Part shown: positions 1 to 64,000 of the stretch, piece after piece
Position numbering within the stretch: position 1 is the first letter of the stretch
Layout: the number at the start of each line of letters is the position of its first letter
Origin: Bacillota bacterium
Lineage (GTDB): Bacteria; Bacillota; Clostridia; Caldicoprobacterales; DTU083
DNA: 64,000 nucleotides
Direction: 5' to 3'
Assembly (NCBI GenBank): GCA_029549985.1
Contig: JAKPIB010000015.1
Span: forward strand, 1-64,000
The notes under the pieces: model-generated
Told to the model about the DNA's origin: nothing
The model's input: the letters and a program-made list of their open reading frames with translations, nothing else
Database searches by the model: none
Position numbers and translations under genes: made by a program

Positions 1-2
1 CT

Positions 3-365
3 GAAATGGCAGACAAGCACGGAAGCCTGATTTACCTGACTCTGATGTATTTCATGATCATGCTGGCCTTGCTGCTTGGCATGATGAATATGCTGATATT
101 CCCGATGATTGTTACTTACAGGCTGAAGCTTCGGCAGATAATCAAAAATGCTTTCATACTTACAATGATCAAGCTGCCTATTGCTTTCCTGGTATTCCTG
201 CTGGTAACAGCCCTGCTCGTACTGACCTCATCGTTCTTTTTAGGGATACCCCTGGTTGTCATCGGATTTACTATCACAGGGCTTATTACAGCCTCTTATG
301 CCAACTGGCTGTTTGACAAATATATCAACAACAGGCCGGCCTCTGCTGCGAAAGAGGATAAGTAG
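3..365 (+). CDS. YesL-like (DUF624) membrane protein, 5' end outside window
   Basis: The reading frame is open to the left edge, so only the C-terminal part (about 120 residues) is visible. An ATG lies at position 6 but has no ribosome site within the window. Three hydrophobic segments (about residues 10-35, 55-75 and 77-100 counted from that ATG) surround an FPMIVTYRL-like stretch followed by a short basic cytoplasmic loop, the pattern of the C-terminal half of YesL/DUF624 proteins, which often sit beside carbohydrate ABC transporters. The tail is charged (KEDK). The function of the family is unknown; a different small membrane protein family is possible. Confidence 0.6.
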   Translation, partial: EMADKHGSLIYLTLMYFMIMLALLLGMMNMLIFPMIVTYRLKLRQIIKNAFILTMIKLPIAFLVFLLVTALLVLTSSFFLGIPLVVIGFTITGLITASYANWLFDKYINNRPASAAKEDK

Positions 366-397
366 ATCAGAATTATTGAAAAGCGGAGGGCCCTTGG

Positions 398-1135
398 ATG
401 TACGAAAAGTTTGCATACGTTTATGATGCCCTTATGCAGGATGTGGACTATGACAGGTGGGTCGACTTCATAGAAGACATCTTCAAGGTATATGGTGCAA
501 AGCCTGAGACCATTGTTGATCTGGCCTGTGGGACCGGCAACATTACAGGCAGGCTTGCAGAGAGAGGCTATAAGGTAACGGGCATAGATATTTCCGGGGA
601 CATGCTCGCTGTCGCCTCAGAAAAAGCCAGAAATGCAGGCCTTGACATAACCTATGTATGCCAGGACATGAGGGAGCTGGAGCTTCATCGGCCGGTAGAT
701 GCAATAACCTGTATGTGTGACGGGTTCAACTATATCCTGGAGGATGCAGATCTGGAGCAGACATTGTCAGGTATAAAGCGGTACCTGAATCCTGGAGGCA
801 TCCTGGTGTTTGACACCAGTTCCCACTACAAGCTTTCCAGGGTGCTCGGGAACAATGTAATGACGGAGACAGAAGGGGACATCAACCTTATCTGGTGCAA
901 CACTTATGACAAAAGCTCCGAAATCGTTCAAATGGATCTCACATTTTTTGTAAAGGAAGAAAACAGGTACAGAAAATTTGAAGAGACCCATTTTCAAAGG
1001 GCCTATAAGCAGGAGGATATGATCCGGATGCTTGAAAAATGCGGCTTTTCGAATCCGGCCTGTTTTGCGGAATTCAGCCTGGAACCTCCGAGGAAAAAAA
1101 CACAGCGTATCTTTTATGCAGCAACAAATATATAA
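398..1135 (+). CDS. Class I SAM-dependent methyltransferase
   Basis: 245 residues with a Rossmann methyltransferase core: motif I (DLACGTGN, residues 41-48), an acidic end of beta-2 (TGIDIS, about 62-67) and a CMCDGFNY stretch near 108 in the position of motif IV. The C-terminal half resembles the small cytoplasmic methyltransferases of Clostridia and bacilli often annotated as YqeM-like. It is preceded by GGAGG at 386-390 with good spacing to the ATG, and follows the DUF624-like gene by 32 bases, so the two may be cotranscribed. The methyl acceptor cannot be told from sequence. Confidence 0.85.
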   Translation: MYEKFAYVYDALMQDVDYDRWVDFIEDIFKVYGAKPETIVDLACGTGNITGRLAERGYKVTGIDISGDMLAVASEKARNAGLDITYVCQDMRELELHRPVDAITCMCDGFNYILEDADLEQTLSGIKRYLNPGGILVFDTSSHYKLSRVLGNNVMTETEGDINLIWCNTYDKSSEIVQMDLTFFVKEENRYRKFEETHFQRAYKQEDMIRMLEKCGFSNPACFAEFSLEPPRKKTQRIFYAATNI

Positions 1136-1205
1136 AGTAGCATGAATTGACTGAATCATATGACTATAAGAGGTATATAATAAAAACGAAAAACAGAATA
1201 CTTAT

Positions 1206-1234
1206 TTGACAACTGAATATTGGTGTGGTAGACT
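1206..1234 (+). promoter_or_regulatory. Promoter of the cold-shock gene
   Basis: TTGACA at 1206-1211 and TAGACT at 1229-1234 with a 17-base spacer, a good housekeeping sigma promoter. Transcription would start near 1241, leaving a leader of only about 27 nt before the GTG, unlike the long thermosensing leader of E. coli cspA. Confidence 0.7.
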
Positions 1235-1267
1235 ATCAAAGTATTATTAATTTAGGAGGACTGTTTA

Positions 1268-1468
1268 GTGGAAAGAGGAAAGGTCAAGTGGTTTAATGCT
1301 ACAAAGGGTTTTGGCTTCATAGAAAGAGCCGACGGCACTGACATATTTGTGCATTATACCGCAATTAACTCCGATGGCTTTAGAACATTGGCCGAAGGAC
1401 AGGAAGTCAGGTTTGACGTAGTTGAAGGCGATAAAGGCCTTCAGGCAGCAAATGTTGAATTGGTTTGA
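1268..1468 (+). CDS. Cold-shock protein, CspA family
   Basis: 66-residue single cold-shock (OB-fold) domain that binds single-stranded RNA/DNA and acts as an RNA chaperone. The RNP1 motif KGFGFIE is at residues 13-19 and RNP2 DIFVHY at 25-30; length is exactly that of the family (65-70). The start is GTG at 1268 behind AGGAGG at 1255-1260; no ATG exists nearby. It is monocistronic, with its own promoter at 1206-1234 and a strong terminator at 1493-1520. Which Csp paralogue it is cannot be decided here. Confidence 0.95.
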
Positions 1469-1492
1469 ATGTGATTGATTAAAGCCAGTGAT

Positions 1493-1520
1493 TACCCCGG
1501 TGAAAACCACCGGGGTATTT
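1493..1520 (+). terminator. Terminator of the cold-shock gene
   Basis: Ten-base-pair stem (1493-1502 with 1508-1517, sequence TACCCCGGTG) and a five-base loop, followed by a short T run. It lies between csp and hslO. Confidence 0.75.
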
Positions 1521-1541
1521 CAATAATTGGAGGTGTATTAA

Positions 1542-2432
1542 ATGGACTATATAGTCAGGGCTACTGCCGCTGATGGAAGTATCAGGGCTTTTGCCGGTGA
1601 CCTGACCCATACCGTAGCAAAGGCGGCAAAGATCCATGGCCTTTATCCCGTAGCTGCTGCTGCCCTTGGAAGGACGATCATTGCTGCAGCCTTGATGGCA
1701 TCGGATATGAAGAATGAGAAGAACTCGGTTTCAATTATCATAAAGGGCGGGGGACCGCTGGGCAACATCGTCGTTGTGGCAAAGGCGGACGGCACGGTGA
1801 AGGGTTATGTTGACAATCCCCATGTAGACCTGCCCCTTAACAAGCTAGGCAAGCTTGATGTAGGAGGGGCGGTCGGCATCGACGGCAAGCTCACAGTGAT
1901 CAAGGACCTTGGCCTCAAAGAGCCTTATGCGGGGCAGATAGAGCTTGTGACCGGGGAGATCGCTGAGGACCTGGCAAATTACTTCTGGGTCTCCGAGCAG
2001 CAGCCATCGGTCACGGCCCTGGGCGTACTGGTGAACCCAGATCTGACCATAAAGGCCGCAGGCGGTTACATAATCCAGCCATTGCCGGGGACCAGCGAGG
2101 ACATAATAGACAAAATAGAGACTCAGCTTGCCCGGATCCCTTCGATCTCAACTATGATAGACGAAGGCGCTTCTCCCGAGGAGGTCCTGGAGACCGTACT
2201 GGCAGGCATGGAGGTAAAATTCAACGCCAGGCTGCCTTATGAATTCAGGTGCGACTGCAGCAAGGAACGGTTGGAAGGAGTAGTGCTGAGCCTGGGCTAT
2301 GAGGAGATCGGCAATCTGATCAAAGCAGACGGCAAGGCTGAGCTGGTCTGCCATTACTGCAACACCAAATACCATTTCGATCGCAGTGAGCTTGAAAGAC
2401 TGCTGGAAAAAGCAACGGAAATGACCGAATAA
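1542..2432 (+). CDS. hslO: Redox-regulated chaperone Hsp33
   Basis: 296 residues, the usual length for Hsp33, a cytoplasmic holdase activated by oxidative unfolding. The C-terminal zinc redox switch is intact: C237-D-C239 and C270-H-Y-C273, the CxC / CxxC pair separated by 30 residues as in the family. The N-terminal substrate-binding domain shows the expected GGGPLGN stretch near residue 66. The ATG follows GGAGG at 1529-1533. Further along the window lies msrA, another oxidative-damage function, but a different promoter probably serves that block. Confidence 0.95.
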   Translation: MDYIVRATAADGSIRAFAGDLTHTVAKAAKIHGLYPVAAAALGRTIIAAALMASDMKNEKNSVSIIIKGGGPLGNIVVVAKADGTVKGYVDNPHVDLPLNKLGKLDVGGAVGIDGKLTVIKDLGLKEPYAGQIELVTGEIAEDLANYFWVSEQQPSVTALGVLVNPDLTIKAAGGYIIQPLPGTSEDIIDKIETQLARIPSISTMIDEGASPEEVLETVLAGMEVKFNARLPYEFRCDCSKERLEGVVLSLGYEEIGNLIKADGKAELVCHYCNTKYHFDRSELERLLEKATEMTE

Positions 2433-2467
2433 ATAGGCCCCTGCTTATAGAGCCATGGGGCACTTTA

Positions 2468-2476
2468 TGATATAAT
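2468..2476 (+). promoter_or_regulatory. Extended -10 promoter of the TPR gene
   Basis: TGATATAAT at 2468-2476 is an extended -10 element (TGn plus TATAAT), 34 bases before the ATG of the TPR gene. No good -35 is seen, as is common with extended -10 promoters. Confidence 0.5.
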
Positions 2477-2510
2477 GTAGCTAAATAAAGCGAGTGCCCA
2501 GGAGGGGAGT

Positions 2511-4229
2511 ATGGCTAAAGAACTGTTTGCACATACCTTGAAAAAGGTCGTGCCCTTCGAGCAGAACGGAGACTTTTATTATCGCAAGGCGAGAAAATAT
2601 ATAGAAAGCAACAACTACATCAATGCCCTGAGCTATTACAGGAAAGCTCTGGAGAAAGAGCCCGACAATATAGATTACTCCATGGACCTGGCTGAAGTCT
2701 TTACTGAGATGGGTTACTTCAACGAGTCCAATCAGATCCTGTTTTCCGTCATCCAGAAAAGTCCAACCAGGCCGGAATGCTATTTCGGTATGGGATGCAA
2801 TTTCCTTGGGCTGCAGGAATACGAAAAAGCGCAGGAATGCCTTGAAAAATATCTGGATCTGGACTATGACGGGCCCTATGCCGATGAGGCTGCTGACCTG
2901 CTGGATATACTGCAAAATCAGGATTATTACTTTGACAAGATCGATGAAGTGGACCCGGTCAAGGCCAAGGTCTTTCTGGCGGCCAGCAAAGGCAAAACCT
3001 ATCTGGACAGGGGAGATTACAGACGTGCGATAAAGGAGCTTGAAAAGGTAGTACGAAAGGAGCCTTCCCTTGTCTTTGCGAGGAACAATCTCGCCCTTGC
3101 CTATTATTGCACGGGCAAGGTGGAGAAAGCTATCGAAATAAGCGCTGCCGTAGTGGATGAATATCCGTTCAATGTACATGCCAACTGCAATTTGGCCTTG
3201 TTTTATTATGAGCAGGGTGACATGGACAAAAGCCAGGCTTGCATGAGCAAAGTCCTGAGTTTGCCGACGGAGGACCCTGAGGAGCTGCACAAGATAGTAG
3301 TCACCCTTTGCGAGCTCAAGCAGCATGAAAAGGCTAACCAGCTGCTTAAAAAGCTGCTCCGGTATAAGCCCTATGATATCAAGGTGCTTCATTACATGGC
3401 AGTTTCATGCTACAACCTCAAGCTGTTCAAGACAGCGTACAAGTATTGGGACAAAATAGGAAGAATAAACCCGGGCAATACGATCAGCGCCTATTACAAG
3501 CACCTTGTCCAAAGCGTCATAAGTGGGAAAACTTTGCCCGCTGAGCTTCCGTACAACTTTCAGGTGCCGTATGATGAAATAGTACGAAGGATAAAGAAGA
3601 TCAACGATCTGCTCAAGCTGCCAAGCAGAGACCTGCAGGAGAAATGGAGAAGCGGTGAGAGCCTTTCCGACCTGTTGAGGTGGGGACTCGACCTAAATGA
3701 TACCGTGATAAAAAGGGCTATCCTGAATGTGGTGGCATCATTTTCAGACGAGAAATCTGAAAGCTTTTTGCGGGAGTTCATACTGAGAAGCGATGAGGAT
3801 CAGGAACTTATCAGGGAAGCCCTGGCGATGCTCAAGCAAATGGGTGCCCAGGGACCGTATATAGCAATGCTCAACGGCAGCATTTCAAAGGTCAATGTCA
3901 GCCTGGAGAAGGATTATGGGGTAAATGACAGCATACTCGAAGATATACCTCAGGTTGCTGTTACCAATCTCACGCACCACTACGGCTTTGTGGACGAGCA
4001 AAACATCAGGCATATATGGAGCTGCGTTATCCGCTACTGGCATGAAAACGGCATGCCTCGCATAAGAAAGCCTGAAGGCTGGGCAGCAGCCCTGGAGCTT
4101 TATTACTGTGAGCGCAACGGCATAGCTGTCAACAAAGACGGTCTTGCCCGTTCCTATGGGGTTTCCAGAGCGACCCTGCTTAGCAATCTTCGCTTGATAG
4201 AAGAAGCAGCGATCCTGTTTTTCGAATAA
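2511..4229 (+). CDS. Tetratricopeptide-repeat protein with C-terminal HTH-like region
   Basis: 572 residues without signal peptide or membrane segment. Residues about 20-350 consist of TPR-type helical pairs (for example SYYRKALEKEPDN near 47 and RAIKELEKVVRKEP near 172), a scaffold for protein-protein contact. Residues about 350-500 are helical without a recognised domain, and the last 40 residues (DGLARSYGVSRATLLSNL) read like a helix-turn-helix. This arrangement suggests a regulatory or adaptor role, but no partner is indicated by the neighbours. The ATG is behind GGAGGGG at 2501-2507. The specific family name is unknown to me. Confidence 0.85.
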   Translation: MAKELFAHTLKKVVPFEQNGDFYYRKARKYIESNNYINALSYYRKALEKEPDNIDYSMDLAEVFTEMGYFNESNQILFSVIQKSPTRPECYFGMGCNFLGLQEYEKAQECLEKYLDLDYDGPYADEAADLLDILQNQDYYFDKIDEVDPVKAKVFLAASKGKTYLDRGDYRRAIKELEKVVRKEPSLVFARNNLALAYYCTGKVEKAIEISAAVVDEYPFNVHANCNLALFYYEQGDMDKSQACMSKVLSLPTEDPEELHKIVVTLCELKQHEKANQLLKKLLRYKPYDIKVLHYMAVSCYNLKLFKTAYKYWDKIGRINPGNTISAYYKHLVQSVISGKTLPAELPYNFQVPYDEIVRRIKKINDLLKLPSRDLQEKWRSGESLSDLLRWGLDLNDTVIKRAILNVVASFSDEKSESFLREFILRSDEDQELIREALAMLKQMGAQGPYIAMLNGSISKVNVSLEKDYGVNDSILEDIPQVAVTNLTHHYGFVDEQNIRHIWSCVIRYWHENGMPRIRKPEGWAAALELYYCERNGIAVNKDGLARSYGVSRATLLSNLRLIEEAAILFFE

Positions 4230-4293
4230 TAAGAAAGCATATGCTCATCTCCTCTGCATAGTATTAGATAGGAAAACAAGCAGGGGGATGAGG

Positions 4294-5325
4294 ATGCGAA
4301 GCAGACAAAGCTGGAGCTATGGAATAAGGATAGCCATGGCCTATATAGGTACTGTTATAGGGGCCGGCTTTGCTACAGGCCAGGAGATCCTTCAGTTTTT
4401 TACAAGGTACGGGTACAACTCGATCCTGGCCATATTGCTGTCGACGGTCTTGTTCATAGTGGTAGGCAGAAAGATCCTGCTGCTGGGTCACAAGCTTGGC
4501 GCTGAGTCATATGGTTCGGTCATGGATCAGATGTTCGGAGCGGTTTCACCATTGGTCAATATATATCTGGCGATTTCCTACATACTGATCCTTGGGGCTA
4601 TGTTTGCCGGCGCAGGAGCCATGCTGAATGAACAGCTTGGCATACCTTACCTGGCGGGTGCTGTTATTACAGCGGTCGTTTCACTGGCAGTCACCTTATA
4701 TGGGGTCAGGGGTATATTGGCTTCCAATTCCATAATCGCTCCTTCGATCATCGCCTTCAACCTGTTCATACTGATATATGTCCTGTTTAACGGGTACACG
4801 CCTTCAGGGCGGATATATATATCGTCCGGGCAGATCCTGCCGCTCCTTAAAACAGGTATAACCTATGCCTCCTTCAACCTCATATTGTCTGTAGGGGTAT
4901 TAGCGCCCATGGGTAGAGCGGTCGGGGATGTAAAATCACTATACATAGGCAGTCTGCTGGGCGGAGGGCTCCTGGGCCTCCTGCTTCTTATCGGCAATTA
5001 TTCGATGCTGCAGTATACTCCCGAGATTTTTGACAGGGAGATACCGCTCATGCTGATAGTAGGAAAGATGGGCCGGATTTTTCTGCTTATCTACGGGTTG
5101 ATAATTTGGCTGGAGATATTGTCAACAGCGATTGGCAATCTGTTTTCCATAGATACTGTGATCAAGGAAAAGCTCAAGGTGAAATCAAATCTTCCGGCTT
5201 TTGCGATCACACTGGCCGGGTTTTTGATATGTACTCTTGGCTTTTCCAATATAGTGCAATGGTTTTATCCGGCTTTGGGCATGATAGGGTTCATTCTTGT
5301 GGGCATGATCCTTTTGCAGGCTTAG
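4294..5325 (+). CDS. YkvI-like polytopic membrane protein
   Basis: About 343 residues with roughly ten hydrophobic segments and the N-terminal signature GTVIGAGFATGQEI, typical of YkvI and related members of the LeuT/APC-fold superfamily. These are predicted inner-membrane transporters; the substrate is not known. I place the start at the ATG at 4294, because AGGGGG (4282-4287) stands six bases before it, whereas it abuts the in-frame ATG at 4288 directly. The protein appears complete. It is followed after 44 bases by msrA on the same strand, so the two may be cotranscribed. Confidence 0.8.
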   Translation: MRSRQSWSYGIRIAMAYIGTVIGAGFATGQEILQFFTRYGYNSILAILLSTVLFIVVGRKILLLGHKLGAESYGSVMDQMFGAVSPLVNIYLAISYILILGAMFAGAGAMLNEQLGIPYLAGAVITAVVSLAVTLYGVRGILASNSIIAPSIIAFNLFILIYVLFNGYTPSGRIYISSGQILPLLKTGITYASFNLILSVGVLAPMGRAVGDVKSLYIGSLLGGGLLGLLLLIGNYSMLQYTPEIFDREIPLMLIVGKMGRIFLLIYGLIIWLEILSTAIGNLFSIDTVIKEKLKVKSNLPAFAITLAGFLICTLGFSNIVQWFYPALGMIGFILVGMILLQA

Positions 5326-5369
5326 CAAAGGGCTTAACAATAGATCATTGAATGGAAAGGCTGGTATGA

Positions 5370-5858
5370 ATGAAAGAGATAGTATTGGCCGGAGGCTGCT
5401 TTTGGGGTGTTGAGGAATTCATGTCGAGGGTTGACGGTGTCCTGGAGACGACAGTAGGCTATGCCAATGGTCATACCGAGAACCCAACCTATGAGGAAGT
5501 CTGCACGAACAAGACGGGACACGCCGAAGCCTGTCTGGTCAAGTATGATGAAAGCAGGATTTCCCTTGAACAACTGCTGGACAAGTTCTGGTTCATCGTC
5601 GATCCAACTGTGATGAACAGGCAAGGCAACGACATAGGGACCCAGTACAGGACCGGGATATACTATACCGATTCCGAGGACCTGGAAGTGATCCTGAGAT
5701 CAAAGTCCAGGGAGCAAAGCAAATATGACAAGCCCATAGTAACGGAGATAGAGCCCCTTAGGTGCTTCTACCCGGCTGAGGAATATCATCAGAAGTACCT
5801 TAAAAAGAATCCGGGCGGCTACTGCCATATAGATCCGTCGAAAATGACTCGGGCATAA
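5370..5858 (+). CDS. msrA: Peptide-methionine (S)-S-oxide reductase MsrA
   Basis: 162-residue cytoplasmic enzyme that reduces methionine-S-sulfoxide in proteins. The catalytic motif GCFWG places the active cysteine at C10. Additional cysteines occur at 45 and 55 and in the C-terminal part (including a GGYCHIDP motif), any of which could be the resolving residue. No MsrB domain is fused. The start ATG at 5370 has GAAAGG nine bases upstream. A bidirectional hairpin follows the stop. Confidence 0.95.
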
Positions 5859-5903
5859 AGTCCATCGCTGACAAAGTACATTTTCAAACCAATACAAAAG
5901 CGA

Positions 5904-5928
5904 AGGCACCGCTAGACCAGCGGTGCCT
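5904..5928. terminator. Bidirectional hairpin between msrA and the DUF1189 gene
   Basis: Perfect ten-base-pair stem AGGCACCGCT (5904-5913 with 5919-5928) and a five-base loop between two convergent genes. The stop codon of the minus-strand DUF1189 gene (5912-5914) lies inside the stem. T-rich tails are present but weak on both sides. Confidence 0.65.
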
Positions 5929-6724
5929 CTATTATTTCGGGACTCTGATTCAGCTCGTTTTCCCTGGCTATATAGTACATGCCTACAAACACATACGCGA
6001 TGGCCAGGCCCCAGTATATGAAGAAGCCCAATGCACGCAGGGGAGAGCCAAGGAGTGAATGGACACAGCTAAAAAGCACCGGCACTGTGGAGGCATATAT
6101 GGCTATGTTCCAGTTTTCCTGGAAGGAGAGCCTTTGGTTGTATACTGCTGAAGCAATCAGCGCTATCAGGGTAAGGACCAGGACGCCCAGCATCTTGCCG
6201 GCAAAAGCGAAAATGATCCAAAATGCGAGGAATATCCATAGGAATGCCTGAATGAAACCCTTGAAATTGGACATTATCCTCAGCAGGTCATTTTTGTCAA
6301 ACTCATCCTGGAGCAAGGAAAAATCAAAGGACTGAACCTGGCCCGGCAACACGGTAACAAACTCATCCTTCGTGATGACGAACCCATTGATGATATCATG
6401 CTGCTCTAACAGCTCATCAGAGGTTTTGGTCGTATCAACAATGATGGTCAGGCCGTCAGCCTCTTGAACAAACGGCATGGGCGCATCAACGGTCAAGATG
6501 CCGTCTTTGATGCTGAAATCGGGTATTTTATCTATGATCTCGCTATCTGATAATATGTCCACTATCACGTTTGCCGTTCTTGTGATATTTATGCTGAAGA
6601 CCAGGTACATCAGCAGAAACAGGAGGAAAATGTACAAAAAGCTTTTTCCGCCCTTCATCCTGGCCAACGAACCGTACGACTTGAAGCCATATATACTTGT
6701 AGTAAACTGCTCTGTTATTTTCAT
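5912..6724 (-). CDS. DUF1189-type membrane protein
   Basis: 270 residues: a short cytoplasmic N-terminus, one membrane segment (about 29-50), an extracytoplasmic domain of about 100 residues and four further membrane segments between about 160 and 255. This layout and the opening (YGFKSYGSLARMKGGKSFLY) match DUF1189 proteins of Firmicutes, whose function is unknown. The start is preceded by AGGAGG (read on the minus strand, about 6732-6737). It is the last gene of a minus-strand group with the CCA-adding enzyme and the SpoIID-like protein. Confidence 0.8.
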   Translation of the reverse strand: MKITEQFTTSIYGFKSYGSLARMKGGKSFLYIFLLFLLMYLVFSINITRTANVIVDILSDSEIIDKIPDFSIKDGILTVDAPMPFVQEADGLTIIVDTTKTSDELLEQHDIINGFVITKDEFVTVLPGQVQSFDFSLLQDEFDKNDLLRIMSNFKGFIQAFLWIFLAFWIIFAFAGKMLGVLVLTLIALIASAVYNQRLSFQENWNIAIYASTVPVLFSCVHSLLGSPLRALGFFIYWGLAIAYVFVGMYYIARENELNQSPEIIEAPLV

Positions 6725-6788
6725 ATGATCCTCCTAGGCTATCGTTTTACTACATTATATAACTATTTATGGAATCACTCAACAGATG

Positions 6789-8045
6789 CTAATGACTATA
6801 TATTCTTAATAGCTCTTCCAACAGCTTGTCCCTGCTGTTGAGTTTGGGATTATGCAAGACCCAGTCATGGGCTGTCCTGAGTGCTTCGCCGACCTCCTCG
6901 GGCTTGTGCTTTCCAATGCCTGCGTTTATAATGTCTCGGCCTGTGATAGCCAGATCTTTCAGGCTGACAGGATCCCTGTTCTGCAGTATTTCTTCATACA
7001 TTTGGCGTATTTTGCTGTATCTATCAGACATCCTCCGGCTGTTATGGGCTCTCGCGGCTTCAGCATACCATACGATCAGGCTTGACATATCCTTTTGCCC
7101 TATAATAGAGAGCAGTTTTCGTATGTTGTACGGTTCAGGGTCATATGTCAACAAAGCTTTGAAGCCCCTTATCAAAGAGGCCGCATCTTTTGCTTCCGCC
7201 CTGCTGAAGCGCAGGCTTTTCAGCATGTCCATGATCTCAGTATCGCTTTTGCCTGGGTATAGATAAAAGCACAGGGCAGCCAGGCGCACCGTCAATACAG
7301 GGTCTATGCCGGAGATTATGCCTGCTTGTCCGGGCGACAGGTCAGCCCTGCCCGGACGGGGAAAGATCATGTTTATAGCACCGGTGGATGTCAGATGATC
7401 AAATCCGGCTGCCAGGCAGGGCGACAAGAGGAGCTTTGAGAGCTCATCTCTTATCCGCTCAAATGCTACCTTGTCAAGCAAAGGGTGGAGCCTCTTTATT
7501 GCTTGCCAGGTGCATTTATCGATATCAAAGCCGAGCTGGGCAGCCAGACGTATAGCTCTGAGCATGCGGAGGGGGTCTTCTTCCAACCGCTCCCTGGGGT
7601 CGCCAACGGTACGTATGACCCTCGCTGCAAGGTCATGCCTACCCATGAAGGGATCCACGATTCCATACTGGGCCAAGGGATCATAGGCGATGGCGTTTAT
7701 TGTAAAGTCCCTTCGGGCAAGGTCTGATTCGATGTCGGAGATGAAATACACCCTGTCCGGATGGCGGCTGTCGGTATAGCTGTCTTCACCCCTTAAAGTG
7801 GTTATTTCTATGGTTGTTCCATTGATCAGGACACTTACGGTACCAAAGCGCTTGCCGGCCGTGTAAGGCCTTAAGTCGGGAAATAAGCCTTCAATACTGT
7901 CAGGACGTAATGTCGTTGCTATGTCATAGTCCTGAACCGGCCTTCCCAGCAGCATATCCCTGACGGAACCACCCACCAGCCAGGCCTGTCCACCTGCGGC
8001 ATGGATACGTTCTATAACAAATATGACCTGTTCAGGCAAATCCAT
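6789..8045 (-). CDS. cca: CCA tRNA nucleotidyltransferase
   Basis: 418-residue class II tRNA nucleotidyltransferase that adds or repairs the 3' CCA. The nucleotidyltransferase head shows GGSVRD (25-30) and the metal-binding DYD (39-41), followed by RRDFTINAIAYD and the conserved EEDPLRMLRAIR block of the neck domain. No HD phosphohydrolase domain is evident. The start is eight bases after the stop of the SpoIID-like gene, so both are probably translated from one message. The four tRNA genes visible in this window already encode CCA, so the enzyme would act mainly in repair. Confidence 0.9.
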   Translation of the reverse strand: MDLPEQVIFVIERIHAAGGQAWLVGGSVRDMLLGRPVQDYDIATTLRPDSIEGLFPDLRPYTAGKRFGTVSVLINGTTIEITTLRGEDSYTDSRHPDRVYFISDIESDLARRDFTINAIAYDPLAQYGIVDPFMGRHDLAARVIRTVGDPRERLEEDPLRMLRAIRLAAQLGFDIDKCTWQAIKRLHPLLDKVAFERIRDELSKLLLSPCLAAGFDHLTSTGAINMIFPRPGRADLSPGQAGIISGIDPVLTVRLAALCFYLYPGKSDTEIMDMLKSLRFSRAEAKDAASLIRGFKALLTYDPEPYNIRKLLSIIGQKDMSSLIVWYAEAARAHNSRRMSDRYSKIRQMYEEILQNRDPVSLKDLAITGRDIINAGIGKHKPEEVGEALRTAHDWVLHNPKLNSRDKLLEELLRIYSH

Positions 8046-8053
8046 AAGATCAC

Positions 8054-10228
8054 CTAATCATAAATATTCTCAAGCCGGCTGCCGGGATAGTAGTGTTCTA
8101 TGATTTCAATGAAGTTCTTGCCCATCAGGGTGAGTCCGTAGGTCCCGTACTGGCTCATGCCGACTCCGTGCCCATAGCCTCCGCCTGCTATCCGTATATA
8201 TGTAATACTGCCCTCATTGTCCCTGCTGAAATCTATATAGGCAAAAGCGCTCGGCAGTATGGGGAAGTCCGTCCTTTTGCTCCCGTCATTGCAAATAAGC
8301 TCTATGGGCTTGCCGTTTTGCAGGTAGTTGACCGGCTTCAAAACCTGCCTGATATTGTACTCCTTGATTATTTTAAACGTTCCGCGGGTCGTAGTGATCT
8401 CCAGCTCCATCATATTGCCGCCCGCGCCTCTTTTTAAGACTTCGATGTTCTGCAGCCTGCCTACATCATCAGGTATATCAAGGCTTTTATAGGTGTTTCC
8501 CGTTCTAGTGAGGACAAAATCCGGCTGTTCATTGTACACCTTTTTCAGGTTGGCCTTGAGCGTGGCTTCCAGTTGTTCCAGGGTGAATACTGTTTCCCAT
8601 CTGAAGAAAGGGGAGAACCTGTCATAGCCTGGCAGGTCCTTGTTGTTGATAAAGCTGCGCAAATTCTCTTCATTATGCAGGCTGGGCGCATTTCCCGGGT
8701 ACTGAGGCTTGGCAGTAAGATATGGGACCTGCTCGGAGGGGAATTCCTTCTTGTCGTTGCTCCACACCTCGTGGCAATTGGCTGTATATCCGCAGGATGT
8801 TGAAAAAAACCTTGTATCTACTATACTGCCGTCGTATACGGGGACCAGGCCTGCTGTTTCCTCCACTGCATATGATGCCACATCGTTTTGCACTGTATTG
8901 TTGTAGACCTGGCTGCTTGTGGAATCATCCAGGTGAGCGCCATAGAACCTGAATCCGGATGACTGCATGGCCCTGACGGCATATGCTCGTGCAGCCACTG
9001 CCTGGACCTTCAGGGCTTCAAAGCCAAACAGTACGGGCATCTCACTGGGCACTACAGATTTTAGGTATTCCTCCAGGCTCACTTCATTGATGAGCACCAG
9101 CCCACCTTTATAAAGGGCTACTTCAAGTATGCCTTTGTAAGGGGTCCCATCCAGGTTTGCCGTATGACCCCGGGCAATGGTGGTCACCTTTAGGCTGCCG
9201 GTTCCTTCAGGCTTAATATACCACCTGAACATTGATGAGGCAATCTGTCTGCCCTTATGATAAACTTCTGACTTGTTGTCCAAGGATCTGAATTCCGCAA
9301 TATCGCCACTATTGAACCTGAGGCTCTTGCCGCTTAATGGTGAGGTTACAGTGAAACCGGTACTGCAGGTGATCCTCACTATGTCATGATATATGCTGGT
9401 GTGTCCGCTGGTACGCAAAGCAACCCTTACGGAGTCGCTTACCCGCTCGGGTTTCTCGTAGACAGCCGCCAGGCCTATACCATCTGCATTGCGGTACAGG
9501 ATAACGTTCTCAGCAGCAACGGGCAGCTCATGATCTCCTGCATACTCAAGCCTGCCGTCAGCGATCATGTAGACTGGAAAACTTCCTTTGACCGGCAGAT
9601 ATCCTTTGTTCATATCTTCGATCATCGTACCGGTCAATGCCATGACCCTGGCCAGCACAGTCGGGGACAAGGGCTCTGTCTTGGCCAGAAAGCCATCTAG
9701 GGTCAGGATGGCTGCAGGTGTACCCTCCTTCAGTGCATCCTGGTTATCAGGGTGTACCTCAACATTGATGGCAGTGCCCCCGATATCAACGGTCCAATAT
9801 ATAGCTCCCTTGTCATCTGTTTGCTTGTTCAAGGGCATCACGAGTTCATACGACTCTACTTCCGGAAACCTGGTGATCTGCCATTTATTCTCACTTTTTT
9901 GCAAGTCGAAGTATATCAATGCCTTGCCTGCCTTGAACTCGACTAATGCTTTTACCTGCACTGAATCCGGCCCGGCTGGTGTTTGATCCGCAACCTTGAA
10001 GGACTCTACTTTTTCCTGCAGCATGAGCTCTACAAAGCTATGGTCCTGCAGCTGTGGGGCAATAAGCTCCTCGTAGGCATAATCTCCATTTGATATGCTT
10101 TGAAGGAAGCGATGCACCGTTTCACGCGGCAGGGAACGGGCAAATATCAAAACCAGGAATGCCGCTGCCAAAATCAACAATATGAAAGGTACAACAGTAA
10201 GAAATACCTTCTTGTTCAAAACGCTCAC
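8054..10228 (-). CDS. SpoIID/LytB-domain protein with long N-terminal extension
   Basis: 724 residues. One N-terminal membrane anchor (about 8-29) is followed by about 350 residues of extracytoplasmic region and then the SpoIID/LytB domain, with EYLKSVVPSEMP (catalytic-type Glu at E396), the AVAARAYA helix and the C-terminal GYGHGVGMSQYG motif. SpoIID is a lytic transglycosylase that acts on denuded glycan strands at engulfment; this protein is about twice as long as SpoIID, and stands next to cca rather than in a sporulation cluster. Its role as a wall-acting enzyme is therefore an inference from the domain. The middle part (about 150-330) I do not recognise. Confidence 0.8.
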   Translation of the reverse strand: MSVLNKKVFLTVVPFILLILAAAFLVLIFARSLPRETVHRFLQSISNGDYAYEELIAPQLQDHSFVELMLQEKVESFKVADQTPAGPDSVQVKALVEFKAGKALIYFDLQKSENKWQITRFPEVESYELVMPLNKQTDDKGAIYWTVDIGGTAINVEVHPDNQDALKEGTPAAILTLDGFLAKTEPLSPTVLARVMALTGTMIEDMNKGYLPVKGSFPVYMIADGRLEYAGDHELPVAAENVILYRNADGIGLAAVYEKPERVSDSVRVALRTSGHTSIYHDIVRITCSTGFTVTSPLSGKSLRFNSGDIAEFRSLDNKSEVYHKGRQIASSMFRWYIKPEGTGSLKVTTIARGHTANLDGTPYKGILEVALYKGGLVLINEVSLEEYLKSVVPSEMPVLFGFEALKVQAVAARAYAVRAMQSSGFRFYGAHLDDSTSSQVYNNTVQNDVASYAVEETAGLVPVYDGSIVDTRFFSTSCGYTANCHEVWSNDKKEFPSEQVPYLTAKPQYPGNAPSLHNEENLRSFINNKDLPGYDRFSPFFRWETVFTLEQLEATLKANLKKVYNEQPDFVLTRTGNTYKSLDIPDDVGRLQNIEVLKRGAGGNMMELEITTTRGTFKIIKEYNIRQVLKPVNYLQNGKPIELICNDGSKRTDFPILPSAFAYIDFSRDNEGSITYIRIAGGGYGHGVGMSQYGTYGLTLMGKNFIEIIEHYYPGSRLENIYD

Positions 10229-10313
10229 CTCTAAACATATGTATATGCACGCTAGCCTACGGTATAGATTATGGACAACCGGTCAGGTGTACAGACAAAA
10301 AGATGCTACATAA

Positions 10314-10344
10314 AGTATAAGTTTAAGTAGATGGTATTTGTCAA
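10314..10344 (-). promoter_or_regulatory. Possible promoter of the SpoIID-like operon
   Basis: Read on the minus strand: TTGACA (10344-10339) and TATACT (10319-10314), spacer 19, or TTATAC with spacer 18. The spacing is longer than ideal. Confidence 0.4.
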
Positions 10345-10376
10345 TAAAAAAGAAACAGCGGAGTGACCGCTGTTTC
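10345..10376 (-). terminator. Terminator of the ABC permease gene
   Basis: Read on the minus strand: ten-base-pair stem GAAACAGCGG/CCGCTGTTTC (10352-10376) with a five-base loop, followed by a run of T. A canonical intrinsic terminator seven bases after the permease stop. Confidence 0.9.
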
Positions 10377-10382
10377 CGATTA

Positions 10383-11207
10383 TCACTGGCGCCATCTGAG
10401 ATATTTTTTTTCAAGCCATGCAACGCCCTGATACATGAGTGCTGCAGCGACAGCCAGGATCATGACGCTGGTCATTACAAGGTCAAGCTTGAATACCTGG
10501 CCTCCATAGACGGCAAGGTAACCGAGCCCTGCCCTGGAGACAAGGAACTCACCGACAATGACTCCTACCCAGGACATCCCAACGTTGATCTTCAGGGCAG
10601 ATATGATAGTCGGTATGCTGGCAGGGAGTATTACCTTGCTGAGTACTTGAGTTTTGGTCGCGCCAAAGGTCTTAAGCAGCTTAATCTTGTCAGGGTTCAC
10701 TTCCAAAAACCCATTTAAAACGCCGATGACCGTCACCACTATCGATATCAGCAAGGCCATTACGACTATCGATACAGGCCCGGCACCGACCCAGACGATT
10801 ATGATAGGGCCCAGCGCTATTTTTGGCAGCGCATTCAGTACGACCAGATACGGATCGGCGACCTTGGCCAAGAAGTCAGACCACCATAGTATGATGGCGA
10901 TCAGAGTGCCCAATATGGTCCCTACTGTAAAACCTATTATCGTTTCGAGCATCGTTATTGAGACATGCCTGAAAAGCTCGCCTTCCCTTGCCAGGCTGAT
11001 GATGGTTTTTACTATCCGGGAAGGCTGGCTTGTTATGAAAGCATCTATCCAGCCCAGGGAGGCAGCTACCTCCCAAAGGACGATAAAGACGATCAGCACT
11101 GCTATTTGAGTTATCCTGATCGAAAGCTTATATCTTCGTACCTTCTTCAGGTAGGCCAGATGCTCCTCCGATACCGGTGCTTTGTTATTGTTAGTTGACA
11201 TGGACAT
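10383..11207 (-). CDS. ABC transporter permease, SsuC/TauC type
   Basis: 274-residue inner-membrane permease with about six membrane segments and the cytoplasmic EAA-type loop around residues 175-205 (KTFGATKTQVLSKVILPAS). The type is that of importers of sulfonates, taurine, nitrate or thiamine precursors, energised by the adjacent ATPase, whose 3' end it overlaps by 17 bases (11191-11207), which points to coupled translation. A terminator follows immediately. The substrate is not fixed by sequence. Confidence 0.9.
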   Translation of the reverse strand: MSMSTNNNKAPVSEEHLAYLKKVRRYKLSIRITQIAVLIVFIVLWEVAASLGWIDAFITSQPSRIVKTIISLAREGELFRHVSITMLETIIGFTVGTILGTLIAIILWWSDFLAKVADPYLVVLNALPKIALGPIIIVWVGAGPVSIVVMALLISIVVTVIGVLNGFLEVNPDKIKLLKTFGATKTQVLSKVILPASIPTIISALKINVGMSWVGVIVGEFLVSRAGLGYLAVYGGQVFKLDLVMTSVMILAVAAALMYQGVAWLEKKYLRWRQ

Positions 11208-11967
11208 CCAGCTCCTCCCATATGATGTTGAAGTATTCCCTAAACTCCGGGGCCTTCCTGAGGCTTACCGGGTTTCGCTTTTCACCTGACAGGTGTATGT
11301 CATGGCTGCTCTTGATCACCCCGGGACGCTTGCTCAGGACTATCACCCTGTTGCACATGGATATTGCTTCCGAGATATCATGAGTAACGAGCAGCGCAGT
11401 CTTTTTCTCCTTTTTGATAATGTCAGCAACTTCATCGGACAAGGCCAGCCTCGTCTGGTAGTCCAGGGCTGAAAAGGGTTCATCCAGCAAGAGTATCTTC
11501 GGGTCGACTGCCAATGTTCTGATCAGGGCCACCCTTTGCCTCATGCCGCCTGAGAGCTGGCGGGGATAATGGTTTTTGAAATCACCCAGTCCATAGGTGT
11601 CCAGCAGCTTCATAACCTTTTTTTTGTTTTCTTCATTGGCTTTCTTCTGGATTTCGAGTCCCAGCATAACATTTTGAAGTATAGTGCGCCATTCAAACAA
11701 ATGATCCTGCTGTAGCATGTATCCGACCTTGGAGGAAGGACCTTCGACTTCTTTACCTTCAATTTTGACCTGCCCCGAGCATGGTTTGATCAGACCTGCA
11801 ATCAAAGAAAGAATAGTAGATTTTCCGCATCCGCTTGGACCTACTATCCCTATGAATTCACCTTCCTGGACTTCCAGGTCTATGTTCTTAAGGGCAGGAG
11901 TCTCACCTTCAAGATCCTGGTAGTTCATACATACTCCTTCTAGTGATACTATGCCTTGTTTACTCAT
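11191..11967 (-). CDS. ABC transporter ATP-binding protein, SsuB/TauB type
   Basis: 258 residues with all ATPase motifs: Walker A GPSGCGKST (about 43-51), Q-loop, signature LSGGMRQR, Walker B LLLDEPFSALD and the switch histidine in LLVTHDI. Partner of the SsuC/TauC-like permease that overlaps its end. The start ATG (MSKQG) follows AAAGGAGG on the minus strand. The likely binding protein is encoded at 13473-14468 but is cut off by two terminators and an oppositely oriented gene. Confidence 0.92.
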   Translation of the reverse strand: MSKQGIVSLEGVCMNYQDLEGETPALKNIDLEVQEGEFIGIVGPSGCGKSTILSLIAGLIKPCSGQVKIEGKEVEGPSSKVGYMLQQDHLFEWRTILQNVMLGLEIQKKANEENKKKVMKLLDTYGLGDFKNHYPRQLSGGMRQRVALIRTLAVDPKILLLDEPFSALDYQTRLALSDEVADIIKKEKKTALLVTHDISEAISMCNRVIVLSKRPGVIKSSHDIHLSGEKRNPVSLRKAPEFREYFNIIWEELDVHVN

Positions 11968-12071
11968 CTACGGCAATCCTCCTTTGATTATTCCCTTAGT
12001 TCATTGTATTCCGATAGGCAGATTTTGTTCAGAGGAAAGCGCTGCTAGTATGCCGGTACTGGCTGATGGCA

Positions 12072-12097
12072 TAAAAAAAAACAGCCTTTCGGCTGCT
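12072..12097 (-). terminator. Terminator of the small membrane protein gene
   Basis: Read on the minus strand: AGCAGCC-GAAA-GGCTGT, a GNRA-type tetraloop hairpin, followed by a run of about nine T. It lies just after the stop of the gene at 12104-12481. Confidence 0.85.
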
Positions 12098-12103
12098 ATC
12101 AGG

Positions 12104-12481
12104 CTATCTATTTAACAGCTTGTAAACAAGCTGTACTATCAGGGCTATCACCAGGCCGGCAAAAGCGCTGACGAAAAAGTACATAACGCCTGCTATATCG
12201 CCCCAGCTATCATTTCCTCCGGTGGCGAAGCTTGCATACATAAGGATGAAGCCGGTCAGTATGCTGACCAGAAATACTATGGCAGATACCTTTTGCCTAA
12301 ACAGATAGAGCAAGGCCGATATCACACCCAAAGCCAGGGATGTGATCGCATAGGCCTTTATGTTCTGGCCGGTTATGCTGATACCAAGTGAGATCCTGAT
12401 CCCTGCATAAAACAGGATGAAAGAGACCAGGGCCGTGATGAGTCCGATGATCGCATAGTTGAATCTTTTGATCTGTACCAT
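12104..12481 (-). CDS. Small integral membrane protein, unknown function
   Basis: 125 residues with four hydrophobic segments (about 9-30, 42-62, 66-87, 98-122) and short loops; the N-terminus MVQIKRFNYA is basic. Layout resembles the small four-helix membrane proteins common in Firmicutes (TIGR04086/YrzE-like), but I cannot assign it to one. It stands alone between the importer genes and the AAC(3)-family gene, with its own terminator. Confidence 0.65.
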   Translation of the reverse strand: MVQIKRFNYAIIGLITALVSFILFYAGIRISLGISITGQNIKAYAITSLALGVISALLYLFRQKVSAIVFLVSILTGFILMYASFATGGNDSWGDIAGVMYFFVSAFAGLVIALIVQLVYKLLNR

Positions 12482-12619
12482 GTGTACAACCCCTTTTGTC
12501 CGTAATTATATCCATTATACCAGACATAACTCCTGCATAGAATACGAACTTATAAGTTGACATATGCCCTGGCATGAAATATCATCAAAACTAGCATAGG
12601 GAACAGGGGGAGCGTCTAT

Positions 12620-13399
12620 ATGTATACCAAACACGACCTTATCCGGGATATAAAGAATCTTGGCATAGCCAGGGAGGATACCCTGCTCGTACACTCATCA
12701 ATGAAGGCCATAGGGGAAGTTGAAGGTGGAGCAGACGCGGTGCTCGATGCATTTATAGAGTATATGGAGCCGGGCTTGCTCGTTTTTCCCACTCATACAT
12801 GGAGCACGATTGGAAGCGAGCGCTTGCTGTTTGATCCGCGTACAGAGCCTTCCTGCGTTGGCATATTGACCAACCTTTTCATGAAAAGGCCTGGGGTTGT
12901 CCGGTCTCTGCACCCGACCCATTCGATAGCGGCCCTGGGCAGGGACGCCGCCCAATATGCGGCCGGCGAGGAGTACTCAGATACGCCATGCTCCCGCAGC
13001 GGCTGCTGGGGTAAGCTGTACGACAGGAATGCAAAGGTTCTGTTTCTCGGCTGCAGCATGAAGAAAAACACCATCATCCACGGGGTTGAGGAGTGGAACA
13101 ATATAGAAAACCGTCTCACCAACACCCATGTTATGATGCAAATAGCCATGCCGGACGGGACTGTCATGGACCGGCCCATGCGCGGCCATAGCGCGCCTGT
13201 ACCTGATATATCAAGCAATTATGACAAGCTGAAAGCCCCGCTGGTGCACCTGGGTATCGCAAGGTGCGGCAGGATCGGGGATGCTGACAGTGTGCTATGT
13301 GATGTGAGAAAAATGGTAGATCTGACTTCCGAGTTCTTGAAGCGGGACCCGGACTTGTTCCTGGATGACAGCCCGGTCCCTGAAGAATGGTACAAATAA
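12620..13399 (+). CDS. AAC(3)-family N-acetyltransferase (YokD/FrbF-like)
   Basis: 259 residues of the antibiotic_NAT fold: the acetyl-CoA binding block LLVHSSMKAIGEVEGGAD near residue 22, the PTHTW stretch near 57, SLHPTHSIAALG near 95 and the HGVEEWNNIENRL region near 154. The family includes aminoglycoside 3-N-acetyltransferases, but most chromosomal members have other or unknown acyl acceptors, so resistance should not be assumed. The ATG follows AGGGGGAGCG at about 12606. It is oriented against both flanking importer segments. Confidence 0.85.
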   Translation: MYTKHDLIRDIKNLGIAREDTLLVHSSMKAIGEVEGGADAVLDAFIEYMEPGLLVFPTHTWSTIGSERLLFDPRTEPSCVGILTNLFMKRPGVVRSLHPTHSIAALGRDAAQYAAGEEYSDTPCSRSGCWGKLYDRNAKVLFLGCSMKKNTIIHGVEEWNNIENRLTNTHVMMQIAMPDGTVMDRPMRGHSAPVPDISSNYDKLKAPLVHLGIARCGRIGDADSVLCDVRKMVDLTSEFLKRDPDLFLDDSPVPEEWYK

Positions 13400-13401
13400 A
13401 C

Positions 13402-13431
13402 GAAAAAGGAGGAACTGTTCTCAGTTCCTCC
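13402..13431. terminator. Terminator between AAC(3) and the binding-protein gene
   Basis: Ten-base-pair stem GGAGGAACTG (13408-13417 with 13422-13431). Read on the minus strand it is followed by TTTTT, so it ends the binding-protein transcript; for the plus strand the tail is weak. Confidence 0.8.
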
Positions 13432-13472
13432 CTGCGTTTATAGCCAACCGGAGAAGATTCCCGGCCCAATGC

Positions 13473-14468
13473 TTATTTTACTACGCTGTCAGCATATTTG
13501 TTGGTGGTGATTTTCTCAAAAGGTGCCCGTTTGGCGAGCTCACCTGCTGTTTCCATGATGTCCTGCAGCCGGTCAAAGGCCTCCTTTTTCATCCTGGGAT
13601 CCTTTGGCCAGGTGTCCTGGTCCTTGTATCTCTTGACGACGGTGACCAGCACTTCCATATCAGCATCAGGGAAGGCAGGCTTTATAGCCTCAGCTATTTT
13701 TTCAGGCGTATTGTTGGCAACAAACTGTTGACCCTTGTAGATTGCCCTTGTGAATCGGGTGATAAGATCCTCATTCTTTTCAATATAGCTCTTTTTCGCC
13801 ATATAGGCGGTATAGGGCAGCTCTCCCGCGGCAGCTCCGATGGATGCTACCACATAACCTGATCCTTCTTTTTCAAGCGTAGCAGCTACAGGCTCAAACA
13901 AAGCTACATAGTCACCGGTCCCGCCTTTGAAAGCGCCGGCCATCAGGTCAAACTGGATGTTGGTCAGGAATTCCAGGTCCTTATTTGGGACCAGGCCATG
14001 CTGTCTGAGTACATACTCTAATGCCATAGCCGGGACTCCGCCCTTACGACCTCCGATTATGGTCTTGCCTGCAAGGCTTTCCCATTTGAAGTCAGGCTCC
14101 GGATTTCTGCCTACCAGGAAGGAACCGTCCTTTTGGGTCAGCTGGGCAAATACGATGGGGTGATCCTCTCTACCTTCGTTATACACATAGATCGTAGCTT
14201 CCGGGCCGCAGAAGCCGATGTCTGCCTGGCCTGCCAGTACACCGGTCATGACCTTGTCAGCACCGCCGGCATTGAAAAGCTCGATCTCGATACCTTCATC
14301 CTCAAAATACCCTTCATGAATCGCTACATACATGGGGGCATAGAAAATCGAATGAGTCACTTCCCACAACCTGACTTTTGACGTAGTCTGCTTGCCACAG
14401 CCCGTCAAAGCAAAGGCGGCTACCAGCATTAGTGTAAGTAGTAAAATCAGAAGTTTAAAGCGCTTCAA
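13473..14468 (-). CDS. ABC transporter substrate-binding lipoprotein, NMT1/SsuA type
   Basis: 331 residues from the TTG at 14468, which lies behind AAGGAGGG on the minus strand; the upstream in-frame ATG at 14552 would put 28 non-signal residues before the signal sequence. It has a lipoprotein signal peptide ending in ALTGC (lipid-modified Cys near 22). The mature part matches periplasmic-binding-like II proteins for sulfonate, nitrate or thiamine-precursor uptake (FYAPMYVAIHEGYFEDEG, then GQADIGFCGPE). It probably serves the SsuBC-like pair at 10383-11967. No TPP riboswitch is seen upstream, so a thiamine-precursor role has no support from regulation. Confidence 0.88.
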   Translation of the reverse strand: MKRFKLLILLLTLMLVAAFALTGCGKQTTSKVRLWEVTHSIFYAPMYVAIHEGYFEDEGIEIELFNAGGADKVMTGVLAGQADIGFCGPEATIYVYNEGREDHPIVFAQLTQKDGSFLVGRNPEPDFKWESLAGKTIIGGRKGGVPAMALEYVLRQHGLVPNKDLEFLTNIQFDLMAGAFKGGTGDYVALFEPVAATLEKEGSGYVVASIGAAAGELPYTAYMAKKSYIEKNEDLITRFTRAIYKGQQFVANNTPEKIAEAIKPAFPDADMEVLVTVVKRYKDQDTWPKDPRMKKEAFDRLQDIMETAGELAKRAPFEKITTNKYADSVVK

Positions 14469-14586
14469 GCAAATCCCTCCTTGAAATAAAGTCTTTTTCT
14501 GTATATAATATTCTGAGTGCGGCAAAAGGTGAAAGAAGGGACACTGAAACAATGCCTGCCGCCTAAAAAATACAAGTTAAAAAATG

Positions 14587-14615
14587 ATGACATAACTGTT
14601 TTATCGTGCTATAAT
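14587..14615 (+). promoter_or_regulatory. Promoter of the tRNA-Thr/tRNA-Pro unit
   Basis: ATGACA at 14587-14592 and TATAAT at 14610-14615 with a 17-base spacer, 25 bases before tRNA-Thr. Confidence 0.6.
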
Positions 14616-14640
14616 TTATATTCGCAATGGTTATTTCCTT

Positions 14641-14716
14641 GCCAATATAGCTCAGCAGGTAGAGCAGCAGTTTCGTAAACTGCAGGTCAGGGGTTCGAGC
14701 CCCCTTATTGGCTCCA
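14641..14716 (+). tRNA. tRNA-Thr (anticodon CGT)
   Basis: 76-nt cloverleaf with encoded CCA. Acceptor GCCAATA pairs with TATTGGC; D arm GCTC/GAGC; anticodon stem GCAGT/ACTGC with loop TTCGTAA giving anticodon CGT; T arm AGGGG-TTCGAGC-CCCCT. Seven bases before tRNA-Pro, same transcript. Confidence 0.95.
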
Positions 14717-14723
14717 TATTTTT

Positions 14724-14800
<77 letters not shown>

Positions 14801-14804
14801 TAAA

Positions 14805-14837
14805 AAAACGGCGATCTTTTATCAAGGTCGCCGTTTT
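14805..14837. terminator. Terminator after tRNA-Pro
   Basis: Ten-base-pair stem AAAACGGCGA/TCGCCGTTTT (14805-14814 with 14828-14837), T run inside the 3' arm; reads as a terminator on both strands. Confidence 0.85.
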
Positions 14838-15035
14838 GATTTCCTGATTTCTCATCTTGAATTTACTCACGTCATACAATTGCCCTTTCCAGGCACTTGA
14901 ATAAAAGTGCATGGATATATAACTTTGAATTTTTTATATAACACGCAAGCAAATCCTATCCAAGTCTGCTTTCGGCCTTGCAACCCCTTTTACAAGTATT
15001 TATGGAGTGTGCAGGATCTCGCTTGTCGGCGCTGA

Positions 15036-15242
15036 GTATGCGGTGATCTAGCTAAGCCCGGAGTCATCACGAGAACGGAGTCGCCATATGACAGACTGAT
15101 CGAGTATATGAACGGCCAGGGCTATAGCAAGGAGGATCAGTATGGTGCAAAGGTAATATTGCGAAACAAGGAAACCGATGATATAGCCGGGATACTTTAC
15201 TCAGGCGGAGGCAGGTTCTCGGAGTGGAGATGGCTAGAATAG
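15036..15242 (+). pseudogene. Decayed ORF fragment in the 490-bp gap after the tRNAs
   Basis: The stretch from the tRNA terminator (14838) to 15325 has no intact gene. Within it, a frame open from 15036 to the stop at 15240-15242 reads like protein: LIEYMNGQGYSKEDQYGA followed by KVILRNKETDDIAGILYSG and ending WRWLE. The pattern (helix, then three short strands ending in an aromatic-rich tail) resembles the C-terminus of small Firmicute hypothetical proteins. No ribosome site or start precedes it except ATG at 15108, which lacks a Shine-Dalgarno, so I read it as the tail of a truncated gene. Upstream bases 14838-15035 show no feature. Confidence 0.4.
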
Positions 15243-15325
15243 CAACGCCGATTTACAACCTGCAATTAAAGGCTTTATATAAAAGAGCAATATATTAATG
15301 CGAATGGGCATGGATGGTATTGGAT

Positions 15326-16345
15326 TTACTCGACAGTAAACTCATCCAGGAAATAAGCCCTTGTATTTGCATGCCTTCCTTCGCTGTCCGTGACATCAAA
15401 GCGGATATACCCGTCCATAGGGTGGATATCAAAGACGGCTTCATTTAACACACGTCCGTTTTCGGCAGCAAACAGCTTTGCCCGCCTGCCTTGGGTAGTC
15501 ATGGAAATGTACCTGGCATCTGAGCATTTTATATATGCCTTGCCATCTTCTACATAAAGTTCATTGATATACGGACCGAAGGAGGCGTAGAAGTTCCCTT
15601 TGATCAGTGAATCCATGACTGCCGAATAGGTAAGCTTTTCTGCCTTTATCATAGTGAAACCGCCAAAGTAATCGGACAATGCAGCAGGCTTGTCGGCCAT
15701 GCTGTGGCAGTCATCGTTGGCAGTACAGAATATCCTGCCGGCCTGGCGCAGGTATGTATCATAATCCTTGATGTTGTACTCGCTTATGCCCATTTTCGCA
15801 CAGCCGGTATTGTAGATCTCCATGGCGAAGAATCCCTTATATCTGCAGAAATCAAATGCGTCTTCCAGAGACCATGCCGGATGGTTGTATTGCACTATGA
15901 ATCCGCTGTTGTTGGCCTCCTCGATGATATGGTTGATGGTTTCGGGTGAATAGGTTCTATGATAGATCCCGCCCTTGTATTTCTGACGGTCGATGATCTC
16001 TTTGCTGATGCACCAGCAATAGTCCGGGTTGAAGCAAACGGCGGTATCGATGTCAGGTCTTGTGGCGAAAAGGTTGAGATGACAGGTTTTCTTGAGGTCA
16101 AATGGTCCGGGCTTGTCTTCAGTTACTGCTATTTCATATCCGGTTATGGTGAGGAAGTCAGCGTCGTTCAGATAAGAGTGATCTATCAATACCTCATGGT
16201 CGGTTATCGACAAAACGGAGTATCCGTTGCTTTTATATAAGGCCTTCAGTTCTTCCGGAGAAAGCCTGCCATCGGAAATAGTGCTGTGGCAGTGGAGATT
16301 TGCCTTGTAAAAGCGGCCTTCCCTGGGAAACAGGTATTTTTTCAT
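15326..16345 (-). CDS. PHP-domain phosphoesterase
   Basis: 339 residues from the ATG at 16345 (MKKYLFPREG), behind AAAGGAG on the minus strand; the longer frame to 16495 adds 50 residues without family character. The PHP metal site is visible: NLHCHSTISDG (HxH near residues 16-18), ITDHE near 50, NHPAWS near 149 and the late DCHS. PHP enzymes hydrolyse phosphoesters, for instance nucleoside 3',5'-bisphosphates or histidinol phosphate; this one resembles the YciV/TrpH-like stand-alone group. A C-terminal beta-rich part of about 80 residues follows. Substrate unknown. Confidence 0.8.
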   Translation of the reverse strand: MKKYLFPREGRFYKANLHCHSTISDGRLSPEELKALYKSNGYSVLSITDHEVLIDHSYLNDADFLTITGYEIAVTEDKPGPFDLKKTCHLNLFATRPDIDTAVCFNPDYCWCISKEIIDRQKYKGGIYHRTYSPETINHIIEEANNSGFIVQYNHPAWSLEDAFDFCRYKGFFAMEIYNTGCAKMGISEYNIKDYDTYLRQAGRIFCTANDDCHSMADKPAALSDYFGGFTMIKAEKLTYSAVMDSLIKGNFYASFGPYINELYVEDGKAYIKCSDARYISMTTQGRRAKLFAAENGRVLNEAVFDIHPMDGYIRFDVTDSEGRHANTRAYFLDEFTVE

Positions 16346-16472
16346 AAATGTCTCCTTTCGACGCGTCATATACATATAATAAATGATACCACTTATTGCA
16401 GGGTTTTCAATAATAAAATCTACGTGTCTGCAGACCATATAGCTAAAAGGATTGAAGGACGTGAATTTGTGT

Positions 16473-16501
16473 TTGACATTACACAGGAAATACATTACAA
16501 T
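16473..16501 (+). promoter_or_regulatory. Promoter upstream of pgsA
   Basis: TTGACA at 16473-16478 and TACAAT at 16496-16501, spacer 17. Transcription from here gives pgsA a leader of about 140 nt (16508-16648) in which I recognise no riboswitch. The rest of the 300-base gap between the PHP gene and pgsA shows nothing else. Confidence 0.65.
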
Positions 16502-16648
16502 TGGTTCGTGTCCTGTTAGAGCAGGGAATCGGGTTTTGTAGACAGGCGTGTAAATTTACTAAATATTAGAGGACTTTAGATGGTTTAGTCGAATACAATA
16601 GTAGTGGCTAGGCTCAATGTCGAGACGGCATGAAGGGAGGCTTACTTT

Positions 16649-17167
16649 TTGAATATCCCTAACACGCTTACAGTCATCAGGTTTCTCATGATAGGCCTGT
16701 TCGCATTCTTATATTTAAACGAAGGGATAAAGTCCAATGAAATATGGGCTTTTATTGTGTTTCTTGCAGCAGGAGCCACCGATGTGCTGGACGGCTTCAT
16801 CGCCCGCCGCTACAACCTTGTGACTGACTGGGGCAAGCTCATGGACCCGCTTGCTGACAAGCTGATGCTTATCACGGTCATGGTGTGCATGTACATAGAT
16901 GGGATAGTTCCATTGTGGGTCATCATAGTCATAGCGCTGAAGGAGCTGTTGATGATACTCGGGGCTGCATTTTTATACAAAAAGGATATAATCGTGCAGG
17001 CCAATTTTTACGGCAAGCTGGCCACTGTATTGTTCTACGTGGCGATCACCCTTCAGGTATTCAAGGTACAGCCTTATGCCTGGTATGTGCTGCTTATCGC
17101 CATTGCCAGTACGATAATGGCTTTCATACAATATACGATAATAGGGTATAAACGAAAAAAAGGTTGA
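16649..17167 (+). CDS. pgsA: CDP-diacylglycerol-glycerol-3-phosphate 3-phosphatidyltransferase
   Basis: 172-residue membrane enzyme that makes phosphatidylglycerol phosphate, the committed step to phosphatidylglycerol. The CDP-alcohol phosphotransferase signature is complete: D-VLDG-ARR-G-LMDPLADK within residues 42-72, with four acidic metal ligands. About five membrane segments. Start is TTG at 16649 behind GGGAGG (16635-16640). The valS promoter begins inside its stop codon, so the two genes are separately transcribed. Confidence 0.93.
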   Translation: MNIPNTLTVIRFLMIGLFAFLYLNEGIKSNEIWAFIVFLAAGATDVLDGFIARRYNLVTDWGKLMDPLADKLMLITVMVCMYIDGIVPLWVIIVIALKELLMILGAAFLYKKDIIVQANFYGKLATVLFYVAITLQVFKVQPYAWYVLLIAIASTIMAFIQYTIIGYKRKKG

Positions 17168-17191
17168 CATTTCAACGGTTTTGGGTATAAT
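17164..17191 (+). promoter_or_regulatory. Promoter of the valS T-box transcript
   Basis: TTGACA at 17164-17169 and TATAAT at 17186-17191, both consensus, spacer 16. The -35 overlaps the pgsA stop codon (17165-17167). Confidence 0.85.
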
Positions 17192-17199
17192 CTCTAGTA

Positions 17200-17456
17200 A
17201 CGGATAGCGCAAAGGCAATGAAAAAGAGGAGTACGCACAATGCATCCAACAGAGAGGGAGACTCGCCGGCTGAAAGGTTTCCCGGGAGAGCACTGCGGAA
17301 GGTCGCTTTTGAGCCTTCTGACCGAAAGTGTTTATTTTAAGTCAGAACGTTTTGCTCACGTTATAGAGCCAGAGTGTTTGATTGCCATTTAGTGCGATTA
17401 AAAATTAAGGTGGTACCGCGAAGAATGCCTTCGTCCTTTAGGATGAAGGCTTTTTT
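17200..17456 (+). promoter_or_regulatory. T-box leader controlling valS
   Basis: Transcription-attenuating leader that senses uncharged tRNA. The conserved T-box sequence AAGGTGGTACCGCG is at 17407-17420, the AGAGAGGGAG motif of Stem I near 17249, and a GTC triplet at 17302-17304 in the GGAAGGTCGCTTTTGAG context is the likely specifier codon, matching valine. The terminator stem is GCCTTCGTCC/GGATGAAGGC (17427-17450) followed by six T; the T-box bases can form the competing antiterminator. Uncharged tRNA-Val should allow read-through into valS, whose GTG is 18 bases after the T run. The specifier assignment is inferred from position rather than from a folded model. Confidence 0.9.
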
Positions 17457-17474
17457 AGTTTTGGAGGGATAGTT

Positions 17475-20129
17475 GTGGAGACAAAACAGTTGATGGCAAA
17501 AACATATGATCCCGCTCAGGTGGAAGACAGGATCTATCAGGACTGGCTTGAAAAAGGCTATTTCCATGCCAGGGTGGACGAGAGCAAGGAGCCATTTTGC
17601 ATCGTTATCCCGCCGCCGAATATAACAGGCCAGCTCCACATGGGCCATGCCCTGGATAACACCTGGCAGGATATCATAATCCGCTTCAAGCGTATGCAGG
17701 GGTATTCGACCCTGTGGCTGCCTGGGACGGACCATGCCAGTATAGCGACAGAGGTCAAAATAGTGGAGAAGCTGGCAGATGAGGGCCTTACCAAGTATGA
17801 CCTGGGCCGGGAAGGCTTTCTTGAGCGGGCCTGGGAGTGGAAAAGGCAGTACGCAGGCAGGATCGTCGACCAGCTCAAAAAGCTTGGCTCATCATGCGAC
17901 TGGTCGAGAGAAAGGTTTACCATGGACAAGGGCTGCAGCAGGGCAGTCAATGAAGTTTTCGTCAACCTGTACGAGAAAGGCCTTATATACCGGGGGGATC
18001 GGATAATCAACTGGTGCCCGGAATGCAAGACGGCCTTGTCCGATGCTGAGGTCGAATACGACGAAAAACAGGGCAGCTTCTGGCATATCGCCTATCCGGT
18101 AAAGGGAGAAGACGAAAAAGTAGTGGTTGCCACGACCCGGCCGGAAACTATGCTCGGCGATACAGCCGTGGCGGTCCATCCCGATGATGAGAGATACCGC
18201 CACCTTATAGGCAAAACCGTCATATTGCCGCTGGTAAACAGGGAAATACCCGTTATCGCAGACACATATGTCGACATGGAGCTGGGCACCGGAGTTGTAA
18301 AGATAACGCCTGCCCATGACCCCAATGACTTTGAAGTGGGCCTGAGGCATGACCTTGAACAGATACGGGTCATGAACGACGATGGCACTATGAACAGTCA
18401 TGCAGGCAGGTACGAGAGTATGGACCGTTACGAGGCCAGGAAAGCCATAGTAGAGGATCTAAAAGAGTCAGGCCTCCTGGTGAAAGTCGAAGAGCACAAG
18501 CATAACGTAGGTGAATGCTACAGGTGCCATACAGTCGTAGAGCCTATCGTCTCAAAGCAATGGTTCGTCAAAATGAAGCCCTTGGCTGAGCCTGCGATCG
18601 AAGCCGTCAGGTCTGGCAAGGTCAGGTTTGTGCCGGAACGGTTTGAGAAAATCTATTTCAACTGGATGGAGAACATCCGCGACTGGTGTATTTCAAGGCA
18701 GCTCTGGTGGGGGCACAGGATCCCGGCCTATTACTGCGAAAGCTGCGGAAAGACGATCGTCTCCAAGGAGCCGCCGCAAAAATGCACCTGCGGCCACACA
18801 GGCTTCAAACAGGACGAGGATGTACTGGACACATGGTTCAGCTCGGCGCTTTGGCCTTTTTCGACCCTGGGCTGGCCTGACGAGACTGAGGACCTCCGAT
18901 ACTTCTACCCTACCAATGTACTCGTTACTGGCTATGACATCATCTTTTTCTGGGTAGCCAGGATGATTTTCTCAGGGATCGAGCATATGGGCGAAGTGCC
19001 CTTCAAGGATGTTCTTATCCACGGCATAGTCCGCGATGCTCAGGGCAGAAAGATGAGCAAGTCGCTGGGCAACGGCATAGATCCCCTGGAGATAATAGAC
19101 AAGTACGGTGCTGACGCCCTGCGCCTTAGCCTGATCCTGGGGAACTCGCCCGGCAATGACATGCGGTTTTCGACAGAGAAGGTAGAGGCAAGCCGCAATT
19201 TTGCCAATAAGATATGGAACGCATCGAGATTTATCATGATGAATCTGGAGAACGTTCATGGCGATGCTCTGGCTCCGGGCAAGCCGGAGATCCCGGACAA
19301 ATGGATCATAAGCAGATACAACAGGCTGGCAGGCGAAGTGACTGAAAACATAAACAAGTATGAGCTCGGCCTTGCGGCTCAGAAGGTCTATGATTTCATA
19401 TGGGATGAGTTCTGCGACTGGTATATAGAGCTGGTAAAGCCAAGGCTGTACGGTACGGATGAGACTGCAAGGCATACAGCCCTTCATACCCTTGTTTATG
19501 TACTGTCCAATACCATGAAGCTGCTGCATCCATTCATGCCCTTTATCACTGAGGAGATCTGGCAGCACCTGCCGGGCAACACAGGCAGCATAATGGTGTC
19601 CTCATGGCCCAGGGTCAACGAAGCGGAACTGGACGAGGAAGCCGAGGAGCAAATGCAGGCCGTGATGGACGCTATAAAAGCTATACGGAACATCAGGGCA
19701 GAGATGGAAGTGCATCCTTCAAGAAAGGCTAAGCTGATCATTGTGACTGAGGGTGCAAACATTAGGCTCTTTGAAGAAGCAGCTATTTACTTTGAAAAGC
19801 TGGCAGGCGCATCTGCAGTCGTGGTACAGAGCGACAGGAACAGCATAGCTCCAAATGCAGTATCAGCCGTGACTGATACAGCCCAGATATTCATGCCCCT
19901 TGAGGACCTGATCGATTTTGAAAAAGAGCTCAGCCGGCTCAATAAGGAAAAGGAAAACCTTGACAAGGAGCTGGCCAGGGTCAACGGCAAGCTCAGCAAC
20001 GAAGGCTTTATTAAGAAAGCGCCGCCCGCCGTTGTCAAAGAGGAAGAAGAAAAGAAAGCTAAGTATGAGGAAATGATGAAAAGGGTCCTTGAGCAGATCG
20101 AGAAAATACAGAATATGATGTCCCATTAA
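17475..20129 (+). CDS. valS: Valyl-tRNA synthetase
   Basis: 884-residue class I synthetase. HIGH-type motif [11 protein letters not shown] (about 49-59), the editing domain ([14 protein letters not shown] near 220), the KMSKS motif ([11 protein letters not shown] near 530), the anticodon-binding domain and the C-terminal coiled coil ([18 protein letters not shown], about 815-880) are all present. Start is GTG at 17475 behind GGAGGG; an in-frame ATG is seven codons later without a Shine-Dalgarno. Expression is governed by the T-box leader directly upstream. A folC gene, often the next gene in Firmicutes, is absent. Confidence 0.97.
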
Positions 20130-20135
20130 GCTTAT

Positions 20136-20195
20136 ATGCTCCCCTGAAGGTAGGTAGTTGAATGTAACAGCCTTCCACAAGGGGGAGCATTTTTA
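20136..20195 (+). terminator. Terminator of valS
   Basis: Outer stem ATGCTCCCC/GGGGAGCAT (20136-20144 with 20182-20190), inner stem GAAGG/CCTTC (20146-20150 with 20171-20175), then a T run. Confidence 0.8.
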
Positions 20196-20389
20196 TACTA
20201 TATCTTTTACTGTATCATTACTTGTCATTGAAATATTTGCTGATATATATTATTAGGATTAAGCGGATAGAACGACATCGATATGTGTGCCCTTATCTGT
20301 AATGGCTCATCATATATACTGTTGTGAGTGCGTCTTCAATGCAAAAATTCTGTACTAGAGGTGTTGGCTGTAATTTTCCTGATCCTTTG

Positions 20390-20398
20390 TGATATAAT
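20390..20398 (+). promoter_or_regulatory. Extended -10 promoter before the glycosidase cluster
   Basis: TGATATAAT at 20390-20398, an extended -10 element, about 40 bases before the ThuA-like gene. No good -35 at 17 bases. In the preceding 200 bases (20196-20389) I find no operator palindrome or riboswitch. Confidence 0.55.
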
Positions 20399-20438
20399 CT
20401 GATTACACATGAAACTAAAAATATTCAGGAGGTAATTT

Positions 20439-21071
20439 ATGATTATTCCGGTATTATGTAATGACATCTGGCATCCCGGTGAAGTAGTCAAAAAGGGACT
20501 GTCATCGTTAGAGAGCTCAGATATCCGTTTTGAGTACATAGAAGATGCTGCTGACTTCAGCCCGGATATATTCAAAGGCAGCAAACTGGTTATTCTGAGC
20601 AAAGAGAACAATGTCAATGCAGAGAATGAGGCTCCATGGATGACCGACGAGATCCAGGATATGTTCAAGGACTTTGTCGATAAGGGGGGCTCCTTGCTGG
20701 TGATCCATTCCGGCACAGCGGACTACGAAGAGCAGTGGACCCTGCGCCGCCTGCTTGGCGGAGTATTTGACCACCACCCGGAGCAATGCCCGGTGACTGC
20801 GAAAATGGACCCCGATCACTTCATGACCCAGGGCTGCAGCGACTTTACCGTCATGGATGAGCATTATTTCATGGACATGAATGACGACAGCATAGAATGC
20901 TTCATGACCACCCATTCAGATCACGGCAGCCAGCCCGCAGGCTGGATCAAGCGGTCAGGCCTTGGCAAGGTATGTGTGATAACACCGGGGCACAACCTTG
21001 AGGTATGGCTGGAGCCATCCTTTCAAAGGCTCCTTAGGAATGCTGTCGATTGGTGCCTGCAGTCAGACTGA
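20439..21071 (+). CDS. ThuA-like glutamine-amidotransferase-fold protein
   Basis: 210 residues of the ThuA family, a class I glutamine amidotransferase-like fold found in sugar-utilisation loci. GGSLLVIHSG near residue 83 and the DEHYFMDM stretch near 138 fit the family. It is cytoplasmic (no signal) and stands first in the glycosidase cluster, 58 bases before the GH95 gene. Biochemical roles of ThuA proteins are poorly known; some act in oxidised or keto-sugar metabolism. The ATG is behind AGGAGG at 20427-20432. Confidence 0.78.
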   Translation: MIIPVLCNDIWHPGEVVKKGLSSLESSDIRFEYIEDAADFSPDIFKGSKLVILSKENNVNAENEAPWMTDEIQDMFKDFVDKGGSLLVIHSGTADYEEQWTLRRLLGGVFDHHPEQCPVTAKMDPDHFMTQGCSDFTVMDEHYFMDMNDDSIECFMTTHSDHGSQPAGWIKRSGLGKVCVITPGHNLEVWLEPSFQRLLRNAVDWCLQSD

Positions 21072-21129
21072 GATTATCGGCATAAATGGTTTTGCGGCTG
21101 GATTATAAAGAAGCAGAGGAGGTGCATGT

Positions 21130-26674
<5,545 letters not shown>

Positions 26675-26743
26675 GGAAAGCCAAATACTACTAAAAGAGG
26701 AGGTGCTGCCGGGTGCTTGTCAGATGAGCACTCTGGCCTGAGT

Positions 26744-29065
26744 ATGAAATTCTCCAACGGATTGTGGCTCAACAGGGAGGGTGTAAATATATACAGCCCT
26801 GCTGAAGTAGCCGATCATGAGATTAGAGACGGTAAGCTTATATTGACCCTGCCCCATATCAGAATCGTACACCGGGGGCAGACCCTGGCCGGACCTGTGC
26901 TGACAGCGGAGCTAAGCTCCCCCATGCCTGATGTCATCAAAGTCAGGGTATATCATTACAAGGGCTGCAGAAAAAAGGGTCCTGATTTTGAACTATCTGA
27001 GGACAAAACCGCTCCTATCGAAATCACTGAATGCGAAGAGACGATAGAATTTAAAAGTGGGAGCACCAAAGCTGTCATCAGCATCAAAGACTGGTCAATG
27101 GACTTCTATTACGGCGAAAGGTACCTGACCGGCACGGGCAGGAAGAACATGGCCTATATAACCGCCCCGGAAGGCAATTTTATGAGAGAACAGCTCGGCC
27201 TTCAGGTTGGCGAATGTGTCTATGGCCTTGGCGAACGCTTTACTCCCTTTGTTAAGAACGGGCAGGTAGTCGATATTTGGAACAGAGACGGGGGTACATC
27301 GTCTGAGCAGGCTTATAAAAACGTGCCCTTCTACCTGACCAACAGGGGCTACGGCGTGTTTGTCAACCATCCGGAGTGCGTATCATATGAAATCGCATCC
27401 GAGGTAGTGTCCAGGGCCCAGTTTTCCGTTCCGGGTGAAGAGCTGGAGTACTTCATTATCGGAGGCTCATCGCTCAAGGAGGTAATCAAGAACTATACTG
27501 ACCTTACGGGCAAGCCGGCCCTGCCGCCTGCATGGTCCTTCGGGCTGTGGCTGACGACATCCTTTACGACAAGCTATGACGAGGATACCGTGAACAGCTT
27601 TATAGACGGCATGGCCCAGCGTGACCTGCCTCTGCATGTTTTCCACTTTGACTGCTTCTGGATGAAGGAGTTCGAATGGTGCAACTTTGAATGGGACGAC
27701 AGGGTCTTCCCCGACCCAGAGGGAATGCTGAGAAGGCTCAAAGAAAAGGGCCTTAGGATATGTGTGTGGATCAACCCCTACATCGGCCAGAAATCCAGGT
27801 TGTTTGATGAGGGCATGAAGCGAGGCTATCTGCTGAAAAGGCCCAACGGGGATGTCTGGCAGTGGGACCTGTGGCAGCCGGGTATGGGCATAGTAGATTT
27901 TACAAATCCGAAAGCTTGTGAATGGTATGCCGGCTATCTCAGAAGGCTCATCGATATGGGTGTTGACTGCTTCAAAACCGACTTTGGCGAAAGGATACCG
28001 ACTGATGTCGTATACCATGACGGTTCCGATCCCGAAAAAATGCACAACTACTATTCCTATCTCTACAACAAGGTGGTTTTCAAGGTACTCGAAGAAAAGC
28101 TGGGCAAGGGCAAAGCAGTAGTGTTTGCCCGTTCCGGCACAGCCGGCTCACAAAGATTCCCCGTCCACTGGGGCGGTGACTGCATATCGAGCTATGAGTC
28201 CATGGCTGAGAGCCTGCGGGGCGGCCTGTCCCTGTGCCTTTCAGGCTTTGCATTCTGGAGCCATGATATAAGCGGCTTTGAGAGCACTGCATCTCCTGAC
28301 CTTTACAAGCGCTGGGTCGCTTTCGGCCTGTTGTCGACCCACAGCAGGCTGCACGGCAACAACTCCTATAGAGTGCCCTGGCTGTTTGATGAAGAAGCCG
28401 TTGATGTGCTTAGGTATTTCACCAGGCTGAAATGCAGGCTGATGCCTTACATATTCAGTAAAGCGGTCGAGGCGTCCAAAGATGGGCTGCCGCTGATGCG
28501 GGCCATGGTCCTGGAGTTTGAGGATGATCCGGCCTGCGACTATCTTGACCGCCAATACATGCTGGGCGACTCCCTGCTTGTTGCTCCCGTATTCACAAGG
28601 ACCGGTGATGTGGCCTATTACCTGCCGGAAGGAAAATGGACGTCCTTTATAACAGGCGAAACTGTTGCGGGTGGAGCCTGGAGAAAAGAGCACCACGGCT
28701 ATATGAGTATACCCCTGATGGTCAGGCCCAATTCGATCATCCCGGTAGGCGCTGTTGACGGCAGGCCGGACTATGACTATGCAGACGGGGTAGAGTTCCA
28801 TGTGTTCAACCTTGAAGAGGGAGCTGCTGCAAGAGCATCGGTGTATAATGCCTGCGGCGAGTCTGAGCTGGTCTTGATGGCAGAAAATCGAGACGGTAGC
28901 ATGGTTTTTGAACACAAAGGCCGTGACTGCAGGTACACGATCCTTTTGAGAAACGTAGAAGCAGTTGCAGAAGTACGCAACGGATCCTGTGAAGCAACTG
29001 TTTCAGGTATGAAAGTGACCCCTCTTGACATAAGCAGTCCGGTGATAGTCAGGCTCAAGGGCTAG
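26744..29065 (+). CDS. Glycoside hydrolase family 31 alpha-xylosidase, YicI type
   Basis: 773 residues from ATG 26744, whose product opens MKFSNGLW like E. coli YicI. An in-frame TTG at 26717 lies 13 bases after AGAGGAGG and would add nine residues; this is better for the ribosome site, worse for homology. Nucleophile D413 (CFKTDFGER) and acid/base D479 (HWGGDCIS) correspond to YicI D416 and D482. The residues linked to xyloside preference are kept: DCFWMKEF and the Lys in FKTDFGE. It is cytoplasmic and should remove alpha-1,6-xylose from the non-reducing end of xyloglucan oligosaccharides. Last gene before a terminator. Confidence 0.93.
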   Translation: MKFSNGLWLNREGVNIYSPAEVADHEIRDGKLILTLPHIRIVHRGQTLAGPVLTAELSSPMPDVIKVRVYHYKGCRKKGPDFELSEDKTAPIEITECEETIEFKSGSTKAVISIKDWSMDFYYGERYLTGTGRKNMAYITAPEGNFMREQLGLQVGECVYGLGERFTPFVKNGQVVDIWNRDGGTSSEQAYKNVPFYLTNRGYGVFVNHPECVSYEIASEVVSRAQFSVPGEELEYFIIGGSSLKEVIKNYTDLTGKPALPPAWSFGLWLTTSFTTSYDEDTVNSFIDGMAQRDLPLHVFHFDCFWMKEFEWCNFEWDDRVFPDPEGMLRRLKEKGLRICVWINPYIGQKSRLFDEGMKRGYLLKRPNGDVWQWDLWQPGMGIVDFTNPKACEWYAGYLRRLIDMGVDCFKTDFGERIPTDVVYHDGSDPEKMHNYYSYLYNKVVFKVLEEKLGKGKAVVFARSGTAGSQRFPVHWGGDCISSYESMAESLRGGLSLCLSGFAFWSHDISGFESTASPDLYKRWVAFGLLSTHSRLHGNNSYRVPWLFDEEAVDVLRYFTRLKCRLMPYIFSKAVEASKDGLPLMRAMVLEFEDDPACDYLDRQYMLGDSLLVAPVFTRTGDVAYYLPEGKWTSFITGETVAGGAWRKEHHGYMSIPLMVRPNSIIPVGAVDGRPDYDYADGVEFHVFNLEEGAAARASVYNACGESELVLMAENRDGSMVFEHKGRDCRYTILLRNVEAVAEVRNGSCEATVSGMKVTPLDISSPVIVRLKG

Positions 29066-29143
29066 GCAGGCCATCAGACAAGAAAGCCATTCCATCATAC
29101 GATAATAAAGACCTATAGAACCAGCTTCTATTTAAAAACCAAC

Positions 29144-29178
29144 AACCTCTGAGCTATACGTTCAGAGGTTTTCTTTTT
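29144..29178 (+). terminator. Terminator after the GH31 gene
   Basis: Nine-base-pair stem AACCTCTGA/TCAGAGGTT (29144-29152 with 29162-29170) followed by TTCTTTTT. It separates the glycosidase genes from the importer genes. Confidence 0.85.
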
Positions 29179-29322
29179 GTGTCGAGAGTATACTGGCTCT
29201 TTGTTTTAAGGAATGATACCAGATAAAGTATGTATGAACCATATTAAACCGTTAGCGGCAATCATTTTAGCAATATAACCAAAATAAACCTGTATATATT
29301 GTATAATATATATAATTTACAC

Positions 29323-29351
29323 TTGACTATACACACATCGAAACCTATAAT
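29323..29351 (+). promoter_or_regulatory. Promoter of the oligosaccharide importer operon
   Basis: TTGACT at 29323-29328 and TATAAT at 29346-29351, spacer exactly 17; start expected near 29358, giving a leader of about 130 nt. Nothing else recognised in the 420-base gap 29066-29489 besides this and the terminator; the region is AT-rich. Confidence 0.75.
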
Positions 29352-29489
29352 TATTATGTCAACCAGACAAGTGGTTTATCAAACAGGCCGACAGCAATTA
29401 TAGCATTTTCGGGCAGGCAATAGAATCGGTAAATAATGCTGCTATTAGAAAATGCGTATGGCTATAGATGATGGATAGGAAGTGATGAT

Positions 29490-30935
29490 TTGGAAACCAG
29501 ACGAAATAGACTCAGCGATATAATGCTGTACCTGTTGAGAGCAGTTTCCATACTGCTGATGATCTCCCTTGTACTGCCGGCATTTAATCCGGCCAGATTG
29601 AGCGCTTTGATCAGCAAGGATTCGGCCTTGCTGACCATCTCCTTGTCATATACGTCATTGAAAGGCGGGTTCACCAGGGCTATCAACAGGGGATGGGTAG
29701 AAGAGAGTACCATTACCCTGATATTTTTAGCTTCTGTTGTAATCACTCTAGGTATAGCCATGCTTTCTGCCGGGTGCTTTATGACCCTGGGTAAATTACG
29801 ATTTCAAAAGCTAGGGGCAAGGCTGGCAGCGATAGGGTCAGCGATAGGCATGCCCGGGCTCATCATGCTTATACCTGCATACATTGCAATGTCTCAAACC
29901 GGCAATCCGGTCAAGGTACAGCCCATGCTTCCGATCGGGATCTATGTCCTTTTCGGATTGCTTGCGTTGAATCTTGCGATCAGCCTGATAACTGCGATAA
30001 AGCTCCCAAAGCCCCAGGCTACGGACCGATATGAAATGGAACCCAAGTATCAGTTGTTCCTGATGATACTTCCCTTTGTGATTCTGACCCTTGTATTTGC
30101 CTATTTGCCCTTGTGGGGCTGGAGGTATGCTTTCTTCAATTACAAGCCAGGACTTGGCCTGAACGAGTTTGTCGGCCTCAAGTGGTTCACCTTCCTGTTT
30201 GAAAACCCTGCTACCAGAAGGGACATAGCCAGGGTCATCACAAATACGCTGGCCATGAGCGGTATCGGTATCGCCACTTCATGGCTGCCAATGGCATTCG
30301 CCATATTCCTGGCTGAGATAAAGTCCGCCAGGGTGAGCAGGATGGTCCAGACATTTACTACGATACCCAATTTTATTAGCTGGGTCCTGGTATATACCTT
30401 CGCTTTTGCCCTGTTCTCCACTGAAGGCTTTGTCAATTCCATGCTCATCGACCTGGGCATCATTGAGAAAGGCAGGAATTTTCTGATGGACGGAGATCAC
30501 ATATGGCTGAAGATGTGGGCGTGGAATACCTGGAAAGGACTTGGCTGGAGCGCGATCATCTATATAGCGGGAATATCCGGCATTGACCAGCAGCTATATG
30601 AGGCAGCGACCATAGATGGGGCGGGAAGGTTCAGAAAGATGTGGAATATCACTGTTCCCGGACTTATTCCGACCTTCAGCGTGCTGCTCCTTCTTTCCAT
30701 AGCGGGCATACTGTCAAACGGCATGGATCAGTACTTTGTGTTCAAGAATTCTGCAAACAAGACCACAATAGAAGTGCTGGACCTATATGTGTATACCCTG
30801 GGACTTGGAAGCGGCGGATCGGGTAATATACCGCTTGCTACAGTCGTTGGCATGCTCAAGTCTATTATCAGCGTAACTCTCCTGTTCACTGCCAACCGGA
30901 TATCGAAACTGGTACGCGGCGAGACCATCGTGTAA
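29490..30935 (+). CDS. Carbohydrate ABC permease, LplB/YteP type, with extra N-terminal membrane domain
   Basis: 481 residues from TTG 29490 (AGGAAGTGA seven bases upstream). The C-terminal 300 residues are a normal LplB-type permease: KYQLFLMILPF starts the first core helix near 187 and the EAA loop is LYEAATIDGAGRFRKMW near 370. The first 180 residues are additional, with about four hydrophobic segments (about 12-33, 73-100, 107-130, 143-166); usual members are about 300-320 residues. The core forms the heterodimeric channel with the next gene's product. No in-frame start with a good ribosome site near the core was found, so the extension appears genuine. Its function is unknown. Confidence 0.85.
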   Translation: METRRNRLSDIMLYLLRAVSILLMISLVLPAFNPARLSALISKDSALLTISLSYTSLKGGFTRAINRGWVEESTITLIFLASVVITLGIAMLSAGCFMTLGKLRFQKLGARLAAIGSAIGMPGLIMLIPAYIAMSQTGNPVKVQPMLPIGIYVLFGLLALNLAISLITAIKLPKPQATDRYEMEPKYQLFLMILPFVILTLVFAYLPLWGWRYAFFNYKPGLGLNEFVGLKWFTFLFENPATRRDIARVITNTLAMSGIGIATSWLPMAFAIFLAEIKSARVSRMVQTFTTIPNFISWVLVYTFAFALFSTEGFVNSMLIDLGIIEKGRNFLMDGDHIWLKMWAWNTWKGLGWSAIIYIAGISGIDQQLYEAATIDGAGRFRKMWNITVPGLIPTFSVLLLLSIAGILSNGMDQYFVFKNSANKTTIEVLDLYVYTLGLGSGGSGNIPLATVVGMLKSIISVTLLFTANRISKLVRGETIV

Positions 30936-30948
30936 AGGGGGTAGAACA

Positions 30949-31902
30949 ATGGATGCAGCATACAACACAAAACAGAGCCGGAAGCCGCTTAAAACAAGGA
31001 AACACCGTTATATGCGGGCAAAGGGAGATATTATTTTCAACATAATTAACTATACAGTATTTATACTCTTTACCCTGATATGCATATTTCCCTTTTACTA
31101 TCTGCTGATAAATACGATCAGTGACAATGAACTGGTCAGGACAGGCCAGATCAAGCTATACCCCATAGGTATACATTTTAAGAATTACCTTGCTCTGGTC
31201 AATGTAAACAATCTTGGGGCTTCCGTCATGGTATCGGTAGCCCGTACCGTGATTGGCACTGCTACCATGGTCTTGGCGTCAGCCTTCGTCGGATATCTTG
31301 TCACCAAGCGGAATATGTGGGGCAGGAGGTTTATCTATCGGCTCCTGATCATTACCATGTATTTCAACGCAGGCCTGATACCCTGGTACCTTAATATGTC
31401 GATGCTGGGGCTGACCAACAACTTCTGGGGGTACATCATACCCGGCATTGTAGCCCCATACAACATAATCCTGGTGAAGACCTATATAGAGTCGATCCCG
31501 GCAGAGCTTGAGGAGAGCGCTTTTGTAGACGGTGCGGGTTATTTCACTATATTCAGGAAAATCATCTGGCCGCTCAGCAAGCCGATCCTGGCGACTATAG
31601 CAATATTCGGGGCAGTGGGACACTGGAACAGCTTTACCGATTCAATGATCCTGATGTCCGGCAAGCCGGAGCTCTATACCTTGCAGTATCGTCTGTATAT
31701 ATACCTGAGCAGCACTTCGAACCTGTCAGCCCTTATGAATTCAGGCGGATCGGTTAACGAGTCGGTATTGAACGCAGCCCTAAATATGAGGACAGTCAAG
31801 CTTACGGTTGCAATGGTCACGATAATCCCGATACTGCTCGTTTATCCCTTCATGCAGCGTTACTTTGAAAAGGGCATCATGATAGGTGCCGTTAAGGGCT
31901 GA
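30949..31902 (+). CDS. Carbohydrate ABC permease, LplC/YtcP type
   Basis: 317 residues, six membrane segments, EAA loop ELEESAFVDGAGYFTIFRK near 182. It starts 13 bases after the first permease (AAGGGGG upstream of ATG) and is the second half of the import channel for polymer-derived oligosaccharides. It ends MIGAVKG, the standard terminus of this subfamily. No ATPase gene is near; importers of this type commonly share a global MsmX-like ATPase encoded elsewhere. Confidence 0.92.
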   Translation: MDAAYNTKQSRKPLKTRKHRYMRAKGDIIFNIINYTVFILFTLICIFPFYYLLINTISDNELVRTGQIKLYPIGIHFKNYLALVNVNNLGASVMVSVARTVIGTATMVLASAFVGYLVTKRNMWGRRFIYRLLIITMYFNAGLIPWYLNMSMLGLTNNFWGYIIPGIVAPYNIILVKTYIESIPAELEESAFVDGAGYFTIFRKIIWPLSKPILATIAIFGAVGHWNSFTDSMILMSGKPELYTLQYRLYIYLSSTSNLSALMNSGGSVNESVLNAALNMRTVKLTVAMVTIIPILLVYPFMQRYFEKGIMIGAVKG

Positions 31903-31935
31903 TCAGGACCTTGCTGTATGACCTGAGGTAATGAC

Positions 31936-31957
31936 CGTTGATGTATATGCATCAACG
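31936..31957 (+). other. Intercistronic stem-loop before the binding-protein gene
   Basis: Perfect eight-base-pair stem CGTTGATG/CATCAACG (31936-31943 with 31950-31957), no T run, 32 bases before the binding-protein ATG. It could be a processing or 5'-stabilising element that lets the binding protein be made in excess over the permeases. Confidence 0.5.
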
Positions 31958-31989
31958 CATTATATAAAAACACTCAAAGGAGGACTTTT

Positions 31990-33729
31990 ATGAACATTTC
32001 AAAGAAGATCATTGCCATACTGCTGATAAGCGTTATGGTATTCTCTTTCGCAGCCTGTGGCAGCAAAAAAAATGCTGACCCCTCGCCGGCTCCTTCAGGA
32101 AGCGGCGACAAGCTGGCAGACATCATACCCAAGGAGACAGTCAAGCTGACAGTCTACACGCAGCTTGCCAATTACTCAGGCGAGCAGATCGGTTGGTTCG
32201 CCCAGGTCATGAAGGAGAAGTTCAACGTAGTACTGAATATCATCAATGAAGGGGACGGTACCTTCGCTACCCGTATGGAATCCGGAAACCTCGGTGATAT
32301 AGTGGTATTTGGCAATGACAGTGATGAATACCTGCAGGCTGTAGAAGCAGGCATGCTGTTTGACTGGGAGGAAGACAGCCTGGTTGAGGAATATGGCCCA
32401 TATATATGGGAAAACATGCAGGCAGCCCTTGATAAGAACAGAAACCTTTCGGGAGGAACCCTGTACGGCTTCGGCCACAATGTAGGTTCAAACTCCGAGG
32501 ACCATGAGGCTTTCTTCTACCGCCCGGACATCCGCTGGGACTTGTATGCCAAGCTCGGATATCCGGAAGTTAACACACTTGAAGACTTCATAGATATTCT
32601 TGAGGACATGGTCGCCCTTGAGCCTACATCCGATACAGGTGGAAAGACATACGGCGTTTCCATGTTCCCTGACTGGGACGGCAACATGGTCATGATGGTC
32701 AAATCGACCGGCGCACTCTACGGTTATGATGAGTTCGGTTTCGGCCTCTACCATGCTGAGAGACAGGTATATGAAGATGCCCTGATGGAAGGCGGGATGT
32801 ACCTGAGAGCTCTGAAGTTCTACAACAAGCTGTACCAAAGAGGCTTGCTGGATCCCGATTCCATGACCCAGACCTATGACGAGATGTCTGAAGCTTACCA
32901 GACAGGTGCAGCTTTCTTCAACATCTTCGACTGGATGGCAAGCGGCCTTTACAACACAGAAGCACACCTTTCCCAGGGCAAGGCAATGATGCCCCTGGCT
33001 GCAAAGGATCAGAAGAATCTCGCTTACGGCCTTAATGTAAATGGTGGAAACCGTGTATGGACCATCGGTGCGAATACGGCCTACCCAGAGCTTTGCATGG
33101 CAATAATCAACTGGCTGTCGACTCCTGAGGGAGTGATGACCACCCTGTACGGACCTAAAGGCGTAACCTGGGATTACAATGAAGATGGAAATCCGTTCCT
33201 GACCGATCTCGGAGAAGCAGTGATGATGGACGGAAATACAGAGATGAGCGGTGGATATACCGGCAAGTTCATTGACGGAACAAGCAAGATCAACAATACG
33301 ACATGGTCGACCGATGCAACCAATCCGGAAGCGGCTGATGGCAGCACCTACAATTACAAGTACTGGAAGACAAGGGCTGACCGTCCTGTAACAGAAATAG
33401 AGCAGGATTGGAGAAACAAGACCGGTTTCTCGGATGTACTGCACTACCTCGAGGATCAAGGCCATGTAGCGGTCAAAATTGCCACAACCTATTCTGAAGC
33501 ACCGAAGAGCGACGAGCTTATGACAAAGTGGAACCAGGTTGCGGAAACGATCAAGACCTACTCCTGGAGAGCTATTTACGCAAAGAGCGATGCTGAGTTC
33601 GACAAGCTTGTTGAAGAGATGACAAAAAAGGCGAATGAGTACGGCTATCAGGATTGCGTAGAGTTCCAGAGGGGCGAGGCTGCCAAGCTCAAGGCCCTTG
33701 AGGATGCGGTAAAGAGCTCTGGCAACTAA
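31990..33729 (+). CDS. Oligosaccharide-binding lipoprotein, LplA type
   Basis: 579 residues with a lipoprotein signal peptide ending FSFAAC (Cys near 23), followed by a Ser/Pro/Gly linker and a family 1 extracellular solute-binding fold of the large LplA/YtcQ class (500-560 residues mature). It captures the oligosaccharide outside the membrane for the two upstream permeases. Codon use is richer in preferred codons than the neighbours (for example long runs of ATC and AAG), consistent with high expression. Strong AGGAGG at 31979-31984. A terminator follows. Confidence 0.93.
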   Translation: MNISKKIIAILLISVMVFSFAACGSKKNADPSPAPSGSGDKLADIIPKETVKLTVYTQLANYSGEQIGWFAQVMKEKFNVVLNIINEGDGTFATRMESGNLGDIVVFGNDSDEYLQAVEAGMLFDWEEDSLVEEYGPYIWENMQAALDKNRNLSGGTLYGFGHNVGSNSEDHEAFFYRPDIRWDLYAKLGYPEVNTLEDFIDILEDMVALEPTSDTGGKTYGVSMFPDWDGNMVMMVKSTGALYGYDEFGFGLYHAERQVYEDALMEGGMYLRALKFYNKLYQRGLLDPDSMTQTYDEMSEAYQTGAAFFNIFDWMASGLYNTEAHLSQGKAMMPLAAKDQKNLAYGLNVNGGNRVWTIGANTAYPELCMAIINWLSTPEGVMTTLYGPKGVTWDYNEDGNPFLTDLGEAVMMDGNTEMSGGYTGKFIDGTSKINNTTWSTDATNPEAADGSTYNYKYWKTRADRPVTEIEQDWRNKTGFSDVLHYLEDQGHVAVKIATTYSEAPKSDELMTKWNQVAETIKTYSWRAIYAKSDAEFDKLVEEMTKKANEYGYQDCVEFQRGEAAKLKALEDAVKSSGN

Positions 33730-33769
33730 GCATGAGTACGACTGAGTTACTGCATTGACATCTAAAAGC

Positions 33770-33805
33770 AAATGGGTTTTCCGGCAACGGAAAGCCCATT
33801 TTGCG
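33770..33805 (+). terminator. Terminator-like hairpin after the binding-protein gene
   Basis: Fourteen-base stem AAATGGGTTTTCCG/CGGAAAGCCCATTT (33770-33783 with 33788-33801; one T-G wobble), four-base loop, then a T-containing tail. The 130 bases that follow, up to the next gene, show no clear promoter. Confidence 0.65.
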
Positions 33806-33936
33806 TTTTAAAATATGCAAATCAGGGAGGAAAAGCAGACCTGTGTAAAGAAAAACATGGTAGTATCACCCGATAAAGGGGCAGATAAAATAAAGGCAGG
33901 ACCAAAAGCAACCTTAGTGGATAAGGAGGAATGAAA

Positions 33937-35658
33937 ATGAACGGGTACAAGAATTTCAACGCAGCTATCTATTGCCCGGTCGGCGACCTGATCAACCTGA
34001 CGGACCTGGATAAGTTTTCAGAGCAGCTTGATTGGATCGAAAAGCAAGTCAGGGTCGGGAAGGTATACCTGGAGACCTATCGCCACGGCAGGACGATAGA
34101 CAGAGATCAAATCGAGCGCTTGATCGAGTTTTTCAACAAACGGGGTATAGAAACCTCAGGGGGCATTACCACGGACGCCCCTCCGGGCGGTGAAGGCGGC
34201 TTTGATCCTTTGTGCTATACCAGCAATGAAACGATAGGACTCCTTACAAAAGTGGTTGAGCTGACGGCATCCCTTTTTGATGAGTTCATCCTTGACGACT
34301 TTTATTTCACCAACTGCAGATGCCAGTCCTGCATAGAAGCAAAGGGGGAAAGGACCTGGGCGCAGTTCCGTCTGGACCTGATGAGGGACATCTCGGAAAA
34401 TGTCATCATAAAGACAGCAAAGCGGGTCAATCCCAATGTGAAGGTCATCATCAAGTACCCCAACTGGTACGAGCATTATCAGGATAGCGGCTACAACCTG
34501 GAAGATGAACCCCGCATTTTCGATATGGTCTACACTGGTACAGAAACCCGCAATCCTGCATATACACAGCAGCACCTGCCCAAGTATCTGAGCTACTTTT
34601 TGATGCGCTACCTTGAAAATATCGCCCCGGGCCGCAACGGTGGCGGATGGTATGATCCGTATGAATGTACATACAATTATACTTCCTATGCACAGCAGGC
34701 ATATTTGACCCTGCTCGCCAAGGCAAGGGAGGTCATGATGTTCTCTTTAGGCTCCCTGCTGAGTCCTCAATATTCGCTTTGCATACCAATCAACGGGCAG
34801 ATTTTCAGCGATATGGACAAAGTGCTGGGGCTATTGGGGAATCCTACGGGTACGGCCTGTTATCTTCCTGTTCACGGCCACGGTGAAGATTACCTGCACG
34901 ATTATATCGGCATGCTCGGCATACCCCTTGAGCCGGTGCCCGAATACCCACGATCGGCCAGGACAGTCTTCCTCACGGAAAGTGCTGCCATTGACTGCCG
35001 GATAATAGAAAAGGTCAAGGGCACCTTGTCCGCCGGCGGCACTGTCATAGTGACATCAGGCTTCCTAAAGGCAGCCTCGCCTATGGGCTTCCAAAAGGAG
35101 CTGGCCAATGTAGTCCATACCTCCAGGAAGGCCATGATCAACACCTATGCATATTCAGACAATGGGGGCGTTACCTTTGGCGGCCGCCTGGAAGCAGCAA
35201 AGTCTGTGGTGATACCCCAGCTCGAGTTCATGACCAATGACACCTGGGAGCTTGTTGCAGGCCTGGGTGAAGACAACGGCTTCCCGCTCCTGCTCAAGAC
35301 CATCTACGGCAAGGGCAGGCTCTATATCATGACGATACCCGATGACTATGGCGATCTGTACCATTATCCAAGAAAGATATTGTATGAGATACGCCGGGTA
35401 TTTTGCCCTGACAGCCCTGTCAAGCTGGATGCATTCTCCAAGGTCGCCATGTTTACATATGACAACAACTGCTTTGCCCTTCATTCCTTCCAGCCATGGT
35501 ATGATGAGATACGTCTTGTGCTGAGAAAGGACTATGACGCGCTATTGGACCTGGTCAGCGGCCGTATCCTGGAGGCAAGACCGGAAAACGAAGGCATGGT
35601 GGTCCGGCTCCGTATGATACCCGGCATAAACTATATCTTTGAGCCGATCTCAAAGTGA
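33937..35658 (+). CDS. Uncharacterised glycosidase-like protein (TIM-barrel plus amidotransferase-like domain)
   Basis: 573 residues from ATG 33937, seven bases behind GGAGG; the ATG at 33931 abuts the ribosome site. I do not recognise a named family. The N-terminal 300 residues look like a (beta/alpha)8 barrel: repeated strand-helix units and an acidic strand-end DEFILDDFYFTNCRCQSC near residue 115, reminiscent of the putative glycosyl hydrolase (GHL) superfamilies. Residues about 330-480 (RTVFLTESAAIDCRIIEKVKG, then GGTVIVTSGF) look like the amidotransferase-like trimerisation domain of GH42-type enzymes. No signal peptide. Its position between the importer and a GH74-like gene argues for a role in breaking down the imported sugar; the activity is unknown. 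Confidence 0.7.
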   Translation: MNGYKNFNAAIYCPVGDLINLTDLDKFSEQLDWIEKQVRVGKVYLETYRHGRTIDRDQIERLIEFFNKRGIETSGGITTDAPPGGEGGFDPLCYTSNETIGLLTKVVELTASLFDEFILDDFYFTNCRCQSCIEAKGERTWAQFRLDLMRDISENVIIKTAKRVNPNVKVIIKYPNWYEHYQDSGYNLEDEPRIFDMVYTGTETRNPAYTQQHLPKYLSYFLMRYLENIAPGRNGGGWYDPYECTYNYTSYAQQAYLTLLAKAREVMMFSLGSLLSPQYSLCIPINGQIFSDMDKVLGLLGNPTGTACYLPVHGHGEDYLHDYIGMLGIPLEPVPEYPRSARTVFLTESAAIDCRIIEKVKGTLSAGGTVIVTSGFLKAASPMGFQKELANVVHTSRKAMINTYAYSDNGGVTFGGRLEAAKSVVIPQLEFMTNDTWELVAGLGEDNGFPLLLKTIYGKGRLYIMTIPDDYGDLYHYPRKILYEIRRVFCPDSPVKLDAFSKVAMFTYDNNCFALHSFQPWYDEIRLVLRKDYDALLDLVSGRILEARPENEGMVVRLRMIPGINYIFEPISK

Positions 35659-35673
35659 TTTGGAGGAAACGAG

Positions 35674-38046
35674 ATGAGCCTGACAAAGAAGTGCGAATAT
35701 GTGCCCTATGAGTACAGACATGCCCCCGTACCCGGAGGGGGCTTTGTTACGGGCTTTGCTTTTCACAGACTGAAAAAGGGGATACTGTATGCCCGCACAG
35801 ATATCGGCGGTGTCTACCGGTACAACTTTGACGATAGGACCTGGCACTCGCTGGTGGACCATGTCACAGCCCCGGGCAAGTGGGAGACCTATCCTCTATC
35901 GATAGCCCTGGATGACAATCATCCTGAATGGCTGTATATAGCCGCCGGAGACTGGAAGCACAACTACTTGTGCAGGTCGAAGGATATGGGCAGACATTTT
36001 GAGTATTTTGAGATCCCCGCAGGGGTGCATGGCAATGCGCCGGGCAGAGGTACGGGCGAGCGTCTGATTGTTGATCCTGTCGATCCGGGTGTCATCTATT
36101 TTGGTTCGCAGACTAACGGTCTCCTTATATCAGAGGATCATGGGGAGCATTGGAGAGAGCTTCCTGTATGTCCCGTTAACGGAAAACCCGAAACCGATAT
36201 CGCATTTGTCTGGCTGGATCCCAGGAGCGGATCAGGCGGACGGTGCAGCACGATAGTCGTTTCTGCATCAGGCAAGGACAATTCGCCCGTAGGCAATGTA
36301 CGGGGGCCGAGCCTGTATATATCAAGGGACGGGGGCCGAAGCTTTTCGCCCATGCCAGGGCAGCCATCTCCGCCTGATATTGGCAACTACCCCGGCTTTG
36401 TAGGCCAGCGGGCAGCCTTTGATGGAAGGTACCTTTATGTGACAATGGCGTCGGTGGTGAACTCCTGGGCGGGATGGCGGGGCTATGCCTGTGATATGGG
36501 CGGAGCCCAGCTTGGCTGCGTGATCAGATATGAGTTGGCGGAAAACGGAGACATCCGAGGCTGGAAATACATAACCCCGGATATGTCCCTGTTAACAGAA
36601 AGCAAGGAAGCCATATGCCGATTCAGCGGCTTTGGGGGCATATCCGCAGACACGTCCAAGCCGGGCCGCCTGGTATGCTCCACCCAGTGCTGCGCAAAGG
36701 GCGACGCGGTATTCTACTCCGAGGACTTTGGGGAGACCTGGACACAGATACTCCATGGGCTGACTATAGGTCAAATGGATTTTGACGGGGTTCCATATAT
36801 GAAGCCTGAGTATAACGGCGGAGGAAACCTCATACACTGGCTGTCTGACATCAAGATCGATCCTTTTGACTCAGACAGGGCTGTGTTCAACACCGGAACG
36901 GGTATATTCATGACTGAAAACCTATGCGCTGCAGCGGAGGGAGGAACCGTAGTCTGGAAGCCAAGCTGCAAGGGACTTGAGGAGACAGTGCATCTAAATT
37001 TATACAGCCCGCCAAAGGGAGAGGTCAGGCTTATAGACATAATAGGTGATCTGGGCGGCTTTGCCTTTACCGATCTGACAAAGCCTGCCGAGAACTCATT
37101 TGCCGATGAGAATGGCAACAGGTACATAACCTGCCTGAACGCCGATTTTCCCGACGACAATCCCTGGCATATAGCTGTTACTGCGAGGGGCAACTGGACA
37201 GGTAAAACAACAGGCGGGCTTATCTGGTCTGAGGATCAGTGCAGGACGTGGACCCGACTGAAGGATCCTACGGGCTTGACAGAACGTATCGATCGATTGA
37301 TTGACGCCATCAGAAGGCCGAACACCAACTCCGGATGGGTAGCTGTCTCAGCGGACGGGAGGACTTTGGTCTGGAGCCTGGCGGAAGGCAGCCGGCTGCC
37401 TGTGGATGCAGTCGTCTATACTGATGATCTGGGGAGCAGCTGGAATAAATGCAGGGTATATGACCTGGAAGGGAATATAGTGGATAATGAACAGGATACG
37501 CTCAAAGTCATGTCTGACAGGGTAGACCCGGAGGTCTTCTACGGATTTGGAGATGGATCCAGGCTGTACATCAGCAGGGACAGAGCCCGGACATTCCATG
37601 AGATACAAGTGCCGTCTGATTTTCCTGCTCTTGAGCTTGGAGGCATAGACGGGAGGATGCCTGCCGAGATACGCGCTGAGTCAGGCAAAACAGGTGTTAT
37701 CTGGATATCGACCGGGGAGCAGGGCCTGTGGAAAATTATCTTTGACAAGCTGAATGGCACGGCTGACTTCAGAAAAGTATCGGCCGATGGTGACGTCATT
37801 TACCGCCAGGGTATGGGCAAGGCTGCGCCTGACAGCGACTGCAAGACACTGTATGTCAACGGTATAATCAAGGGCGAGTATGGGTTCTACAGGTCCTTTG
37901 ACGAAGGGAGGACATGGCAGCGCATAAACAGCGCGAGCCAGATGTTCGGAGATATAAGGAGCATAGCAGGTGATCCGAGAGTATTCGGGCTTTTATACAT
38001 CGCGACCGGCACCAGGGGAGTATTGTGGGGGCAGCCGGCAAAGTAA
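35674..38046 (+). CDS. GH74-like beta-propeller glycosidase (xyloglucanase type), cytoplasmic
   Basis: 790 residues of two seven-bladed-propeller-like halves with sialidase/BNR-like Asp-box repeats (SKDMGRHFEYF, SEDHGEHWREL, SRDGGRSF, SEDFGETWTQI). The N-terminus GGGFVTGFAFH-KGILYARTDIGGVYRY is the GH74 signature; the Asp of ARTD (D43) and the DIKIDPFDSDR block (D392/D396) sit where the two catalytic aspartates of GH74 xyloglucanases are expected. GH74 enzymes are normally secreted; this one has no signal peptide. ATG is behind GGAGG at 35661-35665, 15 bases after the previous gene. Role: probably cuts beta-1,4-glucan backbone of xyloglucan fragments, or a related non-standard activity. Confidence 0.82.
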   Translation: MSLTKKCEYVPYEYRHAPVPGGGFVTGFAFHRLKKGILYARTDIGGVYRYNFDDRTWHSLVDHVTAPGKWETYPLSIALDDNHPEWLYIAAGDWKHNYLCRSKDMGRHFEYFEIPAGVHGNAPGRGTGERLIVDPVDPGVIYFGSQTNGLLISEDHGEHWRELPVCPVNGKPETDIAFVWLDPRSGSGGRCSTIVVSASGKDNSPVGNVRGPSLYISRDGGRSFSPMPGQPSPPDIGNYPGFVGQRAAFDGRYLYVTMASVVNSWAGWRGYACDMGGAQLGCVIRYELAENGDIRGWKYITPDMSLLTESKEAICRFSGFGGISADTSKPGRLVCSTQCCAKGDAVFYSEDFGETWTQILHGLTIGQMDFDGVPYMKPEYNGGGNLIHWLSDIKIDPFDSDRAVFNTGTGIFMTENLCAAAEGGTVVWKPSCKGLEETVHLNLYSPPKGEVRLIDIIGDLGGFAFTDLTKPAENSFADENGNRYITCLNADFPDDNPWHIAVTARGNWTGKTTGGLIWSEDQCRTWTRLKDPTGLTERIDRLIDAIRRPNTNSGWVAVSADGRTLVWSLAEGSRLPVDAVVYTDDLGSSWNKCRVYDLEGNIVDNEQDTLKVMSDRVDPEVFYGFGDGSRLYISRDRARTFHEIQVPSDFPALELGGIDGRMPAEIRAESGKTGVIWISTGEQGLWKIIFDKLNGTADFRKVSADGDVIYRQGMGKAAPDSDCKTLYVNGIIKGEYGFYRSFDEGRTWQRINSASQMFGDIRSIAGDPRVFGLLYIATGTRGVLWGQPAK

Positions 38047-38078
38047 GCAGCCCTTCGCGTAAATGCCGCCAAAAGGCT

Positions 38079-38594
38079 TTAAATAAGGGATTCCATTATC
38101 TTTTTATATACCTCGGGAGCTTTGACCTTCCATTTCTCGCACACGCTCTTGGCCTGCTCCATGGTCGTCAGGTTCAGCTTGAGCTCGATCAGTGTGATCG
38201 TGCCCTCCATGACCTTTAGCACAGCGAGGTACTCATTGTTTTCCAAACGCTTGTAATCCGCGATCAGCTGGCTCTCCCTTTTCAGGCGGCTGCGATTGGC
38301 CAACACGAAGTCTTCGATCATATTGCGCGTATAGGTATCAATCCGGGAGCTGAAAAGCCTGAGGGTCTCCTTGCCCCTTTCCGTAATGGAGTAAAAATTG
38401 CTGTTTCGGCTTTCCATATAGCATAGATGCTCTGTTTCGAAAAGCTCGGCCAGAAACTGCTGCAGATCGAAATAGTTCATCAGGTATTTGTTGACAAAAA
38501 AATCAGTTACCTGCTCATTGGTAAGCGGGATCCCGAGGGAATCAAAAAAATAGAGGATCGCCAGCTTGTTGTCTGCTAGATCCATGCGTCTCAT
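38079..38594 (-). CDS. DUF4364 protein, putative winged-helix regulator
   Basis: 171 residues from ATG 38594 (MRRMDLADNK). The frame continues upstream to a TTG at 38642, but a TATAAT just inside that extension (minus strand, 38639-38634) could be the -10 and the family normally begins near LADNKLAILYFFDSL. The N-terminal half (IPLTNEQVTDFF, LQQFLAELFE, FYSITERGKETL) is a winged helix, the C-terminal half is helical and strand-rich. DUF4364 is restricted to Clostridia and its targets are not known. It converges on the GH74-like gene with 32 bases between; a link to the sugar cluster is possible but not shown. Confidence 0.75.
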   Translation of the reverse strand: MRRMDLADNKLAILYFFDSLGIPLTNEQVTDFFVNKYLMNYFDLQQFLAELFETEHLCYMESRNSNFYSITERGKETLRLFSSRIDTYTRNMIEDFVLANRSRLKRESQLIADYKRLENNEYLAVLKVMEGTITLIELKLNLTTMEQAKSVCEKWKVKAPEVYKKIMESLI

Positions 38595-38759
38595 CGTTGG
38601 ATTATCGCCTGCTTTCTCATAAACTGCCTTAATATTATACAATAAATCATATCAATAGTAAAAAACCTGATAAACACTCATTGGTAAATGCAAAGGACAT
38701 CCGGCGGTGGATGTCCTTGTACATTATAGGCTATTATTCCGTCTGATTTCTTATGATGC

Positions 38760-38987
38760 CTAGATCAGGTATTCCTTGATATCCTCCAGGAAGTCATCGC
38801 AGTCATCGCTGTAGATCTCAACAATTATGGGCTTGCTGAGGTCAAGGCTGAATATACCGAGGATCGATTTTGCATCGACAACATGTCTGCCGGATCTCAG
38901 GTCTATTTCGTATGGATACTTGTTGACGATATTGACAAAGCTCTTTACATTTTCGGCGAGGGACAGCTTAATGCTTACGGTCTTCAT
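38760..38987 (-). CDS. HPr-like protein lacking the active-site histidine
   Basis: 75 residues with the HPr fold pattern. The DAKSILGIFSLDL block (residues 38-50) is the conserved regulatory region, S41 corresponding to Ser46 of HPr, target of HPr kinase. The N-terminal GLHARPA motif is replaced (around LAENVKS, residues 10-16) and no histidine is there, so it cannot carry PTS phosphate. This is comparable to Crh, which retains Ser46 but lacks His15 and works as a catabolite co-regulator. ATG follows AGGAGG on the minus strand; own promoter at 39023-39051. Confidence 0.8.
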   Translation of the reverse strand: MKTVSIKLSLAENVKSFVNIVNKYPYEIDLRSGRHVVDAKSILGIFSLDLSKPIIVEIYSDDCDDFLEDIKEYLI

Positions 38988-39022
38988 ATGACAACCTCCT
39001 AATCTATCATTTCTTTACCATA

Positions 39023-39051
39023 AGTATATCCCAATTAGTATAAAACGGCAA
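39023..39051 (-). promoter_or_regulatory. Promoter of the HPr-like gene
   Basis: Read on the minus strand: TTGCCG (39051-39046), spacer 17, TATACT (39028-39023), about 35 bases before the start codon. Confidence 0.65.
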
Positions 39052-39181
39052 TACCTTATCTATTTAACTTCATTACTAGTACTTTGCGCAAAATAGTATA
39101 AATTTCATTATACTAATGCTGCAAATGGCAATAATAACAGAATGAGGTTTCACAAAGACCTTGTTCAATGGGAGGTATATT

Positions 39182-40183
39182 TTGAAGATAGGTATACCAA
39201 GAGCGCTGTTATGGAGCATTTATCTTCCTCTATGGAAAGCCTTTTTCAACGAGCTGGGGCATGAAGTTGTCCTCTCTCCGCCGACCAACAAGAAGATACT
39301 GAATGACGGGGTAACGGCCTGTGTGGATGACGCATGTCTGCCGGTAAAAATCATGCACGGGCATGTCATTGATCTGATGGACAGGGCAGACCTTATTTTC
39401 ATCCCCAGGCTTATCAGCATTTGCCCTAGAGAGTATATCTGCCCCAAATTCATTGGCCTGCCGGAGATGATCAGAAACTCCGTAGCGGGCGGGCCGAAGC
39501 TGCTGGTCCTGGATTTCAATGCACATAAAAGCATCAGGCACGGCTATGATGGCTTTATTGCAATCGGCAGGCAGCTGGGTGCACGGGAGAGCGCTGTCAG
39601 GAGGGCACTTGCCAGAGCGATGAAGGCCCAGGATGAATATACAGCCAGGCTGCTTGGGGGCTCAAATCCGTTGATGTTGCTCGAAGGCATGGCCCTGCAT
39701 GCAGGCATCGGGGGTAATAAAGGGACGATCGGGTTGATAGGGCATCCGTATTTGCTGTATGACAGGTTTGTCAGCATGGATGCCTGCAGGAAGCTTGCCC
39801 AAATGGGATATCGGCTGATCTTCCCGGAAAACATTCTCCCCGAGCAGATCGAAAGGACTTGCTCAATATATCCAAAAAAGCTTTTCTGGAGCTATGGAAA
39901 GCACCTGCTTGGCAGTGGTCTTGCTATGCTGGAAAAGGGTATGGCAGACGGGATAATTGTGCTGTCAAGCTTTGGCTGCGGCATAGACTCATTCATGGTA
40001 GAGCTGCTGCAGCGGCAGAACCAAAGAGATTTTCGGATACCACTGACAGTCATCACCCTTGATGAGCACAGCGGAAACGCAGGCTTTGATACCCGACTGG
40101 AAGCATTCGTGGACATGCTGGAATGGAGGGATCACAATGGTCATTACTTTTCCCCACATGGGGAGGGTTTATATATCTGTTAA
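39182..40183 (+). CDS. DUF2229 (CoA-enzyme-activase associated) protein A
   Basis: 333 residues from TTG 39182, six bases after GGGAGG; the frame opens earlier at TTG 39161 but that lies before the ribosome site. IGIPRALLWSIYLPLWKAFF at the start and CVDDACLPVK (C47, C52) are hallmarks of the DUF2229 module related to the HgdB/FldBC-type subunits of 2-hydroxyacyl-CoA dehydratases. In many Clostridia this module is fused behind two activase domains in a protein of about 1400 residues; here it is free-standing. A CPREYICPKF stretch may supply more cluster ligands. Its 3' end overlaps the next gene by 47 bases. Confidence 0.82.
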   Translation: MKIGIPRALLWSIYLPLWKAFFNELGHEVVLSPPTNKKILNDGVTACVDDACLPVKIMHGHVIDLMDRADLIFIPRLISICPREYICPKFIGLPEMIRNSVAGGPKLLVLDFNAHKSIRHGYDGFIAIGRQLGARESAVRRALARAMKAQDEYTARLLGGSNPLMLLEGMALHAGIGGNKGTIGLIGHPYLLYDRFVSMDACRKLAQMGYRLIFPENILPEQIERTCSIYPKKLFWSYGKHLLGSGLAMLEKGMADGIIVLSSFGCGIDSFMVELLQRQNQRDFRIPLTVITLDEHSGNAGFDTRLEAFVDMLEWRDHNGHYFSPHGEGLYIC

Positions 40184-41222
40184 AGCGCTTTTTGATGATT
40201 TGAACGTAAAGCTCGTAGTTCCTCCGCCGGTGAGCAAGAATACCCTGGAGCTCGGTACCAGGCTTGCTCCTGAGATGGCCTGCCTGCCTCTTAAAATAAA
40301 TATCGGGAATTATATCGAAAGCATAAAACGGGGGGCTGATACTATCATCCTGACAGGCAGCTGTGGCCCCTGCAGGTTTGGATACTACGGCGTCGTTCAA
40401 AAGGAGATCCTGAAAGACCTGGGCTATGATGTAAACATCGTTATCCTGGACGCCCCGAATACAGGGTTCAAGGCGTTTATCGACAAAATACGCATGATAA
40501 GCGGATATAGCTCCCTGTCAAGTCTTATGAGAGCATTCAGGGCTGCATTCAAGGTCACTGTCGAAGTCGATGAGCTTATGGATATCGTGTTGAGAAAAAG
40601 GCCAAGAGAAAAGCACAAGGGCGAGACAGACAGGCTTCTCAGCAGGTTTGAACATGATGTTCTGAAGGTGCACGGAAGCACCGAAACACTCGAACTAGTG
40701 GCCATATATAAGGATAAGATCTCAGTCATAGCGGAAGATGAAAAGGCCGACCCTGTACGTATAGGTCTAGTCGGGGAGATCTATACCCTTATAGAGCCTT
40801 ATGTCAACCTCAATGTCGAAAAGAAGCTGGGAAGCCTTGGAGTTGAGGTGCATCGGGGCATCACGCTCACAGACTGGATAAAGACCCATCTTTCGATGGA
40901 TATGAAGTACAAGCGGGCCAGAAGGAATGCATTGGACAAGGCAAAACCGTACCTGGGCCGCTGCATCGGCGGTCATGCATGGGAGACAATAGCGGCCACT
41001 GTAGGTTTCAATGAAAAAGGCATGGACGGAGTGATACAGATCCTGCCCTTTGGATGCATGCCTGAAATCGTGGCTGAGAGCATAATACCGACCATATCCA
41101 GGGACCTGAGCCTGCCCGCGATGACTGTCACCGTGGACGAGCTGACCGGAGAAGCTGGCTACATGACCAGACTGGAGGCCTTTGTTGACCTATTATCACA
41201 AAAGAAAGGAATGGTATCATGA
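40137..41222 (+). CDS. DUF2229/HgdB-like protein B
   Basis: 361 residues from ATG 40137, six bases behind GGAGGG; a longer frame to 40059 lacks such a site and would overlap more. Shares the design of the preceding protein: MACLPLK (C49) and GSCGPCRFGYY (C76, C79), cysteines that in related proteins hold a [4Fe-4S] or double-cubane cluster. Late GGHAWETIAATVGF and PFGCMPEIVAESI also fit. It likely pairs with protein A as a reductase or dehydratase-like component receiving electrons from the activase whose gene overlaps by four bases (ATGA). Confidence 0.82.
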   Translation: MVITFPHMGRVYISVKALFDDLNVKLVVPPPVSKNTLELGTRLAPEMACLPLKINIGNYIESIKRGADTIILTGSCGPCRFGYYGVVQKEILKDLGYDVNIVILDAPNTGFKAFIDKIRMISGYSSLSSLMRAFRAAFKVTVEVDELMDIVLRKRPREKHKGETDRLLSRFEHDVLKVHGSTETLELVAIYKDKISVIAEDEKADPVRIGLVGEIYTLIEPYVNLNVEKKLGSLGVEVHRGITLTDWIKTHLSMDMKYKRARRNALDKAKPYLGRCIGGHAWETIAATVGFNEKGMDGVIQILPFGCMPEIVAESIIPTISRDLSLPAMTVTVDELTGEAGYMTRLEAFVDLLSQKKGMVS

Positions 41223-42232
41223 CCGGTATAGACTTATATATGGGGATCGATGTGGGTTCGGTCAGCGTCAATATCGTGCTGATCGATGAAAAATACAACC
41301 TGCTGGAGAAGCTCTATCTGCGGACCCAGGGCAGGCCGATCAGGATTTTGAAGGAAGGGCTGGAGGAGATCCACCAAGCCCTGCCTCTGCATTCCAGGAT
41401 CGCAGGCGTCGGGACTACCGGAAGCGGGCGGGAACTGGCCAACGCCATAGTATCTGCGGATGTAGTGAAAAATGAAATAACGGCACACGGGACCGCAGTA
41501 CTGCATTACATACCGGATGCCCAGACCATACTGGAGATCGGCGGCCAGGACAGTAAAATAATCCTGCTTAGAAACGGTGTCGTATCAGATTTTGCTATGA
41601 ACACCGTTTGTGCAGCCGGTACCGGCTCATTTTTGGACCGGCAGGCCGAAAGGCTGGGAGTCCCGATCCAGGAGTTCGGGGCCCTGGCCCTCAGATCCGC
41701 TACCCCTGTTCGGATCGCAGGCCGTTGCGCCGTGTTTGCCGAGTCCGACATGATACACAAGCAACAGATGGGCTGCAGTTGTGAAGATATAATCAAGGGG
41801 CTCTGTGACGCCCTGGTAAGAAACTATCTCAACAATGTGGGGAAGGGCAAGGAGATACTCCCCAGGATCGTGTTTCAGGGCGGAGTCGCCGCCAACGTTG
41901 GTATTGTCAAGGCCTTTGAGGAGGCCCTTGATCAGCCGGTCATAGTCCCTGAGCATTTTGATGTCATGGGCGCGATAGGTGCCGGGATCCTGGCCCACAG
42001 GAAAACCTCACGAACCGGTGACACTCGATTCTGCGGATTCAACTCACTTAGAGGGGATTTTGCGGCCCGGACCTTTGAATGCAAAGGCTGCACAAACCTT
42101 TGTGAGATAGTGGAAATCTTGTCCGATGGCAAATTGAGAGCAAGGTGGGGAGGCCGCTGCGGCAAGTGGTCGGTGGCTGCAGGCGATGAAACCGGAAGCT
42201 TAAGTGTGGCCCAGGGAAGTCCTTCTGCATAG
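41219..42232 (+). CDS. 2-hydroxyacyl-CoA dehydratase activase-type ATPase
   Basis: 337 residues of the BcrAD/BadFG ASKHA ATPase family, which drive electrons to low potential with ATP. GIDVGSVSVNIV near residue 9, GGQDSKII near 107, and the single-cluster ligands C131 (VCAAGTGS) and C170 (GRCAVFAESD), 39 apart as in HgdC. After about residue 275 comes an extra Cys-rich tail (TFECKGCTNLCEI, GGRCGKW) which in the fused relatives links the activase to DUF2229. Thus this looks like a natural three-way split of the large fused protein. ATGA overlap with the preceding gene shows tight coupling. Confidence 0.88.
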   Translation: MTGIDLYMGIDVGSVSVNIVLIDEKYNLLEKLYLRTQGRPIRILKEGLEEIHQALPLHSRIAGVGTTGSGRELANAIVSADVVKNEITAHGTAVLHYIPDAQTILEIGGQDSKIILLRNGVVSDFAMNTVCAAGTGSFLDRQAERLGVPIQEFGALALRSATPVRIAGRCAVFAESDMIHKQQMGCSCEDIIKGLCDALVRNYLNNVGKGKEILPRIVFQGGVAANVGIVKAFEEALDQPVIVPEHFDVMGAIGAGILAHRKTSRTGDTRFCGFNSLRGDFAARTFECKGCTNLCEIVEILSDGKLRARWGGRCGKWSVAAGDETGSLSVAQGSPSA

Positions 42233-42291
42233 AACAGGCAAGGGTATGAGATACTATTTGCAGGTGAAATATCCCATGGGAGGCATACGGC

Positions 42292-42498
42292 ATGGATAAG
42301 AACCGGACCGACAGTCCAGAATACATGGTGAATGCAGCATACGTATGCGATAAATACTGCTCTAAAACAGCAGCACTGACGACCTTCAGCTATGAAAACG
42401 AGGAAACGGACTGCAGGAACTGCTTTCACTGGAATGACAAGCCGTGCTCATTGTATGCTGAGATGAGCAGCAGGGTAAAAGGCGACATGGAATCATGA
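42292..42498 (+). CDS. Small Cys-rich protein 1, unknown
   Basis: 68 residues, five cysteines (C19, C23, C41, C44, C52) in CxxxC, CxxC, C spacing, suggesting a zinc or Fe-S site. GGGAGG at 42278-42283 gives a proper start at ATG 42292, and its last bases overlap the next ATG, so it is a real gene in the activase operon (59 bases after it). I do not recognise the family. Confidence 0.65.
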   Translation: MDKNRTDSPEYMVNAAYVCDKYCSKTAALTTFSYENEETDCRNCFHWNDKPCSLYAEMSSRVKGDMES

Positions 42499-42746
42499 GC
42501 GGTATCTGCCCGGTGTGCAACGGCCTGTACTCTGATGCCAGGGTATGCTATATATGCGGACTGCCCATGGTCCAGTTGGGCAGGCTGGAGGATCTCAGCG
42601 GACCCTATAGCCCGTATATGGCAGAGGACACCTTTCTCTACAACAATTCACCTGACCTGACGGGGGACAACTGCTGCATACATGTTTATAAATGCGAAGT
42701 GTGCGGTAATATTCGGCATGGATCGATCAGACTGATAACCGTATGA
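42495..42746 (+). CDS. Small zinc-ribbon-like protein 2, unknown
   Basis: 83 residues with three CxxC knuckles: ICPVC (C5, C8), VCYIC (C18, C21) and KCEVC (C67, C70), plus C60-C61. The first two resemble a rubredoxin/zinc-ribbon pair. ATGA overlap with small protein 1. Last gene of the activase operon, before the 6S RNA. Could be a metal- or electron-handling accessory; function unknown. Confidence 0.65.
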   Translation: MSGICPVCNGLYSDARVCYICGLPMVQLGRLEDLSGPYSPYMAEDTFLYNNSPDLTGDNCCIHVYKCEVCGNIRHGSIRLITV

Positions 42747-42778
42747 TAGGTTGAAATTGGTTAATATTATGTATTGAA

Positions 42779-42805
42779 TTGGACACATGATTATATTAAT
42801 ATAAT
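42779..42805 (+). promoter_or_regulatory. Promoter of 6S RNA
   Basis: TATAAT at 42800-42805 with TTGGAC at 42779-42784 (spacer 15; TTGAAT at 42774-42779 would give 20). Start near 42812. Confidence 0.5.
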
Positions 42806-42813
42806 ACTAGAGA

Positions 42814-42990
42814 AAGCATTTGTCCTGGGATGTGCGTTGATCTATTGTTTTTAACCCACAGAACACATACGGGAATCCGGAGTTTGCATGCTGATATCAG
42901 GCCCCGCCTGAGGGGAAGATTGAGGTATGCAACAGGAATCCCACCTGCTGAGAGGCGGGTATTAAAATCATAGGTGGACGGCATCATGGG
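42814..42990 (+). ncRNA. ssrS: 6S RNA (RNA polymerase-sigma70 regulator)
   Basis: About 177 nt with no coding gene. The two ends pair like the closing stem of 6S RNA: 5' TTGTCCTGGGATG (42820-42832) with 3' GGCATCATGGGATAA (42980-42994 region), the same layout as E. coli 6S, whose ends read CTCTGAGATG and GGCATCTCGGAG. The central region contains short hairpins, for example CAGGC/GCCTG and TTTGCATG/GTATGCAA. A promoter lies directly upstream and a strong terminator directly downstream. 6S RNA mimics an open promoter and sequesters the housekeeping holoenzyme. Exact ends are uncertain. Confidence 0.8.
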
Positions 42991-42991
42991 A

Positions 42992-43026
42992 TAATAAGCC
43001 CTCAATAGAGCGTTGAGGGCTTATTA
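42992..43026. terminator. Terminator of 6S RNA
   Basis: Fourteen-base-pair perfect stem TAATAAGCCCTCAA (42992-43005 with 43013-43026), seven-base loop, works on both strands. Confidence 0.85.
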
Positions 43027-43069
43027 TAAGAAAATCGACCGATTATTATAGCAACCTTAAAAAATACGG

Positions 43070-43097
43070 TTGACAATCGTAATAAAAATGTTATAAT
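43070..43097 (+). promoter_or_regulatory. Promoter of the tRNA-Gln/tRNA-Glu unit
   Basis: TTGACA at 43070-43075 and TATAAT at 43092-43097, both perfect consensus, spacer 16; 20 bases before tRNA-Gln. Confidence 0.9.
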
Positions 43098-43117
43098 AAA
43101 ATTCGTCACAAAAATGA

Positions 43118-43191
43118 TGCGGAATGGTGTAACGGTAGCACATGTGACTCTGACTCACAGTGTCTGGGTTCGAATCCTAGTTCCGCAGCCA
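43118..43191 (+). tRNA. tRNA-Gln (anticodon CTG)
   Basis: 74-nt cloverleaf with encoded CCA. Acceptor TGCGGAA pairs with TTCCGCA; anticodon stem TGTGA/TCACA, loop CTCTGAC, anticodon CTG; T arm CTGGG-TTCGAAT-CCTAG. Confidence 0.95.
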
Positions 43192-43195
43192 TCAT

Positions 43196-43270
43196 GCTCC
43201 CATGGTCAAGTGGTCAAGACACCGCCCTCTCACGGCGGTAACAGGGGTTCGAATCCCCTTGGGAGTGCCA
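43196..43270 (+). tRNA. tRNA-Glu (anticodon CTC)
   Basis: 75-nt cloverleaf with encoded CCA. Acceptor GCTCCCA pairs with TGGGAGT (first pair G-U); anticodon stem CCGCC/GGCGG, loop CTCTCAC, anticodon CTC; T arm AGGGG-TTCGAAT-CCCCT. Four bases after tRNA-Gln. Confidence 0.95.
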
Positions 43271-43274
43271 TTGT

Positions 43275-43313
43275 ATCCACAAAACAGGTTTTCGTTTTGT
43301 GGATATTTTTTTT
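43275..43313 (+). terminator. Terminator of the tRNA-Gln/Glu unit
   Basis: Eleven-base-pair stem ATCCACAAAAC/GTTTTGTGGAT (43275-43285 with 43294-43304) followed by eight or more T. Confidence 0.92.
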
Positions 43314-43405
43314 ATAATGCATTAAAATACTAAATATAATATAATTAACATGCAATGCTTGTTCCTGCTTGTATTTCATATTTGATACAGAAGGGAAATC
43401 CTGGT

Positions 43406-44887
43406 GTGAGACTCGCGGATTTAGTGATCGGTCTGGAAGCAATCAAGATCCATGGTAGACTGAACAGAGATATAAAAGGGATATCCTATAATTCCAAACA
43501 TACAGAAAAAGACTATATCTTTGTCGCCATTGAAGGCCTGAAGCATGACGGTCATCAGTATATCGATGACGCTCTGAGCAGAGGTGCCAGTACATTGGTG
43601 GTCAGCAAGGATCCCGATATACTGCCGGATGGCGCAACGGTGATAAGAGTAGCAGATACCAGGCTGGCTTTGAGCAGGCTTTCTGCTTCCTATTATGGTT
43701 CGCCGTCAAAGAGCTTTGACTTGATCGGTGTTACAGGCACCAATGGAAAGACCACCACAGCATATCTGGTGAAATCGATACTGGAAAGCTCACATATCAG
43801 AACCGGGCTTATAGGCTCGTTGGGTCTATATATTGATGATCATTTTGAAAGCACTTCTCATACGACTCCTGAATCGCTGGAGCTGCAGCAAATGTTCAGG
43901 AGAATGGCTGATGTTGGTGTAAAAGCATGTGTGATGGAGGTATCATCCCATTCGATCGAACTGGAGAGGATCAATGACTGCGACTTCGATACGGGCATTT
44001 TTACCAACCTGACTCATGAGCATTTAGACTTCCATAAAACCATGGAACACTACTATGAAGTGAAAAGAAAGCTGTTTTTCAGCACGAAAAGAACCAACAT
44101 AGTAAATATCGATGATCAGTTTGGCCGGCGGCTGGCCAATGAACTGTTGGAGGCAAAGCGGCCTATTATATCCTATGGGATCTATAATAAGGCCGATGTT
44201 CATGCCAGGGATATCCTCATTAAGGACGGAGGGAGCAGCTTTACCCTGGTATCGCCTGCAGGTACCATAGAGATAACCTCTGCCCTCCCGGGCAAGTACA
44301 ATGTATACAACAGCCTGGCAGCAGCTGCATGCTGCCTGGAGCTGGGCATCGGCCTGGAAACGGTCAGACAGGGACTGGAAGCTGTCAAGGGTATCCCTGG
44401 CAGATTTGAAAGGATAAATATCAGGGACAACATAAATGTTATAATTGACTACGCCCATACGCCTGATGGCTTCGTACAGCTCCTGGAGACGGTAAAAAGC
44501 TTTGCGAGGGGCAGGATCATAATAGTATTCGGCTGCGTTGGCGAGAGGGACCGGAGCAAGCGAAGCGTTATGGGAAGGATAGCGGCTGAGTACTGCGATT
44601 TGAGCATATTGACTACGGACAACTGCCGCCTGGAAGACCCGGGCGATATAATTGAGGAGATCAAGCAAGGGATCCCTCATACTGCCAATAATATCGAGAT
44701 TTTGGACAGGGCAGAGGCGATAAGATACGCTATCCTGAACAGCAGGGAAAACGACACGATCCTGATTACCGGCAAAGGGCATGAACACAGGCAGATAATT
44801 AACGAAGAGGCATTCTATTTCAATGAAACAGAGATCGTGGAACAAGCCCGGGATGAGCTATTGAAAATGGTCGGCATGACAGTCTAG
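43406..44887 (+). CDS. murE: MurE-type UDP-MurNAc-tripeptide ligase
   Basis: 493 residues from GTG 43406 (product opens MRLADLVIGLEAIKIHG, as MurE does); the upstream frame to 43355 has no family character. The ribosome site AAGGGA is weak and rather distant. Mur-ligase ATP site GTNGKTTTAY near 114, the LTHEHLDFH block near 212 and the C-terminal domain are present. The amino-acid recognition motif reads DNCR (D405-N-C-R408) instead of the usual DNPR of meso-diaminopimelate-adding enzymes; the Arg that contacts diaminopimelate is kept. It is not in a division/wall cluster, so it may be a second MurE paralogue. Whether it is the main ligase cannot be judged from this window. Confidence 0.87.
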   Translation: MRLADLVIGLEAIKIHGRLNRDIKGISYNSKHTEKDYIFVAIEGLKHDGHQYIDDALSRGASTLVVSKDPDILPDGATVIRVADTRLALSRLSASYYGSPSKSFDLIGVTGTNGKTTTAYLVKSILESSHIRTGLIGSLGLYIDDHFESTSHTTPESLELQQMFRRMADVGVKACVMEVSSHSIELERINDCDFDTGIFTNLTHEHLDFHKTMEHYYEVKRKLFFSTKRTNIVNIDDQFGRRLANELLEAKRPIISYGIYNKADVHARDILIKDGGSSFTLVSPAGTIEITSALPGKYNVYNSLAAAACCLELGIGLETVRQGLEAVKGIPGRFERINIRDNINVIIDYAHTPDGFVQLLETVKSFARGRIIIVFGCVGERDRSKRSVMGRIAAEYCDLSILTTDNCRLEDPGDIIEEIKQGIPHTANNIEILDRAEAIRYAILNSRENDTILITGKGHEHRQIINEEAFYFNETEIVEQARDELLKMVGMTV

Positions 44888-44947
44888 TTTGACTGTCCTT
44901 GTAAACAAGTGTAAAATATATGCAGTAAGGGAGATGGAGGTTTGGGT

Positions 44948-46105
44948 ATGGACAAGGTACGGATCGGGATCATAGGGATCGGCAGCATGGGCAGCATGCA
45001 TGCGGCATACATATCAAAGGGTGACATACCGAACGCCGAGCTGACTGCCGTATGTGACATTGATCCTGAAAGGCTAAAATGGGCCAGATCAGCTCTCGGG
45101 GACAAGATAAGGCTTTTTGATGACAGCAAGGCCTTTTTCGATTCACATGCTATGGACGCGGTCATGATCGCTACCCCTCATTATTTCCATCCACCTCTGG
45201 CTATAAAAGCCTTTGAAGCAGGATATCATGTACTCACGGAAAAACCGGCCGGTGTTTATACGAAGCAGGTCCGGGAGATGAACGATGCGGCGGCCAAAAG
45301 CGGCAAGGTTTTTGGCATAATGTTCAATCAACGGACAAATCCCTTGTATCAAAAGGTCAGAGATCTGGTCAAAGCCGGAGAGCTTGGAGAGATAAAGCGG
45401 ACCATCTGGATCATCACCAATTGGTACAGATCTCAGAGCTACTATGATTCTGGCGGCTGGAGAGCCACCTGGGCAGGTGAAGGCGGCGGAGTGCTCCTGA
45501 ACCAGGACCCCCATCAGCTTGACCTGTGGCAGTGGATGTGCGGCATGCCCAAGAGGGTTCGTGCCTTTTGCTCATTCGGCAAGTATCACAACATTGAAGT
45601 CGAAGATGATGTGACAGCCTATGTTGAATATGAAAACGGCGCTACAGGCCTGTTTGTCACATCCACCGGTGAAGCGCCGGGCACGAACAGGTTTGAGATC
45701 TCGGCTGACAGGGGCAAGCTCGTAGTCGAGGACGGGAAACTGACCTTCTGGCGCCTGCGCATCCCCGAGCGCCAGTTCAATGCCGAGTATAAGGGCGGGT
45801 TCGGCGAGCCTGAGTGCTGGAAGTGCGAAATCCCGGTCCACGGCAGCTTTACGGAGCACAGGGGCATTACCTCCAACTGGGTGCAGGCCATCCTCAAGGG
45901 CGCACCACTGCTTGCACCCGGAGTTGAGGGCATCAAGGGCCTTGAGATATCCAATGCCATGCATCTGTCAGCATGGACGGATTCCTGGGTAGACCTGCCC
46001 ATTGATGAGGACCTGTTCTATGAGCTGCTCCAGGAGAGGATCAAATCTTCGACATACAAGAAGCCTGCTGCTTCCGGCATCTTGAACGTGGAAGGCACAT
46101 TCTAG
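44948..46105 (+). CDS. Gfo/Idh/MocA-family oxidoreductase
   Basis: 385 residues from ATG 44948, seven bases behind GGAGG (TTG at 44942 is too close). N-terminal Rossmann domain with GIIGIGSMGSMHA near residue 8, the EKPAG motif near 99 (catalytic-type Lys), and the C-terminal alpha/beta domain with GGGVLLNQDPHQLDLWQW near 182, whose DPHQLD provides the Asp/His often used in catalysis. Such enzymes oxidise or reduce sugars or cyclitols with NAD(P). It starts a three-gene cluster with a sugar isomerase and glycerol kinase. Substrate unknown. Confidence 0.9.
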   Translation: MDKVRIGIIGIGSMGSMHAAYISKGDIPNAELTAVCDIDPERLKWARSALGDKIRLFDDSKAFFDSHAMDAVMIATPHYFHPPLAIKAFEAGYHVLTEKPAGVYTKQVREMNDAAAKSGKVFGIMFNQRTNPLYQKVRDLVKAGELGEIKRTIWIITNWYRSQSYYDSGGWRATWAGEGGGVLLNQDPHQLDLWQWMCGMPKRVRAFCSFGKYHNIEVEDDVTAYVEYENGATGLFVTSTGEAPGTNRFEISADRGKLVVEDGKLTFWRLRIPERQFNAEYKGGFGEPECWKCEIPVHGSFTEHRGITSNWVQAILKGAPLLAPGVEGIKGLEISNAMHLSAWTDSWVDLPIDEDLFYELLQERIKSSTYKKPAASGILNVEGTF

Positions 46106-46146
46106 CAGTATGCTTAGAATAATATTTTGAGTGAGGTGGTTGCGAA

Positions 46147-46920
46147 ATGGAAAACCTGAAAATTGCTGCCCAAATGTATACTGTGCGCGAGTTCATCCAG
46201 ACACCCGAGGGTATTCGTGAAAGCCTGAAGAAAATCAAAGAGGCAGGCTATGACGCGGTACAGACCTCAGGGCTGGGACCCATCGGCGACCATGAGCTGA
46301 AAACCATGGTCGACGAGCTTGGCTTGACGATATGCGCGACTCACGTGGGATATGAAGATTTAAAAGACAGGATGGATGCAGTGATAGCCCAGCACAAGCT
46401 TTGGGACTGCAAGTATGTGGGGCTTGGGTACATGCCATTCGAGTTCAAGGACAGCGCCGAAGGCTTTAAAACCTTTGCCAGGGAAGCATCCCGGTTTGCA
46501 AAGGTACTCAATGAAGCAGGCCTTAAGTTCATCTACCACAACCACAGCTTTGAGTTCGTAAAGTTCGACGGTGTATGCGGCATGGACATCCTTCTCAATG
46601 AATGCGCACCCGAGGTAGGCTTTGAAATAGACACCTTTTGGGTCCAGCACGGCGGCGCTGATCCGATCCAGTGGATCAGGAAGGTCAAAGGCCGCATGGA
46701 TGTAGTGCATTTTAAGGATATGGTCGTTGAAAAGGCTGACAAATGGGTAGCCCAGGCCATGGCTGAAGTTGGTGAAGGCAACCTTAACTGGCAGGGCATT
46801 ATCGAAGCCTGCAGGGAGACCGGTGTCAAATGGGCAGCGGTGGAGCAGGATGTATGCAAGCGTGACCCCTTCGAAAGTCTGGCAATAAGCAGACAAAATC
46901 TCAGGAAGATGGGCCTGTAG
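46147..46920 (+). CDS. Sugar phosphate isomerase/epimerase, xylose isomerase-like TIM barrel
   Basis: 257 residues of the AP-endonuclease-2 / xylose isomerase-like TIM barrel superfamily. Metal ligands of the family are seen: YHNHSFEF near 137, EIDTFW near 161, and DVVHFKDM near 188, plus the late AAVEQD. Such proteins act as isomerases, epimerases or 3-keto-sugar lyases, often next to Gfo/Idh dehydrogenases as here (41 bases after it). ATG is behind GAGGTGG. Substrate unknown. Confidence 0.85.
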   Translation: MENLKIAAQMYTVREFIQTPEGIRESLKKIKEAGYDAVQTSGLGPIGDHELKTMVDELGLTICATHVGYEDLKDRMDAVIAQHKLWDCKYVGLGYMPFEFKDSAEGFKTFAREASRFAKVLNEAGLKFIYHNHSFEFVKFDGVCGMDILLNECAPEVGFEIDTFWVQHGGADPIQWIRKVKGRMDVVHFKDMVVEKADKWVAQAMAEVGEGNLNWQGIIEACRETGVKWAAVEQDVCKRDPFESLAISRQNLRKMGL

Positions 46921-46968
46921 AGGATCGCATTACAGGCAGTGTGCAAGCAATGGTTTGGGGGTGCCATA

Positions 46969-48462
46969 TTGGAAAAGTACGTTCTTGCACTGGATCAGGG
47001 GACTACTAGCTGCAGGGCTGTTTTATACGACCGGCAGGGCAGGATTGCAGGCTCTAAGGCAAAGGAGTTCAGGCAGATATACCCGAAGCCGGGCTGGGTC
47101 GAACATGACCCGGAGGAGATATGGGAGTGCCAGCTGGGTGTCATGCGCAGCCTCCTGAAGGAGAAGGACATACCTGCTGAGCATATAGAAGCGATCGGGA
47201 TAACCAACCAGAGGGAAACTGTCGTTGTATGGGAGAAAGCCACAGGCAGGCCTGTGACAAATGCCATCGTATGGCAATGCCGCAGGACAGCATCGATCTG
47301 CGAAGAGCTCAAGCAGCAGGGTCTGGCTGATATGATACATAAAAAGACGGGCCTTGTCATAGATGCTTACTTCTCAGGCACAAAGCTAAAATGGATACTT
47401 GATGAGAACCCCGGTTTGAGGCAGAGGGCCTATAAAGGGGAGATACTGGCGGGCACCATCGACACATGGCTTATTTGGAACCTGACAGGCGGCGCAAGCC
47501 ATGTGACAGACTATTCCAATGCATCGAGAACGATGCTGTACAATATAAGGGACCTGTGCTGGGATGAAGACCTGCTCCGCATCCTTGACATCCCGGCGGC
47601 CATCCTGCCTCAGGTAAAGCCCTCGAGCGGCTTGCTGGGCGTGCTGGATCCGGGGATCCTGGGGGCAGAGATCCCGATCACCGGAGTTGCAGGAGATCAG
47701 CAGTCCGCCCTGTTTGGCCAGGCATGCTTCAATAAGGGCGATGTGAAGAATACATATGGCACAGGCTGCTTTTTGCTCATGAACACGGGCAGAGATATCG
47801 TATATTCGTCCCACAACCTGCTTACCACGATAGCATGGGGCTTGGGCGGTAATGTCGAGTATGCCCTTGAAGGCAGCGTATTTGTTGCAGGGGCAGCGGT
47901 ACAATGGCTGAGGGATGAACTCAGGCTTGTCAGGACCGCTGCAGAGACCGAAGCGGCCGCCATATCGGTCGAGGATACCGGGGGTGTATATATGGTGCCT
48001 GCATTTGTCGGGCTGGGTGCACCCTATTGGGATATGTATGCTCAGGGAGCGTTTTTTGGCCTGACGCGCGGGGTGGGCCGGTGCCACCTGATACGGGCGG
48101 TACTGGAGTCCATAGCGTATCAGAGCCGGGATGTGCTGAGTATAATGGAGAAGGACTCCCGCATCAACTTCAAGCAGCTTAAAGCGGATGGAGGCGCTTC
48201 AGCCAATAACTTCCTGATGCAATTCCAATCCGATATACTAGATACGGAAGTCATTCGGCCTGAAAACATAGAGACAACATCGATGGGAGCAGCTTTTCTA
48301 GCCGGACTGGAGACAGGGTTCTGGGAAGACAAGGAAGAAGTCAGAAGCATCTGGAAGGCGGACAAGAGATACAAGCCGGATATGCCTGACGATGTCAGAA
48401 AGAAAAAGCTTGAAGGATGGAAAAGGGCTGTCGAGAGCTGCATAAGCTTCAGACAACCCTAA
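46969..48462 (+). CDS. glpK: Glycerol kinase
   Basis: 497 residues from TTG 46969 (GGGGGTG seven bases upstream; product opens [14 protein letters not shown]); an in-frame start at 46939 would add ten non-family residues. FGGY kinase with the glycerol site NQRET (Arg/Glu near 83), VWQCRRT near 101 and [10 protein letters not shown] near 243. Phosphorylates glycerol to sn-glycerol-3-phosphate. No glpF or glpD is adjacent; it follows a dehydrogenase and an isomerase instead. The motif usually written WQDRRT has Cys in place of Asp here. A related polyol kinase remains possible. Confidence 0.88.
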
Positions 48463-48480
48463 ATGCGCTTCGGTATCCGA

Positions 48481-49416
48481 TCATTTGATCTGGTCCAGAT
48501 TTTTAAGGAGGATCTGGCCTTTGAGCTGGGCCAGGCTGATTTTCTCATTATCAACAACATATGCAAAATCCTGGATTGCTGCATCGATTTTCTTGTTCAA
48601 CGCTTCATCCTTTTTCTGCATACGGGCCTTGGCAGTCTGCCAGGCCTTTCTTATATCCACTATCAGGGCTTTTGCTTCAGGCCAGTTGTCCTGCTGGCCA
48701 TATAAAAGTATCTGCCTGGTCAGGAACCTCATCTTTTTGATTTCCGGCGGCTGCTTGTGCTTATACAAGTTCAAAAATTCCGGGAAGTATGAATATAGCT
48801 CGTTGGCAGATGTCAGGGTCTCTTCTTCGACGCGTGACATTATATGCTCCGTCAGGGTATTGAGCTGATCCTCAAAGCCGGAGATGTCTTCCGGTGAAAC
48901 CCCCTCCACTATCGCATCCGGTTCGAAACTGTTCCATGCGGAGTGGATGGATTCAATGGACTTTTCGATCTGGTTCCAGTTCAGTAAAGGCGTTTTTGGC
49001 TGCTGTGTCTGTCGCTCCTGCTTCTGTTGGCCCTTTTCTCCTTGCTGCTTCTGGTCTTGCTCCTCCTGTCCCTGGCCCTGCTGATTCTGGCCCTGCTGAT
49101 TCTGGCCCTGATCATTCTGCTCTTGCTGTTCATTTTGTCGGACGAGGCCGCCTTGTTTTTGTTCACCTTCAGGTTCTGAAGGCTTCATCTGCTCACGCTG
49201 CAGTTTTTCTCTTTCTTTCCTGACATCCTCGATAGACTTGATGATCTTTTCGGTTTCCTGTTCCATAAGGGTAAGGGACTTTGGCGGCTCCTTTTTCCCG
49301 TCGGTCTGAGCACTTTTTTGTTCAGGCCGTTTGAAAAGGCTACAGCTTGATATAATTACGCATAATGATATCATTAAAGCAATGCATTTTGCTGTCATGC
49401 ATAGCCGTCGATTCAT
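48481..49416 (-). CDS. Gln-rich lipoprotein, unknown function
   Basis: 311 residues from ATG 49416, behind AGAGGTGAT on the minus strand. Signal peptide with lipobox IISSC (Cys near 25). Then a charged helical stretch, a low-complexity segment rich in Gln, Asn, Gly and Glu (about 85-140) containing tandem QNQQG units, and a helical C-terminal half (about 150-311) with several TPR-like or spectrin-like amphipathic helices. Probably exposed on the outer face of the membrane, with the Gln-rich part as a flexible spacer through the wall. No family recognised. Confidence 0.7.
   Translation of the reverse strand: MNRRLCMTAKCIALMISLCVIISSCSLFKRPEQKSAQTDGKKEPPKSLTLMEQETEKIIKSIEDVRKEREKLQREQMKPSEPEGEQKQGGLVRQNEQQEQNDQGQNQQGQNQQGQGQEEQDQKQQGEKGQQKQERQTQQPKTPLLNWNQIEKSIESIHSAWNSFEPDAIVEGVSPEDISGFEDQLNTLTEHIMSRVEEETLTSANELYSYFPEFLNLYKHKQPPEIKKMRFLTRQILLYGQQDNWPEAKALIVDIRKAWQTAKARMQKKDEALNKKIDAAIQDFAYVVDNEKISLAQLKGQILLKNLDQIK
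49072..49116. repeat. 15-bp tandem repeat in the Gln-rich lipoprotein gene
   Basis: Three head-to-tail copies of CTGGCCCTGCTGATT (49072-49086, 49087-49101, and 49102-49116 with changes), encoding QNQQG units on the minus strand. Such a repeat can change copy number by slippage. Confidence 0.85.
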
Positions 49417-49616
49417 GCGGATCACCTCTGAAATATTATGCCCGTCGTAACTGCATTAATTCAGACCGGCTGCCGATAGAACCTGCATATTTGCGAGTTT
49501 TCGTATGCTTTTACCAAAGTGCTTTATTAGTGCTTAAATTTGTAATATAATAGTCTTGTAAAAGTATGCATCAGTCAACAGATTCAATTATTTACATGCA
49601 TGTAGGGGGCATTCAA

Positions 49617-50291
49617 GTGTCGTGTATTATAAAAACGATTAACTTATCCCGTCAGTTCAAATCAGGACATGAAACTGTCGATGCTTTGAAGGATGTAAAC
49701 ATCGAAATCCAGGAAGGGACCCTCACGATGCTCAGGGGAAGGTCCGGTTCAGGCAAGACTACGCTGATCAACCTGCTGGGCGCCTTGGATAAGCCGACAA
49801 AGGGCTACATATATTTCGGTGGTGAGGAGATCACCCAGCTGCCGGAGGCTAAGAGGGATCTGCTTCGAAGGAACAAGATGGGCTTCGTGTTTCAATCCAT
49901 TGCTCTGATGCCCCTCATGTCTGCATATGAAAATGTGGAGTTTGCGCTTAGGATAGCGGGATACGGCAAGAACAGGATGAAGGCTAGAGTTGAGGAATGC
50001 TTGTCAATAGTGAATCTTGCTGGCAGGATGCATCACAGGCCTCAGGAGCTTTCCGGCGGAGAGCAGCAGCGCGTCGCCATAGCCAGGGCGATCGCTCACA
50101 GGCCCAAGGTCATTTTTGCCGATGAGCCGACAGCTGAGCTTGATACCGGTATGGGGCGGCAGGTCATACGGCTGCTGAAGAACCTGACGGGGAGGGAGGG
50201 CCTGACGGTGGTCCTCACGACTCATGATCCGGAGCTGCTCGAGCTGGCTGATTGTGTATATACATTAGAGGACGGCATGATCACAGAATAA
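49617..50291 (+). CDS. ABC transporter ATP-binding protein, LolD/MacB type
   Basis: 224 residues from GTG 49617, behind AGGGGG at 49604-49609; the frame extends further up without a ribosome site. Walker A GRSGSGKTT near 42, signature [10 protein letters not shown] near 140, Walker B VIFADEPTAELD. The type energises FtsX/MacB-like membrane proteins. It is followed after 16 bases by a second ATPase of the same type, but no permease gene is present in the neighbourhood. Confidence 0.9.
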   Translation: MSCIIKTINLSRQFKSGHETVDALKDVNIEIQEGTLTMLRGRSGSGKTTLINLLGALDKPTKGYIYFGGEEITQLPEAKRDLLRRNKMGFVFQSIALMPLMSAYENVEFALRIAGYGKNRMKARVEECLSIVNLAGRMHHRPQELSGGEQQRVAIARAIAHRPKVIFADEPTAELDTGMGRQVIRLLKNLTGREGLTVVLTTHDPELLELADCVYTLEDGMITE

Positions 50292-50307
50292 GCGGAGGAT
50301 AAGTGCC

Positions 50308-51210
50308 TTGATACGTTGCGAAAACCTGGTCAAAATTTACAAAACTGCCGAGCTGGAGGTCATAGCCCTTCAAGGGCTTGACCTGTCAGTAGAAGATGGA
50401 GAGCTTATGGCTATAATCGGCAACAGCGGCAGCGGGAAATCTACCCTGCTAAATATCCTGGGCGGTCTGGACAGGCCTTCGGCAGGTACTGTAATGGTGG
50501 ACAACAAGGACCTGCTCAAGCTGACTGACCAGCAGCTGGTGAAGTATAAAAGGGAGACAGTCGGCTTTGTTTGGCAGAACAACGCACGCAACCTGATCCC
50601 TTATCTGACTGCGCTGGAAAATGTAGAACTGCCTATGATAATAAGCGGAAAGGCAAAGCGCGATAGAGCTCTGGAGCTTTTGGACATGGTAGGGCTGTCC
50701 CACCGGCGCAATAACAAGCTGAGCCAGCTATCCGGCGGGGAACAGCAGAGGGTCGCAATCGCCATTGCCCTTGCCAACAAGCCCAGGCTGTTGCTGGCAG
50801 ATGAACCGACTGGTGCGGTGGATACCAGGACAGCAGATCAGATCCTGGACGTGTTCAGGGAGTTCAATAGAACATACGGCATTACCATCGTTATTGTTAC
50901 CCATGACCGCCAGCTGTCCAGAAAGGTAGACCGGGTCGTCGCTATCCGGGATGGCAGGACCAGCAGCGAGTTTATACGCAAGAAAAACAGTTCTGAGGAA
51001 TTGGCTGAGGCCCTGACAGGCTCGAATGAAAGGGCAGCGATAGAAGAGGAGACTCACGAGGAGCTGGCGGTGATCGACAAAGCAGGACGGGTACAGATAC
51101 CGAAGGAGTATCTGGAGTCTTTAGGTCTGTCGGGCAGGAACAAGATCAAGATAGAGCTGGACAACAACAGGATCATACTGGTTCCGCCGGAAAGCCGGAA
51201 TATGAACTAA
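50308..51210 (+). CDS. ABC ATP-binding protein with C-terminal SpoVT/AbrB-like domain
   Basis: 300 residues from TTG 50308, nine bases behind GGAGG. The first 215 residues are a LolD-like ATPase (GNSGSGKST near 39, [22 protein letters not shown]). After a charged linker, residues about 252-294 ([20 protein letters not shown], then [15 protein letters not shown]) form a swapped-hairpin AbrB-like unit, known from transition-state regulators and antitoxins as a DNA-binding or dimerising module. The fusion suggests dimerisation or gene control coupled to transport. A bidirectional terminator follows. Confidence 0.85.
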
Positions 51211-51294
51211 GCAAATACTGACATCCTGACTGAGGAATCAGCCGATATCCAATTTATTATCAGACCAAGGACAAGCATCGATATAAAGTAAAAT

Positions 51295-51326
51295 AGCAAG
51301 CCGCCTTATGGGCGGCTTGCTGTTTG
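51295..51326. terminator. Bidirectional terminator between ABC ATPase and chemoreceptor
   Basis: Eleven-base-pair perfect stem AGCAAGCCGCC/GGCGGCTTGCT (51295-51305 with 51311-51321), short loop, T-rich tail on the plus side; convergent genes on both sides. Confidence 0.8.
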
Positions 51327-51346
51327 GGTCATATATTCTAATGCTA

Positions 51347-52624
51347 TTAGATCTTGTATATCTCAACGTACTTTCTGAGCCTTTGAGCCAGTACATTCAG
51401 CTCTCTTGCGGAGCTTGTCATGGAGTTGATGATCTCCTTCTGCTCCTGGGTGCTTGCTGCTACCTGCTGGCTGGAAGCGGCTGCTTCCTCAGATACTGCA
51501 GAAATGTTCTGGATAGCGTTGATGGCGTCATTTTTACTCTGCTCCATGACTTTGGCAGCTTCAACGACCTGATCTATTTTTTCAGATATGGTGTTCATTC
51601 CGTCTGCTATCTGTTGGAATGTCAGTATGGTATTATCAACTGCCTGGGATTGTGTTGCCATAACACTGTGAGTATGCTCCAGGATCTCAGAAGCGTGGTC
51701 AGCCTCCTTGATGATGCCTTCCATTATGCTTTCGATCTGGTCGGTCGCCCTTTTGCTGTTGTCAGCCAGCTTCCTGACTTCATCTGCAACAACTGCAAAA
51801 CCAAGGCCTGCTTCTCCGGCTCTGGCAGCCTCGATAGCTGCATTCAATGCCAGAAGGTTGGTCTGGGTGGCTATCGTGTTGATCGTTGTGACAAACTGGC
51901 CTATTTCTTTTGATTTGTCTATAAATGAGGTTATAAACTCAGATACCTTTCCGGTCGTGCTCGTACTTTCTTCATTTGCCTGCTTCAGTGAGTTGATGGC
52001 GTCGATGCCCTTTCTATTGAGTTCGATCATATCCTTGGAGGCTTCGGCAACATTGAAGGAGTGCTCGGCAACTCGGTTTATCTGCTCAGACAAGCCCATA
52101 ATCAGGTTAACGCCTTTCTCTGCTTCGGATGCCTGCTCTGAAGCTCCTCTGGCTATTTCATTCATCGTCATTGAAATATCGTCTATCGAAGTATTTACTT
52201 TTTCGTAATTGCTGCTGAACACGTCGGAGGTCTCAAGCAGCTGCTTTGACAGGTCATTGAAGGTCGTCATTATGTTGCGCAGATCATCGATCATTGCCTT
52301 GAAGCTGGTAGCCACTTCCTCCAGCCCTTCCAGCTCTGAGAGATCAAGCACTGATTCGCTCAGGTCCTTGGTCCTGATCCTGTCCATTATGTAGCTGGTC
52401 GACCTCATCCTGCGATTGGAGGCACCAACCAACAAGGCAGTAACACCCAACAGCGAGCCCAGCATGAAAACAAGCAGCATGATGAACTGCAGTCCTGTTA
52501 TCTGCCAATCCGGACCGATAATCGGCTTCAGGATAGCTAGTAACACGATACCGAGAATAGATACGAATAAAAACGGTTTCTTGAGGAAAACAATAACTAG
52601 CTTGTCTAACAGCGATTTATTCAT
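51347..52624 (-). CDS. Methyl-accepting chemotaxis protein without extracellular sensor domain
   Basis: 425 residues. Two closely spaced membrane segments (about 16-34 and 42-66) with only a handful of residues between them, a HAMP-like helical stretch, and a long signalling coiled coil whose tip has the conserved [23 protein letters not shown] near 265. It ends in helices with possible methylation Gln/Glu residues. Lacking a ligand-binding domain, it may sense through the membrane, cytoplasm or partner proteins. No other che gene is in the window. Confidence 0.92.
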
Positions 52625-52689
52625 AACATAACCTCCAGTATAATTCTATGTAAATTATAGCATTTTTCAAATTATTTAGTAAAGGCATT

Positions 52690-52746
52690 TTGACGGAAAA
52701 CAAATAAATATGTATAATTGACTCATACTGTATTATTGTATACAAT
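52690..52746 (+). promoter_or_regulatory. Overlapping promoters of the aconitase operon
   Basis: Two candidates, both with 17-base spacers: TTGACG (52690-52695) with TATAAT (52713-52718), and TTGACT (52718-52723) with TACAAT (52741-52746). The second -10 falls inside the palindrome at 52735-52746. Confidence 0.65.
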
Positions 52747-52775
52747 TATACCATAGTATTAATATACCATAGTAT
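52735..52775 (+). promoter_or_regulatory. Palindromic operator cluster, probable GntR/FCD site
   Basis: ATTGTATACAAT at 52735-52746 is a perfect 12-bp palindrome of the TTGTATACAA type bound by FadR/FCD-class GntR regulators. It is followed by two direct copies of ATACCATAGTAT (52748-52759 and 52764-52775, 16 bases apart), each a short inverted repeat ATAC-n4-GTAT. They lie 44-84 bases before the aconitase ATG, and a GntR/FCD gene is the next gene after aconitase, so autoregulation is likely. Confidence 0.6.
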
Positions 52776-52818
52776 CAAGCAAATATAATGTAACACATAT
52801 CAAGACGGGAGGTTTACC

Positions 52819-54750
52819 ATGGGTTACAATATTACGCAGAAAATAATAAAAGGTCACCTGGTATCCGGTTCGATGGCTCCAGGCAGCGAAATCGCCATAG
52901 TGATAGACCAGACCCTGACACAGGATTCTACCGGTACGATGGCATACCTCCAGTTTGAGGCCATGGGGGTGCCGAGGGTAAAGACAAAAAAATCTGTGGC
53001 ATATATTGACCATAATACACTTCAGCAAGGCTTTGAGAATGCAGATGATCATAAATATATACAGACCGTAGCTTCAAAGCATGGAGTATACTTTTCAAGA
53101 CCGGGCAACGGCATCTGTCACCAGGTCCACCTCGAGAGATTCGGCAGACCGGGCTGGACGCTCCTGGGCTCTGACAGCCATACGCCCACCGCGGGAGGCA
53201 TAGGCATGCTGGCCATAGGTGCAGGCGGCCTGGACGTGGCCGTAGCTATGGCGGGAGGACCTTATCATCTGGCCATGCCAAAGGTATGCAGGGTTACGCT
53301 CAAGGGGAGGCTGCAGCCCTGGGTTTCGGCCAAGGACATCATACTGAAAATACTGATGATGCTCAGCGTAAAAGGTGGGGTAGGAATGGTACTGGAGTAT
53401 GCCGGCCCCGGTGTTGCATACTTGACAGTGCCTGAGAGGTCCACGATAACCAACATGGGTGCAGAGCTTGGTGCGACGACATCGATTTTCCCCAGTGATG
53501 AGCAGACCAGGCTCTTTATGAGGGCTCAGGGCAGGGAGGATGAGTGGATACCGCTGGAAGCGGATCCGGATGCGATATATGATGAAGAGATCGAGATCGA
53601 CCTGAGCAAGCTGGAGCCCATGATCGCCAGACCCCACAGCCCTGATAATGCTGTTCCTGTCAGTGAAGTTAAGGACCTGAAGGTCGACCAGGTGGCGATC
53701 GGAAGCTGCACCAACTCGTCATACCTTGACCTGATGAAGACCGCCAGGATACTCAAGGGCAAGACCGTGCATCCAAATGTGAGCCTGGTGATCGCGCCGG
53801 GATCCAAGCAGGTATATTCCATGCTTGCCAGGAACGGTGCCCTTGCAGACCTGATCGATGCAGGCGCCAGGATCCTGGAGTCGGCATGCGGCCCGTGCAT
53901 AGGCATGGGTCAGGCGCCTGCCACAGGGGCTGTCTCCTTGAGGACCTTCAACCGCAACTTCTATGGAAGAAGCGGGACATTGAGCGCCCATGTATACCTT
54001 GTGAGCCCTGAAGTGGCTGCTGTTTCGGCCCTGACCGGAGTGCTTACCGATCCCCGCGAATTTGGCGAGCCTCCCAGGATCGACCTGCCTGAAAGCTTTC
54101 TGATAAATGACAACGGCATAATACCGCCAGCAGAGGACCCTGACAGCGTTGAGATAGTACGAGGCCCCAATATCAAGCCATTCCCTGTTAACGATGAGCT
54201 GCCCCGTGTTGTCAGGGGCACGGTGCTCCTGAAGATGGAGGACAACATCACCACGGATCATATAATGCCGTCAAATGCAAAGCTTCTGCCCTTCAGGTCC
54301 AATATACCCTATTTGTCGGACTACTGCCTTACTCCGGTGGACAGCGATTTCCCAAAACGTGCCAAGGATAACGGCGGCGGTTTCCTGGTGGCCGGACATA
54401 ATTACGGCCAGGGCTCGAGCCGCGAGCATGCTGCCCTGGTACCTCTTTACCTGGGCATCAAAGGCGTGATAGCCAAGTCCTTTGCCCGTATACACAGGTC
54501 CAACCTGATAAATTCCGGCATACTGCCGCTTGTGTTCAGCGATGAGGCGGATTATGACAAGCTCAGCCAGGGGGACGACCTTGTGATCGAGGATGCTGAT
54601 TCCCAGGTCAAAGCTGGTGATTTGATCGAAATAAAGGATCTGACCAGGGGGATCACTGTAAAGGCACTTTTAAGGCTCTCGCCAAGGGAGAGGGAGATAA
54701 TCCTCGCAGGCGGGCTGCTGAACCTTACAAGGAAAGCTGCATTAGAATAG
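52819..54750 (+). CDS. Aconitate hydratase, short (IPMI/homoaconitase-like) type
   Basis: 643-residue cytoplasmic [4Fe-4S] enzyme that interconverts citrate and isocitrate. Cluster ligands C297 (GSCTNSS), C357 and C360 (ACGPCIG) are present; LGSDSHTPTAGGIGMLAIG near 118 and the C-terminal swivel domain with GQGSSREHAAL near 535 complete the fold. The length is that of the Aquifex-type/mitochondrial-like aconitases of Clostridia rather than the 900-residue AcnA. It is probably co-transcribed with the GntR gene 35 bases downstream. A homologous dehydratase (2-methyl- or homoaconitate) cannot be excluded. Confidence 0.9.
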   Translation: MGYNITQKIIKGHLVSGSMAPGSEIAIVIDQTLTQDSTGTMAYLQFEAMGVPRVKTKKSVAYIDHNTLQQGFENADDHKYIQTVASKHGVYFSRPGNGICHQVHLERFGRPGWTLLGSDSHTPTAGGIGMLAIGAGGLDVAVAMAGGPYHLAMPKVCRVTLKGRLQPWVSAKDIILKILMMLSVKGGVGMVLEYAGPGVAYLTVPERSTITNMGAELGATTSIFPSDEQTRLFMRAQGREDEWIPLEADPDAIYDEEIEIDLSKLEPMIARPHSPDNAVPVSEVKDLKVDQVAIGSCTNSSYLDLMKTARILKGKTVHPNVSLVIAPGSKQVYSMLARNGALADLIDAGARILESACGPCIGMGQAPATGAVSLRTFNRNFYGRSGTLSAHVYLVSPEVAAVSALTGVLTDPREFGEPPRIDLPESFLINDNGIIPPAEDPDSVEIVRGPNIKPFPVNDELPRVVRGTVLLKMEDNITTDHIMPSNAKLLPFRSNIPYLSDYCLTPVDSDFPKRAKDNGGGFLVAGHNYGQGSSREHAALVPLYLGIKGVIAKSFARIHRSNLINSGILPLVFSDEADYDKLSQGDDLVIEDADSQVKAGDLIEIKDLTRGITVKALLRLSPREREIILAGGLLNLTRKAALE

Positions 54751-54785
54751 GCCTATGCCAGAAAGGCTGTTCGGGAGGAACTGAA

Positions 54786-55478
54786 GTGGATTTCAGGTTG
54801 AAGGACCCATCCTATTCCGATGAACTGTCCCTGCGTCAGCAGGTTTTCAACTACATCCTGGAAGCGGTGTTGAGCGGCCGGTTCAAGCCCGGTGAACCCC
54901 TTACCGAGCTTAAGCTGGCCGAGGAGCTCGGAGTCAGCAGGACCCCGGTACGGGAGGCCTTGAGGCAGTTGGAGTATGAAGGGCTTGCATCGTCCATACC
55001 AAACAAAGGGGTCATAGTAAACGGTATTTCGGAAACCGATATCGAGGAGATTTATGCCATCAGAGCCCTCGTAGAAGGACTTGCAGTAAAATGGGCGGCG
55101 GAGCGCATAACAGATAAGCAACGGAGTGACCTGGAGGAGACCTTCGAGCTGATGAGCTTTTACACAAGGAAAAAGGACTACCAGCAGCTGGGGAAATATG
55201 ATGCCAGATTCCACAACCTGCTCTTTGATTCCTGCCAAAGCAAGGTGCTCAGGCATATCCTGCGCATGCTCATGCGTTATGTGGAGCATGCCAGGATCGG
55301 CTCGTTCAGGGTGTCTGAGCGGGCGGAGCAAGCTCTTGAGGAACATAGGGCGATCCTTGAGGCTGTTCTTGAGGGCAGCGCTGATAAAGCCCGGGATTTG
55401 ATGACCATGCATATAAACAATGCCCTGGTAAACCTGATGGAGCAGAGAAAGGCCGGCGAGAAAAAGGATCAGGCATAG
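54786..55478 (+). CDS. GntR-family regulator with FCD domain
   Basis: 230 residues from GTG 54786, behind GGGAGG at 54773-54778. N-terminal winged helix (LAEELGVSRTPVREALRQLEYEGL, split in two helices, residues 38-61) and a helical FCD ligand domain (about 80-220) with the metal/ligand residues DARFHNLLF near 137 and EHRAILEAV near 184. Such regulators bind small organic acids and repress by binding TnGTAnnACnA-type palindromes; the match upstream of aconitase is at 52735-52746. Ligand unknown, an organic acid such as citrate is plausible. Confidence 0.92.
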   Translation: MDFRLKDPSYSDELSLRQQVFNYILEAVLSGRFKPGEPLTELKLAEELGVSRTPVREALRQLEYEGLASSIPNKGVIVNGISETDIEEIYAIRALVEGLAVKWAAERITDKQRSDLEETFELMSFYTRKKDYQQLGKYDARFHNLLFDSCQSKVLRHILRMLMRYVEHARIGSFRVSERAEQALEEHRAILEAVLEGSADKARDLMTMHINNALVNLMEQRKAGEKKDQA

Positions 55479-55489
55479 AACATCCTGTC

Positions 55490-57415
55490 CTATTCCTGAT
55501 CCTCTTGCAGCATCAGCCATTCGTTATATTTTGCATCCAGATCAGTCTTGGTTTTGTTGTACAATTGCTGTATCTCAAGCATCCGGTCTATGTCATTATA
55601 CAGGTCCGGGCTGCACATTTCTGCTTCAAGTTTTTTCACTTCCTGTTCGAGAGTCTTAATTGCTTCCTCAAGGTCAGACAGGAGCTGTTTGAAGGCTTTC
55701 TTTTTCTGCCTGTCGAGCTGCTCCTTTTTTCTTTGCTCCTTCAGCGCAGTCCTGGTCAATGCAGGTACTTTTTCGGCTTCCAGGCGCTTTAGTTCCTCAA
55801 GATAGGCCTTTTTAGCGATATAATCGTCGTAGTTGCCCTGATACTCCGTTACAGACATGTTTTCCAGCACCAGGATACGATCTGCGATCTTGTTCAGAAA
55901 ATACCGGTCGTGGGATATGACCAGTATGGAGCCGTCATAGCCGCTGAGCGCATTCTCCAGCACTTCCTTTGAAGCCATATCGAGATGGTTTGTCGGCTCG
56001 TCCAGCAGCAGGAAGTTGTTTTGGGCAAGCATCAGCTTTGCGAGGATGACCCGCCCCCGTTCGCCGCCGCTCAAGGAACCGATAGGCTTGAAAACATCAT
56101 CGCCCCTGAACAAAAACAAGGCCAGGGCATTCCTGATCTCCCCGGTGGTCAGGTGAGGGAAGGCGCTGCTAAGTTCATCTATCAGGGTGTTGGCCGGATC
56201 CAGGCTGGTCTGCTCCTGATCATAATAACCGATATCCACTCCGGTGCCAAAGCGGATCTCACCATGTAATGGCTTAAGCTTTCCAAGCAGCAGCCTGAAC
56301 AGGGTGGTCTTGCCAGTGCCGTTTGCTCCGATGATGCCGACCCGGTCGCCTTTTTCCATCCTGAAGGATACATTTTCGAACAGGCAGTTGTTACCAAAAG
56401 CCATGCTGAGCCCTTCGACGGAAAGCACGTCTCTGCCGCAATGGTTTTTAGCCTTGAAGGTCATGCGGATGTCCTCTGTGTAGACCGGCTTTTCGACCAG
56501 GGTCATTCTGGCAAGGGCCTTTTCACGGCTTTCCGCGGCCCTGATGCTTTTTTCCCGGTTATAGGATCTGTACCTGCGGATTATGGCTTCTTGCCGCTCG
56601 ATCTCCTTTTGCTGCTGCCTGTACTCCTTCTCCTGAAGCTCGACCTGCAGCCGTTTCTTTCTATGGTATTCAGTGTAATTGCCGGCAAAGACCTGGCCCT
56701 TGTGGTTTTCGATCTCCAGTATGGAATCGCAGACCCTGTCAAGGAAATAACGGTCATGTGAGATTATTATAACAGTACCGTCGTAGCCTTTTAGAAAATC
56801 CTCCAGCCACTGGACTGAATCCAGATCGAGGTAGTTGGTCGGCTCATCCAGCAGGAGGATCTCAGGCTTTTGCAGGAGGAGCCTGGCCATTGCGACCCTG
56901 GCCTTTTGGCCGCCGCTTAAGTGACTGACCGGCTTGCGATATTCATCCTGAGAAAAGCCCAGCCCGGTCAGGACTCCGCGCATAAGGCTTTCATAGCTGT
57001 AGCCGTTTTTTGCTTCAAACTCTTCGAGCAGACCTGCATATTCGTCTGCAAGTCTTTTGTACTCCAGGGTGGAGGTATCTTCATGCCTGGAAATCTCCAA
57101 CTCCAGGCTTCTTATCCTCTTTTCCATTTCCAAAACAGGCTCATAGACCTTGAGCAGCTCATCCCAGACCACGAGGTCCGACTCGACCGAGCTGTTTTGC
57201 TCAAGATGACCGATCGTGGCTCCTTTGGCCTTGTAAACGCTGCCGCTGTCCGGAGATATCGAACCTGTGATTATCCTGAATAGCGTTGTTTTACCGGAAC
57301 CGTTTGGGCCTACCACACCCATACGGGCACCTTCTGCCACAGAGAATGTGATCTTGTCCAGAATCAGGTCTATGCCATATGATTTGCTGATATCATCACA
57401 AGCCAGTATGATCAT
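55490..57415 (-). CDS. ydiF: ABC-F ATPase, YdiF type
   Basis: 641 residues from ATG 57415 (MIILACDDIS), behind AAGGAGAG on the minus strand; the longer frame to 57484 has no ribosome site. Two ABC domains (Walker A GPNGSGKTT near 36 and GANGTGKTT near 355, signatures LSGGQKARVA and LSGGERGRV), the ABC-F interdomain linker between them, and a C-terminal coiled coil (about 550-640). No membrane segments: a ribosome-associated translation factor. Divergent to rex, the same neighbourhood as ydiF-rex of B. subtilis, which supports the identification. Confidence 0.88.
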   Translation of the reverse strand: MIILACDDISKSYGIDLILDKITFSVAEGARMGVVGPNGSGKTTLFRIITGSISPDSGSVYKAKGATIGHLEQNSSVESDLVVWDELLKVYEPVLEMEKRIRSLELEISRHEDTSTLEYKRLADEYAGLLEEFEAKNGYSYESLMRGVLTGLGFSQDEYRKPVSHLSGGQKARVAMARLLLQKPEILLLDEPTNYLDLDSVQWLEDFLKGYDGTVIIISHDRYFLDRVCDSILEIENHKGQVFAGNYTEYHRKKRLQVELQEKEYRQQQKEIERQEAIIRRYRSYNREKSIRAAESREKALARMTLVEKPVYTEDIRMTFKAKNHCGRDVLSVEGLSMAFGNNCLFENVSFRMEKGDRVGIIGANGTGKTTLFRLLLGKLKPLHGEIRFGTGVDIGYYDQEQTSLDPANTLIDELSSAFPHLTTGEIRNALALFLFRGDDVFKPIGSLSGGERGRVILAKLMLAQNNFLLLDEPTNHLDMASKEVLENALSGYDGSILVISHDRYFLNKIADRILVLENMSVTEYQGNYDDYIAKKAYLEELKRLEAEKVPALTRTALKEQRKKEQLDRQKKKAFKQLLSDLEEAIKTLEQEVKKLEAEMCSPDLYNDIDRMLEIQQLYNKTKTDLDAKYNEWLMLQEDQE

Positions 57416-57509
57416 TGAACTCTCCTTATGCTCTGCATGTGCTACTATAATAATAGCAAAAACCCCCGGGAATGAAAAGCGCATCAGCCGGGCACTTTAT
57501 CCCTGGTTG

Positions 57510-57539
57510 TTGACAGGCATTATATATAAATAGTATAAT
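57510..57539 (+). promoter_or_regulatory. Promoter of rex
   Basis: TTGACA at 57510-57515 and TATAAT at 57534-57539, spacer 18. Just downstream TTGTTAAAAG (57540-57549) looks like half of a Rex operator, but the second half is not clear. Confidence 0.65.
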
Positions 57540-57576
57540 TTTGTTAAAAGATTGTCATATCGAGGGAGGTTTCCAT

Positions 57577-58215
57577 ATGGCGAGAAATGGCAGTTATGTG
57601 TCGGAAGCAGTCATACGTCGCATGCCGAAGTACTACAGGTACCTTGAGGACCTTGAAAAGACCGGAGTAGAAAGAGTTTCTTCCAAGGAGCTCAGCCAAC
57701 GCATGGGATTGACCGCCTCGAAAATCAGACAGGATTTCAACTGCTTCGGCGGCTTTGGCCAGCAGGGCTACGGATACAATGTATCAGATCTGAAAAAGGA
57801 GATAATGAAGATCCTTGGCCTTGACAGGACATACAATGTGATAATCGTCGGAGCGGGCAATATAGGCCAGGCCCTGGCAAACTATACAGGCTTTGAAAAG
57901 GAAGGGTTCTTCATAAAAGCTCTTTTTGATATAAATCCGAAGCTTATCGGCATGTCTATCAGGGATATCATGATCTATGACCTCGACAGCCTTGAAGATT
58001 TCCTTGCGAAAAATCCGATCGATATAGCTGTCATATCCACGCCAAAGGATAAAGCACAGGAAGTGGCCGACAGGCTGACCAGAAATGGCATTAAAAGCAT
58101 ATGGAACTTTGCCGCCATAGATGTGGCGGTACCCCGGGGTGTCATTGCTGAAAACGTGCATTTGAGCGACAGTCTTTATACCTTGTCATACCGCATCAGA
58201 GAAAGCCTTGAATAG
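57577..58215 (+). CDS. rex: Redox-sensing transcriptional repressor Rex
   Basis: 212 residues from ATG 57577, behind GGAGG at 57564-57568; this matches the family length, the upstream frame does not. N-terminal winged helix (SQRMGLTASKIRQDFNCFGGFGQQGYGYNV) is characteristic; the Rossmann domain with VGAGNIGQALANY near 92 binds NADH/NAD+. When NADH is low, Rex represses fermentation and electron-transfer genes. Monocistronic, with terminator at 58234-58273. Confidence 0.96.
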   Translation: MARNGSYVSEAVIRRMPKYYRYLEDLEKTGVERVSSKELSQRMGLTASKIRQDFNCFGGFGQQGYGYNVSDLKKEIMKILGLDRTYNVIIVGAGNIGQALANYTGFEKEGFFIKALFDINPKLIGMSIRDIMIYDLDSLEDFLAKNPIDIAVISTPKDKAQEVADRLTRNGIKSIWNFAAIDVAVPRGVIAENVHLSDSLYTLSYRIRESLE

Positions 58216-58233
58216 GAGATGAGCCGGATGTAA

Positions 58234-58273
58234 AAAGGACTTGCAGGCACAAGCGCTTCTGCAGGTCCTTTCT
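58234..58273 (+). terminator. Terminator of rex
   Basis: Thirteen-base stem AAAGGACTTGCAG/CTGCAGGTCCTTT (58234-58246 with 58259-58271, one G-T), ending in a T run. Confidence 0.8.
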
Positions 58274-58393
58274 TAGTTCTCTCTTGTCGGATATGCTTGG
58301 ATGGCTTGTTGCAGAGACATATGGCATTAGCTGATATTTTGCAGTACAATGTTATATATCGGGCAGGGCCAATGCTTTCATAGAGGTGACATT

Positions 58394-59455
58394 ATGCTAT
58401 ATCCCTTGTTTTTCGAACCCTTGCATAAAGAAAGGATCTGGGGCGGGTCAGCGCTCTCAGAAAAATACAAAAGGGACCTGGGCGGACGGCGGATCGGCGA
58501 GAGCTGGGAGATATCCTGCCATGAACACGGGACAAGCAGGATCATAAGCGGCCCTCTCAAAGGGTTGAGCCTGCCGGATGCGATCTTGAGGTACGGTAAA
58601 GATTTACTGGGCTCAGGCATATATAATGAAGGGTACAGGAAATTCCCGCTCCTTATAAAGATATTGGATGCGGCTGACGTATTATCCGTACAGGTGCACC
58701 CTGATGATCAATATTCAATGGCAAATGAGAACGGCGAATCAGGCAAGACCGAAATGTGGTATGTTATAGATGCCAAGCCCGGAGCCCGGCTCGTATACGG
58801 TCTGAAGCCAGGGGTTGACGCAGATGCATTCGAACGTGCCATAAATGAAGGCAGGCTTAGGGACTGCCTCAACGAGCTGGAAGTCGAAGCCGGCGACGTG
58901 GTCTATATACCTGCCGGGATGGTCCATGCCATAGGCGAAGGCATACTAATCTGTGAGATACAACAGAACTCCGATACTACCTATCGTGTCTATGACTGGG
59001 ACAGGGTGGATGCAAACGGGCAGCCTCGTGAGCTTCATTTGAGAAAGGCTCTGGATGTCATAGACTACAACAGCAGGTATGCCCGGGGCAAGCTTGCCGG
59101 CCTTGAGCTCCGGGAAGATGGAGGTATAAGGACCATATATGCCGCCTGCGATTATTTCGCCATGGAAAAGCTCACTATAAGCGGCAGGATGTCCCTTTTT
59201 ATGGACGGCAGGCGATTCCAGACCCTGACTTGCATAGAAGGCAGCGGAGAGATCATCTATGAGGGTGGAAGGGCAAGGCTGGAGCAGGGCAGCTCGTGTC
59301 TGATGCCGGCTGTGATCGATGAATTCGATATTAAAGGCAATTGCACTGCCATACGGGCTTATGTCCCCGACAAGGCCGAAAACATAATAAAGCCCTTGCT
59401 GGCAAAGGGATTCGGCCGGGACGACCTGAAGAAGATAGCTGGATTGCTTGATTGA
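58394..59455 (+). CDS. manA: Mannose-6-phosphate isomerase, class I
   Basis: 353 residues from ATG 58394 (MLYPLFFEPLHKERIWGG), behind GAGGTGAC; an in-frame ATG at 58349 lacks a site. Zinc ligands of the cupin fold are seen: VQVHPDDQY near 98, KTEMWYV near 116 and the His of GMVHAIGEG near 176. Converts mannose-6-phosphate to fructose-6-phosphate. The short Bacillus-type form. No mannose transport gene adjoins; it may serve hemicellulose mannose. Confidence 0.92.
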   Translation: MLYPLFFEPLHKERIWGGSALSEKYKRDLGGRRIGESWEISCHEHGTSRIISGPLKGLSLPDAILRYGKDLLGSGIYNEGYRKFPLLIKILDAADVLSVQVHPDDQYSMANENGESGKTEMWYVIDAKPGARLVYGLKPGVDADAFERAINEGRLRDCLNELEVEAGDVVYIPAGMVHAIGEGILICEIQQNSDTTYRVYDWDRVDANGQPRELHLRKALDVIDYNSRYARGKLAGLELREDGGIRTIYAACDYFAMEKLTISGRMSLFMDGRRFQTLTCIEGSGEIIYEGGRARLEQGSSCLMPAVIDEFDIKGNCTAIRAYVPDKAENIIKPLLAKGFGRDDLKKIAGLLD

Positions 59456-59512
59456 GCTGTCCGGAAGGGTATATACAAATAGCAGGATAAACTGCTGTCA
59501 AAGGAGAAGAAA

Positions 59513-60316
59513 ATGGCTGAGAGGGATGATTATAGAGAATTCATTGAGGGCGAATATGAGATATTGGAAGGCAGGGATTACCAGGATCCATATGACCAAT
59601 ATGACTACAGGTTCAGGAACGGCTACTTCGAGACCGACCCATATCCGCCCTATATGACATATATGCTGCTGGGACTGAATATAGTAACCTACCTGATAAT
59701 GACCGTGACCGGTATGCTATTCGGGCTCAACCAGACAGAGCAGCTGTTCATATTCGGTGCCAAGTTCAACCTATATATAGCCGGAGGTCAATACTGGCGG
59801 CTTTTAACAGCCATGTTTTTACACATAGGGATCATGCACCTGTTTTTCAACTCCTATGCCTTGTATGCATATGGACCGATAGTTGAAAAGCTGTATGGCA
59901 AGCTCAGGTTCGTTCTGGTATATATAGTCTCAGGCCTCACAGGCAGCCTGTTCAGCTATGTTTTCAGCCCCTATCCCGCGGCCGGGGCCTCGGGTGCCAT
60001 ATTTGGGCTCATGGGTTCCCTCTTGTACTTCCGCCGGCGCAGGAGGGATATCTATCAAAGGGTGTTTGGCCCGCGCCTGCTGATGATCATCGCTATAAAC
60101 CTTTTCTATGGCTTCGTTCAGCCAGGTATAGACAACTGGGGGCATATAGGCGGACTGGTGGGCGGTTATCTGGTAGGGAATGCGACAGGCTTGTACAAGG
60201 AAAGGGGATTTGGCTTAAGGAAGCTGCTCATTTGGCTGCTGCTGATCGCAGTATTTGCGAGCGGGCTGTATTACGGCCGTATCAAATACAAGGTGTCAAT
60301 ACCTAATGTTTTGTAA
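59513..60316 (+). CDS. Rhomboid-family intramembrane serine protease
   Basis: 267 residues: an acidic, Tyr-rich cytoplasmic N-terminus (1-45) and six to seven membrane helices. The catalytic dyad is present: S160 in GASGAIFG and H211 in NWGHIGGL. The HLFFNSYAL motif near 102 provides the helix-2 His/Asn pair. Cleaves membrane-anchored proteins within the bilayer; substrate unknown. ATG behind AAGGAGA at 59500-59506. Confidence 0.92.
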   Translation: MAERDDYREFIEGEYEILEGRDYQDPYDQYDYRFRNGYFETDPYPPYMTYMLLGLNIVTYLIMTVTGMLFGLNQTEQLFIFGAKFNLYIAGGQYWRLLTAMFLHIGIMHLFFNSYALYAYGPIVEKLYGKLRFVLVYIVSGLTGSLFSYVFSPYPAAGASGAIFGLMGSLLYFRRRRRDIYQRVFGPRLLMIIAINLFYGFVQPGIDNWGHIGGLVGGYLVGNATGLYKERGFGLRKLLIWLLLIAVFASGLYYGRIKYKVSIPNVL

Positions 60317-60390
60317 CAGGATAAAAAACGCTGATCTAAGACAGTAACAGGTTTCACATAATTCAAACCAAAGATAACGGAGTTGAGCAT

Positions 60391-61539
60391 ATGTCCAAAG
60401 TTGCGATAGTGAAATGTGCGGATTACGATCCCGACAGTGTTTATGCTTCGGTATCAAAGAGCCTGGAATTGCTGGGTGGGTTAGATAAATACATAAAGCC
60501 CGGCATGAGGGTCCTGCTGAAATGCAATCTCTTGATGAAAAAAAGGCCTGAAGAAGCTGCGACGACCCATCCGGAGGTGGCTGCCGCTCTTGCGAGAGCA
60601 GTCAGGGAGGCAGGAGCCCATCCCATTATAGCTGACAGCCCGGGAGGCCTATATACCACATCTGCTCTAAAAGGGGTATATAAGGCTTGCGGAATGGAAG
60701 AGGTATCCAACAGGGACGGCATTGAGCTCAACTATAATGTAGAGACCCTCGAGGTAAACCACCCTGAAGGCAGGCTGGTCAAGCACCTGACAGTCATCAG
60801 GCTGCTGGAGGAGGTGGACGCTGTCATCTCAGTATGCAAGCTGAAGACTCATAGCCTGGCCTTGTTCACCGGAGCGGTGAAGAACCTCTTCGGTGTGATA
60901 CCCGGGACTGCAAAGGCTGAATACCATCTTAGGATGAAGAGGATCGAGGATTTTTCCGATATGCTCGTGGATATTTCGACCTATGTCAAACCGGTCCTTT
61001 CCGTTATGGATGCAGTAGTTGGCATGGAAGGGGAAGGGCCGTCAGCGGGGACACCGCGCAAGATAGGCGCGATCCTTGCAAGCCCAAGTCCCTATGCCCT
61101 TGATGTAGTTGCCGCTTCGATGGTAGGAATTGATACCGGGAGAGTATGGACGATCCAAAAAGCAAAAGAAAGAGGCCTGTGCTCGGATAAGCTTGCAGAT
61201 GTCGTGCTGTTGGGCGACAGCTTTGATGATTTATACATAAAGGATTTCAGGATCCCGAGACACAAGGAGAAGAACCCGATAGAAAGGTATGTCAGCGGAA
61301 ACAGCAGGATCGCCCGCTTAGTAAGGTCGAGGTTCGGCCCAAGACCGGTGTTTATCCATCACGCCTGCATAGGCTGCCGTGATTGCCAGCGCAACTGTCC
61401 GCCCAGGGCGATCGAAATGGTTGACAACAAGCCTTATGTGGACCTGGATAAGTGCATCAGGTGCTATTGCTGTCAGGAGCTATGCCCTAAAAAGGCCATA
61501 GTTATCAAGCAAAACTGGCTATTCAGGGTATTCAGATAG
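60391..61539 (+). CDS. DUF362 protein with C-terminal 2x[4Fe-4S] ferredoxin domain
   Basis: 382 residues. DUF362 domain (about 1-300, with LLKCNLLMKKRPEEAATTHP near 50 and KTHSLALFTGAVKNLFG near 155), followed by a bacterial ferredoxin unit with CIGCRDCQRNCP and CIRCYCCQELCP (about 326-370) that should hold two [4Fe-4S] clusters. Family members are thought to take part in low-potential electron transfer but lack a defined reaction. The 3' end overlaps the convergent galT stop by eight bases (61532-61539). Confidence 0.88.
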   Translation: MSKVAIVKCADYDPDSVYASVSKSLELLGGLDKYIKPGMRVLLKCNLLMKKRPEEAATTHPEVAAALARAVREAGAHPIIADSPGGLYTTSALKGVYKACGMEEVSNRDGIELNYNVETLEVNHPEGRLVKHLTVIRLLEEVDAVISVCKLKTHSLALFTGAVKNLFGVIPGTAKAEYHLRMKRIEDFSDMLVDISTYVKPVLSVMDAVVGMEGEGPSAGTPRKIGAILASPSPYALDVVAASMVGIDTGRVWTIQKAKERGLCSDKLADVVLLGDSFDDLYIKDFRIPRHKEKNPIERYVSGNSRIARLVRSRFGPRPVFIHHACIGCRDCQRNCPPRAIEMVDNKPYVDLDKCIRCYCCQELCPKKAIVIKQNWLFRVFR

Positions 61540-63118
61540 AAGGGACGGTAAAGCCGCATACTGCGAGAAAACGGTTGAATGCCCTCCGGCCTTGCGGATC
61601 TGTCTTATAGACTCCGGCATCCTGCAATACCCGCAGGCATTTGGCACCGACCTCATCTTTTAATATAGCCCTGGCCCGGTCAGCTGTATTGGAGCTGCCG
61701 TATCTATCGATAAGCTGTCTGAGCCATGCATAATGGTGGTTCAGTGGATGGTTATCAGCGGATAAGGCGTCTGGGTCTGCTTTATCTCCCGTCAGGAAGT
61801 ACACAAGCTCCTCCAGCTCATTCCTGAGCCGGCCGGGGAGTATGAAGAGTCCCATGACCTCTATGAGCCCGATGTTCTCCTTCTTTATATGATGCAGGTC
61901 TGCATGGGGGTGGAAGATACCCAGAGGATGCTCTTCGCTCGTCCGGTTGTTCCTGAGCACGAGGTCCATTTCGTATCTGCCGTCTTTTTTCCTGCGGGCA
62001 ATAGGCGTTATCGTGTTGTGGGGAGTCATGCTGCCGTCGCAGTTTTTGGTGCAGGCGACGATATCACTTGAGATGTCCGAGTATTCCCTCCACTTGCAGA
62101 GGATGTCATAGGCAAGACCGGCCAGGTATGTCTTTGACCTGCTCCGAAGCCTGAGTACGGACATCGGCCACTTGACGACCTCAGCCTCGATCCCGGGGCT
62201 GTTCGTATATTCCAGCCTGTACTCTGCTCCGGCCTTTTCCATAGGGAACACGTAGCGGCCACCCTGGAAATGGTCATGGTTCAGTATAGACCCGCCTACG
62301 ATGGGCAGGTCAGCATTGGAACCGATAAAGTAGTGGGGGAAAAGATCGACAAACTGCAAGAGCCTGTCAAAGGTCTCCCTTGTAAGCTTCATGGGCACAT
62401 GCCGCTTGCTCAGCACTATGCAATGCTCATTGTAGTAAACGTAGGGAGAGTATTGGAAATGCCACACTTCACCGCCCAGCTCTAAGGGCAGGGTGCGCAG
62501 GGTATGGCGCGCAGGGAAGTTTACCCTGCCTGCATATCCTGTATTTTCCACACAGAGCATGCATTTGGGATAACCTGACTGGGGTGCATTCTTGAGAGCC
62601 GCGATCTCCTTTGGATCCTTTTCCGGCTTGGTGAGATTGATCGTTATCTCAAGGCTCCCAAAGGGACTGTCAGAGTTCCATTTTATATTCCTGTTTATCC
62701 GGTCCATGCGGATATAGTTGGATTTGATACACAGGCCATAGAAGTAGTCTGTGGCTGCTTCGATCCCCTTTTCTTTCCATATTGACCTGAAGCTTTTTTC
62801 TATCTCCGAAGGCTTGGATATGAAAACCCCCATTATGCGGGTATCAAGCAGATCCCTGTGGGTCAGGGTATTTTCAGTCAATATGCCTTTCATCAGGCAA
62901 TAATCCAGGATCTTTTCAAGTATGGGCGCGGCGTACTCCGGCACTCTTTCAGGGCGTACCGTGATATCAAGCATATCGCCGGGATCATCTATAGCCAGCA
63001 ATTCCATCAGCCGGTTGCGCGTATAATTTATGTCCGTTTTTTCAATAAGGCCGTTATAAATGGCGTAACCGAGCAGGTCATATATGAGTGCGGGACCAAT
63101 ATCGATGCTATTGTCCAT
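61532..63118 (-). CDS. galT: UDP-glucose-hexose-1-phosphate uridylyltransferase, class II
   Basis: 528 residues from ATG 63118, eight bases after AAGGAAG on the minus strand (an in-frame GTG at 63136 overlaps that site). Class II GalT of Firmicutes: LPIVGGSILNHDHFQGG near 285 carries the HxHxQ active site, and KRHVPMKLTRETFDRLL near 244 fits. Transfers UMP between UDP-glucose and galactose-1-phosphate in the Leloir pathway. Divergent to galK; galE is not seen here. It could use galactose released from the glycosidase cluster. Confidence 0.93.
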   Translation of the reverse strand: MDNSIDIGPALIYDLLGYAIYNGLIEKTDINYTRNRLMELLAIDDPGDMLDITVRPERVPEYAAPILEKILDYCLMKGILTENTLTHRDLLDTRIMGVFISKPSEIEKSFRSIWKEKGIEAATDYFYGLCIKSNYIRMDRINRNIKWNSDSPFGSLEITINLTKPEKDPKEIAALKNAPQSGYPKCMLCVENTGYAGRVNFPARHTLRTLPLELGGEVWHFQYSPYVYYNEHCIVLSKRHVPMKLTRETFDRLLQFVDLFPHYFIGSNADLPIVGGSILNHDHFQGGRYVFPMEKAGAEYRLEYTNSPGIEAEVVKWPMSVLRLRSRSKTYLAGLAYDILCKWREYSDISSDIVACTKNCDGSMTPHNTITPIARRKKDGRYEMDLVLRNNRTSEEHPLGIFHPHADLHHIKKENIGLIEVMGLFILPGRLRNELEELVYFLTGDKADPDALSADNHPLNHHYAWLRQLIDRYGSSNTADRARAILKDEVGAKCLRVLQDAGVYKTDPQGRRAFNRFLAVCGFTVPSI

Positions 63119-63150
63119 AAGAAACACTTCCTTCACAAGCAGTCAATTAA

Positions 63151-63178
63151 ATTATATTAGCACTGAGAGAAAAATCAA
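63151..63178 (-). promoter_or_regulatory. Promoter of galT
   Basis: Read on the minus strand: TTGATT (63178-63173), spacer 16, TATAAT (63156-63151), 33 bases before the galT ATG. Confidence 0.6.
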
Positions 63179-63237
63179 TTCAATATTGCGGCATTTGCAT
63201 CAGGTTTAGCTAAGCCTTTTCTGTTCATATGAGATAA

Positions 63238-63266
63238 TTGTAATAAAGACGGAATACAGGTATAAT
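63238..63266 (+). promoter_or_regulatory. Promoter of galK
   Basis: TTGTAA (63238-63243), spacer 17, TATAAT (63261-63266), about 60 bases before the galK ATG. No operator repeat recognised between the two divergent promoters. Confidence 0.65.
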
Positions 63267-63328
63267 TGATTGGGATTTCATATCAAGGTGATTTTCGTTA
63301 ACTAATAAACACACAGGGAGAGATTCAA

Positions 63329-64000
63329 ATGTCTATTGAAAACAAGCTGCAGAGCTTGCTAAATGGTGAGTCGGCAAGAGAGCTGTTTGCAAGGCTGTAT
63401 GGCAGCGACACTGCAGTCATTGAGGGACAGATAGGCAGATATCTGGGTTTGGTTAAGGATTACATGCTCATGTTTCCGGAGACCAGGGGTGATATCCACC
63501 TGTTCAGCACATCAGGCAGGACGGAGATAGGGGGCAATCACACAGACCATAACAACGGCCGGGTGCTGGCAGCTGCAGTGAATCTTGACTCCGTAGCTGT
63601 CGCTGAAAGGAATGATACTGATACGATCATTCTATACTCCCGCGGCTTTTCAGGCGTGTTCAGGGTAGAGCTTGACAACCTGGAGCCAAAGGAAGAGGAA
63701 CAGGAAACAACAACAGCCCTTATAAGGGGTATTGCTTCGAGGTTCAGGCAGTTGGGATATAAAACAGGCGGTTTCAACGCATACCTCGCCAGTGACGTAC
63801 TTAAAGGCTCAGGTCTGAGCTCATCAGCTTCAATCGAAGTGCTGGTGGGGACGATCATGAGCGCCTTGTACAATGAAGGCCGTGTAGATCCCAAGAAACT
63901 AGCAAAAATCGGACAGTACGCTGAAAACGTATATTTCAACAAGCCCTGCGGCCTGATGGATCAAATGGCTTGCGCGGTGGGCGGCTTTGTTGCCATAGAT
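63329..64000 (+). CDS. galK: Galactokinase, 3' end outside window
   Basis: 224 residues are visible and the frame is open at the right edge. ATG 63329 lies behind GGGAGAG at 63316-63322. GHMP-kinase features: the sugar-binding GRTEIGGNHTDHNNG (about 62-76), the phosphate loop KGSGLSSSASIEV (159-171) and CGLMDQMACAVGG near 208. Phosphorylates galactose to galactose-1-phosphate. The N-terminus is about 40 residues longer than in E. coli GalK, as in clostridial members. Divergent from galT. Confidence 0.93.
   Translation, partial: MSIENKLQSLLNGESARELFARLYGSDTAVIEGQIGRYLGLVKDYMLMFPETRGDIHLFSTSGRTEIGGNHTDHNNGRVLAAAVNLDSVAVAERNDTDTIILYSRGFSGVFRVELDNLEPKEEEQETTTALIRGIASRFRQLGYKTGGFNAYLASDVLKGSGLSSSASIEVLVGTIMSALYNEGRVDPKKLAKIGQYAENVYFNKPCGLMDQMACAVGGFVAID

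Follow-up and report, generated by a model that had tools for sequence, protein, structure and literature searches.

The gene at positions 33,937 to 35,658 of the window (the whole 64,000-nucleotide stretch of DNA that was analysed) encodes a protein, here called P0001, which founds an orphan family that has no name in the libraries searched (Pfam, NCBIfam and PDB). The scaffold is a known one; the novelty lies in the family and not in the kind of enzyme. Profile comparisons suggest that its nearest relatives are the GHL6/GH151 alpha-L-fucosidase group, followed by GH42, although this order varies with the breadth of the profiles. With moderate confidence we propose that P0001 acts in the cytoplasm as an exo-glycosidase, that its family is new and allied to GH151, and that it uses D120 together with a later carboxylate, probably on an alpha-type bond.

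The translation of the unbroken frame agrees with the earlier note, which had described a 573-residue protein with the motif DEFILDDFYF followed by CRCQSC, and conservation among homologues indicates that this is not a chance pattern. The Asp pair that the note had placed at residues 118-119 lies at positions 120-121. The start at 33,937 is upheld by an AAGGAGG sequence 7 nt upstream and by the start codons of relatives, which agree with it. No signal peptide was seen when the N-terminus was inspected by eye. P0001 is separated from the preceding lipoprotein gene by a terminator-like hairpin (Table 1); a hairpin behind a highly expressed binding-protein gene is a common arrangement.

Table 1. 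Features of the window that concern P0001 and its locus
Feature	Position	Strand	Basis or remark
GH95 enzyme, alpha-L-fucosidase or alpha-L-galactosidase	21130..23481	+	Pfam
GH2 beta-galactosidase, LacZ type	23501..26674	+	Pfam
GH31 alpha-xylosidase, YicI type	26717..29065	+	NCBIfam PRK10658, 1300 bits
ABC sugar permease 1	29490..30935	+	Pfam
ABC sugar permease 2	30949..31902	+	Pfam
Probable sugar-binding lipoprotein, lipobox FAACG	31990..33729	+	no Pfam or PDB match
Terminator-like hairpin, 14-pair stem	33770..33801	+	between lipoprotein gene and P0001
Ribosome-binding site AAGGAGG	33923..33929	+	7 nt before ATG 33937
P0001, orphan glycosidase-like protein	33937..35658 (stop included)	+	573 aa, unbroken frame (translation)
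TIM-barrel N-terminal domain, about residues 1-335	33937..34941	+	AlphaFold2 strands, Foldseek; second half poorly predicted
C93, fourth cysteine of presumed metal site	34213..34215	+	invariant; aligned with GHL6 and GH42 Cys
D120-D121, C-terminal end of strand 4; D120 candidate nucleophile	34294..34299	+	invariant in 42/42
C127-x-C129-x2-C132, presumed structural metal site	34315..34332	+	invariant; aligned with GHL6 and GH42 CxCxxC
E203 (GTETR), just after strand 6, candidate acid/base	34543..34545	+	invariant in 42/42; strand position of low confidence
W238-Y-D240, on or after strand 7; D240 second candidate carboxylate	34648..34656	+	D240 invariant in 43/43
Amidotransferase-like (GH42M-type) domain, about residues 336-492	34942..35412	+	profile alignment to GH42 middle domain and GHL6
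C-terminal beta domain, about residues 493-573	35413..35655	+	AlphaFold2 secondary structure; aligned to GH42 C-terminal domain
GH74 xyloglucanase relative, starting 15 bp downstream of P0001	35674..38046	+	PDB GH74 matches, E 1e-70

Neither P0001 itself, compared with Pfam, NCBIfam and PDB sequences, nor the family profiles, compared with PDB, gave a credible match. P0001 did not match the GH42 models PF02449 and PF08532 at the curated cut-off, and the Pfam and PDB searches returned no sequence match of its family to PF14871 (GHL6) or ALfuk2 (6TVK). When 29 members were scanned singly against Pfam up to an E-value of 10, the best related match was PF08532, at E 0.07 in one member. A Pfam match to DUF5075 (E 0.08) and weak PDB matches to Fur, an engineered I-OnuI variant and Phl p 5b were dismissed as chance, and weak profile matches in two other genomes, to proteins that by eye are GH20-like (L042) and GH5-like (L043), covered short stretches only. 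A literature search of incomplete coverage found no paper describing the family. Its 43 distinct homologues are scattered in the Bacillota, occurring in the genus, order and class of the host and elsewhere in the phylum, and in the class and phylum samples about 5% of genomes have such a gene; a homologue exists in a cultured thermophile, and that of C. oshimai lies at L014:10001-11716. The viral contigs and plasmids searched held no relatives. One homologue of 68% identity, with a GH31 gene upstream, lies on a contig of a metagenome-assembled genome binned as Anaerolineaceae (Chloroflexota; L018), the result of either transfer or mis-binning.

P0001 belongs to the barrel-type fold class. A structure predicted by AlphaFold2 with 12 close homologues had a mean pLDDT of 64.5 and a pTM of 0.49, with barrel strands at residues 8-13, 39-49, 72-78, 116-120, 169-173 and 197-199. 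Strands 1-5 and the C-terminal half were fair, residues 199-294 were poor and count as not predicted, and a prediction of the barrel by itself was no better for residues 200-341. Because residues 199-294 are poorly predicted, we can only infer the substrate and the acid/base. Full-length Foldseek matches of this poor model lay between E 1e-12 and 1e-11 (GH42 1.7e-12, GH164 4e-12), but with TM-scores near 0.3 and an rmsd of 17 Å they reflect domain content and not good superposition. For the model of the barrel alone, the matches were to a general range of TIM-barrel glycosidases, the best being a Cwp19 barrel (E 4.9e-6). Foldseek and profile-profile alignment together bear out the barrel-type N-half and GH42-like C-half described in the earlier note. 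Among the best full-length Foldseek matches, at about 10% identity, was the GH164 beta-mannosidase Bs164 (6T5O, 6T7G), whose catalytic Glu pair lies on strands 4 and 7 (E160, E297); the fold content is similar, but membership of GH164 was rejected since the P0001 family has no Glu at strand 4.

In hhalign comparisons, the 43-sequence family profile matched a widened profile of 49 GHL6 (PF14871) relatives with a probability of 97.6% (P 3.6e-12, 488 columns) and a GH42 profile with 87.9% (P 3.2e-6), while the controls (reversed profiles, GH31, transporters and regulators) gave P values of 0.13 or more. At the level of sequence profiles this demonstrates homology of P0001 to both GHL6/GH151 and GH42. 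The ranking of the two depends on profile breadth, because a narrower first GHL6 set of 29 sequences had a weaker local score than GH42 (60%, P 8.6e-5). The broad GHL6 profile takes in members of unknown activity. GHL6 proteins are GH151 alpha-L-fucosidases or relatives thereof: for one of them the match to 6TVK, the GH151 structure of ALfuk2, has a value of 3.5e-131, and alpha-L-fucosidase activity is known from Mfuc3, in which GHL6 is joined to a GH42 middle domain (PMC4723247). P0001 shares with this group (ALfuk2 6TVK, Mfuc3) the order of barrel, Rossmann-type domain and C-terminal beta domain, the aligned strand-4 Asp, and the placing of a cysteine before strand 4 and a CxCxxC motif after it. 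Unlike them it is about 90 residues shorter, gives no detectable pairwise or HMM match, carries GTETR instead of E-x-E-x-x-P at strand 6, and has a second barrel half that does not align; for residues 160-300 no reliable alignment was obtained with either GHL6 or GH42 (2-3% probability). The GH42 beta-galactosidases likewise share the architecture and the four-cysteine site, and their amidotransferase-like and C-terminal domains align, but in P0001 their strand-4 acid/base Glu is replaced by Asp-Asp-Phe.

Among the 43 homologues, D120, D121, D115, C93, C127, C129, C132, E203, D240 and others are invariant down to about 40% identity; E46, R49, K173, P175, W177, G201, T204, R205, W238, Q254 and E265 are essentially so. 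ALfuk2, which also has Rossmann and C-terminal domains, is reported to use D154 on strand 4 as nucleophile and E235 on strand 6 as acid/base (review PMC10154630). Counting along the 6TVK chain with an offset of 29 identifies D154 as the Asp of FLDIV and E235 as the second Glu of LELESLP. Through the GHL6 profile, D120 of P0001 aligns with GHL6 D165, the equivalent of D154, and the corresponding Asp is present in 49 of 49 GHL6 relatives and 42 of 42 P0001-family sequences. D115 falls on the GHL6 Asp five residues before that position, and C93 and CxCxxC fall on GHL6 cysteines. Its alignment with the nucleophile proposed for GH151 makes D120 the candidate for that role in P0001. Three barrel carboxylates from strand 6 onwards are invariant: E203, D240 and E265. 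Because neither GHL6 nor GH42 could be reliably aligned with this part of the barrel, it is position and invariance that point to E203 as a putative acid/base, and D240 is perhaps an alternative partner. The earlier note had named a lack of carboxylates in the barrel centre as evidence against its reading; several invariant ones lie at the strand ends.

The same residues separate P0001 from GH42. In GH42 and GH164 the catalytic Glu residues are on strands 4 and 7 (PMC7105311). F122 of P0001 aligns with the GH42 strand-4 Glu, which is absent from every member of the P0001 family, Asp-Asp being invariant there; between residues 206 and 264, where strand 7 is poorly predicted, the family has no invariant Glu near the position of the strand-7 nucleophile. 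The catalytic residues and the missing HMM match led us to reject simple membership of GH42. Accordingly, the GH42-like beta-glucosidase of the earlier note was not supported, D120 aligning instead with the proposed GH151 nucleophile, while its wider suggestion of an unrecognised barrel-type glycosidase, of GH42-type architecture and in a xyloglucan-oligosaccharide locus, was supported, with no match to the curated families searched.

A likely mechanism may be drawn from these comparisons. P0001 combines the three domains of GH42 and GH151, namely a barrel with a presumed four-cysteine metal site, an amidotransferase-like oligomerisation domain and a beta domain. It would most likely be a retaining enzyme that works by double displacement, the nucleophile being D120, where strand 4 ends, and the acid/base being E203, which follows strand 6. 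An alpha-type (axial) glycoside would be the likelier target, because this is the arrangement proposed for GH151 alpha-L-fucosidases. GH151-like active sites are typical of alpha-type bonds. In the cell the enzyme would take part in dismantling imported xyloglucan oligosaccharides in the cytoplasm.

The locus is consistent with such a role. Its gene order is ThuA-like, GH95, GH2, GH31, two permeases, lipoprotein, P0001 and GH74, and it has the sugar ABC transporter, alpha-xylosidase and beta-galactosidase that mark a Gram-positive xyloglucan-oligosaccharide locus. The GH31 gene likely starts at the internal ATG 26,744. The adjoining GH74-like enzyme of the earlier note proved by its PDB matches to be a true GH74 relative. 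Inspection of its N-terminus, and of those of its homologues in L012, L017 and L020, showed no signal peptide; it may therefore act on the backbone within the cell. These four proteins are apparently intracellular and lie beside cytoplasmic exo-enzymes, whereas bacterial members of GH74 are mostly secreted. Homologues of the lipoprotein recur in several P0001-family loci despite the lack of a Pfam or PDB sequence match; because no PDB relative was found, it could not be tied to Athe_2052, a xyloglucan-binding protein (9PMY; PMC12710961). After the locus, at 39,161-42,232, lie genes for 2-hydroxyacyl-CoA dehydratase-type proteins (DUF2229) and a BadF/BadG-type activase.

In relatives, too, P0001-type genes often accompany GH31. 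The clade of P0001 forms one branch (support 100/99), and in 8 of its 13 informative loci a GH31 gene lies at most four genes away; L013, L019, L021, L022 and L060 are the exceptions, and L015 and L020, too short to tell, are not counted. GH31 is directly upstream in L014, L016, L017 and L018, the short-form enzyme of L016 matching the alpha-xylosidase MeXyl31 at 1.7e-266. In L082/L083 the family gene is found with LacI, permeases, a lipoprotein, GH29, GH42, GH31 and a GH51-type arabinofuranosidase. Outside the clade the neighbours are an AraC-type regulator, a MatE transporter or a nearby GH28 gene, and since these distant relatives sit outside xyloglucan loci, xyloglucan is not the sole setting of the family. 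In four of them (L051, L052, L085, L086) the gene belongs to a small cluster that also encodes an AraC-type regulator and a MatE transporter and in which no other glycosidases were recognised. The enolase-superfamily dehydratase, epimerase and SDRs of L022/L060 did not resolve into a fucose pathway. In the Mahella-like locus L016 (5430-7726), the histidine kinase gene and the GH31-family pair are separated by genes for a methyltransferase of MtaA/CmuA-like type (URO-D) and for a CobW-type GTPase, which may hint at a methylated sugar.

A useful comparison is Ruminiclostridium cellulolyticum, where imported xyloglucan oligosaccharides are cut in the cytoplasm by GH42, GH31 and the GH3 beta-glucosidase Glu3A, which acts only after the xylosidase and is paired with GH31 in the locus (PMC4780118). 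Its cluster Ccel_2451-2458 resembles the window in the ABC transporter, the GH31 alpha-xylosidase, the beta-galactosidase and the cytoplasmic breakdown of oligosaccharides, but the passages cited here name neither GH74 nor GH95 in the cluster, and a GH3 beta-glucosidase stands beside GH31 where P0001-type loci have the P0001 family. This substitution is the chief attraction of an amended form of the earlier idea, in which P0001 would be a new-family beta-glucosidase that removes backbone glucose after the alpha-xylosidase, in the place of Glu3A, with D121 on strand 4 and D240 on strand 7 as its pair. No GH3 was recognised in L014, L016, L017 and L018, and GH95 or GH29, GH2 or GH42, and GH31 already account for the other side-chain activities; D240 is invariant, and W238-D240 with the next helix weakly resembles GH42 strands 7-8. 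However, known beta-enzymes of the GH42/GH164 type rely on one Glu on strand 4 and another on strand 7, and neither is seen to be invariant here; D120 matches the GH151 nucleophile instead. The earlier note was right that the locus lacks a beta-glucosidase, in that neither GH1 nor GH3 genes were found there, but the genome has one of each on a different contig, about 4 kb from each other. These two genes weaken the case for a missing enzyme, and so does the GH74, which, having no signal peptide, may itself cut the backbone in the cytoplasm. Active-site evidence is thus set against gene context and a weakened argument from absence, and for this reason we place the GH151-allied alpha-type reading before the backbone beta-glucosidase, which gene context favours but which we consider unlikely. 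Similarly doubtful is the broader proposal of a new CAZy family without Glu-Glu machinery, whose Asp-based site would perform the missing backbone-glucosidase step or another unrecognised step in xyloglucan breakdown.

The GH151-allied reading includes a special case, in which P0001 would be an alpha-L-fucosidase or alpha-L-galactosidase proper, a strongly diverged GH151 enzyme acting on the terminal fucose of fucosylated xyloglucan. Such an activity would agree with GHL6/GH151 as the nearest profile, with the shared strand-4 Asp and with the activity of Mfuc3 (PMC4723247). It is harder to reconcile with the E-x-E-x-x-P motif, which was not found after strand 6 in the P0001 family, and with the occurrence of the family in loci without any fucose clue. 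Moreover, a second alpha-L-fucosidase would be partly redundant, because fucosidase-type genes are already present in xyloglucan loci (GH95 in the window, GH29 in L082/L083), and we rate this special case a little lower still than the beta-glucosidase. A non-hydrolase on a glycosidase scaffold, be it a sugar-binding or regulatory protein, a glycoside phosphorylase or a transglycosidase, might be thought of because several distant relatives adjoin a regulator and a transporter and not catabolic enzymes. It is very improbable, for the family has kept several carboxylates and many polar residues at the barrel ends without variation, as expected of an enzyme.

P0001 is of moderate size and should be easy to assay. 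If the proposed reading is correct, it would become the founder of a further family of carbohydrate-active enzymes and would connect, on one scaffold, beta-enzymes like those of GH42 with alpha-enzymes like those of GH151. It would also fill a step in the digestion of imported xyloglucan by Gram-positive anaerobes, including thermophiles such as Caldicoprobacter.

Follow-up and report, generated by a model that had tools for sequence, protein, structure and literature searches.

Three overlapping genes of a Bacillota bacterium, found in the 64,000-nucleotide stretch of DNA analysed here (the window), encode two DUF2229-type proteins and an activase, which raises the question of whether they are pieces of a larger fused protein or an enzyme in their own right, and of what such an enzyme could reduce. 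All three genes are on the forward strand. Gene A (39182..40183, 333 aa) opens with a TTG codon preceded by GGGAGG at 39170-39175, gene B (40137..41222, 361 aa) overlaps it by 47 bases, and gene C (41219..42232, 337 aa) overlaps gene B by 4 bases. The first-pass annotation had placed and described this trio correctly, with A and B as DUF2229-type proteins and C as an activase carrying the C131/C170 site and a cysteine-rich tail. Among 49 loci of named genomes, the majority repeat the A-B-C order, so the arrangement is not a matter of chance. In Sporomusa and some others, A and B occur without a neighbouring C.

An HPr-family gene (38760..38987, reverse strand; PF00381, 5.8e-07) is divergent from gene A. 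In 15 loci it adjoins the trio, each time on the opposite strand, and it is conserved in near relatives; it probably stands outside the reductase system. Beyond the trio the neighbourhood is not conserved across families, and a search for a pathway clue among recurrent neighbours returned only HPr, DUF4364 and single-lineage genes; pathways for lipids, CoA or cofactors did not recur. Ahead of gene A, an inverted repeat (AATAGTATAA, 6 bases, TTATACTAAT) was considered as an operator and dropped as probable promoter sequence; upstream of the trio in 28 related loci, both half-sites were present in one (L043, where they overlap with another spacing), a single half-site in six and neither in 21.

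Gene products A and B both match DUF2229 (PF09989, cut-off 29.4 bits), A with 174.7 bits (2.7e-51) and B with 44.2 bits (2.3e-11). Their AlphaFold models are of high confidence (pLDDT 90.8 and 89.3, respectively), and the only full-length fold matches are reductase subunits of HadBC, DCCP, BzdNO and Mbd. The model of A superimposes on BzdNO chain B with a Z-score of 15.3 (3.8 Å over 270 residues), and that of B on 2-hydroxyisocaproyl-CoA dehydratase chain B with a Z-score of 17.0 (4.1 Å over 305 residues). The models thus place A and B in the HgdB-like fold of the BCR/HAD reductase superfamily, and the two proteins are predicted to pair. The candidate cluster cysteines are conserved: C52, C87 and C266 of A and C49, C79 and C307 of B are each kept in 45 of 45 relatives aligned to the window, as are C131 and C170 of C in 39 of 39. 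Across the domain groups of our tree, three cysteines per subunit are likewise retained (72, 72 and 73 of 73 for A, 78/78 for B, 21/21 for fused Red1 and 20/20 for fused Red2). Excerpts of PMC11971306 describe that three-cysteine binding gives a [4Fe-4S] cluster with a water ligand, and that the double cubane in BzdN takes six cysteines from one chain. The window protein A contains eight cysteines, three of them invariant, and B contains five in total, so that a double cubane in B is disfavoured. Among the relatives of B, 36 of 45 have at least six cysteines, yet only three positions are invariant. The cysteine counts therefore fit one open-site [4Fe-4S] cluster in each putative subunit, and A and B are, to judge from the domain tree, an ancient pair of distinct subunits and not a homodimer.

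Gene C stands on its own, and its product has one PF01869 domain. It scores 182.1 bits (1.3e-53) against TIGR00241 (cut-off 125.4), and its PDB matches (MbdQ, 1hux, 4eht and DCCP-R) are activases of solved complexes. By its family and its cluster cysteines, C is a putative ATP-driven activase. Its tail carries four cysteines (C288, C291, C295 and C314) that are kept in 38 of 39 aligned relatives, the exception being L033, which is masked at that site; in a larger, overlapping set the tail motif is present in 59 of 60 split activases (again with L033 masked) and in 22 of 22 fused proteins. Gene C aligns with the second activase domain plus linker of the fused proteins, and its product is 32.6% identical to the PlsA-like protein of its own genome.

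The fused proteins of about 1400 residues, earlier taken to be of unknown function, have already been named in print, as the plasmalogen synthase PlsA and the glycerol ester reductase Ger (excerpts of PMC13274423 and PMC8788747). The fused proteins considered here are PlsA/Ger as judged from domain architecture together with these papers, not from alignment to a characterised sequence. PMC8788747 names Q8XL48, Q8XL47 and Q835P9 as characterised PlsA and Ger sequences, and E. coli BL21 produces no plasmalogen according to PMC12838417. The trio shares with PlsA/PlsR and Ger a DUF2229 domain, a second HgdB-like domain, an activase, the four-cysteine linker motif and three cysteines per reductase domain, with A matching Red1 and B matching Red2 or PlsR. 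In PlsA/Ger, however, the activase is fused to the reductase chain, with two activase domains in the PlsA-like protein of this genome, whereas C is separate and has one; the trio consequently does not cover all the fused domains, as had been supposed. Moreover, the trio consists of three genes in Red1-Red2-Act order, forms its own deep clade, and coexists with the fused kind, this genome carrying a plsA-plsR-like pair besides the trio. In a tree of 192 domains (73 A, 78 B, 21 fused Red1 and 20 fused Red2 rows; characterised PlsA left out), B groups with fused Red2, but the two are separate deep clades with support of 98 and 95, and the trio B proteins fall outside the fused Red2 clade. The A clade is unsupported on its own (SH-aLRT 16), and long branches meet in this tree. 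Identity of A and B to the fused domains is only about 21-26%. Coexistence and separate deep clades speak against the first-pass view that the trio is the fused protein in naturally split form.

Among 41 genomes (our own and 40 relatives, sorted by frame length, with G011 counted from a B-type match alone), 21 have both trio and fused protein, eight the trio only, seven the fused protein only and five neither. The eight genomes with the trio only indicate that the trio does not need PlsA. In Caldicoprobacter oshimai, Candidatus Frackibacter sp. and Thermincola ferriacetica the trio is present and our searches found no fused protein. The trio also occurs in two genome bins, one of Nealsonbacteria (0.4 Mb) and one of Anaerolinea.

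Two small cysteine-rich proteins are encoded downstream of C on the same strand. Gene D (42292..42498, 68 aa) has four invariant cysteines (C19, C41, C44 and C52) and an HW following C44 that is likewise invariant, as defined from an alignment of 11 sequences, and gene E (42495..42746, 83 aa), which overlaps D by 4 bases, has seven (C5, C8, C18, C21, C61, C67 and C70) in an alignment of seven. Pattern matching found no terminator-like site on the forward strand between C and D. Of the 48 loci L031-L078, 19 have in-frame relatives 3' of C (16 have D, 13 have E and 10 have both), which indicates that these genes are real. All 19 belong to the half of the set closest to the window (24 loci, L031-L054), with none in the more distant 24. 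In 118 genomes of the class, D adjoins the trio in nine of the 20 genomes that have it and E in three of eight. Thus the two genes are genuine and follow C, as first described, but they are not its fixed partners: D and E are lineage-specific and accessory in one lineage only. A Pfam search with the window D protein gave no family at an E-value of 1, and E gave weak matches to zinc-finger families, its likeness to a zinc ribbon being weak. A reading of D as a HiPIP-like cluster protein was dropped, Pfam and PDB profile searches giving chance-level matches alone.

Taken together, we favour with moderate confidence the view that A, B and C together make up a self-contained, ATP-driven reductase with two components, which belongs to the BCR/HAD class and is an ancient sister family of PlsA/Ger. 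The families, folds, cysteine sets, gene order and separate ancestry of the trio were observed here; its quaternary structure, cluster types and electron path we infer as follows. C would form a homodimer holding one [4Fe-4S] cluster between the subunits, with C131 and C170 contributed by each. Reduced C would bind ATP and then dock on the A-B heterodimer, delivering a single very-low-potential electron with each stroke. The electron may travel from a [4Fe-4S] cluster in B to that of A, or in the opposite direction, and the three-cysteine clusters would each leave a site open for radical-type reduction of the substrate. The four-cysteine tail of C may be a metal site, with a counterpart in the PlsA linker. 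As for the substrate, our tentative guess is an acyl compound not carried by CoA, for instance a lipid with an ester linkage by analogy with PlsA/Ger, and the low identity of A and B to the fused domains makes it weak to carry the PlsA/Ger substrate over to the trio.

The trio resembles HadBC/HadI, the 2-hydroxyisocaproyl-CoA dehydratase, in its heterodimer fold, three-cysteine clusters and single activase, and it shares the activase family, which would suit a 2-hydroxyacyl-CoA dehydratase or benzoyl-CoA reductase of an ordinary fermentation or aromatic pathway. Against this, A reaches only 24.0 bits for HGD-D (PF06050, cut-off 28.4) and B is not listed, C has an extra cysteine tail, and the benzoyl-CoA reductase activase models give C 106.0, 83.7 and 69.2 bits against cut-offs of 578, 312.85 and 380.2. 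Furthermore, the whole genome (96.7% complete) contains no HGD-D protein above the cut-off, A being the sole, sub-threshold match, and no match to the family I and III CoA-transferases (PF02515, PF01144). An amino-acid dehydratase role is therefore unlikely, as the first-pass annotation held; its proposal of an ATP-driven reductase is likewise supported, the module being of BCR/HAD type. A CoA enzyme of either kind appears highly improbable. BzdNOPQ and MbdNOPQ share the fold and the architecture of heterodimer plus activase, but have two activase subunits and a six-cysteine double-cubane subunit, whereas the trio has one activase and no six-cysteine subunit. Some of the best fold matches are to DCCP and its reductase, with an alignable C-terminal cysteine region, and the trio has no accompanying pathway genes, which would suit a small-molecule reductase of the DCCP type or a generic low-potential donor re-reducing another metalloenzyme, with no dedicated organic substrate. 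However, DCCP is described in an excerpt of PMC11971306 as a homodimer with a double cubane per monomer, while the trio has two distinct, ancient subunits with three invariant cysteines each, and B falls short of the six cysteines used by BzdN; we regard this reading as unlikely.

A free-standing ether-lipid enzyme, converting an ester to a vinyl or alkyl ether as PlsA/Ger do, perhaps at a different position or in a different lipid, is rather doubtful, if less so. PlsA/Ger are the nearest families with known function, the sn-2 ether bonds of Thermotoga are termed enigmatic in an excerpt of PMC8788747, and one of PMC13274423 calls for an as yet unknown enzyme that would convert vinyl ethers to alkyl ethers. 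Distant identity to the fused domains, the absence of lipid genes from the recurrent operon neighbours, and occurrence in the Nealsonbacteria and Anaerolinea bins count against it. The bolder version, which makes the trio a third, hitherto unrecognised class of ATP-driven ether-lipid enzyme that works without PlsA and explains some of the Bacillota ether lipids still unaccounted for, seems quite unlikely; sn-2 ester reduction or vinyl ether saturation would be examples of its activity.

The trio, preferred here as a separate reductase, was found in 41 of 118 Clostridia genomes sampled, about one third, frequently alongside PlsA and in some cases without it, and a literature search by family name yielded no functional work on the split form among the papers searched. 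The published screen for Ger used a cut-off of E 1e-30 and more than 30% identity (PMC13274423, in excerpt), a threshold that C alone clears in 32 to 39 of the 39 trios (three-domain fused queries, database size assumed); screens without a domain or coverage check could thus count trios as ether-lipid genes. The same 2026 study describes the role of extra PlsA homologues without activation domain in Bacillota as unclear. The trio bears on this point: such reductase subunits here usually have an activase as the next gene, which makes the whole three-gene enzyme amenable to expression and assay.

Five tightly packed ORFs (A to E) occupy positions 39182 to 42746 on the + strand, with overlaps of 47 bases between A and B and of 4 bases between B and C and between D and E, and a spacing of 59 bases between C and D. 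The products of the first two, A and B, match PF09989 (DUF2229), and the third, C, contains an acyl-CoA dehydratase activase domain above the cut-off. AlphaFold2 models of A and B, built from 26-row alignments, have mean pLDDT values of 90.8 and 89.3, respectively. In Foldseek and VIA-align comparisons both predicted structures fall among the reductase subunits known from 2-hydroxyisocaproyl-CoA dehydratase (HadBC), DCCP, BzdNO and 3-methylbenzoyl-CoA reductase. The best match has a Z of 17.0 for B (4.1 Å, 305 residues) and 15.3 for A (3.8 Å, 270 residues), while the next, unrelated proteins reach at most 10.4 (B) and 9.3 (A) and cover about one third of the chain. A single-sequence PDB search with B returned no relevant match; the family profiles reach DCCP and HadC, at their third cysteine region (E 0.005 for B, 5.8e-5 for A). 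In the alignments, C52, C87 and C266 of A and C49, C79 and C307 of B are invariant in 45/45 relatives, as are C131 and C170 of C in 39/39, with its four tail cysteines kept in 38/39. The first-pass annotation, which described two DUF2229/HgdB-like proteins and one activase with a C131/C170 site and a Cys-rich tail, thus holds, and the loss of cluster cysteines that it proposed to look for in relatives was not found.

According to the available text of PMC11971306, BzdNO holds an [8Fe-9S] double cubane by six cysteines of one chain, and an open-site [4Fe-4S] cluster by three. Unlike that six-Cys chain, the B protein has only five cysteines in all; A has eight, and fewer than six occur in 9/45 A and 9/45 B relatives. 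Since A and B each keep three cysteines and Cys totals are low in some members, the better reading is that the pair would carry two single open-site clusters, like those known in HadBC. An amino-acid dehydratase is unlikely on this gene content, because A alone in the whole genome matches HGD-D (PF06050), at 25.3 bits against a cut-off of 28.4, and because the genome (96.7% complete) contains no CoA-transferase of PF02515 or PF01144. This agrees with the earlier proposal that the genes probably do not encode an amino-acid fermentation dehydratase.

Large fused relatives contain, in order, activase 1, activase 2, a four-Cys linker, Red1 (DUF2229) and Red2. C aligns with their activase 2 through the linker, mostly at 187 to 230 bits (272 for locus L079); against a complete activase 1 the score drops to 137 to 154 bits. 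All 22 fused proteins carry the linker motif C-x2-C-x3-C-x(14-24)-C, as do 38/39 split activases and 59/60 in a larger overlapping set, the sole exception in both sets being L033, masked at the motif. The domain tree (a quick search with SH-aLRT support only and long branches flagged) comprises 73 sequences of A and 78 of B, together with 21 Red1 and 20 Red2 domains taken from fused proteins. It separates A plus Red1 from B plus Red2 with support of 99 on both sides; B (98), Red2 (95) and Red1 (92) are single clades, and the A sequences form one group with support of only 16. This topology indicates that the Red1/Red2 duplication predates the separation of the two families and that the A-B-C trio is a sister family of the fused proteins. 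The trio as a broken fused gene, or the 'natural split' of the first-pass annotation, is not supported by this tree.

Sorted by open-frame length, with one genome counted from a B-type match, 21 of 41 genomes (the own genome and 40 relatives) have both forms, 8 the trio only, 7 the fused form only and 5 neither. With E below 1e-70 as the limit for a strong match, 41/118 genomes of the class contain a trio-type B, several with two or three copies. Among 12 named genomes picked for carrying the trio, 7 also contain a DUF2229 frame of at least 980 aa; no such frame was found in Caldicoprobacter oshimai, Candidatus Frackibacter and the Nealsonbacteria, Anaerolinea and Thermincola bins. Four loci (L062, L119, L120 and L121) have an A-B-C-B' arrangement, in which a divergent second B, a separate branch in the domain tree, lies behind the activase, and Sporomusa (L069-L073) has A-B pairs without an adjoining C.

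Family searches gave no confident assignment for D and E. Their relatives follow C in 16/48 and 13/48 loci, respectively, all within the 24 nearest. D-type genes occur in 20/118 class genomes, adjoining the trio in 9 of those 20, and E-type genes in 8/118, adjoining it in 3; by raw counts, ignoring kinship, the trio is present in 17/20 and 8/8 of these genomes. Away from the trio, D is a solitary gene with housekeeping neighbours, for example histidine-synthesis genes (neighbours identified by reading sequences), and may represent a family of small metal proteins of general occurrence in Clostridia. D-type four-Cys genes lie upstream of histidine-synthesis genes in L146, L147 and L148, with no trio nearby. 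Of the two small Cys-rich partners proposed earlier, the position after C stands for some loci, and they are accessory at most.

Divergent from the operon is an HPr-family gene (38760-38987, − strand), kept at that place in 15 related loci. Its profile match covers the HPr model only from position 19 onward, so the phosphorylatable His (position 15 in HPr) may be missing. Directly downstream of the operon are a 6S RNA (42819-42996, + strand; RF00013, 76.3 bits) and two tRNA genes (43118-43188 and 43196-43267). A minus-strand ORF across the 6S gene also recurs in related loci, probably as a mere by-product of RNA conservation.

The fused proteins, earlier considered to be without assigned function, are described in the available text of PMC9702350, PMC8788747 and PMC13274423 as ether-lipid enzymes that turn a lipid ester into a vinyl ether (PlsA) or an alkyl ether (Ger). 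PMC13274423 also mentions extra PlsA homologues without activation domain in Bacillota. This description matches the trio reductase subunits, which are possibly these homologues; however, with the PlsA-type queries tried, A and B fall below the screening cut-off of PMC13274423 (0/45 each), and C lies above it (32 to 39 of 39, depending on the query). The trio is real and conserved; judged on families, fold and conserved cysteines, it is a predicted and probably complete ATP-driven reductase, in line with the ATP-driven reductase first proposed. It is sister to PlsA/Ger and belongs to an already known kind of reductase. In addition, the own genome encodes a protein of 991 aa with two PF01869 domains and a single DUF2229 domain, adjoined by a partner of 456 aa (contig C25, L080:4219-8461, − strand), a layout matching the two-gene plsA-plsR arrangement reported for C. 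perfringens in the available text of PMC12838417 and PMC9702350. Because of this plsA-plsR-like pair, the organism may make plasmalogens.
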